Source: Prevotella melaninogenica
Lineage (GTDB): Bacteria; Bacteroidota; Bacteroidia; Bacteroidales; Bacteroidaceae
Length of the DNA: 64,000 nucleotides
Reading direction: 5' to 3'
Assembly: GCF_018127965.1 (NCBI RefSeq)
Contig: NZ_CP072349.1
Span: 1,368,001 to 1,432,000, forward strand
A program made the translations under genes and the position numbers. The notes under the pieces are model-generated. The model worked only from the letters and a program-made list of their open reading frames with translations. It did not search any database and was not told where the DNA came from. Positions 1-64,000 of the stretch are shown piece by piece; within the stretch, counting starts at the first letter, position 1; each line of letters begins with the position of its first letter.

Positions 1-34
1 TATAAGAAACAACAGAACATTCAACAAAAATACT

Positions 35-42
35 TACCTTTG
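35..42 (+). promoter_or_regulatory. Putative -7 promoter element for the radical SAM gene
   Basis: TACCTTTG matches the Bacteroidetes -7 consensus TAnnTTTG and lies 21 bases before the ATG at 64. No convincing -33 TTTG is seen, partly because the window begins just upstream. Confidence 0.45.
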
Positions 43-63
43 TTGTTATAAAATAAATATTCA

Positions 64-846
64 ATGAGCACGATTATCTATCCATCCCCTATATTTGGAC
101 CAGTTCATAGCCGTCGATTAGGTATTTCCTTAGGCATTAACTTGATGCCAGCAGACGGTAAGATATGCACATTCGACTGCATATACTGCGAATGTGGCTT
201 CAACAAAGACCACCACACAAAGACGCCCCACCCTACTCGTGAACATGTTGCGGAAGCTTTGGAAACCAAGTTAAAGGAGATGCAACAAGAGAATATTCAC
301 CCTGATGTATTGACTTTTGCAGGTAATGGCGAGCCTACCTCCCACCCACACTTTGATAAAATCATTGACGACACAATCCGTCTACGTAACAAATATTGTC
401 CACAAGCAAAGATTTCTGTGCTCAGTAACTCTACGTTCATCCATCGTCCGAAGATTCATGAAGCGCTGGCAAAGGTAGACAACAACATTCTGAAACTCGA
501 TACCATCAATGCTGAATATATCAATAAGGTAGACCGGCCTACGCAGCCTTCCTATGATGTAAACCGAATCATTGCAGATATCAAGTCTTTCAACGGACAA
601 GCAATTATCCAGACAATGTTTATGAAGGGGAATACTGAAGGCGGATATGATGTTGACAACACAACAGAAGCCTTTGTTGCACCGTGGCTTGAGACAATCA
701 AAGAGATTGCTCCACGTGAGGTAATGATTTACACTATTGATCGTGAAACACCCGACCTACACCTACAAAAGGCTACACACGAAGAATTAGATGCTATCCG
801 TGACCGTGTGATTGCATTGGGAATCCCTTGCACAGCATCGTATTAA
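64..846 (+). CDS. Radical SAM protein (COG0731-like)
   Basis: This 260-residue cytoplasmic protein has an early CxxxCxxC cluster (C-TFD-C-IY-C, about residues 35-42), the motif that binds the [4Fe-4S] cluster and S-adenosylmethionine in radical SAM enzymes. A glycine-rich stretch (FAGNGEPTSHP, about residues 85-95) fits the second SAM-contacting motif. The overall form resembles the small family related to wyosine-synthesis radical SAM proteins (COG0731), whose substrate is not known in bacteria. It is a single gene with its own promoter-like element and a hairpin terminator downstream. Enzyme class is secure from the motifs; the reaction is not assigned. Confidence 0.85.
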   Translation: MSTIIYPSPIFGPVHSRRLGISLGINLMPADGKICTFDCIYCECGFNKDHHTKTPHPTREHVAEALETKLKEMQQENIHPDVLTFAGNGEPTSHPHFDKIIDDTIRLRNKYCPQAKISVLSNSTFIHRPKIHEALAKVDNNILKLDTINAEYINKVDRPTQPSYDVNRIIADIKSFNGQAIIQTMFMKGNTEGGYDVDNTTEAFVAPWLETIKEIAPREVMIYTIDRETPDLHLQKATHEELDAIRDRVIALGIPCTASY

Positions 847-930
847 CATTTCTATATTCTTAATATTACTATTAAAGAAAAACTCATATTTATAGAAAAA
901 CTACCCAATACGAAAATATAAATCAACCAT

Positions 931-957
931 AATGGACGTACTTTTGATGCGTCCATT
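931..957 (+). terminator. Hairpin terminator after the radical SAM gene
   Basis: AATGGACG (931-938) pairs perfectly with CGTCCATT (950-957) around an 11-base loop and is followed by a T-rich stretch. It lies 85 bases after the stop codon. Confidence 0.65.
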
Positions 958-1088
958 TCATTTTGACGAATGTATAAACCTTCCGCCTTCTTACTTATAA
1001 AGCAAATTACTTTAAGTTCAGTTGAGAGTTACTTGCATTACCAGAAGCCTACAGAGCCTTCTGAAATGTCATAACTTTTCTTGGTCTT

Positions 1089-1243
1089 ACAATCTCAATA
1101 CATGCTCTTTTGGCTTCTAAAAGATGCCTAACTGACCTGCAAGAGGTGCCCTCTTGAGGTCTAACTAACGCCCTTTTGAAGTCCATTTAAGCACCTTTTA
1201 CTTTACAACTTTACAACTAATTGATTCTCTGTTGATTGCAAAC
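1089..1243 (-). repeat. Family A 22-nt periodic repeat, copy 1
   Basis: Read on the minus strand, 1198 down to 1089 divides into five consecutive 22-base units, the first three starting AAAGG, AAAGG and AGAGG. The conserved flank (1199-1243, TTTGCAATCAACAGAGAATC and following) matches the flank of copy 2 near 10.4 kb with few changes. Unit 3 has the palindrome AAGAGGGCACCTCTT where copy 2 has AAAAGGGCACCTTTT, a paired change that keeps the stem. The remainder of the 847-1443 gap holds only the two terminators listed. Confidence 0.8.
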
Positions 1244-1387
1244 TTGATTTTTACACGTCTTTTTACCTTTGTTTTTAGATATTTTATTCGAATTTGTGTC
1301 ATGATTTTTCAATACCTCATCTACAAAAATTAAAGCACAAGTCAGGCACCAGTCTAACCCAAATCAATAAATGAATAAAATAAGAAA

Positions 1388-1415
1388 GGAGAGTCAACCT
1401 CACGGCTGGCTCTCC
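1388..1415 (-). terminator. Hairpin terminator after the LpxA-like gene
   Basis: GGAGAGTCA (1388-1396) pairs with TGGCTCTCC (1407-1415) with one mismatch. On the minus strand it follows the stop of the LpxA-like gene by about 28 bases and runs into a T-rich stretch. Confidence 0.6.
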
Positions 1416-1443
1416 CATCATCAAAAATTTATAGGTATGAAAA

Positions 1444-2226
1444 TTATAATTTACTGATGATTCCTTCTTCTGTACCTCGTACGAATTCAAGGATATTACG
1501 GATTACAGGTGAATCTGGCACCTGTTGTTCTATCTGAATACATGCATCAAAAACTGATGTCTGACCATGGAACAACAGACGATAAGCATTCGCTATATGC
1601 TTGATAACCTTCTCATCAAGTCCTGCAGTCTTACTTACAGTTGTATTTACACCATTAAAACCAATAGGTGAGCCACCAGCTATAATATAAGGAGGAACGT
1701 CCTTAGAGAAGGTTGTACCTGCTTGTACCACAGCATATTCACCAACACGAGTATTGGCTTTCTCAACAACATTAGATGAGATAAGAGCACCGGTACCAAT
1801 GTTACAATCACCAGCCACCTTTGCGCCATAACCAAAGACACAACGGTCACCAACAACAGTGTCATGACTGATATGTGCACCTTCCATCAAGAAGTTGTTT
1901 GAACCAAGAACTGTCTTGCAACCACGATGTGTAGCACGATTGATGACAACATTCTCTCGAATAATATTATTATCACCTATAATCAGTTCGCTCTTCTCGC
2001 CCACGAACTCAAAGTCCTGTGGCAAGGCAGCAAGTACTGAACCTTGGTGAATCTTGTTTCCGTTACCCATACGAGTACCATTCAAGATACTCACAAAGGG
2101 AAAGATAATACAGTTATCACCAATGACAACATCATCCTCTATGTATACGAATGGGAATATCTTGCAGCCGTCTCCAATCTTTGCCTTTGGAGATATATCA
2201 GCTTTTGGACTAATTTTGCTACTCAT
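1444..2226 (-). CDS. LpxA-like acyl-ACP--UDP-GlcNAc acyltransferase, probably a divergent paralog
   Basis: A 260-residue left-handed beta-helix protein with hexapeptide repeats from about residue 8 to 190 and an alpha-helical C-terminus with DVPPY and NAYRLLF segments, as in LpxA, the first acyltransferase of lipid A synthesis. The likely catalytic histidine is H121 in GAHISHD. However, the segment that in E. coli LpxA reads AVHQF (H144) is VVEKA here, with lysine in place of the histidine. The gene stands alone instead of next to lpxD or fabZ/lpxC. It may therefore be a second LpxA-type enzyme with other substrate choice. Family is secure; role in lipid A is not. Confidence 0.75.
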   Translation of the reverse strand: MSSKISPKADISPKAKIGDGCKIFPFVYIEDDVVIGDNCIIFPFVSILNGTRMGNGNKIHQGSVLAALPQDFEFVGEKSELIIGDNNIIRENVVINRATHRGCKTVLGSNNFLMEGAHISHDTVVGDRCVFGYGAKVAGDCNIGTGALISSNVVEKANTRVGEYAVVQAGTTFSKDVPPYIIAGGSPIGFNGVNTTVSKTAGLDEKVIKHIANAYRLLFHGQTSVFDACIQIEQQVPDSPVIRNILEFVRGTEEGIISKL

Positions 2227-2291
2227 AATCTTAAATATTTAATTTTTCAGTATCTACCAACAACCATTTGATGTATCACATCAGTAATCGT

Positions 2292-2378
2292 GGTAATCAT
2301 AATTATGAATTGTGAATTATGAATTATGAATTAACACAGTAATCATAATTATGAATCATGAATTATGAATTCTGAATT
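2292..2378. repeat. AT-rich direct duplication
   Basis: A block of about 47 bases starting GTAATCATAATTATGAAT at 2292 recurs at 2339. Each block consists of short GAATTATGAATT-type subunits that are themselves self-complementary. It fills the gap between the stop of the efflux outer-membrane gene and the start of the LpxA-like gene. No function is evident. Confidence 0.8.
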
Positions 2379-3756
2379 ACTTCGCACCTCCACCTAAGGC
2401 TTTGTACAGATTGACTATTGATTGAAGCTTTGTAAACTGCTCCTGTACCTGTGAGATTTCAGCATTGAGCAGACTCTGCTGTGCAGTGATAACCTCAAGA
2501 TAAGTGCTTGAACTCTGAGTATAAAGCATCTGTGTATGCTCAACATTCGTCTTCAAGACATCAATCTGCTGCTTACGCAACTGCTCCTTTTCATTAGCAG
2601 CATTGTATGCTACAAGCGCATTACTCACCTCAGAACCTGCTTTAAGAATACTGTTCTGCCATGTATTGTATGCCTGCTTATATTTATCTTCAGCAACACG
2701 CAATCCTGCTGTCAGCTGGCCACGCATAAAGATAGGTTGTGTAAGACTTCCTACAACACTTAAAAGAAGTTTTCCAGGATTTACCATACCACCACCATTC
2801 GTCCATGCGCCAGTAGGAGAGATGGTCAATGCTGGATAGAAACGGCTGCGAGCTGTCTGAACATTATAGAAGCACTGTGCCAAAGCCATTTCGTTAGCGT
2901 GAACATCCGCACGATTGCTCAACAACTGTACACCAATTCCACCTGCGAAGTTAGCTGGCAGACTCTGATTATCAAGACTACCACGTGCTATGGTCTGAGC
3001 AGGCTCACCAAGGAGTAAGCTAAGCGTATTCTCTGCCTCACGAATCTGACGACGGATATCTGCAGCCTGTGTCTGAACACTATAGAAAGCAGCCTCAGCA
3101 CTCTGTACACTCGTTGAACGAGCACGACCAAACTCCATCTGCAGTTTCATCACATCCCAAGTATTCTTGGTCAGACCTAACATATCATCGACAATCTGCT
3201 TTTGACGGTCGAGCATTAAGAGGGTATAATAAAGATTAGCGACACTGCTAATAAGCGTAGTCTGCGCATAAACCTTATAGTCTTGTGCCTGAATCATCGT
3301 CATCTGAGCAGCCTTCTTTGAAGAACGCAACTTACCAAAGAGGTCTATTTCCCAACTTGCTGAGACAGGAAGTGAGTAAGACTGTGTAGATGATGTATGT
3401 GTACCGAAATGAGAAATAGTTCCTGTCGGTGCAAAGACGACTGATGGCAAGAAAGACAACTTAGCCGCCTTAAGCTGCTGCTCAGCAATATCAACATTCA
3501 ATGCAGCATTGAGTAAGTCAGGATTATTATTAAGTGCCTTCTCAATAAGAGTCTGCAGATGTGGGTCAGTAAAGACACTGCGCCATGGCAGATTACCAAA
3601 GTCGTTAGCACCCTCAAGCACAGCCTTATCATCAACAGGGTCGCGCACAATGCCGTTCGTCTTAACATCTGGACGTTCGTAATTGCCATAGAGACTCTTA
3701 CAGCCTGTCAGTGACAGGGCTGCAAGGGCTATGATGATTATATTTAATTTCTTCAT
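2377..3756 (-). CDS. TolC/OprM-type outer-membrane efflux lipoprotein
   Basis: A 459-residue lipoprotein: signal peptide with lipobox LSLTGC (Cys at about 19), followed by two outer-membrane-efflux (OEP) repeats. The WRSVFTDPHLQTLIEKAL stretch near residue 58 and long amphipathic helices are typical of the NodT/OprM outer-membrane channel family. It is last in a three-gene operon, 20 bases after the RND pump, so it should form the exit duct of that pump. The family is clear; substrates cannot be read from sequence. Confidence 0.9.
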   Translation of the reverse strand: MKKLNIIIIALAALSLTGCKSLYGNYERPDVKTNGIVRDPVDDKAVLEGANDFGNLPWRSVFTDPHLQTLIEKALNNNPDLLNAALNVDIAEQQLKAAKLSFLPSVVFAPTGTISHFGTHTSSTQSYSLPVSASWEIDLFGKLRSSKKAAQMTMIQAQDYKVYAQTTLISSVANLYYTLLMLDRQKQIVDDMLGLTKNTWDVMKLQMEFGRARSTSVQSAEAAFYSVQTQAADIRRQIREAENTLSLLLGEPAQTIARGSLDNQSLPANFAGGIGVQLLSNRADVHANEMALAQCFYNVQTARSRFYPALTISPTGAWTNGGGMVNPGKLLLSVVGSLTQPIFMRGQLTAGLRVAEDKYKQAYNTWQNSILKAGSEVSNALVAYNAANEKEQLRKQQIDVLKTNVEHTQMLYTQSSSTYLEVITAQQSLLNAEISQVQEQFTKLQSIVNLYKALGGGAK

Positions 3757-3776
3757 TGTTATTCCTTTATTAGTGT

Positions 3777-6700
3777 CTACTCTTCAATCTTATAATCCGT
3801 TGCAGGTCCCTTTGAGAACTGCTCAAGTTCCTTGATTACATCACGGCTTGCCTCATCCTCAAAAACGAGAGGCTTAACACGCTCCTGCAAGTACTGGAAG
3901 AAGGCGAACAGAGCTGGTACAACGAATACCTGACAAAGTGTACCGATAAGCATACCACCGACAGCAGCAGCACCCAACGTCTGGTTACCATTACGACCTA
4001 CACCACTTGCAAACATCAATGGTAACAAACCGATAATCATTGCAAGAGAGGTCATAAGGATAGGACGCAGACGAGCACCAGCACCTAAGATTGCTGCATA
4101 CTTAATAGCCATACCTGTACGACGACGCTCAAGGGCGAACTCTACAATAAGAATAGCATTCTTCGCCAACAGACCAATCAACATAATCAGCGAAATCTGC
4201 ATATAGATATCATTGTTATGTCCGAAGATTAACGTAAAGATAAATGCACCAGACAAACCGATAGGAATAGAAAGAATTACAGCCAAAGGAAGGATGTAGC
4301 TCTCATACTGAGCACTCAAAATCAAGTAAACGAATACGATACAAAGAATGAAAATCATTGCGGTAGAGTTAGATGCCTCCTTCTCTGAACGAGTCAGACC
4401 AGAGAACTCATAACCATAACCCTGTGGCAATACTTGTTTTGCAACCTCCTCTGCAGCCTGAATAGCCTGACCAGAAGAGTAACCATCAGCTGGTGTAGCA
4501 CTGATTGCGATAGAGGTAAAGAGGTTGAAACGAGTGATATTTGATGGACCATAGACACGCTTCAATGTACAGAACTCGCTTACAGGTGCCATTCCACCAG
4601 CTGTTCTTACATAGATATTTGTCAGTCCACTCTCACTCATACGACTCTCAACCGTACCTTGAATCATAACACGGAAGAGTTTACCATAAGAGTTGAAGTT
4701 CGAAACATACATACCACCATAATATCCCTGCAATACAGAGAGAATTGCAGCTGGTGATGTACCAGCCTGCTTTGCCTTTGCCACATCAACATCTACCATA
4801 TACTGTGGATAGTTAGGGTTGTAGGTGGTAAGTGCTCGGCTAAACTCTGGTCGCTTGTTCAATGCAGCCAAATAGTCCTGTGCTACCTTATAGAACTTAT
4901 TAAGGTCGCCACCCGTCTTATCCTGCAACACGAAAGACACACCATTTGTGAGTCCATAACCAGGAATCATTGGTGATCCAAAAGCAATAATCTGTGCACC
5001 CTTGATACTTGCTGTCTGTTTGTAAATCATACCCAAAATCATATTAGATGATGTAGGGTCGATAAACAAACCGGCTATACCTGCGCCATCGAAGACAGAC
5101 TTAATGCGGTCTATCATTCCATATTTACGCTCGGCAAATGGCTTTAACTTGATAATAAAGGTTGACTGGTTAGAACCCTGTCCCGCCATGAAGTTGTAAC
5201 CAACAATTTGCTCACGACGTTCGATATATGGGTTACTTGCCAACATCTTATCAACTTGATCAGTTACCTTTTGGGTCTCTACCTGTGATGTACCCGGTGG
5301 CAAACTAATCATTGCAAACAACGTACCTGTATCCTCATTTGGAACAAGACCAGTCTTAGTGAAATTCATTGTCAGAACAAGCGCAACAATACCCAAAACA
5401 ACAGTGAGGCTTGAAATCCAACGGTGATTGATGATCTTCTCAACAATCTTCTGATACTTTGTGTTTATCTTGTCATACTGCGTATTGAAAGCCATGTGGA
5501 AACGGTCAACACGTGACAACTTCTTATGCCCCTCATCCTTGCTATGTGGCTTCAAGAAGATAGCACAAAGCGCAGGAGACAATGTCAAGGCGTTCAAAGC
5601 AGAGATAACGATAGACACAGCCATCGTCACACCGAACTCACGATAGAATGTACCAGAGGTTCCACCAATAAAGGATACAGGAACGAATACGGCTGACATC
5701 ACCAAAGTAATAGAGATAATAGCACCAGAGATTTCATTCATTGCATCAATTGCTGCTGTCATAGCGCTCTTATAACCTAAGTCGAGTTTTGCATGTACAG
5801 CCTCAACGACCACGATGGCATCATCGACTACAATCGCAATTGCCAACAGCAATGCCGAGAGTGTCAGCAGGTTGATAGAGAAACCAAATACCCAAAGGAA
5901 GAAGAAGGTACCTATCAATGCCACTGGTACTGCAATCATTGGAATTAACGTTGAACGAATGTCCTGCAAGAAGATATACACAACGAAAAATACCAATAAA
6001 AGAGTTATAAACAATGTAAAGACAACCTCTTCGATTGAAGCAAAGAGGAACTCTGTTACATCCTGCTCAATTGTAACTTTCATGCCCGGCGGCATCTGCT
6101 TCTGAGCATCAGCCAAGGCAGTCTTCACATCATCTGCAATCTGTGTAGCATTTGAACCAGCGACCTGGTTTACCATACCAATAACAGCAGGACGGCTGTT
6201 GTTCTTCATCATAACTGAATACATCAGACCACCCAACTCAACCTTTGCTACATCGCGCAAGTGAACGGTTTGACCATTGGTATTGCTTGAAATAATGATA
6301 TTGCCATACTCCTCTGGAGTCTTTAGACGTCCCTTATAACGCATGGTATACTCAAACTTCTGATTGCTCTGCTCACCAAATGAACCTGGCGCAGCCTCAA
6401 TATTCTGCTCTGCCAAAGCCATAGATACATCTGATGGGACAAGTTTATGCTGCTTCATCTTATCTGGATACAGCCAGATACGCATAGAGTAGGTCTTCAT
6501 ACCCGGTATGTGTACGTCACCGACACCATTGATACGCTTCAACATTGGCACGATATTGATATTGTTATAGTTCGTCAAGAACTCATCATCATATCGTCCG
6601 TCATCTGTTGTCAATGAATACATAACAACATTTGAGCTCTGACGCTTTGACACCGTCACACCCGCACGTGTTACCTCAGCAGGCAACAACGCCTGTGCTT

Positions 6701-7040
6701 GTGACACACGGTTCTGTACATTGACTGCTGCCATATTAGGGTCTGCACCCTGCTTGAAGTAAACAGTAATCATTGCCATACCAGCATTGGTTGCTGTTGA
6801 CTCCATATAAGTCATGTTCTCAACACCATTGATACTCTCCTCCAATGGTGTAATAACTGAATTTAATACGGTCTGTGCATCAGCTCCTTGATAAAATGTC
6901 TGAATAGAAATCGTAGGAGGTGCAATATTCGGATATTGTTCAATAGGCAGTGATATCAATCCAATGATACCCAAGAGTACAAAGAAGATTGATATAACCG
7001 TTGACAATACCGGTCGTTTGATAAAATTCGTAAATGTCAT
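3777..7040 (-). CDS. RND efflux pump, AcrB-type inner-membrane transporter (HAE1 family)
   Basis: A 1087-residue proton-driven pump of the hydrophobe/amphiphile efflux family. The N-terminus FIKRPVLSTVISIF is the usual first transmembrane helix. There are twelve predicted membrane helices in two halves with two large periplasmic loops. The proton-relay pair D406-D407 lies in helix 4 (AIVVDDAIVVVE). Length is normal for AcrB (about 1050), with a short charged tail. It sits between its membrane-fusion protein and outer-membrane channel in one operon. The likely role is export of drugs, bile salts or detergents; the substrate is inferred from family only. Confidence 0.95.
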   Translation of the reverse strand: MTFTNFIKRPVLSTVISIFFVLLGIIGLISLPIEQYPNIAPPTISIQTFYQGADAQTVLNSVITPLEESINGVENMTYMESTATNAGMAMITVYFKQGADPNMAAVNVQNRVSQAQALLPAEVTRAGVTVSKRQSSNVVMYSLTTDDGRYDDEFLTNYNNINIVPMLKRINGVGDVHIPGMKTYSMRIWLYPDKMKQHKLVPSDVSMALAEQNIEAAPGSFGEQSNQKFEYTMRYKGRLKTPEEYGNIIISSNTNGQTVHLRDVAKVELGGLMYSVMMKNNSRPAVIGMVNQVAGSNATQIADDVKTALADAQKQMPPGMKVTIEQDVTEFLFASIEEVVFTLFITLLLVFFVVYIFLQDIRSTLIPMIAVPVALIGTFFFLWVFGFSINLLTLSALLLAIAIVVDDAIVVVEAVHAKLDLGYKSAMTAAIDAMNEISGAIISITLVMSAVFVPVSFIGGTSGTFYREFGVTMAVSIVISALNALTLSPALCAIFLKPHSKDEGHKKLSRVDRFHMAFNTQYDKINTKYQKIVEKIINHRWISSLTVVLGIVALVLTMNFTKTGLVPNEDTGTLFAMISLPPGTSQVETQKVTDQVDKMLASNPYIERREQIVGYNFMAGQGSNQSTFIIKLKPFAERKYGMIDRIKSVFDGAGIAGLFIDPTSSNMILGMIYKQTASIKGAQIIAFGSPMIPGYGLTNGVSFVLQDKTGGDLNKFYKVAQDYLAALNKRPEFSRALTTYNPNYPQYMVDVDVAKAKQAGTSPAAILSVLQGYYGGMYVSNFNSYGKLFRVMIQGTVESRMSESGLTNIYVRTAGGMAPVSEFCTLKRVYGPSNITRFNLFTSIAISATPADGYSSGQAIQAAEEVAKQVLPQGYGYEFSGLTRSEKEASNSTAMIFILCIVFVYLILSAQYESYILPLAVILSIPIGLSGAFIFTLIFGHNNDIYMQISLIMLIGLLAKNAILIVEFALERRRTGMAIKYAAILGAGARLRPILMTSLAMIIGLLPLMFASGVGRNGNQTLGAAAVGGMLIGTLCQVFVVPALFAFFQYLQERVKPLVFEDEASRDVIKELEQFSKGPATDYKIEE

Positions 7041-7130
7041 AATACCTAATTGTTTATTTAGGGTTTATAAATGTCGAATGAGTTAAGCAATTCATCATCA
7101 CCTCAACACCTAACATTCAACACCCATCAC

Positions 7131-8465
7131 CTACTTACCTTCTCCCTTCATTGCTTTAAGGAAGCCAGATGCTGAGCCTTGATTTGCGCCCAACTTCTCT
7201 GCTTTCTCAATGGCTTTATCATACTCTGCTGGAGTAAGTGCCGTAATCTTCGCACCATCCTCAAGACTTGAAAGGCCCTTGCTCACAATACGGTCGCCCA
7301 TTTTAAGACCACTTGTAACGATATAATTGATACCATCATTCTGTGGATCAACGGTTATCTCGGTATAATGTACCTTACTATCAGCATCAACCTTATATAC
7401 AAAGATCTTATCTTGAACCTGTACAGTAGCTTCCTGTGGTACCAACAAAGCACGGTTGTTATTCTTTGCGATAACAATCTGACCGCTACCACCACTCTTC
7501 AACAAGTGCTCTGGGTTAGGGAAACGTGCAATAACACTCACTGTACCAGTTGTTGCATCTATAATACCACTGGTTTTAACAACTACACCTTCATGGTTAT
7601 AAGTTGTACCATCAGCTAACACCAAACTTACACTTGGGAAAGACTTGATAGCATTAGCCAAACCATTATTAGTACGGCTGAGCTTTAAAACATCTGACTC
7701 TGTCATTGAGAAGTAGACTTCTATAGAAGAAGTGTTGCTCACTGTGGTAACAGGCTGTGCAGAAGATGCGCTAACCAAAGCACCCTCCTTATAAGGAAGA
7801 CTACCCACATAACCTGATGCAGGACTCTTCACATAGCAGAAACCGAGGTTATCTTTAGCTGTTGCGAGCATTGCCTGAGCCTGACGAACAGCAGCATGTG
7901 CCTGTGTTACTGCTGCATTAGCAGATGCAACGCCACTCTGTGCTTGGCTAACAGCAGCCTGGGCAGTCTCATACGCATTCTTTGCTGATTCCAACTCGTA
8001 CTCACCTATTACCTTATTATTATAAAGGTTCTTACTGTTACTATAAGTCAATCGTGAAGTTGCAGCCTGCGCATTGGCTGAATTAAGACTTGCATTAGCC
8101 TGAACAACACGAGCCTGAGCACCCGACACACCACTCTGTGCTGATACAACTTGAGCTTCAGCCTGACGAACAGCAGCTTGATAAGTAGAGTTATCTACCA
8201 CGAAGAGAACCTGTCCTGCACGAACATACTCACCTTCATGTACATAAAGTTTTGTGATAAAGCCACTAACTTTTGGACGTACCTCAACATCCTGCACACC
8301 CTTAATGGTTGCTGGGAATGTCGTTTTCAACTGTGCATTGGCTGCACCAATTGTAACTACTGGATACTCATCGCTTGTTGGAAGGCTTTGTTTTCCTCCA
8401 CCACAACTGGTAAGTAACACTGCCATTGCTGCTATAGCAGACAATAAGATACTTTTTCTCTTCAT
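7131..8465 (-). CDS. RND efflux membrane-fusion (periplasmic adaptor) lipoprotein
   Basis: A 444-residue adaptor that joins the RND pump to the outer-membrane channel. It has a lipoprotein signal peptide (LLTSCGGG), a barrel-sandwich half near residues 60-80 (VRPKVSGFI, VHEGEYVRAGQ), a very long alanine/glutamine-rich helical hairpin (about 90-200), then the second sandwich half (VKSPASGYVG) and beta-barrel. The hairpin is longer and more Ala-rich than in AcrA. First gene of the operon; no regulator gene adjoins it. A 16-bp inverted repeat lies 95 bases upstream. Confidence 0.92.
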   Translation of the reverse strand: MKRKSILLSAIAAMAVLLTSCGGGKQSLPTSDEYPVVTIGAANAQLKTTFPATIKGVQDVEVRPKVSGFITKLYVHEGEYVRAGQVLFVVDNSTYQAAVRQAEAQVVSAQSGVSGAQARVVQANASLNSANAQAATSRLTYSNSKNLYNNKVIGEYELESAKNAYETAQAAVSQAQSGVASANAAVTQAHAAVRQAQAMLATAKDNLGFCYVKSPASGYVGSLPYKEGALVSASSAQPVTTVSNTSSIEVYFSMTESDVLKLSRTNNGLANAIKSFPSVSLVLADGTTYNHEGVVVKTSGIIDATTGTVSVIARFPNPEHLLKSGGSGQIVIAKNNNRALLVPQEATVQVQDKIFVYKVDADSKVHYTEITVDPQNDGINYIVTSGLKMGDRIVSKGLSSLEDGAKITALTPAEYDKAIEKAEKLGANQGSASGFLKAMKGEGK

Positions 8466-8559
8466 ACCTATTTAATATATATTCTTTGTTTATCTTAATT
8501 CAACAGGACAAACTAAAGTTTAACCTGCATACAGTAAGTTAATTTACTATGAAAGCAAA

Positions 8560-8602
8560 GCACACTGAAAACTATCTTATATCACTATAGTTTACAGTGT
8601 GC
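8560..8602 (-). terminator. Hairpin between cca and the efflux operon
   Basis: GCACACTG (8560-8567) and the following AAACTAT pair with ATAGTTT and CAGTGTGC (8587-8602), a stem of about 15 pairs with one mismatch. On the minus strand it comes about 60 bases after the stop of the CCA-adding enzyme and is followed by TTTGCTTT, so a terminator is likely. It could also serve as an operator for the efflux operon starting at 8465. Confidence 0.5.
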
Positions 8603-8663
8603 AAATTTACATATTATTATTTAATCCAACTCTGTTTATAGCTTCTTTTTTAACAATAATTGG

Positions 8664-10088
8664 CTATATCAAACCGAGTTCCTTTGCCTTTTCCCTCAAT
8701 AAAGCTAAAAGTGGTTCACGTTCATTAGGAACTCTATTGTCAAGGACGGCATCTTTCAGTGTTTGTTTTAATACACCGACCTCCCTACTTGGTTTCAAAT
8801 TAAACATCTCCATAATCTCGTTTCCATCAACACAAGGTTGTAAAAGACGCTTATAATCACGATCTTTTAAGTCCTTTAGTTTCTCACGAACAATACGGAA
8901 ATTATCCAAGAAGCGTTGTTTTCGAACTGCATTCTTACTTGTTATATCAGCCTCACAGAGTGTCATCAAGTCATCTATGTCATCACCTGCATCATTCATC
9001 AAGCGACGTACAGCAGAATCAGTTACCTCCTCATCAGCAATAGCAATCGGACGCATGTGTAAATCAACTTGTTTCTGCACATACTTCATCTTGCTATCCA
9101 TCGGGAGTTTAAGACGACGGAAGATAGTTGGGACCATCTTTGCACCCACAAAATTGTGGTTATGAAAGGTCCATCCTACTGTTGCATCCCAACGTTTACA
9201 CTTAGCCTTACCGACATCATGCAACAATGCCGACCAACGCAACCAAAGATTATCCGTATGTTTACAAATATTATCTAACACTTCTAAGGTGTGATAGAAG
9301 TTATTCTTATGTGCACGTCCATTTCTTGTGTCTACAACGTCAAGTGCTACAAGCTCTGGCAGAATGAGCTGTAAGAGTCCACAACGATACAACTCTATAA
9401 AACCCTTGCTTGGAGTTGCTGTCATCATTATCTTATTCAACTCCTCCTCAATACGCTCTCCACTAATAATCTTGATTCGTTCTGCATTACGCTCCAAAGC
9501 TTCGAAGGTCTCGTCTTCTATGAAGAAGTTAAGCTGTGTAGCAAAACGTACACAACGCATCATGCGCAATGGATCATCTGAGAAGGTTACATCAGGATCA
9601 AGTGGTGTACGGATAATACCGTCCCAAAGGTCATCAATGCCTCCAAATGGGTCTACCAATTCTCCGAAACGCGCTTTATTCAAACACACCGCCATCGCAT
9701 TAATCGTAAAGTCACGACGGTTCTGATCATCTTCTAATGTGCCGTCTTCAACTATTGGTTTCCTACTGTCGTGGCTATAACTTTCCTTTCGTGCACCAAC
9801 AAATTCCACCTCTATATTCTTATACTTTACCTGTGCAGTTCCAAAATTACGGAAAACAGACAAATGAGCCTTCTTTCCTAAAATGGCTTTCAATTCACTT
9901 GCAACCTGAATACCACTCCCAACAACAACGACATCAATGTCATTTGACGGACGTTCCAAAAACAAATCACGAACGTAACCACCTACAACATAGCATTCTA
10001 ATCCAAGTTTATCGGCTGCTGTTGAAATATGATGAAATATATCTTTGTCTATAAGCTGTGCCAATTCGGCATCTGAAAGATCTCGCAT
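8664..10088 (-). CDS. cca: CCA tRNA nucleotidyltransferase / poly(A) polymerase family protein with HD domain
   Basis: A 474-residue class II nucleotidyltransferase. The head has GGYVRDLFLERPSNDID (about residues 36-52), containing the G-G/R and metal-binding DxD motifs, then the RRDFTINAMA and RMMRCVRFATQL motifs that read the nucleotide. A C-terminal HD phosphohydrolase domain carries LLHDVGKAK (near residue 290). This arrangement is the usual Bacteroidales enzyme that builds or repairs tRNA 3' CCA ends. That role fits the window's tRNA-Pro, which lacks an encoded CCA. A poly(A) polymerase role cannot be excluded from sequence. The gene has its own promoter and terminator-like hairpin. Confidence 0.88.
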   Translation of the reverse strand: MRDLSDAELAQLIDKDIFHHISTAADKLGLECYVVGGYVRDLFLERPSNDIDVVVVGSGIQVASELKAILGKKAHLSVFRNFGTAQVKYKNIEVEFVGARKESYSHDSRKPIVEDGTLEDDQNRRDFTINAMAVCLNKARFGELVDPFGGIDDLWDGIIRTPLDPDVTFSDDPLRMMRCVRFATQLNFFIEDETFEALERNAERIKIISGERIEEELNKIMMTATPSKGFIELYRCGLLQLILPELVALDVVDTRNGRAHKNNFYHTLEVLDNICKHTDNLWLRWSALLHDVGKAKCKRWDATVGWTFHNHNFVGAKMVPTIFRRLKLPMDSKMKYVQKQVDLHMRPIAIADEEVTDSAVRRLMNDAGDDIDDLMTLCEADITSKNAVRKQRFLDNFRIVREKLKDLKDRDYKRLLQPCVDGNEIMEMFNLKPSREVGVLKQTLKDAVLDNRVPNEREPLLALLREKAKELGLI

Positions 10089-10120
10089 AAACTAATGTTA
10101 TCTTTTATAATAAGAGTCAT

Positions 10121-10129
10121 GCAAAGATA
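10121..10129 (-). promoter_or_regulatory. Promoter for the CCA-adding enzyme gene
   Basis: On the minus strand TATCTTTGC fits TAnnTTTG; a TTG lies 20 bases further upstream. The element is 33 bases before the start codon at 10088. Confidence 0.6.
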
Positions 10130-10419
10130 CATATTTTCCTCAACTCTCACAAGTTCAAAACCAAGTGAATTTTCATTTTATGGCTCTTCCGCTAAATGTG
10201 AGGTTGCTTTTCATATAGCTTTAACGGAGAATCCGAAGAAAGTCATTAAACAAAGATATAGATAAGACTCTCAACAGTCTATCATACTATCCCCGCCAAC
10301 ACAGAAGCCTTCTTCATTTTAATACTTCAAAGATCCCGTAGATAGAGCTTTGAAAAATCATTACATAAATCCAAGTAAGACCTCTATAAATAAGGACAAA
10401 AACACACATAAAAAGCAGG

Positions 10420-10573
10420 TTTGCAACCAACAGAAAATCAATTAGTTATAAAGTAGCGCAAGAAAAGGTGCTTAATTGGACTCCCAAAGGGCGTTAGTTA
10501 GAGCTCAAAAGGGCACCTTTTACAAGCCAATTAGCCGTCTTTTAGAAGCCAAAAGACCACGTATTGATTTCGA
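10420..10573 (+). repeat. Family A 22-nt periodic repeat, copy 2
   Basis: Five consecutive 22-base units run from 10464 to 10573; units 1-3 begin AAAGG. They are preceded by a flank (10420-10463) shared with copy 1. Unit 3 has the palindrome AAAAGGGCACCTTTT, and AAAAGGTGC of unit 1 can pair with GCACCTTTT of unit 3. An apparent reading frame over the repeat (10476-10754) has no known features and is not called as a gene. The rest of the 10089-11004 gap holds the two promoters listed and nothing else recognised. Confidence 0.8.
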
Positions 10574-10975
10574 ATCGTATGAAAATAGTTTACAAATACC
10601 AAACAAAAAGGAAATAAGTTGTTTACAGAAAATAGATATACATGGTATCAATTTGTATTTTACCCTGCAGTTTATCCTCCTTTGTGAAAGTAACAGATAT
10701 AAGAAAGTAATATCATGCAAGTGTATAACCCTTTATTCAATTCACAACCAATAAATTAATGGAAGAACCTTAAGGCATACAATTTCTCTCAAAAAACTTA
10801 GGGTTAAGACCCTCAGAAAGCCTCGTAATCCGACCGAAAGACACGGATCTATCTTCAACACAAAGATTGACAAAGGATATTCAAGTCCTTGCTGCAATCG
10901 CTCACAATGATTTACGAACCAACCTTAAAGACAGGAATAGTTGTTAATTCATTCGTTTATTACAGCGAAATTACG

Positions 10976-10983
10976 TATTTTTG
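10976..10983 (+). promoter_or_regulatory. -7 promoter element for the DUF1599-DoxX-tpiA cluster
   Basis: TATTTTTG fits TAnnTTTG. It overlaps an in-frame TTG codon at 10981, so that codon cannot be the start; the ATG at 11005, 21 bases downstream, is preferred. Confidence 0.6.
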
Positions 10984-11004
10984 CAGTCAAATCAATATAA
11001 GACT

Positions 11005-11553
11005 ATGGCAAGTCAACTGACAAAGACACAGCAGGAATTTCAAGACGTACTCGCAGAGTGCAGAAGTCTATTTGGAAAGAAGCTCCATGACTATGGTGCT
11101 TCATGGCGTATTTTGCGCCCTTCTTCCCTTACTGATCAGCTTTTTATTAAGGCGAAACGCATCCGTTCTTTGGAGATTACGGGTGAAAGTTTGGTGGGTG
11201 AAGGAATCCGCCCAGAATTCATTGCGCTGATAAACTACAGTATCGTAGGACTTATCCAGTTGGAAAAAGGCTTTGTCGACAGCGTTGACATGACACCTGA
11301 TGAGGCTTTGGCACTTTACGACAGCTATGCAAAGGAGTCATACGAGTTGATGATAAAGAAGAATCATGACTATGGAGAGGCTTGGCGCGATATGCGTGTC
11401 AGCAGCTATACCGACCTTATCTTGACAAAGATTGAGCGCATTAAGGAGATTGAAGACCTTGGTGGTGCCACACTCGTCAGCGAGGGTATCGATGCCAATT
11501 ATATGGATATAATGAACTACGCTGTTTTTGGAGCAATCAAACTACATGAATAA
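11005..11553 (+). CDS. DUF1599 domain protein
   Basis: A 182-residue soluble protein built of two similar halves: [18 protein letters not shown] near residue 27 and [17 protein letters not shown] near residue 118, each followed by a conserved K-x-R-I segment. This is the DUF1599 family of Bacteroidetes, whose biochemical role is not established. The start at 11005 follows from the promoter overlapping any earlier start. Its stop overlaps the start of the DoxX-like gene by eight bases, so the two are translationally linked. The same order (DUF1599, DoxX-like, tpiA) is common in Bacteroides relatives. Confidence 0.8.
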
Positions 11554-13666
11554 AATAAAGTCTATACTGGTAAACCTCAGCCGTACCCTACTTGCTTTGA
11601 CATTCATCTTTTCGGGTTTTGTCAAAGCGATTGACCCTTTAGGTTCGCAATATAAGATTGCAGAATACTTAGAGGCGGTGCAGTTGTCGGCATATATTCC
11701 AGATTGGGCACAATTGATTTTATCTGTCGGACTGTCAGCAATAGAGTTCACCTTGGGTGTGATGCTCTTGCTTGCTATTCGTCGCCGACTCGCCAGCAAG
11801 CTATCTCTTATCATGATGGTGGTGATGACACTTGTGACCCTTTGGCTTACTGTAAGCAATCCAATACAGGATTGTGGTTGCTTTGGTGATGCCATTCATC
11901 TCACGAATACGCAGACTTTCATCAAGAATATAATCCTCTTGACAGCAGCCATCATCCTTGCCTGCTGGCCACTTTATCAGATACGCTTTGTATCAAAAAC
12001 AAATCAGTGGATAGCTTTTTATTTCACGATTGTCTTTATTGTCACAGCCTCCACACTGAGTCTTTATCATCTGCCTATCTTTGATTTCCGTCCTTATTAC
12101 ATCGGACAGAATATCAAAAAGGGAATGGAAATACCCAAAGGGGCTAAGCTAACGACTTATAAGACGACCTTCATTTGTGAGAAGAATGGCGTAACAAAAG
12201 AGTTCACTGAGAATGATTACCCTTACAATGACTCAACATGGGTATTCAAAGATACGCACCAAGAGATACTTGAAAAGGGTTACGAACCGCCTATTCACGA
12301 CTTTTCAATCACAGACGAAAAGACGGGAGAGGACCTTACCGATAGCATTCTAACCAAGGATGGATATACTTTCCTACTCATTGCCCCAGTATTGGAGCGA
12401 GCAGACGACAGCAACTTTGGAGAGATTGATGCTATCTATGAATATGCAAAGGAGAATGGTTATGGCTTCTATGGATTGACTGCAAGCACAGATAAAGCTG
12501 TAAAACACTGGCGAGATATTACTGGAGCTGAATATCCATTCTATACAATGGATGGCACAACTCTAAAGACCATTATTCGAAGTAACCCTGGTTTGGTGCT
12601 GCTTTATAAAGGTACTATCATTAATAAGTGGAGCCATAATGACCTGCCAAAACAAGCAGAACTGAACGCACCATTGTCGCTTATTGAGGTAGGACGTGAA
12701 CCAGAGAATGAGACATGGACAAAAATTGTATTGATTCTTATTTGCTATATCTTCCCACTGACACTCCTTATCGTAGCCGATCGCATTTGGTCATGGACAC
12801 GATGGGTAAGAAAACGTGAGGAATGGTTGAAACAAAAAGAGCAATGGTTAATACAAAAAGAACAATCAAATAAATTATATCAACTTTTAAAACGTAAAAG
12901 ACAAATGAGAAAGAAAATTGTAGCAGGTAACTGGAAGATGAACGAGACCCTGCAGGAAGGTATTGCTTTGGCAAAGGAAATCAACGACTCATTGAAGGCA
13001 GAGAAGCCAAACTGTGATGTTGTTATCTGTACTCCATTCATTCACCTTGCAAGTGTTGCACAGGTATTGGATGCAGAGGGTGTTGCTCTCGGTGCTGAGA
13101 ACTGCGCTGACAAGGAGAAGGGTGCTTACACAGGTGAGGTTTCTGCCGCTATGGTAAAGAGCACTGGTGTACAGTATGTAATCCTCGGTCACTCTGAGCG
13201 TCGCCAGTACTACGGTGAGACTGCAGAGATTTTGAAGGAGAAGGTACAGTTGGCATTGGCTAACGGTTTGAAGGTTATCTTCTGCTGCGGTGAGACTCTT
13301 GAGGAGCGTGAGGCTGAGAAGCAGAACGAGGTAGTAAAGGCTGAACTCGAGGGTTCTGTATTCCACCTTTCTGCTGAGGAGTGGAAGAACATCGTTTTGG
13401 CTTACGAGCCAATCTGGGCTATCGGTACCGGTAAGACAGCTACATCTGATCAGGCTCAGGAGATGTTGGCTTACATCCGCTCTATCGTTGCAGAGAAGTA
13501 TGGCAAAGAGGCTGCAGAAGACACAACTATCCTCTATGGTGGTAGCTGTAACGCAAGCAACGCTGCAGAGTTGTTCAGCAAGTCTGACATCGACGGTGGC
13601 TTGATTGGTGGTGCTTCATTGAAGGCTGCTGACTTCAAGGCTATCATCGACGCTTGGAAGAAGTAA
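11546..13666 (+). CDS. DoxX-like membrane protein read in frame into triosephosphate isomerase (fused reading frame)
   Basis: One uninterrupted frame of 706 residues. Residues 1-160 hold four hydrophobic helices of DoxX type ([16 protein letters not shown] near residue 18) as in Bacteroides BT_3928-like proteins. Residues about 165-400 form a periplasmic, thioredoxin-like region without a CxxC pair, then a last helix ([19 protein letters not shown]). A charged tail with a [12 protein letters not shown] repeat runs straight into the complete TPI sequence. No stop codon separates the two. A TAA at 12871-12873 is out of frame by one base, so loss of one A from the run at 12855-12859 would create this fusion. 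I think two proteins are made. Confidence 0.6.
12905..13666 (+). CDS. tpiA: Triosephosphate isomerase
   Basis: The segment beginning at ATG 12905 encodes a complete 253-residue TPI, interconverting dihydroxyacetone phosphate and glyceraldehyde 3-phosphate in glycolysis. All key motifs are present: NWKMN (catalytic Lys), LGHSERR (His), [14 protein letters not shown] (Glu) and [10 protein letters not shown] plus GLIGGASL at the phosphate site. Length is the normal 250 or so. Codon choice becomes strongly biased (GGT, GAG, AAG, CGT) from this ATG on, unlike the DoxX part, as expected of a highly expressed enzyme with its own start. It is listed separately because the upstream frame reads into it without a stop. 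Confidence 0.93.
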
Positions 13667-13681
13667 TTCAAAGAAAATCAA

Positions 13682-13752
13682 AGAGGCTGTATCAAATTGC
13701 TACTTGGTCAACAACCATTGGCATTTTTGATACAACCTCTATTTCAATTTTT
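13682..13752 (+). terminator. Terminator after tpiA
   Basis: AGAGGCTGTATCAAA (13682-13696) pairs with TTTGATACAACCTCT (13726-13740) with one mismatch, followed by a T-rich tail. The core TGTATCAA/TTGATACA is shared with the terminator at 60608-60659. Confidence 0.75.
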
Positions 13753-13764
13753 ATACACTAAAGA

Positions 13765-14430
13765 ATGAAAAGACTCCTTACAATCATAGTTTTTATGCTG
13801 ACTGCTGTTGTGGCTGTTAATGCCCAAGGGTCGGTAACGGTATCGCAGAGTGCCGAGATTGACGCATTGGTGAATGGCAAGAAAGCTTCAAAGAAAAATA
13901 ATAAAGACCGACAGAAAGTAGAGAGTCAAAACGAGAGCGCACGTCCAGCTCTCAAGACGCCAGACACGAAACAGCTAACTGTTCCAAAGCTAAACGAGCA
14001 TAAGCCTGAAATAGCACGCCCAGACAACAGCACCTTACAGCCTATCAGAACAAAGATCGTAAAACGTTTAGTCAGAAGACCGCACGTCCCTTCATGGGAT
14101 GAGGTTGAAGACACGCGGATTGTGACCAAACGTATCAAGAAAGGTACACAAAAAGTAAGAGGCTTCCGTGTACAAGTTTATAGTGGTGGTAATACTCGTA
14201 TTGCACACCAACAAGCAGACAAGGCGGGGCAAAAAGCAAAACAACTATTCCCTGATCAACCTGTTTATGTACACTTTTACCCACCACGTTGGATGTGTCT
14301 TGTAGGTAACTTTACCAACTACAATGCAGCAAAGAAGATTATGCGAACACTTCGAAAAGAAGGCTATCCGCATGCTAATGTCATCCGAATGATGGTAAGT
14401 ATTAAGACAACACAACCTGTAGATTTCTAA
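13765..14430 (+). CDS. SPOR-domain envelope protein
   Basis: A 221-residue secreted protein: signal peptide (cleavage near VNAQ, residue 21), a lysine/proline-rich low-complexity region (about 30-110) and a C-terminal SPOR domain (about 130-215) with VRGFRVQVYSGG and YVHFYPPRWMCLVGNF. SPOR domains bind peptidoglycan strands stripped of stem peptides, usually at division sites. It lies between tpiA and folE, an order common in Bacteroidales, though the tpiA terminator separates it from the upstream genes. Binding role comes from the family; partners are unknown. Confidence 0.82.
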   Translation: MKRLLTIIVFMLTAVVAVNAQGSVTVSQSAEIDALVNGKKASKKNNKDRQKVESQNESARPALKTPDTKQLTVPKLNEHKPEIARPDNSTLQPIRTKIVKRLVRRPHVPSWDEVEDTRIVTKRIKKGTQKVRGFRVQVYSGGNTRIAHQQADKAGQKAKQLFPDQPVYVHFYPPRWMCLVGNFTNYNAAKKIMRTLRKEGYPHANVIRMMVSIKTTQPVDF

Positions 14431-14497
14431 GGATTATTCCACCTTATTATCATAAAGAGAACCCTAACAAATACAATAAATCAGAAAACAAAATAAT

Positions 14498-15091
14498 ATG
14501 ACGCCAGAAATACCATTCCGTGAAGGATTAGACGAACTTGCATCACACTACAAGCAGGTGCTTACACTCTTAGGAGAAGACCCAGAAAGAGAAGGTTTGC
14601 AGAAAACACCGATGCGTGTTGCAAAGGCAATGCAGGTACTTACACGTGGTTATACACAAGACCCACATAAGGTATTGACAGACGCTTTGTTTGAAGAGAA
14701 GTACAACCAGATGGTTATTGTGAAAGATATTGACTTCTTCTCCATGTGTGAACACCACATTCTTCCGTTCTATGGTAAGGCTCATGTTGCATATATACCA
14801 AACGGATATATAACAGGATTGAGCAAGATTGCACGTGTTGTGGATATCTTCTCACATCGTCTACAAGTACAAGAACGCTTGACAGAGCAGATAATGCAGT
14901 GTATTAATGATACGCTGAAGCCACAAGGAGTAATGGTTGTCATCGAAGCAAAGCACATGTGTATGCAAATGCGTGGCGTAGAAAAGCAGAATTCTATCAC
15001 CACAACAAGTGCTTACAGCGGTGTTTTTGAATCAAGTAAGACCCGCAATGAGTTCATGGACTTGCTGCGTGGAGAGACCAAGAGAATATAA
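14498..15091 (+). CDS. folE: GTP cyclohydrolase I
   Basis: A 197-residue enzyme that opens GTP to 7,8-dihydroneopterin triphosphate, the first step to tetrahydrofolate. Zinc ligands are visible in CEHHILPF (Cys and His) and [10 protein letters not shown] (second Cys). The QERLTEQIM and TTSAYSGVF segments are family signatures. Length matches family members of about 190-220. It follows the SPOR gene by 67 bases and probably shares its transcript. Confidence 0.96.
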
Positions 15092-15126
15092 TTAAAACAC
15101 TATTATAAACTTTAAAACTCAAAAAA

Positions 15127-15768
15127 ATGAAAAGAACAATGAAAACAGCCTTTATGGCTTTATGTGCAGTTACAATGTTGGCAGTTACGGCCAGCTGCTC
15201 AAGTGACAAAAATGAAGTTGACTATCCCAAGACTACTGAACAAGTTCTTAACCACATGGTAGGAGAATATAAAGGAACATTAGGTTTCTCTACCACGACA
15301 GAAACTGGTACAGAAGGTGCCTATGGTCGAGAGATTAGCTGGAAGATAGATAAGAATCATGATATCGTTATTGAAAAATTCCCATACGTAACATTAGCAA
15401 ATGGTGTCTCAAAACAAGAAGTTGCTGGGAAAATGTCAGAATTATTTCAGACACTTTTAGACGTTAAAGATGCACCTCTTTATATTGTCATGGCAGGTTC
15501 AGACATATCCGACAACCGCATGTCATTGAATATAGACCTTCTTTTCTACGCACCACTTTCTGCACCAAATGCAGATTATGAAATAGTAGGATCAATCAAA
15601 AAAGCTCAACCTATATCCAAGAGTTACTATAATATAAATGAATCAGAATTATACCTCGAATTTACAGTAGAGGGACTAATTAAGAAACATAAGAATGGTG
15701 GAGTAAGAGAATGGCAGAAAGATTTCGACAAGCCAATAACATACTATCTAAGAGCCAAAAAGCAATAA
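15127..15768 (+). CDS. Lipoprotein of DUF4840-like family, tandem copy 1
   Basis: A 213-residue lipoprotein (lipobox TASCSS, Cys at about 24). After a short linker comes VLNHMVGEYKGTLGF, then ISWKIDKNHDIVIEKFPY and LANGVSKQEV; the same three blocks occur in the next two genes. It resembles the Prevotella/Bacteroides DUF4840 lipoproteins, whose role is unknown. Residues about 150-210 form an alternating beta pattern ending in ITYYLRAKK. It likely sits on the envelope. It is 35 bases after folE, but a perfect 14-bp hairpin just downstream separates it from copy 2. Confidence 0.7.
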   Translation: MKRTMKTAFMALCAVTMLAVTASCSSDKNEVDYPKTTEQVLNHMVGEYKGTLGFSTTTETGTEGAYGREISWKIDKNHDIVIEKFPYVTLANGVSKQEVAGKMSELFQTLLDVKDAPLYIVMAGSDISDNRMSLNIDLLFYAPLSAPNADYEIVGSIKKAQPISKSYYNINESELYLEFTVEGLIKKHKNGGVREWQKDFDKPITYYLRAKKQ

Positions 15769-15773
15769 ATGTA

Positions 15774-15811
15774 ACTTGTACGAAGCCTATTCAACAGGGC
15801 TTCGTACAAGT
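15774..15811 (+). terminator. Perfect 14-bp hairpin between lipoprotein copies 1 and 2
   Basis: ACTTGTACGAAGCC (15774-15787) pairs with GGCTTCGTACAAGT (15798-15811) around a ten-base loop. It begins five bases after the stop of copy 1 and ends 20 bases before the start of copy 2. No T run follows, so it may limit read-through or protect the upstream message instead of ending transcription fully. Confidence 0.55.
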
Positions 15812-15831
15812 ACGTCAAAAGAAGGAAGAGC

Positions 15832-16449
15832 ATGAAAAGAAATATGAAACTTATAACAATGGTCATTTGCGCACTTGTAATAGCATTGTTTACTACAAGT
15901 TGCTCAAAAGACAACGACATTCCAGATGCTGAGAAAAATACTATACAGGCGCTCAACAACATTGTTGGAAACTATAAAGGTAAGCTGACTACCAGATATG
16001 GTACAACTATAATAGTATGGCCGGGAATCAATTGGACTGTAGACAAGAATTCTACCATTACAGTCAACGACTTCCCATACCAATTGTTAGCAGATGGAGT
16101 GTCAAAGAATACTGCATCTTCGCTATATACTACTCTCGCTAACGAGAAGCAAAGACCGCTGAAATTGTATATTACGACCTTACAACCACAAGATAATAAG
16201 GTATTTTTCAACTTGTCATCTAACTTCAAGTTTAATATTACAACAGCCAACGAAACTTATGAATTAATAGGTGCCGTTTCCTTTAACAATAAGCAGTTCA
16301 GCAGTAGTTATACAATGAACAACTCTAAAATGCAACTGCAATTCACTATATACAAACTGGTGAAAATAAACAAGGCACACGCAACTGCAATTATACAAGA
16401 GGACTTTGACACACCTGTTAGCTTCTATCTGGAAGGATATAAGATGTAA
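15832..16449 (+). CDS. Lipoprotein of DUF4840-like family, tandem copy 2
   Basis: A 205-residue lipoprotein (TTSCSKD, Cys at about 24). It shares with its neighbours the ALNNIVGNYKGKL block, INWTVDKNSTITVNDFPY, LADGVSKN and a C-terminal DTPVSFYLEGYK strand. Similarity is clear only in these blocks, so the duplication is old. Role unknown; the shared FPYxxLAxGVS block is likely structural. Expression may depend on the hairpin just upstream. Confidence 0.7.
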   Translation: MKRNMKLITMVICALVIALFTTSCSKDNDIPDAEKNTIQALNNIVGNYKGKLTTRYGTTIIVWPGINWTVDKNSTITVNDFPYQLLADGVSKNTASSLYTTLANEKQRPLKLYITTLQPQDNKVFFNLSSNFKFNITTANETYELIGAVSFNNKQFSSSYTMNNSKMQLQFTIYKLVKINKAHATAIIQEDFDTPVSFYLEGYKM

Positions 16450-16525
16450 ATGAAAATTTATTTCATGGGATATAAGACGAGTAGTCTACCTTTACTATAA
16501 GATAAAAACATTAAAACAAAAGTAT

Positions 16526-17197
16526 ATGAAAAAGATTATGACACTTGCAGCTATGGCACTATGCACCATCACCTTATGCCTCACAAGCTGCTCAAAAGAC
16601 GACAACAATGAAAATATAGGGGGTAAGGAAAAAGAACTAACAAAAGAACAATTCCTTGAAGCTCAGACAAAGGTTTTAAACAGTATTCCCGGAGATTACA
16701 AAGGTTTTATTAGTGTTGATGCAAAAAAACAGGGACTTAGTGGTAATATTAAATGGACTGTCAATAGGAATGGCATCGTAGTTTGCAAGAACTTTCCTTA
16801 TGAAGCTCTTGCGTTTGGAATATCTACTGATGACAATAGCAGCGAAGCCGCTCACCTTTGTTCAGCATTAAAAGAAGCTCCTTTAGCCGACCTTCAGTTC
16901 CGTCTTGAATCTAATCAGGAATCTAAGGACCCAGCAGATTTATATGCAACCCCACGTATTACTACAAAAATTAAAATTTCTCAGGGTACTTATGAGATTG
17001 TCGGTATACTACTAAATTATACACTTAATGCACACTATGATATAAAGACATCCAGGCTTAAGATGAAATTTGTAATCAATAGATTATATAGACTTATAGA
17101 ACATCAGGATGGACGCATTGAATATAAACAAGAAAAGAAATTCAGCATACCTGTTGAGTTTGAACTAAGAACAATAGAAAAGAAAGAAATACAATGA
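16526..17197 (+). CDS. Lipoprotein of DUF4840-like family, tandem copy 3
   Basis: A 223-residue lipoprotein (LTSCSKDD, Cys at about 22) with a longer, lysine/glutamate-rich linker, then VLNSIPGDYKGFI, IKWTVNRNGIVVCKNFPY and ALAFGISTDD, matching copies 1 and 2. Its last four bases overlap the start of the exonuclease III gene (ATGA), so the two are co-translated although unrelated in function. Function unknown. Confidence 0.7.
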   Translation: MKKIMTLAAMALCTITLCLTSCSKDDNNENIGGKEKELTKEQFLEAQTKVLNSIPGDYKGFISVDAKKQGLSGNIKWTVNRNGIVVCKNFPYEALAFGISTDDNSSEAAHLCSALKEAPLADLQFRLESNQESKDPADLYATPRITTKIKISQGTYEIVGILLNYTLNAHYDIKTSRLKMKFVINRLYRLIEHQDGRIEYKQEKKFSIPVEFELRTIEKKEIQ

Positions 17198-17943
17198 AAT
17201 TTATTTCATGGAATGTAAACGGGCTTCGCGCCTGTGTAGGAAAAGAGTTTGAGCAGCAATTCAAGGACTTGGATGCTGATTTCTTCTGCCTACAAGAGAC
17301 AAAGATGCAAGCAGGACAGCTCGACCTCAGTTTTCCTAATTATGAATCTTACTGGAATTACGCTGACAAGAAGGGCTATTCTGGTACGGCAATATACACA
17401 AAGCATAAGCCATTGAGCGTGACTTATGGCATTGATATTGATGAGCATGACCATGAGGGACGTGTGATTACACTCGAGATGGAAGACTTCTACCTCGTAA
17501 CTGTTTATACACCGAACTCACAGGATGGGCTTCGTCGATTGGATTATCGTATGAAGTGGGAAGATGACTTCCAAGCCTATCTTCATAAACTCGATGAGAA
17601 AAAGCCTGTTATCGTATGTGGTGACATGAATGTTGCCCATCAAGAGATAGACCTTAAGAACCCAAAGACAAACCGCAAGAATGCTGGTTTCACTGATGAA
17701 GAACGTGAGAAGATGACTCAATTGCTAAGCAATGGCTTCATCGACACCTTCCGTACTCTTTATCCAGAGCAGGTTACTTACTCTTGGTGGTCGTATCGTT
17801 TCCGTGCCAGAGAGAAGAATACGGGGTGGCGTATCGACTATTTTCTCATCTCAGAACGTCTCAAAGACCGTCTCGAAGATGCTAAGATCCATACAGAGAT
17901 TATGGGAAGCGACCACTGTCCTGTGGAAATTATCTTGAAATAA
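17194..17943 (+). CDS. xth: Exodeoxyribonuclease III (AP endonuclease family)
   Basis: A 249-residue Mg-dependent endonuclease/exonuclease/phosphatase-fold enzyme that cuts at abasic sites in base-excision repair. Motifs: WNVNGLRAC (Asn), LQETKMQ (metal-binding Glu), GDMNVAHQEIDL (catalytic Asp and Asn) and GSDHCPVEI (catalytic Asp-His) at the C-terminus. Length is normal (about 250-270). The start overlaps the stop of the preceding lipoprotein by four bases. Confidence 0.95.
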   Translation: MKFISWNVNGLRACVGKEFEQQFKDLDADFFCLQETKMQAGQLDLSFPNYESYWNYADKKGYSGTAIYTKHKPLSVTYGIDIDEHDHEGRVITLEMEDFYLVTVYTPNSQDGLRRLDYRMKWEDDFQAYLHKLDEKKPVIVCGDMNVAHQEIDLKNPKTNRKNAGFTDEEREKMTQLLSNGFIDTFRTLYPEQVTYSWWSYRFRAREKNTGWRIDYFLISERLKDRLEDAKIHTEIMGSDHCPVEIILK

Positions 17944-17952
17944 GACAATCGT

Positions 17953-18705
17953 ATGCACGCCCAGATAAAGACACTACTCTTGATGGCTGCTGTCATGGCA
18001 GCCATCATTGTCTATGCTGTCATCCCAACAGAGATAACAATGGGCAGCTATACTATCCGCAAGATAACGCTTGTCAACCTAAGCCGACCGCTTATTGAGA
18101 AAACAAAACAAACAAAACATACCGCAAAAAAGGTACATCGCAACCAAACAATCCTTTTCATTGGAGACTCAATGGTGGAAGGTCTTTCACGTAGGTTGGG
18201 TGATTATGCAGGCGAAAACGGACACAAACTATATACCGTTATCTGGTATAGTTCTTCTACAGAGCGTTGGGGAACCACCCAAACCTTAGAACACTTCATT
18301 GCTGAATATAAGCCAACATACATACTCATCTGCCTTGGCAGTAATGAACTTTTTATCAACGACCTTGCCAATCGTACGCAATATGTACAACAATTAGTAA
18401 AGAAAATAGGTAATATTCCTTTCGTATGGATAAGTCCTTCTAATTGGAATGGCGATACTGGTATCAATGATGTCATAAAGGAGAATGTCGGAAAAGGACA
18501 TTTCTTTGACAGTCGCAACCTAAAACTCAAAAGAGGTAGCGACCATTATCATCCTACATGGGCAGCAGCTGCCTACTGGATGGATACCGCAGCTAAGTTT
18601 ATAAGGAGTAAAGAGTGTGCTAATCCGTTACAACTCAACAAGCCAAAAGCCCATCACAAGGCAACAAACACAAAGCTTTTGCAACCTTCCTTTGAAGGCT
18701 ATTAA
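17953..18705 (+). CDS. SGNH/GDSL-hydrolase-like protein, partner of the MBOAT acyltransferase
   Basis: A 250-residue protein with an N-terminal membrane anchor (LLLMAAVMAAIIVYAVI) and a SGNH fold: block I FIGDSMVEGL with nucleophile Ser (about residue 74), block III CLGSNELF with Gly/Asn, and block V SDHYHPT with the Asp-His pair. It faces the periplasm. Together with the MBOAT protein 33 bases downstream it makes a typical two-part O-acetylation system, where the MBOAT carries acetyl across the membrane and the SGNH protein transfers it to a glycan. The acceptor is not evident; no glycan-synthesis genes adjoin. Confidence 0.82.
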   Translation: MHAQIKTLLLMAAVMAAIIVYAVIPTEITMGSYTIRKITLVNLSRPLIEKTKQTKHTAKKVHRNQTILFIGDSMVEGLSRRLGDYAGENGHKLYTVIWYSSSTERWGTTQTLEHFIAEYKPTYILICLGSNELFINDLANRTQYVQQLVKKIGNIPFVWISPSNWNGDTGINDVIKENVGKGHFFDSRNLKLKRGSDHYHPTWAAAAYWMDTAAKFIRSKECANPLQLNKPKAHHKATNTKLLQPSFEGY

Positions 18706-18738
18706 ATAGGAAACAAGCAGCAAATAAACGATTAATAG

Positions 18739-20220
18739 ATGACAAATACAACACAGTTGATGACTGCCTTCTTTGATTTCTTGTCTTCACAAGACAAGAA
18801 CTGGTTGCTGTGTACATTTCCATTTATGGTTTCTTTCCTTGTTTTCTTTGCCATATACATAGGATTAAACCGCTATCGCCAAACATGGACAAAGGCATAC
18901 GTCATAGCTTTTAGTCTTTTCTTTGCCTTCAAAGCGAATGGAGTTTTGATGTGGCTATTGCCCATTATTACGATTAGTTCATGGTACCTCACTCGCTTTA
19001 TGATGCGTTTAAAGCGTGGAAAGGTGCGTAAAATTGGACTTGCTATTGTCATCCTGACAGAGTTGTTACCCCTACTCTATTACAAATACACAAACTTTAC
19101 ACTTGAGATATTCCACGAACTCTTGCGTAGCAACTTCACACCAGAGAAGATGTTGCTACCTGTCGGTATCTCATTCTTCACCTTTCAAGCTATCAGTTAT
19201 ACCGTTGATGTCTATAAAGGACGCTATCCAAAGACGGCAGAACTGATTGACTACGCTTTCTACCTTACCTTTTTCCCACTCCTTATCGCTGGTCCTATCA
19301 CTCGCACTGAAGTATTACTCCCACAGGTTCAGACACCGAAAGACAATGTCAACGAGAACCTTGTCTATAAAGGTCTATGGTTGATTATCTGCGGACTGAT
19401 AAAGAAAGCCCTCATCGCCGACTATATCGCACAATACAATAACATTGTTTTTGATGCGCCAGCAAGCCAAAGTGGCTTTGGTAATTTGATGGGTGTATTG
19501 GGCTTTTCAGTTCAAATCTATTTTGATTTCTCTGGCTACAGCGACCTTGCCATTGGTGTTGCAGCCCTGATGGGATATGAACTAAAAGACAATTTCAGAT
19601 TCCCTTATCAGAGTCTGAACCTCACAGAGTTCTGGCATCGTTGGCATATAGCCCTCTCCACATGGTTCCGTGACTATCTTTACATCCCATTGGGAGGAAA
19701 TAGAAAAGGCGAACTTCGCACCTATCTCAATAGCTTCTTGGCGATGATAGTGGCAGGTCTGTGGCATGGTGCATCATGGATGTTCATTGTATGGGGCGTA
19801 CTTCATGGCATCGGACTGGTCATTCATAAGCTCTGTCGAAACAATGGATTGGATAAGATACCAGACAATAAATACACAAAAGGTATCAGTTGGTTTATTA
19901 CGTTTAGCTATGTTTCCCTTGCATGGATATTCTTCCGTGCAGCAGATATGACGACTGCTACAACATTAATAGACAACATCCTGCATACTATCAGCCTCGC
20001 AGATGCCTACACCTTCCTAATGGAATACCCACTATGGCTTGCCGTTGTGCTGATAAGTTTAGAACTTCATAGTATTCGAGAGACTGACTATAACTGGCTG
20101 CAAAGTAAGTTTATCAATTCTTCATGGCTTGTTAAGCTATGTATCTTTGCTGTTGTTATGCAGTTAGTTATTAATCTTAGTCATCATAGTATCCAACCTT
20201 TTATCTACACACAATTCTAA
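18739..20220 (+). CDS. MBOAT family membrane-bound O-acyltransferase (AlgI-like)
   Basis: A 493-residue protein with about ten membrane helices. The signature near residues 295-350 includes LNLTEFWHRWHIALSTWFRD and GLWHGASWMFIVWGVLHG, whose buried His is the usual catalytic residue. LPVGISFFTFQAISYTVDVY and DFSGYSDLAIG are typical of the AlgI/DltB/PatA group. It is paired with the SGNH protein upstream and so probably O-acetylates an extracytoplasmic polymer. Alginate itself is unlikely here. Confidence 0.9.
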   Translation: MTNTTQLMTAFFDFLSSQDKNWLLCTFPFMVSFLVFFAIYIGLNRYRQTWTKAYVIAFSLFFAFKANGVLMWLLPIITISSWYLTRFMMRLKRGKVRKIGLAIVILTELLPLLYYKYTNFTLEIFHELLRSNFTPEKMLLPVGISFFTFQAISYTVDVYKGRYPKTAELIDYAFYLTFFPLLIAGPITRTEVLLPQVQTPKDNVNENLVYKGLWLIICGLIKKALIADYIAQYNNIVFDAPASQSGFGNLMGVLGFSVQIYFDFSGYSDLAIGVAALMGYELKDNFRFPYQSLNLTEFWHRWHIALSTWFRDYLYIPLGGNRKGELRTYLNSFLAMIVAGLWHGASWMFIVWGVLHGIGLVIHKLCRNNGLDKIPDNKYTKGISWFITFSYVSLAWIFFRAADMTTATTLIDNILHTISLADAYTFLMEYPLWLAVVLISLELHSIRETDYNWLQSKFINSSWLVKLCIFAVVMQLVINLSHHSIQPFIYTQF

Positions 20221-20221
20221 G

Positions 20222-20705
20222 ATGGTTATCAAATACAAATATAGTGGCTTATTACTCTTAGAAGCGTTATTCACATCCATTCCCGTCTTCTTTTTATATG
20301 GTTTTTCTTTGGGCACAAAGGTGTAGACGCTGCCCATCCTTTCATGCTCATTATTGCACTCTCAACGATATTTCATACTGTTTTGTTTTGGCTTTTCAAA
20401 CTTTTGTTGCCTGTCAAAAACTGTGGGAAAAAGACTATCTATCCATCAAAGGTGACCATATTTGCTTCTATGATTGCCTACGTCGCAAATATACGGAAGT
20501 AACTGCTGATGAGATAGAAGGGATAAACGATTACAATTATTACTTCGTTCCTTTCATCGTTCAGATAATTTATACAACAAAGGGAAGAATCTTCACCCTT
20601 CCAGGACTTACTAACGAAGGGCAAGAAAGGGTTACAGAAATCATTTACGACTTCCTATATCAGGCTGAAAAAGAGAAGGACGAAAAGCATACAACCATAC
20701 CCTAA
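20222..20705 (+). pseudogene. Frameshifted small membrane protein with cytoplasmic PH-like domain
   Basis: The ATG at 20222 follows the MBOAT stop directly and encodes MVIKYKYSGLLLLEALFTS and a first membrane helix, but the frame stops at 20324. A second frame then gives HPFMLIIALSTIFHTVLFWL (second helix), and a third gives WEKDYLSIKGDHICFY through EIIYDFLYQAEKEKDEK, a beta-rich segment like bacterial PH domains. One extra T in the run at 20302-20306 and one more T near 20385-20405 restore a single protein of about 160 residues. It is either decayed or misread. Function unknown. Confidence 0.65.
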
Positions 20706-20856
20706 AAGAAGATAAGTATAACCTATCAACTTTCCGTCTCCTCTCTTTGGTGAAACAAAACAAACGCCTTCGTGTTTCATTCACCGTCGAGACAAGCAAT
20801 GAACAAGCATTAATCGACTCTGAACCAACTCTTTATCGACAATCACATCTACATCT

Positions 20857-20926
20857 GTTTGCTTGGTGCGAAGCCTCCGCACCATTGGTGCTTACCATCC
20901 GCACCACACGTGCTAAGGCTCCGCAC
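20857..20926 (+). repeat. Family B 22-nt periodic repeat, copy 1
   Basis: Units start at 20857, 20879, 20901 and 20923. Each complete unit is a 13-base palindrome (GCACCATTGGTGC, GCACCACACGTGC) plus a nine-base spacer (TTACCATCC, TAAGGCTCC). The first unit keeps only the right arm (GGTGC). It fills the gap between the convergent frameshifted genes; an apparent reading frame across it (20747-21022) is not called. Confidence 0.8.
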
Positions 20927-20931
20927 GACTC

Positions 20932-22040
20932 TTATTGGAAGTGTAAAGTGAGGGGAAGGTTATATCTACAAGCTACAGGTTTACCGTTATGCATTGCAGG
21001 TTTCCAACCTCTTAATAATTGAAGTGCTGCAGCAATACTGCGGTTCAACTCAATATTATTTACCGTTAGAAAGACTATATCTTTCAAGGAACCATCCGTA
21101 TCAACAATAAAAGAGGCGTAAGTTCTCCCCACAGGAGTTGTTGCCGGGTTAAGTCCTGTATAGGAAAAATTCTGTCCAATAGCAGCAGCTAAATTTCCAT
21201 CAAACTGTGGCAATATTTCTGGGAAGACAGAATCATTGACAAGGAGGCATATACAGCCTCATTAGGAAGTTTCTTAGTGCCTGCATAAGATAATGACTGC
21301 TTCTGCCACTTCTTAAAACTCTTAGAGAAAAGGACATCTACCATGTCATTACTTACTTCTGAATAAACTCCTCCACCGTTATCAACACCAAGGTCGAAAC
21401 GTATATTCTGTCCTATCAGTGCAAACTGATTGGGCAGAAGGTCCCAATTTATAGAGTCCTCAGTATGCGTATTTGCCGTATAATCTAACAGTTCATAGAA
21501 CTGATAACGAACGTTAGGATCCTGCCACATGCGTGTCTGATTAAACACATCATTCTGCGTTAAGACCTTCTTATTGATAAGGTCAAAGGTAAAATAAGAA
21601 TGCTTTGCCGTAATGACACTTGTTGCATTACGCTCCTCCAAGCGGACAAGAAAAGAAATATATCTGCCTGGCTCCAACCAAAGACATCTTAACCCCATAT
21701 CATAAAAACGCCTTTCAGCACCCGCATCATCCTTTATAGTTCGCACTTCCTTCCCTAACGAAGACGCAAACTGCTTCCAACCAGTATCATAACTTTCAGA
21801 AGGCTGGTTAAAGAAAAAGCTTGTAAGATAGTGCTGTAGTTCTGGTAAGACCGAGCCATCCAAGCCTTTTGGCCATTCAAAATCCTTTGAGATAATCGTC
21901 AACGTATCACCCTTCTCATATAGATGTCGGGACGACTCATAAAGCATGGCATCCTTAGACGCAATTGTTCCTGCCGACTGTCCGAATGCCATAAGACTTA
22001 CAAACAGTAACAGGAACAAAGTATTAAGTCGGTTAATCAT
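20932..22040 (-). pseudogene. Frameshifted periplasmic protein with TonB-like C-terminal domain
   Basis: The first 260 or so residues from 22040 include a signal peptide (LLFVSLMAFGQ) and a region with KHSYFTFDLINKKVLTQNDVF, reminiscent of DUF3298-type secreted proteins. Near 21241-21247 the frame is lost. Adding one base restores NDSVFPEILPQFDGNLAAAI followed by a TonB C-terminal-like domain (TTPVGRTYASFIVDTDGS, RGWKPAMHNGKPVACRYNLP). The repaired protein would have about 370 residues. Its start overlaps the DUF4251 stop by four bases. No system can be assigned; decay or a sequencing error are both possible. Confidence 0.65.
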
Positions 22041-22600
22041 AATTTCATGAATGTTGTCTGATGTTTCTTACTTGCTTTTTGACCCTTCGGTGTAAAAACA
22101 TCATTAAGTTCCATCACACCAGAAAAACTAATCGTCTCCCTTTCACTGGGATTTATCACCAATGAAACAGTAGCATTATCGAAGACTTCAAGTACAATCT
22201 GATAGCTCTCGAAATCATTACGAGTGGTCATAAAGATACGACGTCCGCCCTTCATCGGTTCTTCCTTGTAACTCGTTAGAGGTTCTACAAGGCTCAAACC
22301 ACCACCACGTCCGTAAGGAATATAGTAAGCTCTACCGAAATAAGGAAGGAAAAGCCCTACCGAATCACCACTCACCTCGAGCCCCCAATCGTCCTGTAAA
22401 TAGACAGCAGGACCACGCATAGGGTACATACGGTCCACAAAGACGCGGTAGCGATGCTCTGCTAAGTGAGCCTTCACAGCAGTAGCACGTAACTGACTCA
22501 TCTTCTCCTTTGACACAGGATTACCCTCTGAATCATAATAAGTTGTAGCACAACCCACCATTAGGACTGCTACAAAAAGAAATAAAACTAAACGTTTCAT
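22037..22600 (-). CDS. DUF4251 family lipoprotein
   Basis: A 187-residue lipoprotein (LMVGCATT, Cys about 17). The body begins with HRYRVFVDRMYPMRGPAVY, typical of DUF4251, then LFLPYFGRAYYIPYG and a C-terminal ETISFSGVMELN. The family is Bacteroidetes-specific and uncharacterised. It overlaps the next gene by four bases (ATGA), suggesting coupled translation with the TonB-domain protein. It is probably an envelope protein. Confidence 0.8.
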   Translation of the reverse strand: MKRLVLFLFVAVLMVGCATTYYDSEGNPVSKEKMSQLRATAVKAHLAEHRYRVFVDRMYPMRGPAVYLQDDWGLEVSGDSVGLFLPYFGRAYYIPYGRGGGLSLVEPLTSYKEEPMKGGRRIFMTTRNDFESYQIVLEVFDNATVSLVINPSERETISFSGVMELNDVFTPKGQKASKKHQTTFMKL

Positions 22601-22729
22601 TGCATACCTCTCTTTCTTTTAAGTCGTTATAGTATTTTTCTTTCTACTCTACAAGCATTAGAACAACGTTTACACAAAGTTGTGAAGATTCTTATAGTCT
22701 ACTGTTCAGTCTAAAGAACAGTTCTTGTA

Positions 22730-23182
22730 CTATTCAATCTTTTCAATCTTTGGGGCATCCATCTTCTCAATAGAAGGTGCTGCCTGCTTAGCAGGAAGTT
22801 CTGAAGATGGGGCAATGTCTGGAGCTGGTGCTGCGATAGGAGCATCGTGTTGGTTAGAATGCACCTTATCAGAAGCCTCCTTCCCCTTATCATCTTTACC
22901 AGCCTTAGCCTTATCAGCCTCAGCAACTTTCTCCTCATCAGTCATCATATCCTCTTTTGAAGGCTTCATATTAGGCCAAAGATAATCGCCTACTATGTCT
23001 ATTGTGTCTGCATCTGCATTTCGTTTCTGCACCTCTTCCTCCTCTTGTTCAGTCATTGGAGCATCATCAGAAGCCACAATGAGATTATAAATTAAACCCA
23101 AGAATACGAGGACAGCCAGTCCACAAAGAACTTTAAAGGTCAGCGACTTTGTAAATTTACGCTGCTTATTCTGATTTGACAT
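22730..23182 (-). CDS. Membrane-anchored protein of unknown function
   Basis: A 150-residue protein with a short basic N-terminus, one membrane helix (FKVLCGLAVLVFLGLIYNLI, about 16-35) and a charged, low-complexity tail rich in Lys, Asp, Glu, Ala and Pro. No enzymatic motif is seen and no family is recognised. The tail may span periplasm or act as a tether. It has its own promoter lying inside a 15-bp inverted repeat. A short hairpin (ACTGTTC at 22701 and GAACAGT ending 22722) follows the stop. Confidence 0.6.
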   Translation of the reverse strand: MSNQNKQRKFTKSLTFKVLCGLAVLVFLGLIYNLIVASDDAPMTEQEEEEVQKRNADADTIDIVGDYLWPNMKPSKEDMMTDEEKVAEADKAKAGKDDKGKEASDKVHSNQHDAPIAAPAPDIAPSSELPAKQAAPSIEKMDAPKIEKIE

Positions 23183-23241
23183 AGTCTTGTTATTATTCTG
23201 TTCTGTTAAGAATCAATTTATACATCACGGAGAAACGCAAT

Positions 23242-23308
23242 CGGTACATTCTCCTTCTATCTTCTGCAAAGATAAACATTTAAAAGGAGAATGTACCGAA
23301 AGGACAGT
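23242..23308 (-). promoter_or_regulatory. Promoter enclosed by a perfect 15-bp inverted repeat
   Basis: CGGTACATTCTCCTT (23242-23256) and its exact complement (23294-23308) flank a 37-base interval that holds the minus-strand -7 element TATCTTTGC (23276-23284). One arm falls over the -33 region and the other in the leader of the membrane-anchored gene. It also lies about 75 bases after the permease stop, but no T run follows on the minus strand, so an operator is at least as likely as a terminator. Confidence 0.55.
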
Positions 23309-23380
23309 AAAAAACTGCTTTTTTCTTACAGAAAACACTTAAATCATTATTGATTCTTTGGTTTTCTATATTGCTTAAGT

Positions 23381-24724
23381 TTACTCCTTGATGCGGATAA
23401 AGGCATTGGCAAGGATAGCGGTAAGGCCACCTGTAGTGATACCACTTGAGAAAATGTTCTTGATGATATCGGGCATCTTGTCGAGAATACCTGGTACCAA
23501 CTCTACGCTGAGACCCATAGCAAAACTGATAGCCATGACTAACACAGCCTTACGAGTAATCTCGGTAGAAGCGATAATACGAATACCTGCAGCAGCAACA
23601 GTACCAAACATCAACAAGGTTGCACCACCCAAAACAGGGTCAGGAATAAGTGAGAACACCTTACCAACAACTGGGAACAATCCTAAGAGAACCAAAGCGC
23701 CTGCAATGAAATAACCAACATAACGGCTCGCAACACCCGTAAGCTGTATCATACCATTGTTTTGGGCAAAGATTGAGTTAGGGAAACTATTGAAGACTGC
23801 AGCCAAGAAAGAGTTGAAACCATCTGCAAGGACACCACCCTGCGCTCTTTTCAAGAAGCCAGGACCTTCAACAGGCTCACCAGAGATGAGCGAATTGGCT
23901 GTAATATCACCAAAAGCCTCTACAGCCGTTACGAGATAAATAAGTCCGATACCAATGATTGTACCTAAATCAAAGTTCAAACCATATTTGAAAGGAACTG
24001 GAATATTAAGGCTACCACTACCTTTGAGGCTTGAAAAGTCAATCATATTGAGTGTATAAGCAGCTACACAGCCTATCAATAGTCCCAACACAATGGATCC
24101 CATACGTAGGAAACGGTTGTTTGAACGGTTGAAGAAAATAATGCTAACCAATACGAGTAACGCAAGTCCAAGGTTCTGCATAGAACCGAATGTACCAGCA
24201 TCAACAGCCGACTGACCACCACCACAAGAGTTGATACCTGCCTTAATAAGACACATACCAATGAGGGAGACAACGATACCTGACACCAATGGAGTGATAA
24301 TCTTACGTGTGTAAGGCAAGAGACGGCTCACAACCATCTCTACAACAGAGGCAACAAGACAAGCACCGAAGATGTAACTGAGTCCCATTTCTACGTTCAT
24401 CTTGCCGTTAATCATACCTAACATACCTGCTCCGATGATTGGACTGATGAAAGAGAAAGACGTTCCTTGAATACAAAGAAGCCCTGCTCCAATCGGACCA
24501 AACCTACGACACTGAATAAAGGTAGCCAATCCAGACACGAAGAGAGACATTGACACGAGGAAACCTGTGGTATCCAAGTCGAATTTCAATGCTGAACTGA
24601 TGATGAGTGGTGGTGTGATAATGGCTACGAAGATTGCCAACAGATGCTGCAAAGCAGCAAAAATAGTTTCACGAATTGGTGGACGATCATTCAGACCATA
24701 GATAAGTTCCTTAGACTTTTCCAT
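23381..24724 (-). CDS. Uracil-xanthine permease family transporter (NCS2), likely xanthine permease
   Basis: A 447-residue transporter with about 14 membrane segments. The NCS2 signature is present near residue 320 (FAQNNGMIQLTGVASRYVG), along with QHLLAIFVAIITPP at the start. Its substrate is inferred as xanthine because the upstream gene, read first on the same strand, is xanthine phosphoribosyltransferase. However, a terminator and a family A repeat separate the two, so they may be transcribed independently. Confidence 0.88.
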   Translation of the reverse strand: MEKSKELIYGLNDRPPIRETIFAALQHLLAIFVAIITPPLIISSALKFDLDTTGFLVSMSLFVSGLATFIQCRRFGPIGAGLLCIQGTSFSFISPIIGAGMLGMINGKMNVEMGLSYIFGACLVASVVEMVVSRLLPYTRKIITPLVSGIVVSLIGMCLIKAGINSCGGGQSAVDAGTFGSMQNLGLALLVLVSIIFFNRSNNRFLRMGSIVLGLLIGCVAAYTLNMIDFSSLKGSGSLNIPVPFKYGLNFDLGTIIGIGLIYLVTAVEAFGDITANSLISGEPVEGPGFLKRAQGGVLADGFNSFLAAVFNSFPNSIFAQNNGMIQLTGVASRYVGYFIAGALVLLGLFPVVGKVFSLIPDPVLGGATLLMFGTVAAAGIRIIASTEITRKAVLVMAISFAMGLSVELVPGILDKMPDIIKNIFSSGITTGGLTAILANAFIRIKE

Positions 24725-24781
24725 TCTTTTTGTTATTTAAAACGATGTAATAAAGGTAAGATGTTATTCTTTACTGAAATA

Positions 24782-24891
24782 AAAGGGTAGCTTTGGTGGT
24801 TCCAAAGTATACTTCCATCCCTCTTAAAAGTTAGTTCTACGCCTCTTAAAGAGTAATCTCAATTCCTTAAAGAGACGTTTGCGCTACTGGT
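24782..24891 (+). repeat. Family A-type 22-nt periodic repeat, copy 4 (divergent)
   Basis: Five consecutive 22-base units at 24782, 24804, 24826, 24848 and 24870. Each begins with an A-rich run plus G (AAAGGG, AAAGTA, AAAAGT, AAAGAG, AAGAGA), and three end CTCTT or CCTTA. Base identity to the other copies is low but the period is exact. It lies between the permease start and the xpt terminator. Confidence 0.6.
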
Positions 24892-24912
24892 TATAACCTT
24901 ATAAAACAAGAA

Positions 24913-24934
24913 AGGTGGGCACACAAGCCCACCT
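24913..24934 (-). terminator. Terminator after xpt
   Basis: AGGTGGGC pairs with GCCCACCT around a six-base loop, with a T-rich tail on the minus strand, four bases after the stop of xpt. Confidence 0.8.
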
Positions 24935-24937
24935 CGT

Positions 24938-25510
24938 TTATATTTCTCTCATTTTAATCTCACAGTTTTCAAGCGACTCGATGATAGCCAAACTCTCACA
25001 ACGAACACCTGCTGCTTCAATCGCATCACGACCATGTTGGAATGCTTTCTCTATGATAAAGCCCATACCAACTAACTCTGCGCCTGCCTTTTTACAAAGA
25101 TCTATGATTCCTTTCGCCGCATTACCGTAAGCCAAGAAGTCATCAACAAACAGCACCTTGTCGCCTTTACCGAGATACTCTTTGGATATCACGACGTTAT
25201 ACTCTCTTTGCTTGGTAAATGAGAAGACGCTTGTCGAAAGCATATCGCCCATTGTCGAAGGCTTTTTCTTCTTCGCAAAGACCACAGGAAGGTCGAGCAA
25301 AAAGCCCATCATAATGGCAGGAGCAATGCCACTCGCTTCAATTGTAATAATCTTGTTGATTTCTGTTGATGCATAACGGCGGATAAACTCCACACAAATC
25401 TGCTTCATCAGATTAGGATCCATTTGGTGATTAATAAACTTATCTACCTTCAAGATTCCGTCTGGGAAGCACTTTCCATCCTTTAGGATACGGTCACGTA
25501 ATGCTTTCAT
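24938..25510 (-). CDS. xpt: Xanthine phosphoribosyltransferase
   Basis: A 190-residue type I phosphoribosyltransferase converting xanthine and PRPP to XMP in purine salvage. The PRPP motif [16 protein letters not shown] is at about residues 123-138. [22 protein letters not shown] and a [13 protein letters not shown] segment are typical of Xpt. Length matches the family (about 190-195). The short leader can form a hairpin directly before the ATG, which could modulate translation. No guanine/xanthine riboswitch core is recognisable. Confidence 0.94.
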
Positions 25511-25513
25511 TGT

Positions 25514-25560
25514 GCAATTAATCGTTTGTCTATTTCGAGAATTAATTGCCTACAAAAGTA
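25514..25560 (-). promoter_or_regulatory. xpt promoter with a leader inverted repeat
   Basis: Minus-strand TACTTTTG (25553-25560) is a -7 element. Just downstream GCAATTAAT and ATTAATTGC (25514-25522 and 25541-25549) form a 9-bp inverted repeat that ends three bases before the start codon. It could be an operator or a structure that hides the start. Confidence 0.5.
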
Positions 25561-25665
25561 GTAAAAATCTCAAATATATCGTGCATAAACGAAGGTTTTT
25601 CTACATCTTACCCATATAAAAGTTGATAATCATCGATTTATCCTCGCCGTTACAAAAACTTTTAT

Positions 25666-25711
25666 TACTTTTGCACCCGTTTGTCGGTTGGGGAAAGCTC
25701 CACCTTCCGAC
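25666..25711 (+). promoter_or_regulatory. Promoter and leader hairpin of the BtuB-like receptor
   Basis: TACTTTTGC (25666-25674) is a -7 element. The leader contains GTCGG (25683-25687) paired with CCGAC (25707-25711), and inside it GGGG-AAAG-CTCC. The 55-base leader is too short for a cobalamin riboswitch and lacks the B12-box pattern. Confidence 0.5.
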
Positions 25712-25731
25712 GTTTTCTTTAATTATATTTT

Positions 25732-27807
25732 ATGTACAAACCAACATTTCAAAAGCGCAGCGTTCTGAAGTTTAAGCACTTCTCCAACCACGGCTATTCG
25801 CTCTTTTCCGTTCTTGGGAAAGAGGTTCTGATTGGTGTACTGAGCGTCGCTACCTTGCAAAATGCTACTGCTAAAGGCATTAGTATTGAAACAGAGAAGG
25901 CAGAGACGGACTCAACAATCACCAACAGAGGCATCATGATGGAGGAAGTGAACGTCACTGGAACGCGGGCACCGCTGACAGTTAGTCAGCAAGCGAGAAT
26001 GGTAACTGTACTGAGTCGTGAAGACATTCAGGCGGCTCCAGTACAAAGTGTAAACGATTTGTTAAAGTATGCCGTCGGTGTTGACGTCCGCCAGAAAGGA
26101 CCTTTAGGTGCCTTGACCGACGTAAGTATCCGAGGTGGCAACTCAGAACAAATCACTGTCCTCCTTAATGGTATCAATATCTGTGATGCACAGACTGGAC
26201 ACAACTCCTTTGATTTCCCAGTTGACATCAGTGAAATCGAACGGATAGAAGTCCTTGAGGGTCCAGCAGCCCGCGTTTATGGCACATCTTCGTTATTAGG
26301 TGCTATAAACATCGTAACCAGAACTCCACAAAAGACAAGTCTTTCTGCCCATATTGAAGGTGGTTCCTACGGCTATCTCAGTGCTGGCATACGTGGAAAC
26401 ATTGCTTCAAAAGACCGTTGGAACAATCAGCTATCAGCTTCTTACACCCGCAGTGATGGCTATCTTCGCAACAAGGCAGGCAGCCTCAACGCTGATTACC
26501 ACACTGCAAAAGTCTTTTATCAAGGTAATTATACGGATGAAGACATGATGGTTCGCTGGCATACAGGTATGAGTGTGAAAGACTTTGGCTCAAATACTTT
26601 CTATTCAGCAAAGTACGATGACCAGTTTGAACACACTTTCAAGACCTTCACAGCCATTCAAGCTGAGAACCTAAAGGGCCGTTTCCACATTCGCCCTTCT
26701 ATCTATTGGAACCGTAATATGGACCGCTTTGAACTCTTCCGTGGCGCATCCAATAAGTATCCTTTCAACTATCACCGCACAGATATTTATGGTGTAAACC
26801 TCAATGCTTACTTTGATTGGAACCTTGGACGCACAGCCTTTGCTGCAGAGTTACGCAATGAAGACCTCGTCAGTGGTAACCTCGGCGAACCACTCTCTCG
26901 TCCAAAGCATATCCATGGAACAGACAGAGACTACACTGTCGGACTTAATCGCACAAATATTCAGTTTGTCCTTGAGCATAATATCATCCTTGACCGCTTC
27001 ACGCTGTCGGCTGGTTTGACAGCTGTCAAGAACAGTCAAGCAGACATGCCAATGCATGTTTACCCAGGAGTTGATGCAAGTTATCGTATTGGAAACGCTT
27101 GGAAGCTATATGCTTCTTATAATTCGTCCCTCCGTATGCCGTCAGTAACAGAGTTATTCTACTCAGTTGGTGGTCATAAGGCAGACAAACATCTTCGCCC
27201 AGAAGAACTTTCAGCATTTGAAACGGGTGTGAAATATGACAACAAGGGCGTCACTGCCAAGGCAAGTGTTTACTGGAACAACCACAAAAACCTCATCGAC
27301 TGGATCTGTGATGGTACATTAGATGCTAACGGAGCTGTGCTATGGAAGAGTGTAAACTTCGGAAAGATAAAGCACTTCGGAACAGAGGCTTCACTCGATT
27401 TCGACCTCTATCAGCTTCTTCCTTCCCAAAAGTTCTTTAAGAAGTTTGGTGTGGCTTATAGCTATATCCACCAGAAGAAGGTTGATAATCAAGGCTATGT
27501 AAGCAAATATGCGTTGGAATATCTGAAGAATAAATTTGTAAGTAATCTCCAGTTGAACCTCTGGCGCAACCTTGACCTTGGCGTCTACTATCGCTTCCAA
27601 CATCGTATGGGAAATTATATTGATACGAACAACCAACGACAAAGCTATAAGAGTTATGGCGTTGTTGATAGTCGTATGACTTGGAATGCAAAGAAGTGGA
27701 CGGCATATGTTGAAGCAAACAACTTATTTGGTGCCCATTACGTTGACTATGCCAATGTTCCACAGCCAGGCGCATGGGTCGTTACAGGTGTAAGCTTCAA
27801 TCTTTAA
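25732..27807 (+). CDS. TonB-dependent outer-membrane receptor, BtuB/Cir-like
   Basis: A 691-residue receptor. The N-terminus (KFKHFSNHGYSLFSVLGKEV, then VLIGVLSVATL) is a long form seen in Bacteroidales BtuB-like proteins. A TonB box-like EEVNVTGTRAP lies at about residues 71-81. The plug domain follows (VNDLLKYAVGVDVRQKGP, ISIRGG-type strand and IERIEVLEGPAARVYG), then a 22-strand barrel ending in an aromatic residue pattern (VTGVSFNL). There is no N-terminal carboxypeptidase-like domain, unlike SusC. Cobalamin or an iron chelate is the likely ligand; the sequence does not decide. Confidence 0.85.
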   Translation: MYKPTFQKRSVLKFKHFSNHGYSLFSVLGKEVLIGVLSVATLQNATAKGISIETEKAETDSTITNRGIMMEEVNVTGTRAPLTVSQQARMVTVLSREDIQAAPVQSVNDLLKYAVGVDVRQKGPLGALTDVSIRGGNSEQITVLLNGINICDAQTGHNSFDFPVDISEIERIEVLEGPAARVYGTSSLLGAINIVTRTPQKTSLSAHIEGGSYGYLSAGIRGNIASKDRWNNQLSASYTRSDGYLRNKAGSLNADYHTAKVFYQGNYTDEDMMVRWHTGMSVKDFGSNTFYSAKYDDQFEHTFKTFTAIQAENLKGRFHIRPSIYWNRNMDRFELFRGASNKYPFNYHRTDIYGVNLNAYFDWNLGRTAFAAELRNEDLVSGNLGEPLSRPKHIHGTDRDYTVGLNRTNIQFVLEHNIILDRFTLSAGLTAVKNSQADMPMHVYPGVDASYRIGNAWKLYASYNSSLRMPSVTELFYSVGGHKADKHLRPEELSAFETGVKYDNKGVTAKASVYWNNHKNLIDWICDGTLDANGAVLWKSVNFGKIKHFGTEASLDFDLYQLLPSQKFFKKFGVAYSYIHQKKVDNQGYVSKYALEYLKNKFVSNLQLNLWRNLDLGVYYRFQHRMGNYIDTNNQRQSYKSYGVVDSRMTWNAKKWTAYVEANNLFGAHYVDYANVPQPGAWVVTGVSFNL

Positions 27808-27820
27808 CGAATTATTCACA

Positions 27821-27864
27821 TGAAAATAAATATTTTTCTTCACGATAATAAATATTTATTTTCA
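27821..27864. repeat. AT-rich perfect inverted repeat
   Basis: TGAAAATAAATATTT (27821-27835) is followed 14 bases later by its exact complement (27850-27864), 14 bases after the receptor stop. With the next hairpin it makes a double structure between convergent genes. Confidence 0.75.
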
Positions 27865-27870
27865 TACAAA

Positions 27871-27924
27871 AAAAGAATTATCATCACGTAAAGAAATCAT
27901 TATCTTCGTGATGATAATTCTTTT
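27871..27924. terminator. Bidirectional terminator between convergent genes
   Basis: AAAAGAATTATCATCACG (27871-27888) pairs over 18 bases without mismatch with 27907-27924, which ends TTCTTTT. The A and T runs at the ends give a T tail in both directions, so it can serve both the receptor gene and the hexosaminidase gene. Confidence 0.8.
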
Positions 27925-27986
27925 ATAATAATCTGTCTGAGCCGTAAAGACATTCTTTTTACAGCCCATCAGACCTCAACTACGAC

Positions 27987-30152
27987 CTATCTTACATTGA
28001 CTGCAACACCACGACGTTGCATATCATCTGTCAATGGACGAACTCGTGTGAGGAACTCCTTATAACTTCTACGTTCAGGAACACTCCATCCTGCCTCAGC
28101 CAAAGCGGCTGCACGTGGGAAAGCTTGATAGTAAATTCGTTCTGTAGAGTTGATACATTCACTCCAAAGCGTTCCACTCACACCAAGCAGATTTTCACGT
28201 ACAAACACGCTATCCTGCCCCCATGCTGGGTCAAGACGATAGGTCTGTTCAAGTGTTGTAACTGGCATTCCCCAATTCTTCTCTGGCATATCGCCACGAT
28301 TCTGTGGATAGTCAAGATAACAGTGTTCACCCGGACAGAGCATTATCTTCGCCTTATTGCGTACAGCAGCATCAATCGCCGTCTTCGTTAAACCATGTCG
28401 CCATGCATAGACCACACAGCCCGGCTGAATCGTCTTAAACTCCTGCTCATACCAGTACATTGGTGTCTTACCCAATGACTGAAGTTTATTAATCACACGA
28501 TCGAAGAGGTATTGCTGCAGCTGCCAGTTCTCTGTGTACCCTTCTTTCTTCTTCAATGCCGTACAAGCTGCGCAATCTGACCATGCACCCAATGGTGGCT
28601 GCCCAGCCTCATCACCACCCAAATGAACATATGGAGCAGGGAATACATCGGCTAACTCTGTCAAAACATTATCGAGGAACTCATACACAAATGGTTCTGC
28701 AGGGCAAAGTAACTCATTACTCACACCACAAGTCAAGCGAATAGGTACAGGCTTCTTAGCACAAGAGAGCTGTGGAAAGCAGTGAACAGCAGCCACCTCA
28801 TGTCCTGGGAGTTCAATCTCTGGAATCACCATAACATGATATTGTGCTGCAAAACGAACAAGTTCGCGCATCTGATCTTGGGTATAATAACCGCTGATAC
28901 GCTCTGGCATGTCATCCATTCCGACACGATCAGACGCCTTCTCAATGAGTTCTGGGTACTTCTTTATCTCTATACGCCATGCCTGATCGTCTACCAAATG
29001 AAGATGGAGTGCATTAAACTTATAGCGTGCCATCTCAACAATAAAGCCCTTCAAATCTTCAAACGGAATGAAATGACGCACTGGATCGACCATCAATTCA
29101 CGGATTGCCGTACGTGGTTCGTCCACAATATTGAGCGCAGGAATCTTCACTGAACGTGCGGAAACACCATTACCAATACAGAGTTGTTCGAGTGTCATCA
29201 ATCCATAGAACACCGCTGTTGCTGTGCGTCCTTTAATCGTTATACCCTTATCGTTCACCTGTAAGATGTAAGCCTCATTATTAGTAAGCGACTTATCAAG
29301 TGCAAGACGCACTATCGGTCCAGTCTTTCGTCCTTTCTTATAGACTGTTTGCTCACCGAGGATACGCTCAGCTTGCATCTTTTCATTACTCAATTCCTGT
29401 GGAGCCTCTACCCCTACAACATCTTTCCATTTGAGAGGAAGACTATTTTTGTAGACTTCCAGCTTGAGAGGACGCGGTACGAGGAGATTCTCTGGGTCGC
29501 ATACATTCTCCATTTCATGGCGTGAGAAGAAGTTTCGCCAGCCTGGAGCGTTACGATATGCCTTCTTTGCTTGAGCAGGAACGATGAGTCTCACACGGCT
29601 AAGATCTATACCATCAAAAGCATTGTCAGCACAAACAGGAGGAATAACTGCCGAGAGACGAACTTCACGAAGTCCACGACAATTAGCAAAAGCGAAAGCA
29701 CCTATACGTGTAGAGCCGTCGAAAGATAGTTCTGTCAACTGACGACAACCATTAAAAGCTGATGCATCAACAACACGTGTAGTTGCTGGGAAATGTAGTT
29801 TTCCACTGATTCCGTCACAAGCAAAGAATGCCTGTGTACCAATAGAATCGAGACGAGGCGGAAGCGTTAACGATGTGAGACGATGGCAAGAGTGCATAGC
29901 ATTGCGAGGAATTATCGTGCAGTTTGTCTGCGAAAGGTCAAGGATGGTCTCATTGATCTTCACATCACGCAAAGTTCTGAAGTTCTGCGCATTGGCTGAC
30001 TGACCTAATAGAAAAAAAGCAAAGAGCGCGAACACGCCCCTATCTAAACATCTTCTCCAAGAAGAGATACTATTAAGTCCATTTTTTTTATGAATAAACA
30101 GCAGAGAATCCTGCAACAGATTTGCCCAAGAGGTTACGCTCATTGTAGCCAT
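27987..30152 (-). CDS. Beta-N-acetylhexosaminidase (GH20) with N-terminal BspA-like leucine-rich repeats
   Basis: A 721-residue secreted protein. A long N-terminus carries the signal helix (VFALFAFFLLGQSANAQ, about 40-56). Residues about 60-210 are BspA-type LRR_5 repeats (LTSLTLPPRLDSIGTQAFFA, LTELSFDGSTRIGAFAFANC). A GH20b domain (about 222-340) and the GH20 barrel (about 345-715) follow, with the catalytic Asp-Glu pair D514-E515 in YVHLGGDEAG. It should release terminal GlcNAc or GalNAc from host glycans. LRR_5 repeats usually mediate adhesion or protein binding, so the fusion is unusual. An in-frame later start is possible because the signal helix begins far in. Confidence 0.9.
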   Translation of the reverse strand: MATMSVTSWANLLQDSLLFIHKKNGLNSISSWRRCLDRGVFALFAFFLLGQSANAQNFRTLRDVKINETILDLSQTNCTIIPRNAMHSCHRLTSLTLPPRLDSIGTQAFFACDGISGKLHFPATTRVVDASAFNGCRQLTELSFDGSTRIGAFAFANCRGLREVRLSAVIPPVCADNAFDGIDLSRVRLIVPAQAKKAYRNAPGWRNFFSRHEMENVCDPENLLVPRPLKLEVYKNSLPLKWKDVVGVEAPQELSNEKMQAERILGEQTVYKKGRKTGPIVRLALDKSLTNNEAYILQVNDKGITIKGRTATAVFYGLMTLEQLCIGNGVSARSVKIPALNIVDEPRTAIRELMVDPVRHFIPFEDLKGFIVEMARYKFNALHLHLVDDQAWRIEIKKYPELIEKASDRVGMDDMPERISGYYTQDQMRELVRFAAQYHVMVIPEIELPGHEVAAVHCFPQLSCAKKPVPIRLTCGVSNELLCPAEPFVYEFLDNVLTELADVFPAPYVHLGGDEAGQPPLGAWSDCAACTALKKKEGYTENWQLQQYLFDRVINKLQSLGKTPMYWYEQEFKTIQPGCVVYAWRHGLTKTAIDAAVRNKAKIMLCPGEHCYLDYPQNRGDMPEKNWGMPVTTLEQTYRLDPAWGQDSVFVRENLLGVSGTLWSECINSTERIYYQAFPRAAALAEAGWSVPERRSYKEFLTRVRPLTDDMQRRGVAVNVR

Positions 30153-30214
30153 TTTTTGTTTATTTTAATTACGTAATACAATAGATTTTGGTTTCATTAT
30201 CTTAACAGATGGGA

Positions 30215-30244
30215 CAAAGATACAAATAAGATTTGAGATACAAA
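30215..30244 (-). promoter_or_regulatory. Promoter of the hexosaminidase gene
   Basis: On the minus strand TTTG (30241-30244) lies 18 bases before TATCTTTG (30215-30222), fitting the -33/-7 pattern, 63 bases before the start at 30152. Confidence 0.65.
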
Positions 30245-30426
30245 CATTTTCTATCGGCTTACTTCTTAAACACAAAGGGTATTGTTCGTTTTAGTCGATA
30301 ATACAAACGAGATTGTTAACCCCACGTCATCACTCGTGACACGCTTTCTTTCCACCATAGGGTAAGACACAGATAGCCCTTTTTGCGCTACGTATAATAG
30401 GCATTTTGCAAGGCTATAAACCGTCC

Positions 30427-30497
30427 GCACCATTGGTGTTCACCATGCGCACCATTGGTGCTGCGGCTCCGCACAACATGTGCTAAGCATCTGCACG
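30427..30497 (+). repeat. Family B 22-nt periodic repeat, copy 2
   Basis: Units at 30427, 30449 and 30471 followed by a partial unit GCACG. The palindromes are GCACCATTGGTGT (ending in a G-T wobble), GCACCATTGGTGC and GCACAACATGTGC, with spacers TCACCATGC, TGCGGCTCC and TAAGCATCT. The rest of the 30153-30642 gap holds the hexosaminidase promoter, the tRNA terminator and nothing else recognised. Confidence 0.8.
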
Positions 30498-30597
30498 TTT
30501 ACAAGAAAGGGAAGAAAGGATTTATTATTGCCCACTCTCAACATGGGCTAAAGGAACATATGACGTAATATAGGTCATCTGTATGATTTTTATCAAC

Positions 30598-30626
30598 AAA
30601 AAAAGAGGCCATAACAGCCTCTTTTG
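30598..30626 (-). terminator. Terminator of tRNA-Pro
   Basis: AAAAGAGGC (30601-30609) pairs with GCCTCTTTT (30617-30625) around a seven-base loop. On the minus strand it ends in a run of T, 17 bases after the tRNA. Confidence 0.85.
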
Positions 30627-30642
30627 TAATCATATTTCACAG

Positions 30643-30717
30643 TCGGGATGACCAGACTCGAACTGGCGACCACTGGTCCCCCAGACCAGCATTCTAAACC
30701 TACTGAACTACATCCCG
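30643..30717 (-). tRNA. tRNA-Pro (anticodon GGG)
   Basis: Read on the minus strand, a 75-base cloverleaf: acceptor arm CGGGATG/CATCCCG (seven pairs), D arm with GTTC/GAAT, anticodon arm CTGGT/ACCAG with loop CTGGGGG giving anticodon GGG, and T arm GCCAG/CTGGT with loop TTCGAGT. The discriminator base is A. The 3' CCA is not encoded, so the CCA-adding enzyme at 8.7-10.1 kb is needed. It has its own promoter and terminator. Confidence 0.95.
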
Positions 30718-30733
30718 CTCTTTTTAAAGCAAT

Positions 30734-30766
30734 GCAAAATTAGTTACTTTCCACCATATTAGCAAA
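30734..30766 (-). promoter_or_regulatory. Promoter of tRNA-Pro
   Basis: Minus-strand TTTG (30763-30766) and TAATTTTGC (30734-30742) are 20 bases apart, an excellent match to the Bacteroidetes promoter; the tRNA starts 17 bases downstream. Confidence 0.8.
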
Positions 30767-30805
30767 CTTTTGGACTTCTTTTTCTCTTATCCCAAGTTTA
30801 TTTCG

Positions 30806-30813
30806 TACTTTTG
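30806..30813 (+). promoter_or_regulatory. -7 promoter element for aroA
   Basis: TACTTTTG fits TAnnTTTG and lies 29 bases before the aroA start. It is divergent from the tRNA-Pro promoter. Confidence 0.6.
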
Positions 30814-30841
30814 TCCTACAATAAATCTGCACTAAATACAC

Positions 30842-32095
30842 ATGCAATACATCATAACTTGCCCCGAACATATTGATACTTCTATCACGCTTCCCGCATC
30901 AAAAAGTATCAGTAATCGTGCATTGATTATCCAAGCACTTACAAAAGGAGGAATGATGCCAGAAAACCTATCGGACTGTGACGACACAGAGGTTATCATC
31001 CGTGGACTAAGTAAGCAGGCAGATGTGATTGATATCAAAGCTGCCGGAACAGCAATGCGCTTTATGACAGCTTATCTAAGTGCAACGGATGGAGAATACA
31101 CAATCACAGGAACGGAACGAATGAAACATCGTCCGATTGGTATTCTCGTAGATGCACTACGCTATTTAGGGGCAGAGATTGAGTATGTTGGCGAAGAAGG
31201 TTATCCCCCACTCCACATCCGTGGCAGACAACTTGAAGGAGGTTCATTGCAGATACCAGGCAACGTCAGTTCGCAGTATATCTCTGCACTATTGATGATT
31301 GCACCTATTCTGACAAAAGGATTAGAACTAAAGCTGACGGGTAACATTATTTCACGACCTTACATAGACCTCACATTGCATCTTATACATGAGTTTGGTG
31401 TATCGGCAGAATGGTCAGACTTTGATACAATTAGCGTAAAGTCACAAGCCTATCAGCAACGTGTCTACACGATAGAAAGTGATTGGAGCGCAGCAAGCTA
31501 TTGGTATGAGATACTTGCGCTGACTGATGACACCCGCTCAAAGGTGGCTTTGCAAGGATTGAAAGATGGTTCACGACAAGGCGACTCGGCTGTGCGTTAC
31601 ATCTTCTCACTATTAGGAATAAAGACAAGTTTTAAGGATAAAGATTCTAACAGCTTACCAGAAGCGATATTGACACGCCATTCACGAATGCTGAACAGAA
31701 TGGAGTATGACTTTACCAATCAGCCAGACTTAGCCCAAACACTCATCGCTGTGTGTCCAATATTAGGAATACCCTTCCATTTCACAGGCTTAGGTACACT
31801 GAAAATTAAAGAGACTGACCGTATTGAAGCTATGAAGAGAGAGATGGAGAAGTTAGGCTATATCCTCTATTCGGAGAACGAAACAGAGCTTTCGTGGAAT
31901 GGTGAACGCTGTGAACCAATGGCAGAACCCATCATAGAAACCTACGAAGACCATCGCATGGCAATGTCGTTTGCCCCATTAGCTATCAAATTGGGCGAGA
32001 TACGCATTAATCATCCAGAGGTAGTTTCTAAATCTTATCCCCACTATTGGGACGATTTACGCAAAGCGGGCTTCCATATACAAGAAGTGGATTAA
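30842..32095 (+). CDS. aroA: 3-phosphoshikimate 1-carboxyvinyltransferase (EPSP synthase)
   Basis: A 417-residue enzyme joining PEP to shikimate 3-phosphate in aromatic amino-acid synthesis. Seen: LPASKSISNRALI (substrate-binding Lys/Ser), AAGTAMRFMTAYL, ERMKHRPIGILVDALRYLGA (Arg), and near the end LKIKETDRIEAMKREMEKLG and YEDHRMAMSFAPLAI, both signature segments. Length is near the family norm (about 425). The central PGNVSSQYISALLMIAP block is intact. First gene of a plus-strand group. Confidence 0.95.
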   Translation: MQYIITCPEHIDTSITLPASKSISNRALIIQALTKGGMMPENLSDCDDTEVIIRGLSKQADVIDIKAAGTAMRFMTAYLSATDGEYTITGTERMKHRPIGILVDALRYLGAEIEYVGEEGYPPLHIRGRQLEGGSLQIPGNVSSQYISALLMIAPILTKGLELKLTGNIISRPYIDLTLHLIHEFGVSAEWSDFDTISVKSQAYQQRVYTIESDWSAASYWYEILALTDDTRSKVALQGLKDGSRQGDSAVRYIFSLLGIKTSFKDKDSNSLPEAILTRHSRMLNRMEYDFTNQPDLAQTLIAVCPILGIPFHFTGLGTLKIKETDRIEAMKREMEKLGYILYSENETELSWNGERCEPMAEPIIETYEDHRMAMSFAPLAIKLGEIRINHPEVVSKSYPHYWDDLRKAGFHIQEVD

Positions 32096-32137
32096 CCTAC
32101 TCACAGAGCCGCTCAAACAATAAAACGAAGTAAAAGA

Positions 32138-32536
32138 ATGAATATATTTTTCATTGGCATAGGTTCTCTTTTAATCTTAGCGATTATAGCTGCTATCGCA
32201 ACAAAGCTTACCAAGAAGAAAGAAGGTGAGCCAGATGTTGTCATGCCGACATCTGGCGATTGTTCTTCTTGTGATGGAACAGACGACAAATGTGAACAGG
32301 TATGTATGATGGAGGCGGCTGTGAAAGGTGTAGAATACTATGACGATGAAGAACTTGACCGTTTTCGCGGTAGACCATCTGACCAATATACCGACGAGGA
32401 GGTAGAGGAGTTTGCAACGGTTCTTTATACGATGCAACCCCATGAGGTGAAAGGTTGGAACAGAAGTCTTATCCTTCGGGAAATCAACCTACCCAATCAA
32501 ATTAAGGATGAGTTGATAACAATGATAGAAGGTTAA
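32138..32536 (+). CDS. Small membrane protein with a cysteine cluster, unknown function
   Basis: A 132-residue protein with an N-terminal membrane helix (FFIGIGSLLILAIIAAIAT), a short basic stretch, then CSSCDGTDDKCEQVC (about residues 45-59), four cysteines spaced as if to bind metal or a cluster. The rest is acidic and helical (YTDEEVEEFATVLYTMQPHE, GWNRSLILREINLPN). No family is recognised. It lies 42 bases after aroA and 67 before porW, so it may share the transcript. Confidence 0.7.
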   Translation: MNIFFIGIGSLLILAIIAAIATKLTKKKEGEPDVVMPTSGDCSSCDGTDDKCEQVCMMEAAVKGVEYYDDEELDRFRGRPSDQYTDEEVEEFATVLYTMQPHEVKGWNRSLILREINLPNQIKDELITMIEG

Positions 32537-32603
32537 GTTCGTTATATCTGTATCTATTGCTGTCTGAAGATACATGCATTAGAACAGAACAATAAAAGGA
32601 AAT

Positions 32604-35600
32604 GTGAAGAAAAGAGTATTAAGACATATTATCCCCTCTCTGTTGGCAATCAGTGTACTAACAATTATTAGTTGCTCAACAAAGAATAACACCGCGCAAA
32701 CGCGTTGGTGGCATGCCTTCAATACACGTTATAACGTCTACTATAACGGTGCACAAGCTTATATTGATGGTTCATTAGAGAAGGAGAAGGGAAATAAAGA
32801 TAACTTCACAGAACTCATCCCACTCTATACAGTAGGCAATAAGAATAGTCGTGACTTAGGAAAGGGTAACTTCGATAGGGCTATAGAAAAAGCTGAGAAG
32901 GCAATTGCAAAGCATAGTATCAAGAAAAGACCAGAGTGGACAAAGAGTAGACGAAAGACGGAAAAGGACATAGAATGGCTATCACGACGTGAGTATAATC
33001 CCTTCTTATGGAAGGCATGGATGCTTATGGGGCGTTCACAGTTTCATAAAGGAGCCTTTGAAGAAGCGGCTGCAACCTTTGCTTATATGAGCCGCATCTA
33101 CAAAGGACAACCTGCTATCTATGGGAAAGCAAGGGCTTGGTTAGCTAAATGTTACATAGAACAAGACTGGCTCTATGATGCTGAGGATATCATTCGGAAT
33201 ATGCAGCGTGACTCTTTAGATTGGCGAGCTGTGAAAGAATGGGACTATACCTATGCTGATTATTATCTGCATTCAAGTGAGTTTGAGAAGGCTGTTCCTT
33301 ATCTCCAAAAGGTTATCAAGCATGAAATGCGTAAGAAACAGAAGGCTCGTGAGCTATATCTGCTGGGACAGGTATTGGCTTCACTCGGCAGAAATGAGGA
33401 AGCCTACAAAGCATTCCAACGCGTTATCCGCACCAATCCTCCCTATGAATTAGAATTCAATGCACGTATTGCTCAGACTGAAGTTACCGCTAAGGGGCAG
33501 ACGAAGAAGATGATTAGTAAGCTCAAGAAAATGGCTGCTTTGGACAATAACAAGGAGTATCTTGACCAGGTATATTACGCTATGGGCAATATACACCTTG
33601 CTGCACGAGATACACTGGCAGCTATTAATGCATACGAGTTAGGCAACAAAAGGCTACAAGAAGTGGTATTGAGAAAGGCGTTTTACTGCTCCACCTCGGC
33701 GATCTCTATTGGGCAAAGGAACGCTTTGGAGATGCTAAACGATGCTATGGAGAAGCTATCGGACTCCTTGATAAGGACCGCAAAGACTATGAGCAGTTGT
33801 CTGAACGTTCAAAGATATTGGACGAGTTAGCGCCTTATACAGATGCCGTACAGCTTCAAGACTCACTTCAATATCTTGCAAAATGCTCTGAACAAGAGCG
33901 TAATGCTGCCATTGACCGTGTCATCACCGCCCTTAAGAAGAAAGAAAAGAAGAACGAGAGCTGCAGACTGCGATGAATAATGGACAGCAGCAAGGTATGG
34001 ATGGCAACTTTGGAAACAATAACCTTGGGACGCCAAAGCCTTTAAATAATAGACAACAGCAAGGAAATACGTGGTATTTCTATAACCCAACAGCGGTTCA
34101 ACAAGGTAAGACTACCTTCCAACAACTATGGGGTAAACGAGAGAATGTTGATAACTGGCAACGCATCAATCAAAGTGTTGTGGGCAAAATAGGCAATACC
34201 AACATGCCTATTGAACTTACAGAGCGGCAAAGGGATTCTATCATGCACGCTGAAGCACGACTGGACTCTATCAAACAAGCGGCAGACTCGCTCAAGAATG
34301 ACCCTCATAAACGTGAGTATTATCTGTCCCAGATACCGTTCACTGTGGAACAGTTGGAGGCAAGTAACAAGATATTAGAAGATGGTTTGCACCATTCTGG
34401 TGTTATCTTTAAGGACAGACTCGACAACCTTCGGTTAGCTGAAAAGGCTTTAAGACGTGTCAGTGACAACTATCCTGACTATGAACAGATGGATGATGTG
34501 TACTATCATCTCTATCTACTTTATATGCGTAAGAACGAACCACAGGTGGCAGAGAACTATGTTACACGCTTAAGCCAGAAGTTCCCAAAGAGCAAGTGGA
34601 CTGCTCTCCTTACTGATCCGTACTACAAACAGAACCTTCGTTTCGGTGTACAGATAGAAGATTCCCTTTATGCCGCAACCTACGAAGCCTTCAAACAAGG
34701 CCGATATGGTGAGGTAGCAGCTAATACTCACATCTCTAATTCACGCTTCCCAATGGGTGCCAATAGGGATAAGTTCCTCTTCATTGGAGGCTTAGGTAAG
34801 CTGAACAATGGCGATCCTACGGGTTGTGTCAATGACATGAAAGAGGTTGTACAGAAGTATCCTAATAGCCGTATAAGCGAGATGGCGGGTATGATTGTTA
34901 ATGGTGTGCAAGCTGGTAAGAAGCTGCGTGGAGGTAAGTTTGACCTTGACGACATCTGGAGCTATCGTGCAAACGTAATGAAAGATAGCGATAGCATACA
35001 ACAAGCTAAGCTTTCTTCAGAGCGTGATATAGACTTTAAGTTCCTGTTAGTGTACCACCCTGACTCCGTGAAAGAGAACAAGTTACTATTCGAATTAGCA
35101 CGCTTCAACTTCACAAACTTCCTCGTTCGTAACTTTGAAATTGAGATAGAAGACCTTAATGGCTTACATCAGATGCAAGTATCGGGCTTCCGCAGCTTTG
35201 ATGAGGCTTATCAATATGCACGCCAATTATTCGCATCACAGGCTGTAGTACAGCAGATGGGCAAGAGCACAAAGGGTATTATAATCAGTGATAAGAACCT
35301 TAAACTGATAGGAACAATATACAGTTATAAGGACTACGAGGCGTTCTATGCAAAGCATTTTGCTCCATTAGTCGTGACACAAAGATACTTACTTAGTGAG
35401 CCAGCAGAGGTTGCAACACCACGTGAACGTGACATACAGCAGGAGATTGAACAGAAACATGCAAATGATCCTGACCTCTATCCTGACACACAGGACGTAC
35501 CTGTTGACAACACGATGACTATCCCAATGGAGGAGTCTAAGCCTAAGAAGACAGAACAGAAGGTCGTTGAACAAAATAACAACACCTTTGAGATTCCTGT

Positions 35601-36097
35601 AGAGGACAAGAAGCCAGTTGTAGAAGATAAGAAACCTGCAACTGAGAAGAAGCCTATAATAGAAGAAAAGAAGCCTATAACGGAGGAGAAAAAGCCTGTA
35701 CAGGACGACAACAGCACCTACTTCATACCAGAGGAGGAACCTGCAAAGCCAACTACTCCTGTGACACCAGCTAAGCCAACAGTGCCAACAACTCCAAACA
35801 AGACAACTAAGCCTGTTATACCAGCTAAGCCTACGACTCCTGTAGCACCTGCAAAGACAACAAAACCAACGGCAACGGACAAGTCTGCTAAGCCTACAGC
35901 GCCAAAGACGCAACAGCCTTCTACACAGAAGTCGCAGACCACTCCTGTGCAGAAAAGAAGGTTTCGGATGACGGTCCGATAATCTACTTCGGTGATGAAG
36001 TTCCACAACAGAACAAGACAAACAACAAGAATAATAAAAGAACCAGCCCATCCAGAACGATATCGAAGATGAATACTACGATTTGGAGGGGTTCTAA
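32604..36097 (+). pseudogene. porW: PorW/SprE-like TPR lipoprotein of the type IX secretion system, broken by four frameshifts
   Basis: The GTG at 32604 starts a lipoprotein signal peptide (LTIISCSTKN), followed by tetratricopeptide-like repeats, as in PorW/SprE, needed for type IX secretion in relatives. The frame breaks at A4 runs at 33648-33651, 33945-33948, 35953-35956 and 36036-36039; adding one A at each gives one protein of about 1,160 residues ending NDIEDEYYDLEGF just before porX. A repetitive Lys/Pro/Thr-rich region (about 35.5-35.9 kb) precedes the C-terminus. The uniform +1 A repair argues for sequencing error; true loss would threaten the secretion system. Confidence 0.8.
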
Positions 36098-36115
36098 GGA
36101 AAGGAGATAACAACT

Positions 36116-37732
36116 ATGAGCAATGGATTGTTACTTTGGGTAGATGATGAGATTGAGTTGTTAAAGGCTCATATCATCTTCCTTGAGAAGAAAGGATACG
36201 AAGTGGTGACGGTCAGCAATGGTACTGATGCCATTGACCAATGCCAAACACAGACATTCGATCTCGTTCTCTTGGACGAGCAGATGCCTGGATTATCAGG
36301 TTTAGAGACGTTACAACGTATTAAGGAGATTCAACCTGCTACCCCTATCGTCATGGTAACGAAGAGTGAGGAGGAAGACATAATGAACCAGGCTATCGGT
36401 GCGAAGATTGCCGATTACCTCATTAAGCCTGTCAACCCTAATCAGATTCTCCTTACACTGAAGAAGAATATCCACCAAAAAGAGATTGTTACGGAAGTAA
36501 CTCAAAGCGGTTATCAGCAGAACTACCAGCAAATTGCTATGCAGATAGCCGACTGCCGAACATTCAATGATTGGAAGGAAGTCTATCGAAAGCTTGTCCA
36601 CTGGGAATTAGAACTAAGCAGTGCTGACAGCAATATGACCGAAATGCTGAAGATGCAGAAGGAAGAAGCCAACAATGGTTTTGCTAAATACATTGCCAAG
36701 AACTATCTTGACTGGGTTGCACCACAAGACAACAAAATGAGCAATAGCTTCTCTAAATTGGCTAGACAGAAGAAACAGCAGACGAACAACGCTGATAATC
36801 GTCCGTTGCTAAGTACTGATATCTTCAAAAGTAAGGTGTTCCCACTCATTGATAAAGGTGAGAAGGTATTCCTCATCGTAATTGATAACTTCCGACTCGA
36901 CCAATGGCGGATTCTCTCAAAAGAGATTGGCGACATGTTTGACATTGAAGAAGACCTCTACATGAGTATTCTTCCAACTGCCACACAGTATGCTCGTAAT
37001 GCTATTTTCAGCGGTCTTATGCCAAAGCAGATAGCAACAATGTTCCCAGAACTATGGGTAGACGAAGACGAGGAAGAAGGTAAGAACCTCAACGAGGAAC
37101 CCCTCATCCAGACACAGATAGACCGCTATCGCCGACATGATAAGTTCTCTTATCATAAGATTAACGACTCTACCGGTGCTGACAAGTTCATGCAGCAATA
37201 TAAGAACCTTGCGCAGAACGACCTCAATGTACTTGTAGTAAACTTCGTCGACATGCTTTCTCACGCTCGCACTGAGATGAGAATGATACGCGAATTAGCA
37301 AGTAACGAGAGCGCATATCGCTCTATTACGCTTAGTTGGTTCCAACATAGCGTATTGGCAGATGTATTTAAAGAGTTGGCACAGTCTGACTATAAGGTCA
37401 TCATTACAACCGATCACGGCTCTATCCGTACGACGAATCCAGTCAAGATTATCGGTGACCGCAATACAAATACCAATCTGCGTTATAAATTAGGAAAGAG
37501 CCTCAACTACGATGCACGACAGGTGTTTGCTATCAAGAATCCTCATCTTGCACAGCTGCCTGCGCCAAACCTCAGCACAAGCTATGTCTTTGCTACTGGC
37601 GACTCGTTCTTTGCCTATCCGAATAATTATAACTATTACGTCTCTTATTATAAAGATACATTCCAGCATGGAGGTATCTCAATGGAAGAGATGATTGTGC
37701 CATTGGCAACACTCAGTCCAAGGAAGAGGTAA
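36116..37732 (+). CDS. porX: PorX: response regulator with PglZ-type alkaline-phosphatase-fold domain
   Basis: A 538-residue cytoplasmic protein. Residues 1-120 are a receiver domain with acidic pocket D10-D11, phospho-acceptor D54 (VLLDEQMPG) and the Lys of LIKPVNP. A linker leads to a C-terminal PglZ-like domain (about 220-538) with FLIVIDNFRLDQW, VNFVDMLSHAR, TTDHGSIR and a final QHGGISMEEMIVPLA. The same two-domain build is PorX, which with PorY and SigP controls type IX secretion genes in Porphyromonas. Its place right after porW supports the name. No PorY kinase is seen in the window. Confidence 0.93.
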   Translation: MSNGLLLWVDDEIELLKAHIIFLEKKGYEVVTVSNGTDAIDQCQTQTFDLVLLDEQMPGLSGLETLQRIKEIQPATPIVMVTKSEEEDIMNQAIGAKIADYLIKPVNPNQILLTLKKNIHQKEIVTEVTQSGYQQNYQQIAMQIADCRTFNDWKEVYRKLVHWELELSSADSNMTEMLKMQKEEANNGFAKYIAKNYLDWVAPQDNKMSNSFSKLARQKKQQTNNADNRPLLSTDIFKSKVFPLIDKGEKVFLIVIDNFRLDQWRILSKEIGDMFDIEEDLYMSILPTATQYARNAIFSGLMPKQIATMFPELWVDEDEEEGKNLNEEPLIQTQIDRYRRHDKFSYHKINDSTGADKFMQQYKNLAQNDLNVLVVNFVDMLSHARTEMRMIRELASNESAYRSITLSWFQHSVLADVFKELAQSDYKVIITTDHGSIRTTNPVKIIGDRNTNTNLRYKLGKSLNYDARQVFAIKNPHLAQLPAPNLSTSYVFATGDSFFAYPNNYNYYVSYYKDTFQHGGISMEEMIVPLATLSPRKR

Positions 37733-37734
37733 GA

Positions 37735-37774
37735 GGAACCTCCCCCAGCCCCTCCAAAGGAGGGGTGAGTTCCC
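37735..37774. repeat. GC-rich palindrome after porX
   Basis: CCCCTCC (37749-37755) pairs with GGAGGGG (37759-37765) around AAA, inside an outer GGAAC/GTTCC pair (37735-37739 and 37769-37773). It starts three bases after the porX stop. The C/G-rich makeup differs from the AT-rich surroundings. It can act as a terminator, though no T run follows. Similar elements are common between genes in this group. Confidence 0.55.
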
Positions 37775-37965
37775 TAAAATACACTTAAGACTGAGACAGA
37801 GGATATATCTTATTAAGGGTAAGCGTGCTGAATAGCATAAACACAGGTTGTATCGTAATTGTTCGCACATCGCGGTCTATAAGATTCACTAAAACCTATA
37901 GTTCAATCCGAAAGAACGAACGACTCACAACCAACTATCACATAAACAAAGTAAAAGAAAACAAT

Positions 37966-38376
37966 ATGGAAATTACAATCAAAAGCCTCGATACTATCCA
38001 TGAGGCTGCAAAGGAATTTGTCAAAGGGATGGGCGATGGAAAGGTATTCGCTTTCTACGGAAAGATGGGTGCTGGAAAGACCACTTTTATCAAGGCTCTT
38101 TGCGAAGTCTTGGGCGTAGAAGATGTTATCACCTCCCCTACTTTCGCTATCATCAATGAATATACTGACGGTAAGGGCGACCCTATCTACCACTTTGACT
38201 TCTATCGTATCAAAAAGCTGGAAGAAGTATATGACATGGGATATGAGGACTACTTCTATAGTGGTAACCTCTGCTTGTTGGAATGGCCAGAACTCATCGA
38301 GGAAATCCTCCCTGAGAATGTCATCAAGGTTACTATCGAAGAGCAACCAGATGGTACTCGTAAGCTGAGTTGTTAA
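37966..38376 (+). CDS. tsaE: tRNA threonylcarbamoyladenosine synthesis ATPase TsaE
   Basis: A 136-residue ATPase that, with TsaB, TsaC and TsaD, makes t6A37 on ANN-decoding tRNAs. Walker A is GKMGAGKTTFIKAL (about 32-45), followed by ITSPTFAIINEY and YHFDFYRIKKLEE; the last contains a conserved Asp. LEWPELIEEILPENV is typical of the C-terminus. ATG 37966 is chosen because homology starts there; the upstream in-frame codons have no counterpart in the family. Confidence 0.93.
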   Translation: MEITIKSLDTIHEAAKEFVKGMGDGKVFAFYGKMGAGKTTFIKALCEVLGVEDVITSPTFAIINEYTDGKGDPIYHFDFYRIKKLEEVYDMGYEDYFYSGNLCLLEWPELIEEILPENVIKVTIEEQPDGTRKLSC

Positions 38377-38524
38377 CAAGAAGGGGACATCAAAAGTAGT
38401 TCATGCGAATGCGAAATATCTTTACATAAATTGCCGTTCATTGGGTAATTTAAAGGGATACAAACGCATTTTTGAGCACACTTGTAACTGTCTTGTATTC
38501 AAAACGTTACAAAACAGCAAAAGA

Positions 38525-38634
38525 AAAGGTGCTTTATAAGCCTCTTAAAGGGCGTTAGTAAGACCTCAAAAGGACGTCTTTTAGAAGTCAATTAAGGCTC
38601 AATTCGAATGCAATTAAGCATCAATTGAAAATGT
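38525..38634 (+). repeat. Family A 22-nt periodic repeat, copy 3
   Basis: Five exact 22-base units at 38525, 38547, 38569, 38591 and 38613. Unit 2 (GGGCGTTAGTAAGACCTCA) is nearly the same as unit 2 of copies 1 and 2. Units 4 and 5 both begin ATTAAG. The palindromic core of unit 3 is AAAAGGACGTCTTTT. A flank with TTCAAAACGTTACAAAACAG weakly resembles that of copies 1 and 2. The 38377-38705 gap contains otherwise only the terminator below. Confidence 0.8.
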
Positions 38635-38644
38635 ACAGATAAAA

Positions 38645-38675
38645 AATAGGACAGATCTGGTTGATTTGTCCTATT
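38645..38675 (-). terminator. Terminator of the psd-pssA-DUF4834 operon
   Basis: AATAGGACA (38645-38653) pairs with TGTCCTATT (38667-38675); on the minus strand a run of six T follows. It lies 31 bases after the DUF4834 stop. Confidence 0.8.
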
Positions 38676-38705
38676 CTGTTTATGTATGTGATCTTGTGTT
38701 ACATC

Positions 38706-38978
38706 TTATTTTTCTTGTGTATCATCAGACTCTGTGAAGTCAACATACTCACCCTCACTGTCTGGAATAACCTGCTTATGACGCTCCTCCATAGGGCGGT
38801 TATCAATGATCGTATTCTCTGTAGAGCTTGGTTCTTGATACTGATAGTCGTTAGGATTGAACTGACGACGTGTGCGTGTCATCTGCTTATAGAATGCATA
38901 AGCCACCCATAAGATAAGCACTAAAAACGCTATGAAGATGAAAAACGCAAACTTCAAAATAAAAGCAATTATTGACAT
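38706..38978 (-). CDS. DUF4834-like small membrane protein
   Basis: A 90-residue protein with a strong N-terminal membrane helix (about residues 5-30) and a hydrophilic, acidic tail containing YVDFTE near the end. It resembles the DUF4834 proteins that in Bacteroidetes follow pssA. Here it comes 19 bases after pssA, as the last gene of the phospholipid operon. Function is unknown. Confidence 0.75.
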   Translation of the reverse strand: MSIIAFILKFAFFIFIAFLVLILWVAYAFYKQMTRTRRQFNPNDYQYQEPSSTENTIIDNRPMEERHKQVIPDSEGEYVDFTESDDTQEK

Positions 38979-38997
38979 AGCTTTGAACTTATATCCC

Positions 38998-39701
38998 TTA
39001 CTGTTTTGTAGGAGATTGTTTTACGATAGCTGACAGTATCACATACCATGCAATGATGATAGCAAATGCTGAGATACCAAAGATAATAACCAATGGACAA
39101 CAAGTAATCAAGAAGAGGTACTTCACCTCATTACCCTTGAATGACCAGTGTTTGAACTTTAAAGCAAACATTGGAATCTCTGATACAAGCAGCCATGAAC
39201 TAACAAGAATACCTGCAAGGATAAAGTATAAAGCCCATGGACGAGTCTCTAACTTCTCCCCTACACCTACAAGAAGTGAACCCCAAAAGAGTGCATTCGC
39301 AGGTGTTGGCAATCCTATAAAACCTAATGCCTGACGTTCATCAAGATTGAACTTTGCAAGACGTAATGCCGAGAAAGCAGCCATAATAAGGCTGTATAAG
39401 GCAGATAATCGCGCAATGGCTCAAGAAAAACAGGATAAGACATTACGTATAACTGTGAAAAAATGATAGCTGATGGTGCTGCACCGAAAGTAATAACATC
39501 TGCCAAAGAGTCTAACTCTTTACCAATAGGAGAACTAACATTCAGTAAGCGTGCTACCATTCCATCAAAGAAATCAAACACAGCACCTATAATAATAAAT
39601 AGCAATGCTACCTCAATTTTGCCCGCAAAAGCAAAACCAATAGCGATACAACCAGAGATAAGGTTGCAACAAGTAATACTATTAGGAATATGTTTCTTCA
39701 T
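38998..39701 (-). pseudogene. pssA: CDP-diacylglycerol--serine O-phosphatidyltransferase, one frameshift
   Basis: PssA makes phosphatidylserine from CDP-diacylglycerol and serine. The first part, from 39701, holds the CDP-alcohol phosphotransferase motif (FDFFDGMVARLL through GKELDSLAD). The frame breaks near 39383-39390 after LPYTALL. One added T restores MAAFSALRLAKFNLDERQ and the remaining membrane helices, giving about 234 residues. Its start lies two bases after the psd stop. This enzyme is normally essential for phosphatidylethanolamine synthesis, so a sequencing error is the likelier cause. Confidence 0.85.
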
Positions 39702-39703
39702 CT

Positions 39704-40408
39704 TTACTTGTTATTTGGCTTCAACTTAGCAATCACTGTTTGATCACCCATTGTCGCCTGACCCATCTTAACACATACCTCAGAGCCTACTGGAAGGAAG
39801 ATATCAACACGACTACCTAACTTAATAAAACCAAGATGCTCATCAATATAACAATCTTCACCAGGCTTAGCATATGTCACAATACGACGTGCCATAGCAC
39901 CTGCAATCTGACGACAGAGGATGTCTGTGCCATCAGGAGTTGTGATGATAGTATCTGCATGTTCGTTCTCCTCACTTGCCTTAGGAAGCCAAGCCTTATG
40001 GAAGTTGCCATCAAAATGCTGTACAGACTTTACTACTCCATCTACAGGGAACCAATTGGCATGGACGTTCCATAGACTCATAAAGATTGAAATCATCAAT
40101 CGGCGGTCATGGAAATATTCGTTTTCGTCTACTTCTTCTATAACGACGATATGGCCGTCGGCAGGAGCCACGACAATACCTTCCGTATCCTCACTACCAA
40201 AATAGCGGATAGGACACCGATAGAAGTTAAGTACTATACCATAGACAGTACCGAACACGACTATAAAAATCCAAAATGGTATCTTCGTTGGAACTGCAAA
40301 CCAGAGAACCAAAGCAATAAAGACAAGACCTATACCTCCGTAGAGCAATGTATTTGTCCCTTCGTGATGGATTCTAATCTTTTTGAGTTTCTTTTTTATT
40401 TTTCCCAT
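39704..40408 (-). CDS. psd: Phosphatidylserine decarboxylase (short form)
   Basis: A 234-residue proenzyme that turns phosphatidylserine into phosphatidylethanolamine. Two N-terminal hydrophobic stretches ([13 protein letters not shown] and [10 protein letters not shown]) anchor it. The body has [14 protein letters not shown] and [23 protein letters not shown] near the C-terminus holds the Gly-Ser pair where self-cleavage should yield the pyruvoyl group. The length fits the short archaetidylserine-decarboxylase-like class usual in Bacteroidetes. First gene of the operon psd-pssA-DUF4834. Confidence 0.94.
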
Positions 40409-40485
40409 GGTCGATAAACGACGTATTTGTTTTGTTGCAAAGGTACTTCTTTTTTGTCATTTCCACAAATTTTCACTCTCAATCT

Positions 40486-40517
40486 TTTGTTATGTCGGCT
40501 TTTCATCGTAACTTTAC
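40486..40517 (+). promoter_or_regulatory. Promoter of dnaE
   Basis: TTTG (40486-40489) and TAACTTTAC (40509-40517) are 19 bases apart. The expected transcription start is near 40525, which fixes the ATG at 40540 as the start codon and excludes the earlier in-frame starts at 40432 and 40492. Confidence 0.6.
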
Positions 40518-40539
40518 AGCTCAAAAACGCATAAGTTCA

Positions 40540-43500
40540 ATGGAAGATTACGTACATTTACACGTCCACACCAATTATTCTATTCTTGATGGTCAGTCTA
40601 AGGTTACACGCCTTGTTGATAAGGCTATTGCAGACGGAATGAAGGGTATGGCGATTACTGATCATGGTGTGATGTTCGGCATAAAAGAGTTTGCTGACTA
40701 TTGTGCTAAGGTCAATAAAGGTAGGAAAGAGAAGGGTGAAGAGCCTTTCAAGCCTATCTTCGGATGTGAGATGTATGTAGCGCGTCGCACAATGCATGAT
40801 AAGGATAAGAGTATGCATGACAATTCAGGCTACCACCTTATCGTATTGGCAAAGAACTATACAGGATACAAGAACCTTATTAAACTTGTATCTAATGCGT
40901 GGGTAGATGGTTATTACTATCGTCCCCGAACAGACCGTGAGCAGCTTGAAAAGTATCATGAAGGACTGATTGTGTGTACGGCTTGTATTGCAGGCGAAGT
41001 CCCTAACAAGATTATCCATGATGATATCGAGGGTGCAAGAGAAGCTTGTGAATGGTATCATCGTGTCTTCGGAGATGATTTCTACCTTGAGTTGCAACGT
41101 CATGAGGTAAAAGACCCAAGTTTAGTGGCAAACCGTGAGGCTTATCCTTTACAGCAGAAAGCCAATAAAGTACTCATGAAGTTTGCACAAGAATATGGTA
41201 TAAAGATAGTATGTACCAATGACTGTCACTTCGAAGACAAGGAGACAGCCGAGGCACATGACCACTTACTCTGTCTTTCAACGAATGAAGATTTAGATGA
41301 TCCAAAGCGTATGCGCTACTCTAAACAAGAGTGGTTTAAAACGCGTTCAGAGATGAATGAGATATTCTCAGACATCCCAGAAGCAATGACAAATACGCTG
41401 GAAATCTTAAATAAGGTAGAGACTTATGATATTAATCATGGTCCTATCATGCCTTTCTTCCCGATCCCAGAAGACTTCGGAACGGAAGAAGAATGGAAAA
41501 AGAAGTTCACTGAAGAAGACTTATACAAGGAGTTTACCACCGATGAGAACGGTGAGAACCCTCTTTCCCCTGAAGAAGGACAGAAGGTTATCGACCGTTT
41601 GGGCGGCTATGAGAAGATGTATCGTATTAAGTTCGAAGCCGATTATCTTGCGAAGTTAGCCTACGATGGTGCCAAAAAGCTATATGGCGACCCTCTTTCT
41701 GACGAGGTTAAGAATCATATTCGCTTTGAGTTACACGTCATGAAGACGATGGGTTTCCCTGGTTACTTCCTCATAGTACAAGACTTTATCAATGCTGCAC
41801 GACAGGAGTTAGACGTGATGGTGGGTCCAGGTCGTGGATCAGCAGCAGGTTCTGTAGTGGCTTATTGCTTAGGAATTACACAGATAGACCCATTGAAGTA
41901 CGATCTCCTTTTTGAGCGTTTCCTCAACCCTGACCGTGTCAATCTCCCCGATATTGATACCGATTTCGATGATGATGGGCGCGGACGTGTGCTGCAGTGG
42001 GTAATGGATAAGTACGGACACGAGAACTGTGCACATATTATTACCTACTCTACGATGGCAACAAAGAACTCTATTAAGGATGTTGCCCGCGTAGAGAAAC
42101 TACCGTTAGATATCTCTAATGCCCTTTGTAAGGCGATTCCAGAACGCTTACCTGATGGCATGAAGATGAACTTAACGAATGCTATCAAGTGTACACCACT
42201 GTTGCAGAATGCAGAGGTTAGTGAAGACATAAGGGAGCGTAATACGATTAAATACGCCAAGATGCTGGAGGGAACAGTGCGTGGAACGGGTATCCATGCC
42301 TGTGGATTCATTATCTGTCGTAACCCTATTGATGAATGGGTACCTATCTCTACGGCAACAGACCCAGACTTCCCTGAGAAGAAAGTACCTGTGACCCAGT
42401 ATGATGGGCACGTGATTGAATCTACTGGTCTTATCAAGATGGACTTCCTCGGACTGAAGACTCTCTCCGAGTTGAAGGAGGCTTGCAAGGTTGTTAAGCA
42501 GACAACTGGCGACGTGATTGACCTTGAGAAGATTCCTATTGATGACGAATTGACCTACCAACTCTATCAACGTGGACAGACCGTTGGTACTTTCCAGTTT
42601 GAGTCGGCAGGTATGCAGAAGTACCTTCGTGAGCTTCATCCAACCGTGTTTGAAGACCTCATCGCCATGAATGCGCTCTATCGTCCGGGTCCAATGGATT
42701 ATATCCCAGACTTTATCAGGCGTAAACATGACCCTTCTTTGGTGAAGTACGACATCCCTTGTATGGAAAAGTACCTCAAAGATACATACGGAATCACTGT
42801 CTATCAGGAGCAGGTAATGCTTTTGAGCCGCCAGTTGGCGAACTTTACACGTGGTGAGAGTGATGCGCTTCGTAAGGCTATGGGTAAGAAGATGAAGGCT
42901 ATCGTCGACAAGATGAAGCCTAAGTTCATCAAGCAAGGACAAGAGAACGGACACGACCCACAGATACTTGAGAAGATATGGAGCGACTGGGAGAAGTTCG
43001 CCAGCTATGCTTTCAATAAGTCACATGCCACTTGCTACTCATGGGTAGCTTATCAGACAGCCTACATGAAGGCGCATTATCCAGCCGAATATATGGCTGC
43101 GTTGATGACACGTCGCTTCAGTCAGATTACCGAAATCACAAAGTTGATGGAGGAATGTAAAGCATTGAAGATTGCAACCCTTGGTCCCGATGTCAACGAG
43201 AGTCAGATTGGCTTTGGTGTGAACAAGCATGGAGAGATTCGCTTCGGACTATCTGCTATCAAGGGAATGGGTGCAAGTGCGGCTGAAAGCATTGTGCGCG
43301 AACGTGAGAAGAATGGTCCTTATAAAGATATATACGACTTTGCAGAGCGTGTCGACCTCAGTAATGTAAACCGCAAAGCATTTGAAAGCTTGGCTTATAG
43401 TGGCGGCTTCGACAGCTTCGGTTTACAGCGAGAACAATACTTTGCAGTCACTGGAAAGGGTGATTTATTCTTAGATACTATCGTCCGTTATGGGCAGCTT

Positions 43501-44259
43501 TTCCAAGCAGAAAAGGCACAACAACAGAACTCCCTATTCGGAGGTATGGATGCTGTTGATGTAGTACATCCTATCGCACCAAAGGCAGAGAAGTGGCCAG
43601 TCATTGAGAAATTAAACAAGGAGCGTGAGCTTGTTGGAATCTATCTGTCAGCCCACCCACTCGATGAATACAGTGTTGTACTGAACAATATGTGTAACAC
43701 ACATTGCTCTAAGATAGGCCGTAATACTGATATGACAGAATTGGCAAAGGCAGACGAAGTGACATTTGGCGGTATTGTCACATCCGTAAACGAACGTTTC
43801 TCACAAAAGACAGGCAAGCCTTTTGGCTTTGTCACGATAGAAGACTTTGAAGGAACGGGCGAATTAGCATTGTTTGGTGACGACTGGGCACGCTGGAACA
43901 ACCTCCTGAAGATGAACTACACCGTCTATATAACAGCTAAGTGTCAGCCTCGTTACCGCAATAATCCTGACATGTTAGAGCTAAAAGTGCAAAAGATTGA
44001 GCAACTCTATGACGTGAAAGAAAATCGTTTGGAACGCTTTACCATCTCTATGGATGCAACAGCATTAGACGATGCCTTCGTTTCGGAATTAGCAACAGTC
44101 ATCGAGGAACATATCGGTAACACACAACTTTACATACAGTTACGAACGCCAGACAACACAGTACTTATGCTAAGGAGTAAGAATGGTGGTGTTAACGTCG
44201 ACCGTACGCTGATAGACTTTATCTCATCGAATGAGAAGATGGAGTTCCATATTAATTAA
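40540..44259 (+). CDS. dnaE: DNA polymerase III alpha subunit
   Basis: A 1239-residue replicative polymerase. The N-terminal PHP domain begins directly (HLHVHTNYSILDG). The C-family polymerase core follows, with GPGRGSAAGSVVAY and the catalytic Asp residues in LPDIDTDFDDDGRG (about residues 465-485). Further on are the tandem helix-hairpin-helix region and an OB fold (VTFGGIVTSVNER, near residue 1070). Length is normal for DnaE1 (about 1160-1260). The start is set by the promoter and by the PHP domain boundary. Confidence 0.96.
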   Translation: MEDYVHLHVHTNYSILDGQSKVTRLVDKAIADGMKGMAITDHGVMFGIKEFADYCAKVNKGRKEKGEEPFKPIFGCEMYVARRTMHDKDKSMHDNSGYHLIVLAKNYTGYKNLIKLVSNAWVDGYYYRPRTDREQLEKYHEGLIVCTACIAGEVPNKIIHDDIEGAREACEWYHRVFGDDFYLELQRHEVKDPSLVANREAYPLQQKANKVLMKFAQEYGIKIVCTNDCHFEDKETAEAHDHLLCLSTNEDLDDPKRMRYSKQEWFKTRSEMNEIFSDIPEAMTNTLEILNKVETYDINHGPIMPFFPIPEDFGTEEEWKKKFTEEDLYKEFTTDENGENPLSPEEGQKVIDRLGGYEKMYRIKFEADYLAKLAYDGAKKLYGDPLSDEVKNHIRFELHVMKTMGFPGYFLIVQDFINAARQELDVMVGPGRGSAAGSVVAYCLGITQIDPLKYDLLFERFLNPDRVNLPDIDTDFDDDGRGRVLQWVMDKYGHENCAHIITYSTMATKNSIKDVARVEKLPLDISNALCKAIPERLPDGMKMNLTNAIKCTPLLQNAEVSEDIRERNTIKYAKMLEGTVRGTGIHACGFIICRNPIDEWVPISTATDPDFPEKKVPVTQYDGHVIESTGLIKMDFLGLKTLSELKEACKVVKQTTGDVIDLEKIPIDDELTYQLYQRGQTVGTFQFESAGMQKYLRELHPTVFEDLIAMNALYRPGPMDYIPDFIRRKHDPSLVKYDIPCMEKYLKDTYGITVYQEQVMLLSRQLANFTRGESDALRKAMGKKMKAIVDKMKPKFIKQGQENGHDPQILEKIWSDWEKFASYAFNKSHATCYSWVAYQTAYMKAHYPAEYMAALMTRRFSQITEITKLMEECKALKIATLGPDVNESQIGFGVNKHGEIRFGLSAIKGMGASAAESIVREREKNGPYKDIYDFAERVDLSNVNRKAFESLAYSGGFDSFGLQREQYFAVTGKGDLFLDTIVRYGQLFQAEKAQQQNSLFGGMDAVDVVHPIAPKAEKWPVIEKLNKERELVGIYLSAHPLDEYSVVLNNMCNTHCSKIGRNTDMTELAKADEVTFGGIVTSVNERFSQKTGKPFGFVTIEDFEGTGELALFGDDWARWNNLLKMNYTVYITAKCQPRYRNNPDMLELKVQKIEQLYDVKENRLERFTISMDATALDDAFVSELATVIEEHIGNTQLYIQLRTPDNTVLMLRSKNGGVNVDRTLIDFISSNEKMEFHIN

Positions 44260-44337
44260 ATCGAAAGTGGCACAATCTTTGATGATGAGTAAATAGATAG
44301 AAAAGACAATATTAATAAACTTATAAACAGAATAAAA

Positions 44338-44652
44338 ATGGAAGTAGTAATTACTAACGAGAATTTAGAGACTTACAAGAATGGTGAGTTACCATTGGTA
44401 GTTGATTTGTGGGCAACATGGTGTGGACCTTGCAAGATGATTGGTCCTATCATCTCAGAACTTGCTGAAGAGTACGACGGTAAGATTGTTGTAGGCAAGT
44501 GTGATGTTGAGGAGAATGATGACGTAGCCATTGATTTCGGTGTACGTAACATCCCAACCATCCTCTTCTTTAAGGGTGGTCAGTTGGTAGACAAGTTTGT
44601 TGGTGCAGCTTCAAAGGACGTTCTCAAAGAGAAGTTCGACGCTCTGCTCTAA
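44338..44652 (+). CDS. trxA: Thioredoxin
   Basis: A 104-residue thioredoxin with the redox site WCGPCK (about residues 28-33), a cis-Pro in RNIPTILFF and GAASKDVLKEKF at the C-terminus. It reduces cytoplasmic disulfides. It lacks a signal peptide. It lies 78 bases after dnaE and is followed by a strong terminator. Confidence 0.95.
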   Translation: MEVVITNENLETYKNGELPLVVDLWATWCGPCKMIGPIISELAEEYDGKIVVGKCDVEENDDVAIDFGVRNIPTILFFKGGQLVDKFVGAASKDVLKEKFDALL

Positions 44653-44671
44653 GCTAAACACTTATAAATAT

Positions 44672-44719
44672 AAAGCCATATCAGTAATCCTTTGATAGGA
44701 TTCTGGTATGGCTTTTTTT
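44672..44719 (+). terminator. Terminator after trxA
   Basis: AAAGCCATA (44672-44680) pairs with TATGGCTTT (44707-44715), with a second AATCCT/AGGATT pairing inside, and is followed by T residues. Confidence 0.85.
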
Positions 44720-44816
44720 ATACATAAAGCCTCACAACTAAACCACCTCACAACTAAAAAAGACACATTAAACTGAAAGTTTTTCCTTTTTTTTTATTAG
44801 TAAGCATATAATTTTA

Positions 44817-44824
44817 TATCTTTG
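44817..44824 (+). promoter_or_regulatory. -7 promoter element of the outer-membrane barrel gene
   Basis: TATCTTTG followed by C is a perfect TAnnTTTG. The ATG at 44896 then has a leader of about 65 bases. Confidence 0.6.
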
Positions 44825-44895
44825 CGATAGAAACCTATCGCTTTTTAAAAGCGCAACTGAATTTGAACCTTTCAATTCACTTTACTTCATTAGTT

Positions 44896-47205
44896 ATGGA
44901 AAAACTATTACTTATCCTCCTTCTGTTCTGCACTGGACTTCGAGCTAATGCACAATCCGTATCAGGAAAGGTGCTTGATGAAAACAAGAAGCCTATCCCC
45001 TACGCAAATGTCATTATCCTTTCAGCTAAGGATTCTACCTTCATTGTTGGTACAACAACCGCTGATGACGGTAGTTTCAATTTCAAGGAGGTTACATTAG
45101 GTAATATCCTCAAAGCCTCCTTCGTAGGCTATGAACCTTTCACTACGGTTCTTTCCAACCAAGGCAACCTTACTATCGTACTGAAAGAAGATGCAAAAAT
45201 GATGAAAGAGGTGGTCGTCAAAGGCAATGCTCCCCTACACAAGATGACAACAGAGGGTATACAAACGAACATCGAGAACACTATACTGAGCAAACTCGGT
45301 ACTTGTGAGGATGTTCTTGCACATGTCCCAGGACTGACAAAGAAGAAAGATGGCTACGAAGTATTTGGTAGAGGTACACCTATCATCTATATCAATGGTC
45401 GTCAGATGCGTGATGCAACAGAGCTTGAACGCCTGAAATCAAGCGATATCAAAAGCGTTGAGGTAATAAGCAACCCCGGAAGTAAGTATAATGCAGCCGT
45501 AAGAGCAGTCGTAAAGATACGCACGAAGAAGGCTGTAGGCGACGGCTTTGGCTTCGATGTACGCTCCGCCTACTACCAGTCGGAGAATGTAGACCTCTCG
45601 GAACGGGTCAACTGGAAGTATCGCCATAAGCGTTTAGAACTCTTTGGTGGGCATGGCTATTCACTTGACAACAGCCTCGAACACAGCACAACAACTACTA
45701 TTGTTCACGCTGACACCCTCTGGCAGCAGGATTTCACGCAAAAAGTCCCCGATAAGAATTCTATTTTCAAGAATATTATAGGAGCAGACTATCAGTTGAA
45801 TGACAGCAATTCTGTCGGTATCAAATACATGATTAACTTCCCTCATGACTTCCCCCTATCTGTTTTTATTAGTAGTGATGTAACGGCAAACGGGACTTTC
45901 TACGACCATATTAACACCTTTGCAACATGCAAGCAGTCCCATCGTCCTTCCCAATTCATTAATCTCTACTATGTTGGAAAGATAGGAAAGATGGACATAG
46001 ACTTCAATGCTGATTATCTTTATAACAAGCAAAATAACCATACTACCTCTCGAGAAGAAAGTCGCAACAAGACCAGTCGCACCGTGACTTCCGACAATCA
46101 AGAGCGCAACAGGCTCTTTGCTTCTAAGCTAACCTTGGGCTATCCTGTTTTAGGAGGTAATCTGTCAGTGGGTGCAGAATATACCTATACGAACCGCAAT
46201 GACACGTATAGCAATCCTGAAAACTATGTCCCAAGCTCATCCGCACAGCTAAAAGAGTCGAATATCGCTCCTTTTATGGAATACAAACACCAGCTATCTA
46301 TCTGCCAGTTGACAGCTGGTCTGCGCTGGGAGGCGGTACACTTCAACTATTATGAAAACGGACAGCACATTGCTAATCAGAGTCGTTCGTTCAGCAACTT
46401 ATTCCCAAGCATCTCTGCAGCTACTCAAATAGGAGACCTACAGATGCAATTAAGCTATGCAGCGAGGACATGTCGTCCTTCTTACCGTCAGTTAAGCAAT
46501 AACGTTACATACGGCAATCGTTTCTTGATGCAGTCGGGTAACCCACTGCTTCAGCACGAATATATCCACGACATAAGCTTAGGAGCTATGTGGAAGTTCA
46601 TCCAGTTTGGCATCTCTTACAATGACCGTCGTCACGCCATTGTCTTCTGGAGCGAACAAGACAGTCATAACTCAGCTATCTCACGTCTTACCTACACGAA
46701 TCTTCCAAGCATCAAGACAATATCTACTCAGTTAGCTTTTTCGCCAACAATCGGTATCTGGACACCTGAGTTCACGGCATTAATGAAGAAGCAATGGCTC
46801 ACATTACATACAAGTACAAAGACCTATAAGCTGAACAAACCAATCTGGCAATTCAGCTTTAACAACACCTTTGACTTTGGAAAAGGTTGGTTGCTATCAA
46901 TGGAGTCCTACCTCGTTACAAAAGGCGATGGCGAAATTGCCTCATTAGCAAGCAATAGAGGTTCGCTTGACATCAACCTTACCAAGTCTTTCCTAAAAGA
47001 CAGACTCGCACTTCGTATTGGTGGAACAGACTTGTTCCATACCCAAAAAGAAGGAGGAATTAGCTACACAGAGTCTATGGAGACTCAATATATTGGTACA
47101 TACGACAGCCGTCAGTTTGTTCTAACTGTTACCTATAAGTTCAACACTTCACGAAGCAAATACAAGGGTACAGGTGCTGGACAGGCTGAAAAGAACAGAT
47201 TATAG
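44896..47205 (+). CDS. TonB-dependent-receptor-like outer-membrane barrel protein
   Basis: A 769-residue protein. The signal peptide (MEKLLLILLLFCTGLRANAQ) fixes the start at 44896 in preference to an upstream TTG. A carboxypeptidase-regulatory-like domain (about 21-100, SVSGKVLDENKKPIPYANV) and a plug (DVLAHVPGLTKKKDGYEVFG, IYINGRQMRD, IKSVEVISNPGSKYNAAVRA) are followed by a large beta-barrel of the outer-membrane beta-barrel family 3 type. It has no SusD partner. Ligand unknown. Confidence 0.85.
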   Translation: MEKLLLILLLFCTGLRANAQSVSGKVLDENKKPIPYANVIILSAKDSTFIVGTTTADDGSFNFKEVTLGNILKASFVGYEPFTTVLSNQGNLTIVLKEDAKMMKEVVVKGNAPLHKMTTEGIQTNIENTILSKLGTCEDVLAHVPGLTKKKDGYEVFGRGTPIIYINGRQMRDATELERLKSSDIKSVEVISNPGSKYNAAVRAVVKIRTKKAVGDGFGFDVRSAYYQSENVDLSERVNWKYRHKRLELFGGHGYSLDNSLEHSTTTTIVHADTLWQQDFTQKVPDKNSIFKNIIGADYQLNDSNSVGIKYMINFPHDFPLSVFISSDVTANGTFYDHINTFATCKQSHRPSQFINLYYVGKIGKMDIDFNADYLYNKQNNHTTSREESRNKTSRTVTSDNQERNRLFASKLTLGYPVLGGNLSVGAEYTYTNRNDTYSNPENYVPSSSAQLKESNIAPFMEYKHQLSICQLTAGLRWEAVHFNYYENGQHIANQSRSFSNLFPSISAATQIGDLQMQLSYAARTCRPSYRQLSNNVTYGNRFLMQSGNPLLQHEYIHDISLGAMWKFIQFGISYNDRRHAIVFWSEQDSHNSAISRLTYTNLPSIKTISTQLAFSPTIGIWTPEFTALMKKQWLTLHTSTKTYKLNKPIWQFSFNNTFDFGKGWLLSMESYLVTKGDGEIASLASNRGSLDINLTKSFLKDRLALRIGGTDLFHTQKEGGISYTESMETQYIGTYDSRQFVLTVTYKFNTSRSKYKGTGAGQAEKNRL

Positions 47206-47330
47206 ACGGCAGAAAAGCACCAATAAACTTAGCCTATGACCCAATAGGCCAAGTTTACTTCTGCCTAAACAACTCCCTACTTACACCCAATTGGCTCTGC
47301 TTTGGTAAGACATTAAATGTTGTTTAGTAC

Positions 47331-47399
47331 TCCGCACCATTGGTGCGAAGCCTTAGCACAATATGTGCGAAGCCTTAACACGTCATGTGCGCAGCAATA
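47331..47399 (-). repeat. Family B 22-nt periodic repeat, copy 3
   Basis: Units at 47334, 47356 and 47378. Palindromes are GCACCATTGGTGC, GCACAATATGTGC and ACACGTCATGTGC; the spacer is GAAGCCTTA, which on the minus strand reads TAAGGCTTC, close to TAAGGCTCC of copy 1. The element is therefore oriented opposite to copies 1, 2 and 5. Confidence 0.8.
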
Positions 47400-47413
47400 T
47401 TACGTACAAAGAA

Positions 47414-47455
47414 AGAGGGTATATCCAAGACACAAACGTCTAAGATATACCCTCT
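47414..47455. terminator. Hairpin after the metalloprotease operon
   Basis: AGAGGGTATATC (47414-47425) pairs perfectly with GATATACCCTCT (47444-47455). It lies about 24 bases after the stop of the metalloprotease gene and may end transcription from both sides. Confidence 0.75.
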
Positions 47456-47478
47456 GAAATGTATGTTAACACGGAAGA

Positions 47479-50022
47479 TTAATCATTCAAATAACGCTGG
47501 ACACGTGCATACATCAACTCATATTGAGATTTGATAGTTGTATCCTTCGTTGTCTTAATGCGTTCCTCAAGTAGTTTCTGAAGCTTCTGTGCATAATGGA
47601 ACACATATTCAGCTGTGCGGTCGATAGTCTCTGTCCACATCGTCTCTGGTTCACCATAACCAACACCAAAGCCAAGGAAAGCCACATCCTGCTTGTCATC
47701 ACGCAAGCTGCGCACCTTACCAACCTGTCTAACCTCAACAATGTTAGCCTTCAGACGTTCAACATAGAGTTGCTGCATGGCGATATCATCGTCGTCGAGA
47801 TTCTCATCACCTGCGATTGTCTTAGCCCAAACATTATTATACGTGTCTTCGCAATACTCCAATGGAGAATAAGAAGTAGAGTCAGCATAATAGCTCAATG
47901 CTAAACGCGCAGTTGCTGAAAGAGCCATTTCCTGAATACCACCTGCCAATGTTTTGTAAGGATGAGAGTTAATCTGAGGTAGACGATTCTCAATACTCTC
48001 AACACCACGCTTACCAAACTTGCGTGCTTCCTGTAACAACCACATCGCAGCAGCACGCTGTTTCTCCTTAGGCATCACCTCATAACGAGGAATACCAGAA
48101 GACTCTGTTGTCTGATTCAACTTGATACCACCAATGACAGCATAGACATTACGTGCATAACCATAAGCTTGAGAAACCATTTGACGATAGAGCTTAGCCT
48201 TACGAGTACCATCGGTACCGTCCGGTATCCACTCATCGAAATGACTGAGGATATACTCAAGGTTCTTAAGACCGTATGTACTTGACTTCACAGCATCGTC
48301 ACCGAGGTCCTCCTCAATGGCGGTTGGGTCATAACGATAACGTGACTGCTGAAGTACGTAACGATACATTGGGTCGTTAGCATGAGACTCAACAAGTGCC
48401 ATCAATGGCTTTACGTCATCTCTGAAACTCTTTGAATTAGGGAAAACACGGTAGCCCCACTCTATTGCATAGTTGTCATACACACCGAGGTAAGGAGGAG
48501 TCAGTGACACACCCTTATCTGTTGGCTGTGCAACATAATTGAAACGAGCATAGTCCATGATAGATGCTGTCGTACCATACTTCTGTGTGAAGCTTGCAGA
48601 ACGGAGCGAATCAGTTGGGATTGCAGCCGATGAAGCCATGTTGTGCATCAGTCCGAGTGTATGTCCTACCTCGTGAGTTACAATATACTCCAATGTTGGT
48701 AACAAAATGCTATCAGGCATATCCAATGTTCGTGCAGCAGGATCAATCTGCGATGTCTGAATAAATCGCCAGCTATTGATGACATTCACAACATCATTAT
48801 ACACCAATACGGTCGCTGTGATAATCTCACCTGTACGAGGATCAACCCATGATGGCCCCATCGCATTCTCTGTAGCAGTAGGCAGATAACGAATGCAAGA
48901 ATACTGGAAGTTATCAGGATCGAAGTTTGGATCATTGGTTGGGAAGTCCACTGCCTGCATCACATTCTTGAAACCGATACGCTCGAAAGCCTTATTCCAT
49001 CTAAGAACAGCATTCCGAATTGCTGGCTTCCACTTTTCAGGGAACGCATTATCGATATAGAACACAATAGGTTTAACTGGCTCACTGAGCTGACCTGCAA
49101 AGTAAGCAGCTGGGTCTTTTGGTTCTACACGCCAACGATTGATAAAGCTTGCATGGTCGATAAGACTGTCATTGACGATTGACTTCGGTGTAAGGAAGTA
49201 GCCAAGACGAGTATCACTCAGTCGTGGAGTCATCTTATCCTCTGGCAAAAGAGCCAAAGTAAACTGTACACCGATAGAAACAGGATGATTGCTAATAGCC
49301 ACACTACCACTATTACCCGTCATATTGGTAACGTAGTTGCGCTCCATCGAGATACAAGCGTTGTTTGCAAACGACTTCAAAGAAGTGACTTTAATCCATT
49401 CTGGTCTCAAGTCAGCATCCACACGATATGGACCAGCAATCTTTGCGATAACTGGGAAATACTTACTTTCTCTCAAGAAGAAAGAAGAAACATCAAAGAG
49501 AATACCTCTAGTCTTCTTGTTTCTTGCCTTGATTGGGAAGCTATAGAAGTCAAGGTTACGATAGTTCGTAGCCTGTGCTTGCTTCGCATTGCCAGTTGGA
49601 AGGGCGTCGAGTAATTCAGAGTTGATAGCCTGCATTACGATAGAACTATCCTTCTCAACAAAGCGTACGTGTGAAACAGAACCAGCACGAGTACCAACCT
49701 CAGCAAATTGTGGGCTTGATACAGATGAAATTGTTGCACCAATCAGCATGTCACGACCGATAGAAGAAGGTGGCAACTCCATGAGGAGTTTCTCACCTGT
49801 TCTATAGAACGAAACGAATGGTCCCTTTGCAGAGTCTGTCTTCTCTTCGGTTAGAATACGCTCATAGGCATCTTTCTTAACCACAGAAGTAGTGGTTGTA
49901 GCCTTCTTTTTCTTCTTTTTAAAGAAAGGGAAAGCCTGTGCTGACAGTGAAAGGCTCAAGAAGCCCACTGCTAATAGGGTTGCATGAACCGATTTCATTG
50001 ATAAAAATGAAGTCTTTCTCAT
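47479..50022 (-). CDS. Secreted zinc metalloprotease (DUF5117/DUF4953 type)
   Basis: An 847-residue protein with a signal peptide (LLAVGFLSLSLSAQAFPF) and lysine run, then DUF5117/DUF5118-like N-terminal domains. The protease domain has HEVGHTLGLMH at residues 450-460, a metzincin-type HExxHxxGxxH zinc site, and a Met-turn-like SIMDYARFNY about 30 residues later. The C-terminal third is helical. It is the last gene of a SusCD locus and overlaps its inactive paralog by four bases. It probably degrades host protein or peptides in the periplasm or on the surface. Confidence 0.88.
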   Translation of the reverse strand: MRKTSFLSMKSVHATLLAVGFLSLSLSAQAFPFFKKKKKKATTTTSVVKKDAYERILTEEKTDSAKGPFVSFYRTGEKLLMELPPSSIGRDMLIGATISSVSSPQFAEVGTRAGSVSHVRFVEKDSSIVMQAINSELLDALPTGNAKQAQATNYRNLDFYSFPIKARNKKTRGILFDVSSFFLRESKYFPVIAKIAGPYRVDADLRPEWIKVTSLKSFANNACISMERNYVTNMTGNSGSVAISNHPVSIGVQFTLALLPEDKMTPRLSDTRLGYFLTPKSIVNDSLIDHASFINRWRVEPKDPAAYFAGQLSEPVKPIVFYIDNAFPEKWKPAIRNAVLRWNKAFERIGFKNVMQAVDFPTNDPNFDPDNFQYSCIRYLPTATENAMGPSWVDPRTGEIITATVLVYNDVVNVINSWRFIQTSQIDPAARTLDMPDSILLPTLEYIVTHEVGHTLGLMHNMASSAAIPTDSLRSASFTQKYGTTASIMDYARFNYVAQPTDKGVSLTPPYLGVYDNYAIEWGYRVFPNSKSFRDDVKPLMALVESHANDPMYRYVLQQSRYRYDPTAIEEDLGDDAVKSSTYGLKNLEYILSHFDEWIPDGTDGTRKAKLYRQMVSQAYGYARNVYAVIGGIKLNQTTESSGIPRYEVMPKEKQRAAAMWLLQEARKFGKRGVESIENRLPQINSHPYKTLAGGIQEMALSATARLALSYYADSTSYSPLEYCEDTYNNVWAKTIAGDENLDDDDIAMQQLYVERLKANIVEVRQVGKVRSLRDDKQDVAFLGFGVGYGEPETMWTETIDRTAEYVFHYAQKLQKLLEERIKTTKDTTIKSQYELMYARVQRYLND

Positions 50023-52568
50023 TTCTTCACCTCCATTGTCTTATTGATTTTGAAGAGCATCATCTCGTAGTGTGTACGCGCTTCAAGTGGCAAATTAGCC
50101 TTCAAACACTTCTCCAAAGCAGTTCTCAACTTCAAAAGACAGTTGTAGAAGTAAAGCTCTGAATTGTCTGCGAGGGTGATATCAACAGTTGGAGCAAGGT
50201 TCTGAGATGGGTCACCAAAGCCCGGAGTTGCACCGAGATCATCACCCTTCAAAGCCGTACTTGAACCAGAGCCACCGCCTGAACCACCGCTACCAGTAGC
50301 CTTAGAAACAACACTCTGTGCCTGACTCATGAATGCACGCTGCAAAACACGCTCGCCCTGAGAAGGTGCGCGCATCTCAGCAACGCTCTTAAAGAGGGTG
50401 TTATAGATATCATCAAAGTACTCTTTCTGTGTGTAACTGTTTGGATTCAAGTAAGAAGTGATAGCCACACGCATACGTGCTGCCATCAAATCGTAGCCCA
50501 TGAACTCTAAACTCTGGTCATAATAGCTTACTGACAAGTAGCCCTTACGCTCGTAGTTACGGTTAGCATACTTCTTGAAGCTCATAGCTTCCTGCAAACA
50601 CCACAAGAGTGAACGACGCTGAAGATCCTTAGAAACAACCTGATACTGTGGTACTCCTGCCGAAATCTTCATATTGTTGAGGTACATTCCACCAACATTA
50701 CTCAACACCTGCTTGAACAAAGCGTAACGATTCTGTGATATCTGCAGGTACAATTGATCCTTGATACGAGTATCCTCATCGTTCTTAATCCACTTAGAGA
50801 GATTGTTTTCAACAATTGTATAGTTCTTATTTGCAAGATTTGCACTCGCAATCATATCGTTACCAAGTGCACCAGCAGCAAGACGTGGGTCCCATCTTGA
50901 GTTGCGTTCAGCATAATAACGAAGACGTGGATTTGTCACCTTCTTATCAACAAACGCCTCAAGTGTATTCTTCTCATCATTGATAGAAACATTATCAGTA
51001 TCAAAGTAACGATAGTTCCAATCAATTGTAAAGTAGTCATACATGCCAAGTCCTGTTGGAGCAAGGCGTACACCATTGTCTGTTGGCTGTGCAACATAAT
51101 TGTAATGAACGTCATCCATAACAGAAGGAGCAAGTCCCATGGTATTCGTGAAACGTGCATTACGCAAAGAATCAGTAGAATAAGTAGCTGAAGCACCAAG
51201 GTTATCCAAGAGTCCTAACATACTACCAGTTTCCTTTGTAACCAACATTTTCAAGCCTTCAGCAAACTTAGCAGCAGACAAACGATTGCTACGTACTGAA
51301 GGATCAACGGCACCAGTCTCAATTAAACGCCACTTATGTAACAACTTCTCGACATCAGAATAGATGAACATAGAGGCTGCCATAATCTCTCCTGTATTAG
51401 GATTGACATAGATATCACTCTTTGGAGCAGATGAAGAACCACTTGGTATGTAGCGAATACAAGAATACTGAATGTTGTCTGGGTCGAAATTGCCCTGCTT
51501 CTGAGGGAAGTCAACAACCTCAATAGCATTCTTAAAGCCTATCTTTTCAAAAGCTTTATTCCACTCAAGAACACCCTCACGGATTGGTTGTTTCCATGCT
51601 TCTGGGAAGGTATTATCCAAATAGAAACGGATTGGATTAACAGGCTGACTCAGCTTACCCTTTGCATAAGCCTTCTTATCCTTTGGTACAAGATTCCAAC
51701 GGTGAGAGTAGAAGATACGCTTTGTACCTGCACCTTCCTTTGGTATTCCCAAACGAACTGAGTAGTTAACACCGATACGTGAGTCCATAATACGTGGACG
51801 CATTGCAGACTCTGGCACAAGTGCTACACTATAACTAACACCAACAGTTGTAGGACGTTCACCTCCGATAGGCATAGACATCAGAGAAGTAGACACACCA
51901 TAAGTGAAGTCATTATTAACGATAACATTTGTATCAAAACTCTTTATACCACGAATGAACGAGAGTTCAGGCTTTGGAGTAGCCTTGATACTATAGTTAC
52001 CATTCTTTGTTGGCATAACCGATATGAGGTTAGTTGGTTTACCTAACAAAGAAGTTACGTCAAAGACAACTGCAGAGCTGTCGTTATTATAAGCCATAAT
52101 GTTAAAGCCCTGCCAAATACCATCACGATAATTCAGAGACAATGCACTATCAAGGTCTGCTGAGTTAGCATTCTCCTTGAAAAGAACATTGTTAGGAGTC
52201 TTCATCACTACAGAGCTATCCTGTATGTCAAAATAGAACAAAACAGGATTAGAACTTGTTGAACCAACAGTAACTGTAGATGCATCAGTTGTTGAGTTTA
52301 CTACTCCACCAAGCATCATTTGCTTCTTCAACAAAGTACGTGGCAACTCAAAGTAAATCTTGTTATCAAGCTTATGAACAGTAATAAACTTACTACGTGC
52401 CGTCTCAGTCTTTTTATCTTTGAAGAGACGGTCATACTTTGTCTCCTTCTTTGGTTTAGACTTAGACTTGTCATCATCAGCTTTTGCAACAGTACTTTGC
52501 AATACAAGGAGGAGCAATAATGCCCCTCCAAGTAAAGAGTTCTTAAATGAGAAATTCATTCTTATCAT
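50019..52568 (-). CDS. Metalloprotease paralog lacking zinc ligands (probable pseudoenzyme)
   Basis: An 849-residue protein that aligns end to end with the next gene, sharing NFDPDNIQYSCIRY, NYVAQPTDNGVRL and the same domain order. The zinc site is gone: where the active copy has HEVGHTLGLMH this has KETGSMLGLLD (residues 445-455), so all three His and the catalytic Glu spacing are lost, and the Met-turn reads SVMDDVHYNY. The reading frame is intact, so it is kept as a protein, perhaps as substrate binder or partner. A Gly/Ser-rich stretch (about residue 750) is an added linker. Start could be M4. Confidence 0.85.
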   Translation of the reverse strand: MIRMNFSFKNSLLGGALLLLLVLQSTVAKADDDKSKSKPKKETKYDRLFKDKKTETARSKFITVHKLDNKIYFELPRTLLKKQMMLGGVVNSTTDASTVTVGSTSSNPVLFYFDIQDSSVVMKTPNNVLFKENANSADLDSALSLNYRDGIWQGFNIMAYNNDSSAVVFDVTSLLGKPTNLISVMPTKNGNYSIKATPKPELSFIRGIKSFDTNVIVNNDFTYGVSTSLMSMPIGGERPTTVGVSYSVALVPESAMRPRIMDSRIGVNYSVRLGIPKEGAGTKRIFYSHRWNLVPKDKKAYAKGKLSQPVNPIRFYLDNTFPEAWKQPIREGVLEWNKAFEKIGFKNAIEVVDFPQKQGNFDPDNIQYSCIRYIPSGSSSAPKSDIYVNPNTGEIMAASMFIYSDVEKLLHKWRLIETGAVDPSVRSNRLSAAKFAEGLKMLVTKETGSMLGLLDNLGASATYSTDSLRNARFTNTMGLAPSVMDDVHYNYVAQPTDNGVRLAPTGLGMYDYFTIDWNYRYFDTDNVSINDEKNTLEAFVDKKVTNPRLRYYAERNSRWDPRLAAGALGNDMIASANLANKNYTIVENNLSKWIKNDEDTRIKDQLYLQISQNRYALFKQVLSNVGGMYLNNMKISAGVPQYQVVSKDLQRRSLLWCLQEAMSFKKYANRNYERKGYLSVSYYDQSLEFMGYDLMAARMRVAITSYLNPNSYTQKEYFDDIYNTLFKSVAEMRAPSQGERVLQRAFMSQAQSVVSKATGSGGSGGGSGSSTALKGDDLGATPGFGDPSQNLAPTVDITLADNSELYFYNCLLKLRTALEKCLKANLPLEARTHYEMMLFKINKTMEVKK

Positions 52569-52575
52569 TTGTATG

Positions 52576-54003
52576 TTATTTATTTCTGAATAATGCCTTC
52601 ACAATACGTCCCGTAATGTGCTGCTTTGACCAACGTAGAGTATTTGTCTGCGTGTCATAACAGTATAGACTACCTGGCATAGATGCCGATGTATCATTGG
52701 TTGCAACATAGATGAGGTTATCATCATCTGAGAACACCATGTCTACAATCTTCTCTGAACTGCTACCTACAGTGAACAGTGCTGCAGTTGGGAAGTTGCT
52801 ATTAGCAAGTACGTTATGTGCATAGACAGCATTGCCATTAGTGTAATAAACAATGTTCTTGCTACGAGCAGAGCGTACTACAGAGCCATTAGCGATACCA
52901 GAAGTAGAAGGCATTGCAACACGGTAAAGTACGTTAGCTGCAATTCTCTTATCTGCAGAAGAAGAGTAGTAGCCTGGGAAGATGTATGTAAAGTAGAATG
53001 TTCCCGTACTTGTCTGATTGGTTATCAGTGCAAGGTTACGCTGCTTGTTAACACTACCCATACCTACCAACGTATCACCAGTGAAGGTTCCCTTCAAGAT
53101 TTCAGCAGGAACAGATGTATTCTCAATAGCCATTGCCAGCAGAGAGCCGTGTGCATTGTCAAAGTAAGCATCACCATGTGCATAGAAGAGGTCGTCTCTC
53201 CACCATGGAGTCATGCGGTCTGCGAATGTAACAGAACCACCTACAGCACTTGTGAAACGTGAAGTCTGTGAAATCAAGTTGGTTGTGTTCAGACCCAATG
53301 AATACAAGTTATTCTTAGTAACAGCCATTACCTTTGGTGCACCTGGGTCAGAGTTAGCCTCTACCTGTATCACCTTCTCGCCAACAGGAGTCTGGAAAAG
53401 TGATAACATTTCATAACCATCAAGCTGGTAAAGTGTTGATGGATTACCTGCTGCAATAATCAGAACATTGTTTGCCTGACCACCGATGGTCTTGTTCCAT
53501 GCCATTGAGCAAGGTGTACCAAAGTTGATATTAGGGTTGTTAGGAGCCAACACATCAAGGTGGAAACTTTTGTTTACATCCTCTGTAGGTACATATGAAA
53601 GGATTGACTTACTATTGTTTTCTGCCAAGAGATAAACACCCTTTGTATAAGCATACTCAACATTCACATTGAACTCATAGATCTGAATATTCTGACCGTT
53701 ACTCAAACGAAGACGTCCAGTATAACTTCCTGAATTCTGAATAGGATAAACAAGTGCAGAATCACTTGAAACCAACTTATGATTAATCTCCCATTCGTAG
53801 GTGAGTTTCTGCTTTCCATTGCTTTGCAACACCGCTGGGTTGATTTTCAAAGTATCACCCTGATTAAGTGTATAACTGCTATTCAGAGGTGTCTGCAGAC
53901 TGATTACAGACACACCATCGCCTCCTTCTGTTGAATCATCCTTGATACAAGAAGTGAAGGTAAGGGCTGTTGCAGCTAAGATAAATAAATATTTCTTTAC
54001 CAT
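52576..54003 (-). CDS. PKD-like family surface lipoprotein
   Basis: A 475-residue lipoprotein (LTFTSCIKDD, Cys about 19). Residues about 30-115 look like an immunoglobulin/PKD-type domain (LTYEWEINHKL, YTGRLRLSNG), followed by a region of beta repeats that suggests a propeller (YLLAENNSKSILSY, YCYDTQTNTLRW). Genes of this type commonly sit between DUF4843 and the metalloprotease in Bacteroidetes SusCD loci. It is likely a surface-exposed substrate-binding partner of the receptor. The exact ligand is unknown. Confidence 0.75.
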   Translation of the reverse strand: MVKKYLFILAATALTFTSCIKDDSTEGGDGVSVISLQTPLNSSYTLNQGDTLKINPAVLQSNGKQKLTYEWEINHKLVSSDSALVYPIQNSGSYTGRLRLSNGQNIQIYEFNVNVEYAYTKGVYLLAENNSKSILSYVPTEDVNKSFHLDVLAPNNPNINFGTPCSMAWNKTIGGQANNVLIIAAGNPSTLYQLDGYEMLSLFQTPVGEKVIQVEANSDPGAPKVMAVTKNNLYSLGLNTTNLISQTSRFTSAVGGSVTFADRMTPWWRDDLFYAHGDAYFDNAHGSLLAMAIENTSVPAEILKGTFTGDTLVGMGSVNKQRNLALITNQTSTGTFYFTYIFPGYYSSSADKRIAANVLYRVAMPSTSGIANGSVVRSARSKNIVYYTNGNAVYAHNVLANSNFPTAALFTVGSSSEKIVDMVFSDDDNLIYVATNDTSASMPGSLYCYDTQTNTLRWSKQHITGRIVKALFRNK

Positions 54004-54043
54004 AATTCGTCAATTATTTTAATCGTTATATCAATGAACGTGC

Positions 54044-54757
54044 TTATTCAGGATTGGCTGCAAAGTAAGCCTTCAACTTCTGAATATTTCTATAAAGCTG
54101 TGTCCAACTTCTTGTATTACGTATTGCCTTCTCAATCTCACTTGCATCTGAGTTATACAAAGACAGAAGATAACGATACTTAGCTGGTGTATAAGCTGGA
54201 AGACCCATTGCTTGCAGCGTAGGATTGTCCCACCAGTATGGCTTTTCAAGCACATTATCAAAAGTAATCGTTCTCTTTAGTGCATTAGGGAAACGGACAC
54301 CAAGGTCGTCAGATGCTTCCAAACGCAGAACAAGACGAATATTTTCATTCTTAGTATCACTAAGATTCTGACGCAAAAGAACTACACGAAAACTTGATGC
54401 AAGACTATCGGCTGGAATTACTTGATCACTATTGATTGCCTCAAAGTGTACTCCTGCTTTTGCAGAACTACTTGGATCAACAACTACTTTATAATGTTGA
54501 GCCTGTGACTTTCTCACTCCTGCAAGCTTAACTTTTACAGTAACCGTGTCTGTTGTCACGCTCGTAGGCTGTGTTCCGAACGAATAGTTATATAATGTGT
54601 CAGAAGCATTATTGAGGTCGAAATAAACCTGGTTTGCTCCTTCGAAAGTACCATCCTTTGAGTATTCACCTTTGTACTCATCGTTTGAACACGCTGCCAA
54701 CGACAATGCGATGACACCGATAGCGAAGAAGTTTGTGATTGATTTATACATAATCAT
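54044..54757 (-). CDS. DUF4843 family lipoprotein
   Basis: A 237-residue lipoprotein (LSLAACSNDE, Cys about 23). GANQVYFDLNNASDTLYNYS and VTVKVKLAGV are the family pattern; the C-terminal part is helical with WDNPTLQAMGLPAYTPAKYR. DUF4843 proteins accompany SusC/SusD pairs and are probably exposed. The second ATG (54751) is an equally good start. It is separated from susD by a 361-base gap that carries a family B repeat, so its expression may differ from susCD. Confidence 0.8.
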   Translation of the reverse strand: MIMYKSITNFFAIGVIALSLAACSNDEYKGEYSKDGTFEGANQVYFDLNNASDTLYNYSFGTQPTSVTTDTVTVKVKLAGVRKSQAQHYKVVVDPSSSAKAGVHFEAINSDQVIPADSLASSFRVVLLRQNLSDTKNENIRLVLRLEASDDLGVRFPNALKRTITFDNVLEKPYWWDNPTLQAMGLPAYTPAKYRYLLSLYNSDASEIEKAIRNTRSWTQLYRNIQKLKAYFAANPE

Positions 54758-54870
54758 TTGTTTTTTAGTGTTGTCCGATAAGCAATTTCCATGTAGCTTA
54801 GCCTTTTCTTCCTTATTATATAGGACACTTATGACTTCGCTTTTCCATGTTTTGCCGTTGTGTTAAGTTT

Positions 54871-54938
54871 CCGCACATGTGGTGCGGAGGCTCAGCACGC
54901 ATGGTGCGGAGGGCTAACACCAATGGTGTTGCATATTA
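54871..54938 (-). repeat. Family B 22-nt periodic repeat, copy 4
   Basis: Units at 54873, 54895 and 54917. ACACCAATGGTGT in the third unit differs from GCACCATTGGTGC of other copies by a paired end change that keeps the stem. Spacers on the minus strand (TGAGCCTCC, TAGCCCTCC) match the family. It sits inside the SusCD operon gap. Confidence 0.8.
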
Positions 54939-55035
54939 GTTAGCCCGTTAGAGAGCTTATACTACTTAAGTATTATCGGATTACAATATTTGTTTTTATG
55001 TTTATATCTCTTCTTTTATACACTCAAGTCAGTGA

Positions 55036-55096
55036 TTTAGCTATGCTAAACGCTTTTTACAAGTAGTCTTGCTCGTATCGTTTAGCAGTGCTAAAC
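55036..55096. other. Nested palindromes downstream of susD
   Basis: TTTAGCTATGCTAAA (55036-55050) and GTTTAGCAGTGCTAAAC (55080-55096) are each self-complementary, and GCTAAACG (55045-55052) also pairs with CGTTTAGC (55079-55086). They follow the susD stop by 23 bases and could reduce read-through to the distal genes or protect the susCD message. Confidence 0.55.
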
Positions 55097-55118
55097 CATG
55101 CTAACTCTTTAATATGTA

Positions 55119-56576
55119 CTATTCGTTGTGTACAGCCTGATCACCGTACTCATTCTCTCTGTCTGGCCATGGGAGATTGAAGATGGCATCTGAAGGCTGA
55201 TACGTGTCGATGTTTCTGAAGTCAGTGAAACTACGGTTATAGTGCTTCAACGCATAGAAGGTCTGTCCCATACCTGGGAACTCACGCATACGCTCACGCA
55301 TCATCTCCTGCTCAAAGAGTGTACGTGTAGCGACCTTAGCCGCATCTACATCACCCAGTCCCCTACTCTTTCTTACCTGATTGAGCAGATTGATTGCCTC
55401 TGTCTGATTTGTATCATAAAGACTTTCGCTCAAAATATAATACATCTCTGGCAGACTAATTAACACAAAGCCTTTCAACACGCCTCTTGTAGCCTCGGCA
55501 TCATTCTGAATTAGGCGGATAAAGCTGAAAGAGGATGCTGAACCTGACGTATTCTCTCTGAAGAAAGAGGTGAAACGGAGGTCAGAGCTAAGCGCTGTAA
55601 AGAGGTCGGTCTCATAGAGACTACGTGTATCACGACGACCCTCAAGGAAAGAGCCGTAACCTGTAGAGCGCAGGAAGGCTGTACGAATGGCTGTTGAACG
55701 ATCGGCAGCATAAACACCGAAAATCATCTCCTTACTTGCAGGGAAACGCATCACAGAGTCAAGTGAAGTACTTGTATTCAACTTAAAGTTCTGTGTAGCA
55801 TTGATGACTTCACGAGCATACTTTGCGGCTTCTGTGTACTTACCCATAGCGTAGTACACACGAGCTTTGGTAGCCTTTACTGCATACTTATTGAAAAGAA
55901 TCACACGTCCCTTGCTATAATCACGCACGAAAGTATTATCGTATGTAACATCATTGTCGTCTGTCAACAATGAGTCAGCCTGATTCAAGTCCTTAAGAAT
56001 AAGGTTGAACGTTGCCTGCAAAGTGTAACGTGTGCGGTTCTTCAAATTGAACTCTGTTGCATAAGGCAGACCAAGCGTGTTTGCATCACTGCGCGTATAG
56101 TCTGTACAGTAGAGGCGAGCGAGGTCGAAGTGCATAAAGCCACGCAGACCCAACGCCTCACCATGAATCATCTTGCGCTCTTGTGCACCTGCACTAATAT
56201 CATTAATGTGTCTCAACACATTGTTGACATTAGAGATATTGTTATACATGTTGCTCCAAACAGCATCCACGACGTTGCGTGCTTGCTGGTTGGTATATTG
56301 GTAGCGGTTCAGATAATAACTAACATCTTGTGTGTTGTCATAACCGAACTGCTGACCTAACTCATCTACCATACCCCATGAAAGGTTACTACCATAGAGA
56401 TTAGATGAAGCTAACTTACCGTAGATACCAAACATAGCATCCTCATAACCAGTAAGGTCAGTGAACATCTCGTCATCGGTAAGCTGTCCTTTTGACTGCA
56501 CATCCAAGAAGTCGCTACATGATGTAAGCAGTGCAAACACCATGGATAGTCCTATATATTTCGTTATCTTCTTCAT
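55119..56576 (-). CDS. SusD/RagB family nutrient-binding lipoprotein
   Basis: A 485-residue lipoprotein (LLTSCSDFLDVQSKGQLTDD, Cys about 20, the classic SusD start). It is all-helical with TPR-like segments (VVDAVWSNMYNNISNVNNVL, VKATKARVYYAMGKYTEAA) and ends in a SusD C-terminal domain (LLNQVRKSRGLGDV, GMGQTFYALKHYNRSFTDF). It caps the SusC channel and binds the substrate on the surface. Since the locus encodes proteases instead of glycosidases, the ligand is probably a peptide. It follows susC by 18 bases. Confidence 0.93.
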   Translation of the reverse strand: MKKITKYIGLSMVFALLTSCSDFLDVQSKGQLTDDEMFTDLTGYEDAMFGIYGKLASSNLYGSNLSWGMVDELGQQFGYDNTQDVSYYLNRYQYTNQQARNVVDAVWSNMYNNISNVNNVLRHINDISAGAQERKMIHGEALGLRGFMHFDLARLYCTDYTRSDANTLGLPYATEFNLKNRTRYTLQATFNLILKDLNQADSLLTDDNDVTYDNTFVRDYSKGRVILFNKYAVKATKARVYYAMGKYTEAAKYAREVINATQNFKLNTSTSLDSVMRFPASKEMIFGVYAADRSTAIRTAFLRSTGYGSFLEGRRDTRSLYETDLFTALSSDLRFTSFFRENTSGSASSFSFIRLIQNDAEATRGVLKGFVLISLPEMYYILSESLYDTNQTEAINLLNQVRKSRGLGDVDAAKVATRTLFEQEMMRERMREFPGMGQTFYALKHYNRSFTDFRNIDTYQPSDAIFNLPWPDRENEYGDQAVHNE

Positions 56577-56594
56577 TGTTATCCTAATTTAGTT

Positions 56595-59500
56595 TTAGAG
56601 TGAGAATCGTAATGAGAATTCAAAGCTTCTGTCATATGGATAGTTCAAACCACGCTCTCTCTTCGCTGTTGACAGGTAGAAGAGGTCGTTAGTAAGAAGC
56701 TCTAAGAACATACGCTTCAATCCATACTTCTGAATAAAGTTTGTTGGAACCTCATAAGAGAGTGACAAACTGCTCATACGCAGGAAGTTGTTCTTCTCTA
56801 CGAAGCGTGAAGTCTGATACGGAGTAGTTGTATCGTCGATACGCTTATACTTTGCAACAGTTCCAGGAGTCTTCCATCTGTCATTCAATACACGCTCATC
56901 AGCATTGTACTTAGGGTTAGCTCCCTCTACCTTTGTTGCCAAAGTCTCATTATAGACAGAACCTCCGAAAGAGTACAAGAACGAACAACTCAATGCAAAT
57001 CGCTTATAAGTAAGGTATGAAGTGATAGAACCTGTACCTAAAGGATTCGTATCTCCGAAGATTACCTTATCATTTGAGTCATAAACGAAAGTATATGTAC
57101 CATCACGCTTAATGAAGATTTCCTGACCTGTTACTGGGTCGATACCTGCAGAAGGAACAACCTTCAAGGCTGTCAAAGACTGGCCCTCTTCATAGATAGG
57201 AAGCGGTGCAACACCATTGTCGGACTTGTTCTTCTCATTCTGTTCACGCAGAGAATTACTGATTTTCTTAATCTTATTCTTGTTATAAGCATATGTAAGA
57301 CCAAGTGACCACTGCCAATCTTTATTCTGAATTGGGAAGGTACGCAGACGAAGTTCAAAACCAGAGTTCTGTACCTCACCAATGTTCTCACGTGAAGTTG
57401 TCACACCCACTGATGGTGCCTTAGTAATATCCAAGAGCAAGTTATCAGTGTTCTTGATATAATAATCAGCTGAAAGGTCGACACGACCACGGAAAGCAGT
57501 GAAGTCAACACCGATGTTGGTGCTCAATGTACGCTCCCACTTCAAGTCTGGATTACCGATAGTAATTGGCGTAGCACCAGTTCCCTTACCATAGAAGTAA
57601 GAACTGTTATAGCTATAGGTAGTCAATGCCTGATATGGGTTAAAGTTGATATTACCCAAGTAACCAACACTGGCACGAAGCTTTAAGAGCGAAACTTGTG
57701 AGCCCTTCATGAACTTTTCGTTGTGAATATTCCATCCACCACCGACACTCCAGAATGGAGCAAAGCGCTGATTCTTACCGAAACGAGATGATCCCTCATA
57801 ACGATAGATAAGGTCGAGGAAGTACTTGTTATCCCAAATTGTATTGGCATTAACGAAGAAACCTACACCTCTTGTCTGTGTATCAGAACCACTTGGACGC
57901 GTTGCAGCGTATGCCGTAGCGAAAGATGGGTGTCCGAGCTTATCAGAATAGAAACCTATTGAAGTATAAGTAGCGGCATCTGATGACGTTGACTCAATAC
58001 TTCCACCTCCCATTGCAGTAAGGAAGAGCTTCTTAAAGAAGTAGTTATTATATGATAACATTGCTTTTCCCTGCAACGTTGTGGTATTTACCCAGTTATC
58101 AGACAATGAACCACGCTGATCAGCAGACTTATTACGAATCTCGCTGTAAGCAAAAGGAGATGTGAAAGAGCGTCTATCCTGCTTGCTACGGTCGACTGTA
58201 AAGTCTCCATCCAAACGAATCTTCTCACCGAACCACAACTGAATACTGGTCGTATTGAGGAAGTCAAAGTTATTTGTCTTACTATAACTACCCAACGAAG
58301 CATCATACAATGGGTTCGCCAAATCATGATAGAGTGAAGAACGCAACTGTCCATCAGAGTTATATGGGTTCTCATAAGGATTCATCTTAACCCAGTCTGA
58401 GAAATCACCATAAGGTGACACGTTACTTGATACAGAGGAGAGTGTCGAACTGTTTGACACGAAGAACTTACCTGAAATATTGTAAGACAGGCGGAAATTG
58501 GTTGAAAGACGGGTACGATCAGAACCCTTCATAACACCAGCATCCTTACCATAACGAATACCGAGATTATACTTTGCACGGTCATCACCACCATCTACAC
58601 TCAAACTGTGTGACTGTGAGATTGCATTACGCAGTGGCTTAGAAAGCCAGTCAGTCTCAACACCTCTCTGAACATCATTATATATACGTGCATAATCCTT
58701 GTCGAGCGTATATTGAGTTGAAGGACTTGTGTCTGTAAACAAACCTGCAAGACGCTCGTACTCCAACTTCTGACGTGCATTCAACAAGTTATAATCGTGC
58801 AAATCAGGTGTTGACAAACGTACTGTTCCACTATAGTTCAATTTCAGCTTACCGCCCTTCAAGGTCTTTGTTGTAATAACAATAACACCAGCAGAGGCCT
58901 TAGCACCATAAAGAGCAGACGCTGAAGCATCCTTCAATACGGTAACTGTCTCAATATCATTCATGTCCATATCGGCAACATACTCAGCAGAAACCTGCGC
59001 ACCATCTACCACATAGACCGGTGTATTGGCCTGTCCTTCGAAAGTGGCACGTCCACGAATATTGAGTTCTGCAACCTTATTAGGGTCAGAACCTTTGAGG
59101 TTATCATCTGCGATGACCATACCAGGAACGAAACTTGCAATACTCTGCAACACATTCTTCGTACCCACATTCATCAACTGGTCACGACTTACAGCCACCT
59201 GAGAACCCGTAAACGAATTCTTATTCTTAGTCTGATAACCCGTCACAACCACTTCCTGCATCTCTTTTGAATCTTCACGCAGTGTGATATTAGCTGTTGC
59301 GCCATTCTTTACAGTCTTTGTAACTGTCTTATAACCAATATATGACACATTCATGTGCACCTCCTTGAGGTCTGTCACAATCTCGTATTCACCATTGATA
59401 TCGGTAACATAACCACCATTCACGCCATCCACACGGATAACAGCACCGATGATAGGATCACCGTTATTATCGGTAACCTGACCACGAACACCACCTTTAC

Positions 59501-59846
59501 GCTGCGCAATTTCCTTCTTTGCAAGCGTCAGGGTATTGCCCTCAACGGTGTATGAGAGTGGGAACTGGTTTGCCAAGTTCAGTAACAAACTTGATACTGA
59601 CTGATCACGCACGTCAAGAGTAACACCCTTAAGTGCCTTCACGCCTTCATCTGCAAACTTTACATTTAATCCTGTCTGCTTCGCGACCTCATTGGCGAAA
59701 TCCTCTACCGTTGCATCATGCATAGAAAGAGTTACTTTTGCGCCATTCAGATCTTGCGCTGACATGGGGAGACTTAATGGACCAAAACATAAAAGGTTCA
59801 AAAGAAGAACACATATTATGCGTTGGAGGAATTTAATCTTCTGCAT
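56595..59846 (-). CDS. SusC/RagA family TonB-dependent receptor with STN domain
   Basis: A 1083-residue outer-membrane receptor. Signal peptide to about residue 30, then an STN (secretin/TonB short N-terminal) domain (about 35-110), a carboxypeptidase-regulatory-like domain (about 118-195, GQVTDNNGDPIIGAVIRV), a TonB-box-like EVVVTGY, plug (QSIASFVPGMVIADDNL, VYVVDGAQV, ASALYGAKASAGVIVITTK) and barrel ending RSFEFSLRFSL. STN domains usually signal to a FecR-type anti-sigma factor, but no such gene adjoins. Head of the SusCD-protease locus. Confidence 0.95.
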   Translation of the reverse strand: MQKIKFLQRIICVLLLNLLCFGPLSLPMSAQDLNGAKVTLSMHDATVEDFANEVAKQTGLNVKFADEGVKALKGVTLDVRDQSVSSLLLNLANQFPLSYTVEGNTLTLAKKEIAQRKGGVRGQVTDNNGDPIIGAVIRVDGVNGGYVTDINGEYEIVTDLKEVHMNVSYIGYKTVTKTVKNGATANITLREDSKEMQEVVVTGYQTKNKNSFTGSQVAVSRDQLMNVGTKNVLQSIASFVPGMVIADDNLKGSDPNKVAELNIRGRATFEGQANTPVYVVDGAQVSAEYVADMDMNDIETVTVLKDASASALYGAKASAGVIVITTKTLKGGKLKLNYSGTVRLSTPDLHDYNLLNARQKLEYERLAGLFTDTSPSTQYTLDKDYARIYNDVQRGVETDWLSKPLRNAISQSHSLSVDGGDDRAKYNLGIRYGKDAGVMKGSDRTRLSTNFRLSYNISGKFFVSNSSTLSSVSSNVSPYGDFSDWVKMNPYENPYNSDGQLRSSLYHDLANPLYDASLGSYSKTNNFDFLNTTSIQLWFGEKIRLDGDFTVDRSKQDRRSFTSPFAYSEIRNKSADQRGSLSDNWVNTTTLQGKAMLSYNNYFFKKLFLTAMGGGSIESTSSDAATYTSIGFYSDKLGHPSFATAYAATRPSGSDTQTRGVGFFVNANTIWDNKYFLDLIYRYEGSSRFGKNQRFAPFWSVGGGWNIHNEKFMKGSQVSLLKLRASVGYLGNINFNPYQALTTYSYNSSYFYGKGTGATPITIGNPDLKWERTLSTNIGVDFTAFRGRVDLSADYYIKNTDNLLLDITKAPSVGVTTSRENIGEVQNSGFELRLRTFPIQNKDWQWSLGLTYAYNKNKIKKISNSLREQNEKNKSDNGVAPLPIYEEGQSLTALKVVPSAGIDPVTGQEIFIKRDGTYTFVYDSNDKVIFGDTNPLGTGSITSYLTYKRFALSCSFLYSFGGSVYNETLATKVEGANPKYNADERVLNDRWKTPGTVAKYKRIDDTTTPYQTSRFVEKNNFLRMSSLSLSYEVPTNFIQKYGLKRMFLELLTNDLFYLSTAKRERGLNYPYDRSFEFSLRFSL

Positions 59847-60010
59847 CGTTCTCTAAAATTATGAATTTTGTTACTTGAAATTACAATCTTTTTTACTCGA
59901 AAACTCTTACGTTAATAATTGTTCAGAGAGAAGAAAAGAAATCTTCATTTCTATTAATACTATTGAGATAGTCCCTTCACAGGTAGACAATACCTATTAT
60001 AATTTATTCT

Positions 60011-60019
60011 GCAAAAGTA
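60011..60019 (-). promoter_or_regulatory. Promoter of the SusCD-metalloprotease operon
   Basis: On the minus strand TACTTTTGC is an ideal -7 element, with TTG about 18 bases upstream. It implies an AU-rich leader of about 155 bases before the susC start. The remainder of the 59847-60729 gap is AT-rich and contains the family B copy and terminator listed; nothing else is recognised. Confidence 0.65.
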
Positions 60020-60396
60020 CGAAAAAAAACAAAAAACCAAGCTATTTTATTATTAAAAATAAAGAATTCCCTTCATTATTATTAATTTTTGATAGCCAAA
60101 TGTACATTTTAATGGCATTTTCTTTACGAAATGATAGTAAAAGATAAACGATGTGTCAAATTCGTATAAGATTCCCTTATACTTTTTTACTTTTATGTTC
60201 TGATTGCTTTTCAATAAATTTTTAAATTGCTCTTATACTTACAAACGCCCGTTTATCATTGACAAAAGTTTACTATTCTATCAGCGTCTACATTCCGTAG
60301 CATCAAAAGCATTGTGCTTTTAGAGGCTAAAACTGCAAACTACTTACTTCAAGTTGCTCACATATTAACCAGCTTTTGAATCCTATCTTATGCTCC

Positions 60397-60462
60397 GTAC
60401 CATTGGTGCTAAGGCTCCGCACCTATAGTGCTAACCATCAACACAAAGTGTGCTGACCATCA
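60397..60462 (+). repeat. Family B 22-nt periodic repeat, copy 5
   Basis: Units at 60397, 60419 and 60441 with cores GTACCATTGGTGC, GCACCTATAGTGC and ACACAAAGTGTGC and spacers TAAGGCTCC, TAACCATCA and TGACCATCA. The first unit is nearly identical to those of copies 1 and 2. Confidence 0.8.
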
Positions 60463-60607
60463 ATATATCGGGTAAAGATGACATAAAGAGTTCATTATGA
60501 CTGTTACGAATCATATAGACATTGATGATTAACTTATTCAGCGTTCACTTACAAGATTACACAAACCACTATTTTAAACCCGAAGTCCTTATAATTAAAA
60601 TAAAAAC

Positions 60608-60659
60608 AAGGGGTTGTATCAATATAAAACCACTAACGGCTTCTTTGATACAACCCCTT
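60608..60659 (-). terminator. Terminator after dsbD
   Basis: AAGGGGTTGTATCAA (60608-60622) pairs perfectly with TTGATACAACCCCTT (60645-60659), with T- or A-rich tails on both sides. It shares the TTGTATCAA/TTGATACAA core with the terminator of tpiA. Confidence 0.8.
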
Positions 60660-60729
60660 TTTAGAATTTATAACTGTCGCCTTTCTACCATCTATAGATA
60701 GCAAAAAGCTATGTTATCACGTCAAAATC

Positions 60730-62829
60730 TTACTGATGCTGTGCACGATAATTCTCCAATCCCTTGTCAAGGAATTCAAGATAAGCAGGTACATCCTCCT
60801 TAAAGCTAAAGCTACCATTCAATGGCTTACCCGCATTGTCCAATGGTACATAGAATGGCTGAGCAAGATAACCAAACTTAGTCTGCTCCAAATAGCTCCA
60901 CTTATCACCGATAGTACGCAGTGTACGTGAAGTTCCATCTGGGAGTTTCACCTCTACAGGCTGCTTCAATGGAGTCTTATCGTCTACATAAAGTGAGATG
61001 AGAACATAGTCCTTATTCAACTTATCTGCCACACGTGAGTCAGTCCATACAGATGCCTCCATCTTACGACAGTTCACACATCCAAAACCTGTGAAGTCAA
61101 CCAAGACTGGCTTACCTGCTGCGGCGGCAGCACGCATACCCTCATCATAATCTGTATAAGCAGCATGTACCGTCTGTGGAGCAAGGTTGAAATCCTGTGT
61201 GTTAATAGGTGGTGCGAACGCACTAACAGCCTTACAAGGAGCACCCCAGAGTCCTGGAAGCATATAAACAGAGAATGCCAATGAACAAAGACCGAGCATA
61301 ATAGCTGGGACAGGCATTGCCTTCTGTTCGGGATCATCATGTGGGAACTTGAGTTTACCAATAAGGTAAAGACCCAAGAGACCGAAGAGAACTATCCAAA
61401 TAGAAAGGAAAGTCTCACGATCAAGAATATGCCAGCCGTATGCGAGGTCGGCTACTGACAAGAACTTCAGTGAGAATGCCAACTCGATGAAACCCAACAC
61501 AACCTTAATCATGTTCATCCATGAACCAGACTTTGGTGCTTTCTTAAGCAAAGTTGGGAAGAGAGCAAAGAAGGTAAATGGTAAAGCAAGAGCCAAAGCA
61601 AAACCAAACATACCCACTGCAGGAGCTACCCAGTCACCACTTGTTGCTGCCTGAACAAGGAGAAGACCTACGACAGGAGCTGTACAAGAGAAACTTACCA
61701 ATGACAAGGTGAATGCCATAAGGAAGATAGAAAGCAAACCTGTTGTCGCAGAAGCCTTATTATCAACCGCATTACCCCATGAAGAAGGCAATCGAAGTTC
61801 AAACCATCCAAAGAAACTGAAAGCAAAGACTGCTAACAAAAGGAAGAAGAACACATTGAACGGTGCATTTGTTGCCAACTCATTCAACTTCTGTGGACCG
61901 AAAGCCCAAGTAACAAGCGTTGCCAAACCCATGTAAATAACAATGATTGACAAGCCGTATGTCACTGCATCACGTATGCCCTTCTTGCGGTCATCCTTCG
62001 CTCTTTTGAGGAAGAAGCTAACCGTCATTGGAATGATAGGCCATACACAAGGGGTAAGCAAAGCGATGAAACCACCTAAAATACCCATAAAGAAAATACT
62101 CCAAAGAGAGCTATTAGTGCTATCCTTGGTGCTATTGAAGGCTGACAACTCTTTGATAACAGGTTGCCACAAATTAACATCTGCATTTACTTGTGCATTC
62201 TCTTGCTTTAGAGTTCCTGCAGTATCGGCTGGCAATACATCAGACTTTTTTGCAGTATCTGCAGTCATTGTGGTAAGTGCAGATAAACCATCAGCTGCTA
62301 CATCAGTAGCAGCTGTCGTTGTTTTTTCCGTCTCTGCGTTAGCAGCTGTTGGTGTTGCTGCAGGCGCGGAAGCAGGTCCATTGCCTTTAAAGTTAAATTC
62401 AACCTGTGTTGGTGGCAAACACATCTCATCATTACAAGCACCATATTCCAAGTAACCTTTTATACTATAGGTCTTGGCTGTTATCTTGTAACGCTGAACG
62501 AAACCAACGCTATTCTCGAAATAACGTAGTTTCATCTCAAAAGTCTTATCATAGACATTCAACTCTTTACCACGTGGTGTGAGCTTACCAACCGGTGTTA
62601 CGCCCTCAGCTTTGTCCACATGTAAAGATGCAGATGTAGGACCATCAGCAGGAAGATTCGTTGAATATACATGCCATCCCTGGTCAATCTTCGCTGTGAA
62701 GATAACCTCTACCTCTGTTGGCGAAACCTGCTTCTGCTGTACAGAAAAGTGAACAGGGTTCTGCTGTGCCATAGCTGTGAGGCTAAACAACAGCGTAAAG
62801 AGGATAAATAGTGTATTTCTTCTTTTCAT
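60730..62829 (-). CDS. dsbD: Thiol:disulfide interchange protein DsbD
   Basis: A 699-residue inner-membrane protein that carries electrons from cytoplasmic thioredoxin to periplasmic proteins. Signal peptide (LLFSLTAMAQQ), DsbD-alpha-like N-terminal domain (about 25-150, with CNDEMC), an Ala/Thr-rich linker, about eight membrane helices with the two redox Cys (TPCVWPIIP and SFSCTAPVVG), and a C-terminal thioredoxin domain with FGCVNCRK. All elements of full-length DsbD are present. The N-terminal domain lacks an obvious classical partner in the window. Confidence 0.93.
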   Translation of the reverse strand: MKRRNTLFILFTLLFSLTAMAQQNPVHFSVQQKQVSPTEVEVIFTAKIDQGWHVYSTNLPADGPTSASLHVDKAEGVTPVGKLTPRGKELNVYDKTFEMKLRYFENSVGFVQRYKITAKTYSIKGYLEYGACNDEMCLPPTQVEFNFKGNGPASAPAATPTAANAETEKTTTAATDVAADGLSALTTMTADTAKKSDVLPADTAGTLKQENAQVNADVNLWQPVIKELSAFNSTKDSTNSSLWSIFFMGILGGFIALLTPCVWPIIPMTVSFFLKRAKDDRKKGIRDAVTYGLSIIVIYMGLATLVTWAFGPQKLNELATNAPFNVFFFLLLAVFAFSFFGWFELRLPSSWGNAVDNKASATTGLLSIFLMAFTLSLVSFSCTAPVVGLLLVQAATSGDWVAPAVGMFGFALALALPFTFFALFPTLLKKAPKSGSWMNMIKVVLGFIELAFSLKFLSVADLAYGWHILDRETFLSIWIVLFGLLGLYLIGKLKFPHDDPEQKAMPVPAIMLGLCSLAFSVYMLPGLWGAPCKAVSAFAPPINTQDFNLAPQTVHAAYTDYDEGMRAAAAAGKPVLVDFTGFGCVNCRKMEASVWTDSRVADKLNKDYVLISLYVDDKTPLKQPVEVKLPDGTSRTLRTIGDKWSYLEQTKFGYLAQPFYVPLDNAGKPLNGSFSFKEDVPAYLEFLDKGLENYRAQHQ

Positions 62830-62855
62830 CGTTTTATACTATTAGAATTTGAACT

Positions 62856-62864
62856 GCAAAGATA
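62856..62864 (-). promoter_or_regulatory. -7 promoter element of dsbD
   Basis: On the minus strand TATCTTTGC fits TAnnTTTG, 27 bases before the start codon. Confidence 0.6.
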
Positions 62865-63056
62865 AGAAAATTATTTTTATAACATTACATAATGTATATA
62901 TTTAATATTTATATCCAATAACTTTTTATCAATCTATGTTCAAAAGGTTTTCAGGATTAAGATGAGTTCTCTCGTCGATTTTTATTTTACGTATATTGTT
63001 GCAGACAGGTAGTCACCTACCTGCTGCAACAGCTATTCATTTAAGAATAATCAGTA

Positions 63057-63767
63057 TTAATTATGCACCAACGTACCTATATCTTCACCATCCATAACCT
63101 TCTTCAGATTACCGACAACGTCCATATTGAAGACATAAATAGGTAGGTCGTTTTCTTTACACATGGTCGTTGCCGTGAGGTCCATTACCTTAAGACCCTT
63201 TGTGTAAATCTCATCATATGTGATTTCAGAGAACTTTGTTGCCGTTGGGTCTTTCTCAGGATCGGCTGTATAGATACCATCTACACGTGTACCCTTAAGC
63301 ATTACGTCCGCCTCAATCTCAATACCTCGCAAGCTTGAACCAGTGTCAGTAGTAAAGTAAGGACTACCAGTACCAGCTGAGAAGATACAAACATAACCTG
63401 CTTCCATAGCCTCGATAGCCTTCCACTTGCTATAGAACTCGCCGATTGGTTCCATACGAATAGCGGTCAAAACCTTAGCTTTCACACCGATTGCCTCAAG
63501 TGCAGAGCTAAGAGCAAGAGAGTTGATAACGGTTGCACACATACCCATCTGGTCGCCTTTCACACGATCAAAGCCTTTCTGGCTACCGCTCAAACCACGG
63601 AAGATGTTACCGCCACCGATTACGATACCAATCTGTACACCCATTTCATGTACTTCCTTAATCTGCTTAGCATAATCGCTAAGACGCTCAGGGTCGATAC
63701 CGAAGCCCTGTTTTCCCATCAAACTCTCACCCGAAAGTTTCAAGAGAATTCTTTTAAATCTTGCCAT
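63057..63767 (-). CDS. pyrH: Uridylate kinase (UMP kinase)
   Basis: A 236-residue amino-acid-kinase-fold enzyme that phosphorylates UMP to UDP. Motifs: KRILLKLSGESLMG (ATP phosphate-binding Lys), IGIVIGGGNIFRG, DQMGMCATVINSLAL and STGTGSPYFTTDT-type substrate loop, here SAGTGSPYFTTDTG. VDGIYTADPEKDP is the nucleotide loop. Length is typical (about 236-245). It follows the partial birA gene on the same strand. Confidence 0.96.
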   Translation of the reverse strand: MARFKRILLKLSGESLMGKQGFGIDPERLSDYAKQIKEVHEMGVQIGIVIGGGNIFRGLSGSQKGFDRVKGDQMGMCATVINSLALSSALEAIGVKAKVLTAIRMEPIGEFYSKWKAIEAMEAGYVCIFSAGTGSPYFTTDTGSSLRGIEIEADVMLKGTRVDGIYTADPEKDPTATKFSEITYDEIYTKGLKVMDLTATTMCKENDLPIYVFNMDVVGNLKKVMDGEDIGTLVHN

Positions 63768-63821
63768 TATTTTTGGAGTTGAAGGAGTTGAAGGAACTTC
63801 TTTACTTTCCCAAACACCTTA

Positions 63822-64000
63822 TTATATAATAAATTCTACTTCTTTAAATTGATATTCACGAATCATACCCTTGCTGTCACGGAGGATGAGATGCCCATCG
63901 TCTTCTACTTCAACGATAGCGCCTTCAAACTCACCATCAGCATCACGGAACTTATGAAAGCCTCCACGTCGATACAAAGCTTCGTGATACATTGCACTGA
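63822..64000 (-). CDS. birA: Biotin--protein ligase BirA, C-terminal part (cut by window end)
   Basis: The last 59 codons of a minus-strand gene entering from beyond 64000: YHEALYRRGGFHKFRDADG, then VEVEDDGHLILRD and EYQFKEVEFII. This is the SH3-like C-terminal domain of biotin--[acetyl-CoA-carboxylase] ligase, in the form common in Bacteroidales. The catalytic domain is outside the window. The identity rests on this short tail. Confidence 0.7.
   Translation of the reverse strand, partial: SAMYHEALYRRGGFHKFRDADGEFEGAIVEVEDDGHLILRDSKGMIREYQFKEVEFII

Follow-up and report, generated by a model that had tools for sequence, protein, structure and literature searches.

BrickBuilt of Porphyromonas gingivalis is a minisatellite within a MITE. 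According to the available text of its description, it consists of intergenic 23-nt tandem units, is present in 19 copies in its strain and carries terminal inverted repeats resembling those of the IS5 family (PMC4596501). PINSR is, in the accessible part of the report, a lineage-specific 188-bp intergenic repeat of Prevotella intermedia and its relatives, with ~180 copies per genome at positions that are largely kept between strains; P. disiens was PINSR-positive by PCR (PMC4755523). GTAG/CGTC REP elements are abundant short intergenic palindromes, and the main text of their description, as far as available, does not include Prevotella (PMC3733652).

Here we analysed 64,000 nt of the Prevotella melaninogenica genome (the window), in which rows of palindromes of the form GCAC-N5-GTGC recur every 22 bases between genes. 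These arrays resemble BrickBuilt in being short tandem units, intergenic, present in several copies per genome and found in the same bacterial order. They differ in number (~230 arrays against 19 copies) and in unit length (22 nt against 23 nt), and terminal repeats of the IS5 type are, from the text available, a property of BrickBuilt. PINSR is likewise intergenic, abundant, lineage-specific and stable in position, and P. disiens, which is PINSR-positive, also carries an array of the GCAC family. The two are set apart by description, as the accessible part of the PINSR report mentions no 22-nt tandem dyads. REP palindromes are, on the text available, also intergenic and abundant, and the Prevotella arrays differ from them by the fixed 22-nt tandem step.

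Plasmids and phages have iteron and operator arrays, in which sites of ~17-22 bp recur at about two helix turns. Each of these is tied to a single origin or switch, whereas the Prevotella arrays are scattered along the chromosome. Pneumococcal BOX elements are modular, with one end, a variable count of inner units and another end, the inner unit being longer. Comparable ends have weak support in the Prevotella arrays. In the literature covered, which extends to few subscription papers and includes the accessible text of PMC4596501, PMC4755523, PMC3733652 and PMC5771137 (a P. gingivalis resequencing study), a 22-nt dyad array in Prevotella is undescribed; a search of accessible text with two unit sequences returned papers on other subjects only.

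Five arrays in the window

Exact matches to GCACN5GTGC numbered nine in the window, compared with 0.75 expected (mean of 100 shuffles, largest 4). The sequence-only reading of this DNA had placed five intergenic copies in it; all five were present, and the step was exactly 22 throughout. Listing dyad starts that carry at least six of the eight core letters gives the following.

20857..20926, plus strand: copy 1, full dyads at 20879 and 20901, preceded by a GTGC half unit and followed by a GCAC half; convergent gap
30427..30496, plus strand: copy 2 (focal copy), dyads at 30427, 30449 and 30471, final GCAC half at 30493-30496
47334..47390, minus strand: copy 3, dyads at 47334, 47356 and 47378; convergent gap
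54873..54929, minus strand: copy 4, dyads at 54873, 54895 and 54917, the last being ACAC...GTGT; tandem gap
60397..60453, plus strand: copy 5, dyads at 60397, 60419 and 60441; gap convergent according to a simple ORF caller

Both orientations had been claimed for these copies, and strands (+, +, -, -, +) can indeed be assigned, but because of the near-symmetry of the array its orientation is weakly defined. The focal copy lies ~145 bases from a tRNA-Pro gene on the minus strand (30642-30717), which was the only match to an Rfam family in the window; the arrays had none.

Abundance and anatomy of the arrays

In the whole P. melaninogenica genome (G000; 3.22 Mb, two contigs), a 26-base pattern allowing at most one mismatch matched 297 times on the forward and 284 times on the reverse strand, and the same pattern with its letters reversed matched 4 and 6 times. 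A 35-base double dyad gave 78 exact forward matches and its control none. When arrays were called less strictly, from two dyads upwards with 14 core matches summed (the looser rule), the opening 400 kb of contig 1 and 400 kb from a sister species (G145) held 29 each, and the window held 5; with reversed letters the counts were 1, 0 and 0, and a second control gave none in any of the three. Another 100 kb elsewhere on contig 1 held nine. The genome accordingly carries about 230 arrays, extrapolated from 29 in 400 kb. Three dyads per array were usual in both species (3, 2 and 4 dyads in 21, 7 and 1 of the 29 arrays of G000, and in 15, 11 and 3 of the 29 of G145).

We described the unit from 49 arrays (135 units, 184 junctions), leaving out the 14 arrays of the sister species that lie in a block shared with G000. 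The consensus was RCAC-N5-GTGY-KRASSMTYM, with a spacer of approximately KRASSMTYM. CAC and GTG were near-invariant and the outer letters were R and Y, the near-invariance being partly built in because the array-finding rule demanded six of eight core letters. An equally valid reading divides the unit into a 17-bp dyad with 7-bp arms, GTGYKRA-N3-TYMRCAC, and a 5-bp linker. The idea that arrays always end in complete 17-bp dyads on both sides failed; 2, 3 and 4 such dyads were found in 14, 27 and 8 of the 49 arrays. Some copies have common flanks of ~50-60 nt on either side that resemble imperfect inverted repeats, suggesting that the element may exceed the dyads. Flank models built from 16 hand-picked seeds matched 21 and 15 times near arrays and 3 and 0 times elsewhere, which is limited support beyond the seeds themselves.

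Two familiar classes did not fit. A REP family with a RAYT gene was rejected, as PF01797 had no match in G000 (the control was positive in 5 of 14 genomes) and the unit consensus has no fixed GTAG/CGTC tag at the foot of the palindrome. A CRISPR array was rejected as well: dyad and spacer both differ from unit to unit, and the spacers share one consensus.

Gene context

We placed 63 arrays with a simple ORF caller, whose single calls can be wrong. Convergent gaps held 18 arrays, divergent gaps 16 and tandem gaps 25, and four arrays fell inside called ORFs, so that 59 of 63 bear out the claim that the arrays lie outside genes. Two of those four represent the same orthologous locus, upstream of uvrC, and the ORF there seems to have been called with a false early start. 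The available gaps of at least 150 nt comprised 63 convergent, 67 divergent and 185 tandem ones, tandem gaps being somewhat under-used relative to availability. All three gap types are occupied and the arrays are not confined to 3' ends, so a reading as 3'-end elements was rejected.

The 52 listed exact double-dyad loci of contig 1 lay nearer to parS than a uniform spread would place them (mean distance, p=0.0008), with seven within 25 kb of parS compared with 1.4 expected. By the looser rule, the first 400 kb divide into 100 kb around parS with 11 arrays and a remaining 300 kb with 18; the 100 kb on the far side are those with the nine arrays given above. Because the closeness to parS was tied to the stricter search, an origin-linked or nucleoid-occlusion pattern was dropped after the looser-rule counts. 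One array, G000:C1:92730-92799, abuts TGTTTCACGTGGAACA, a perfect parS-like site, and another parS-like site is found ~830 nt off. The array lies near mnmG, apt and uvrC-like genes, its orthologous place is G145:C1 ~62864, and its spacers TGACGTGAA and CAACGCGAA are similar to a parS half. Multiple ParB paralogues binding parS-like dyads were considered and rejected, as G000 has a single ParB_N gene.

Comparison with sister and close species

G000 and G145 share a block of ~158 kb that aligned at ~95%. Within it, 13 of the 14 arrays of G000 had a positional counterpart in G145, as did 13 of the 14 arrays of G145 in G000, so the arrays look like old, vertically inherited sequences whose positions were kept between the two species. 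Dyad number is less stable: it was unequal in 4 of the 13 orthologous arrays, changing from 3 to 2 three times and from 2 to 4 once. Distances between unique anchors, measurable in 12 cases, were equal in seven and differed by 22, 22, 44, 66 and 10 nt in the other five.

Differences between the orthologous arrays amounted to 10/379 in the core, 8/175 in N5 and 30/423 in N9, and to 104/1116 and 173/2721 in the flanks at 14-60 nt and 60-180 nt. The core differs from the pooled spacers (38/598) with p=0.009, and from the nearer and farther flanks with p=5e-6 and p=0.002. The core is slower-changing than its surroundings, which shows constraint.

Single copies of the window were followed into further species. 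At the focal copy, G145 is one 22-nt unit shorter and two other genomes (G290, G389) carry a diverged array. In G545 the slice examined holds other intergenic sequence and no array, and in the more distant G124 and G361 no aligning array was found. For copy 3 the array is kept in G290 and G545; in G145 array letters lie further away with other sequence between, and in G389 there was no array within the ~300 nt examined.

The gap at 30153-30841 of the window has very unlike intergenic sequence among species that are close in the neighbouring gene, and there G290 resembles the more distant G389 (G290, G389 and G545 were compared). It looks as if whole gaps had been exchanged by recombination at this place.

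Double-stranded sites or RNA hairpins

The sequence-only reading had left two options open, a binding array with all palindromes on one DNA face or a string of small RNA hairpins, and had taken ACAC...GTGT in copy 4 for a compensating change. Among the 135 units, the outer pair (positions 1 and 13) was G-C in 82, A-C in 24, G-T in 23, A-T in 4 and other in 2. The two positions vary independently (Fisher p=0.44), and the frequency of ACAC...GTGT is that of a chance combination, so that it does not count as compensation. In the sense direction of 23 arrays in tandem gaps, the outer pair of the dyad was G.T in 13 cases and A.C in 9, and the pair facing each other over the spacer was T.G in 24 and C.A in 23; there was no strand bias of G.T over A.C in this set. 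Lack of outer-pair covariation together with lack of strand bias favours double-stranded, operator-like sites over RNA hairpins. The dyads are constrained and strand-symmetric and follow a helix-phased 22-bp step, as in an operator array. Of the two options, binding gains from the spacing, the slow core and the two null results, and the hairpin half loses for the GCAC family, although arrays of this geometry in one other genus do keep pairing.

That genus (g15; genomes G518 and G579) has long 22-nt hairpin arrays, one with 21 units. Its stem letters change in blocks with pairing kept, and T.G pairs are frequent. In 38 distinct units, pair 3-13 was G-C in 12, T.G in 11, C-G in 10, C.A in 3 and other in 2, and pair 5-11 was A-T in 19, C-G in 13 and other in 6. 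Over five positions we counted 122 Watson-Crick pairs, whereas 2000 shuffles averaged 107.2 (sd 5.0) and reached at most 125; the statistic ignores descent among units. With respect to genes, the T.G pairs of g15 had no consistent direction.

Range across genomes

The period proposed from the window holds up elsewhere: other Prevotella species have a 22-nt frame as well, filled with inner letters that differ by species. Thus neither outcome named in advance as refuting the sequence-only reading, units inside genes at a random rate or a period lost in other genomes, was seen. Of 200 genomes in the GTDB genus, 69 contained the exact 26-base pattern, mostly with few matches, and the reversed control likewise gave a few matches per genome (12+8 in one). 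Clearly above this control were G000, G145 (100+113), G011 (29+29) and G159 (10+9). The double dyad was found in 11 of 399 genomes of the family, in 3 of 30 genera, with 78, 73, 72, 65, 31, 21, 11, 7, 3, 1 and 1 forward matches, and in 2 of 148 genomes of the class, G000 being one. A three-dyad pattern matched at least 120 stretches in named genomes. Among the matches listed were Prevotella histicola, P. multiformis, P. disiens, Prevotella sp. AGR2160, rumen Prevotella assemblies and Segatella buccae, as well as stray matches in unrelated bacteria, among them Paracoccus and Streptomyces. The double-dyad pattern was also present in 46 stretches of IMG/VR viral contigs, which bears on a possible phage origin.

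A 22-base step in unrelated repeats

The commonest period among tandem repeats was 22 in both genomes (60 of 175 rows in G000, 37 of 155 in G145), and 40 and 24 of these rows, respectively, were intergenic and outside the GCAC family. When all intergenic DNA, including the GCAC family, was tested for repeats at fixed lags, 45 loci were found at lag 22 in G000, compared with a median of 0.5 at other lags, and 29 in G145, compared with a median of 0.

Several unit types contribute. Dyads of TTTTCATGAAAA, whose palindromy is clear by inspection, recur every 22 nt in 25 chains, 16 in 400 kb of G000 and 9 in 400 kb of G145; 17 of the 25 have four dyads, and among periods 18-26 chains of at least three occur solely at 22. 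These arrays are often flanked by GAATTA and TAATTC (e.g. G000:C1 101701-101803 and 129455-129538). Units of 22 nt of the AAAGGGC type are part of a larger dispersed element, and AAAAAGGTTGACCTTTT represents a further unrelated 22-nt unit type of G000 and G145. A dispersed repeat of up to ~500 nt, composed partly of AAAGGGC-type units, lies in the window at 1060-1330, 10170-10780 and 38500-38620; these stretches gave 51, 54 and 45 BLAST hits in ~864 kb (G000, G145 and the window). A 22-nt minisatellite, TGTTACTCTGTCTTACTTACCC, has 11 copies at G000:C1:133396-133640 and a counterpart of 10 copies in G145.

Beyond this genus, 21 of 42 rows in G207 (genus g8) and 16 of 46 in G209 (genus g10) had period 22, with units such as AAACAATATTGTTT and GGAGCGTGCTCC; rows partly overlap one another or called ORFs, and distinct arrays number 17 and 16. 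In the joined sample of G207, 128404-128636 and 148542-148800 are composite blocks of three adjacent 22-nt arrays with two palindromes. With GCAC arrays included, period-22 rows made up 6 of 40 in G290 and 10 of 24 in G545. The peak was missing in G208 (1 of 20 rows), G204 (1 of 21) and S. buccae (0 of 8). Seven other 40-kb samples contained none apart from two rows in G202, and 20 stretches from the class, two of them fully masked, gave five rows, three of them at one locus. It is well supported that the 22-bp step is shared by unrelated families in the genus of G000 and two further genera.

Whether palindromy goes with the step is less clear. In a per-unit shuffle test (p<0.05), 47% of 15 GCAC units in G000 and 33% of 9 in G145 passed, compared with 0 of 41 and 0 of 26 other period-22 repeats and with 15% of 39 and 14% of 35 repeats of other periods. 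At the same level, period-22 repeats passed in 35% of 17 cases in G207, 6% of 16 in G209, 20% of 5 in G290 and 0 of 4 in G545. As the test supports the GCAC units and part of G207 alone, it does not establish the class as a whole as palindromic. Hairpin arrays outside the GCAC family, many of them A/T-rich, made up 15, 14 and 2 rows in G000, G145 and the window, and a one-shuffle control 1, 3 and 0.

Discussion

The arrays are a real and abundant intergenic repeat family of a known class, the interspersed intergenic palindromic repeats. The unexpected part is the 22-bp step common to unrelated families.

We tentatively favour, with a chance of being right that we put a little below even, the reading that the arrays are operator-like dyad sites for a putative DNA-binding protein, carried in old, vertically inherited intergenic repeats. 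The working part would be a short row of double-stranded dyads, mostly three, 22 bp or about two helix turns apart. A putative dimeric protein would recognise the half-site GTGYKRA and its mirror, and neighbouring dyads might be filled cooperatively on one DNA face. Intergenic DNA would in this way be marked or organised at ~230 places, with a putative role in nucleoid organisation or broad regulation. Binding gains from outer letters that vary independently as R and Y, like those of a protein half-site, and from the slowly changing core, the exact step, the use of all gap types and the 13 of 14 positions kept. Against it count the loss of an array from a gap in a close species (the focal copy in G545), the lability of dyad number in 4 of 13 orthologous arrays, the fact that CAC/GTG look near-invariant in part because the core was used to find the arrays, and the pair-keeping in g15, T.G included, which would be needless for one sequence-specific protein.

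The arrays could instead be relics of a non-autonomous mobile element, MITE- or BOX-like and comparable with BrickBuilt, that a transposase supplied in trans once dispersed; the 22-nt units would then be an internal minisatellite that has no function today. The many dispersed copies, the flanks of a subset that look like imperfect inverted repeats, and the gain and loss of whole units between orthologous arrays speak for such an origin, and BrickBuilt is, on the text available, a 23-nt tandem repeat within a MITE in the same order (PMC4596501). We nevertheless regard it as unlikely: the core changes more slowly than its surroundings, recent movement is not seen in the block where two species have 13 of 14 positions in common, the flank models find little past their seeds, and G000 has no Y1 transposase. 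Small RNA hairpin strings in transcripts, serving as terminators, stabilisers or RNA sites for a protein, are improbable. The palindromic units and the g15 stems that change yet keep pairing (122 Watson-Crick pairs compared with 107.2) would agree with hairpins, but in the GCAC family the outer pair is without covariation (p=0.44) and strand bias is absent, the gaps that were called divergent contain 16 of the 63 arrays, the window has no Rfam match save the tRNA, and the T.G pairs of g15 show no consistent direction with respect to genes.

A duplication process that copies 22-bp steps, whether by slippage or by a nuclease or protein ruler, would make the step mechanical and let the families differ. 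It draws on the lead of period 22 among unrelated repeats (40 and 24 non-family intergenic rows in G000 and G145; 21 of 42 and 16 of 46 rows in g8 and g10), on the lag-22 loci of all families (45 against a median of 0.5, 29 against 0) and on the differences of 22, 22, 44 and 66 nt, plus one of 10, between orthologous arrays. By itself, such a process leaves both the ~230 dispersed copies of one sequence and the slow change of the core unexplained, and the peak is missing in several sampled relatives (0 of 8, 1 of 21 and 1 of 20 rows); we consider it improbable as the source of the arrays. A broader proposal, to which we give some credence while leaning against it, is that Prevotella and related genera have a class of intergenic elements set by geometry and not by sequence, the product of one undescribed machinery. 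Its members would consist of a few units, commonly dyads, spaced by exactly 22 bp, with letters replaced between families and genera. The machinery that builds and keeps them might be a process that duplicates DNA in 22-bp steps, or else a set of DNA-binding proteins related to one another.

With about 230 arrays maintained between genes, an oral genus would have a large non-coding feature that has gone unrecognised. Should a protein bind them, the arrays point to an undescribed nucleoid or regulatory factor of Prevotella and offer a simple bait for it. If the shared step of unrelated repeats holds, the question becomes what measures 22 bp in these genomes.
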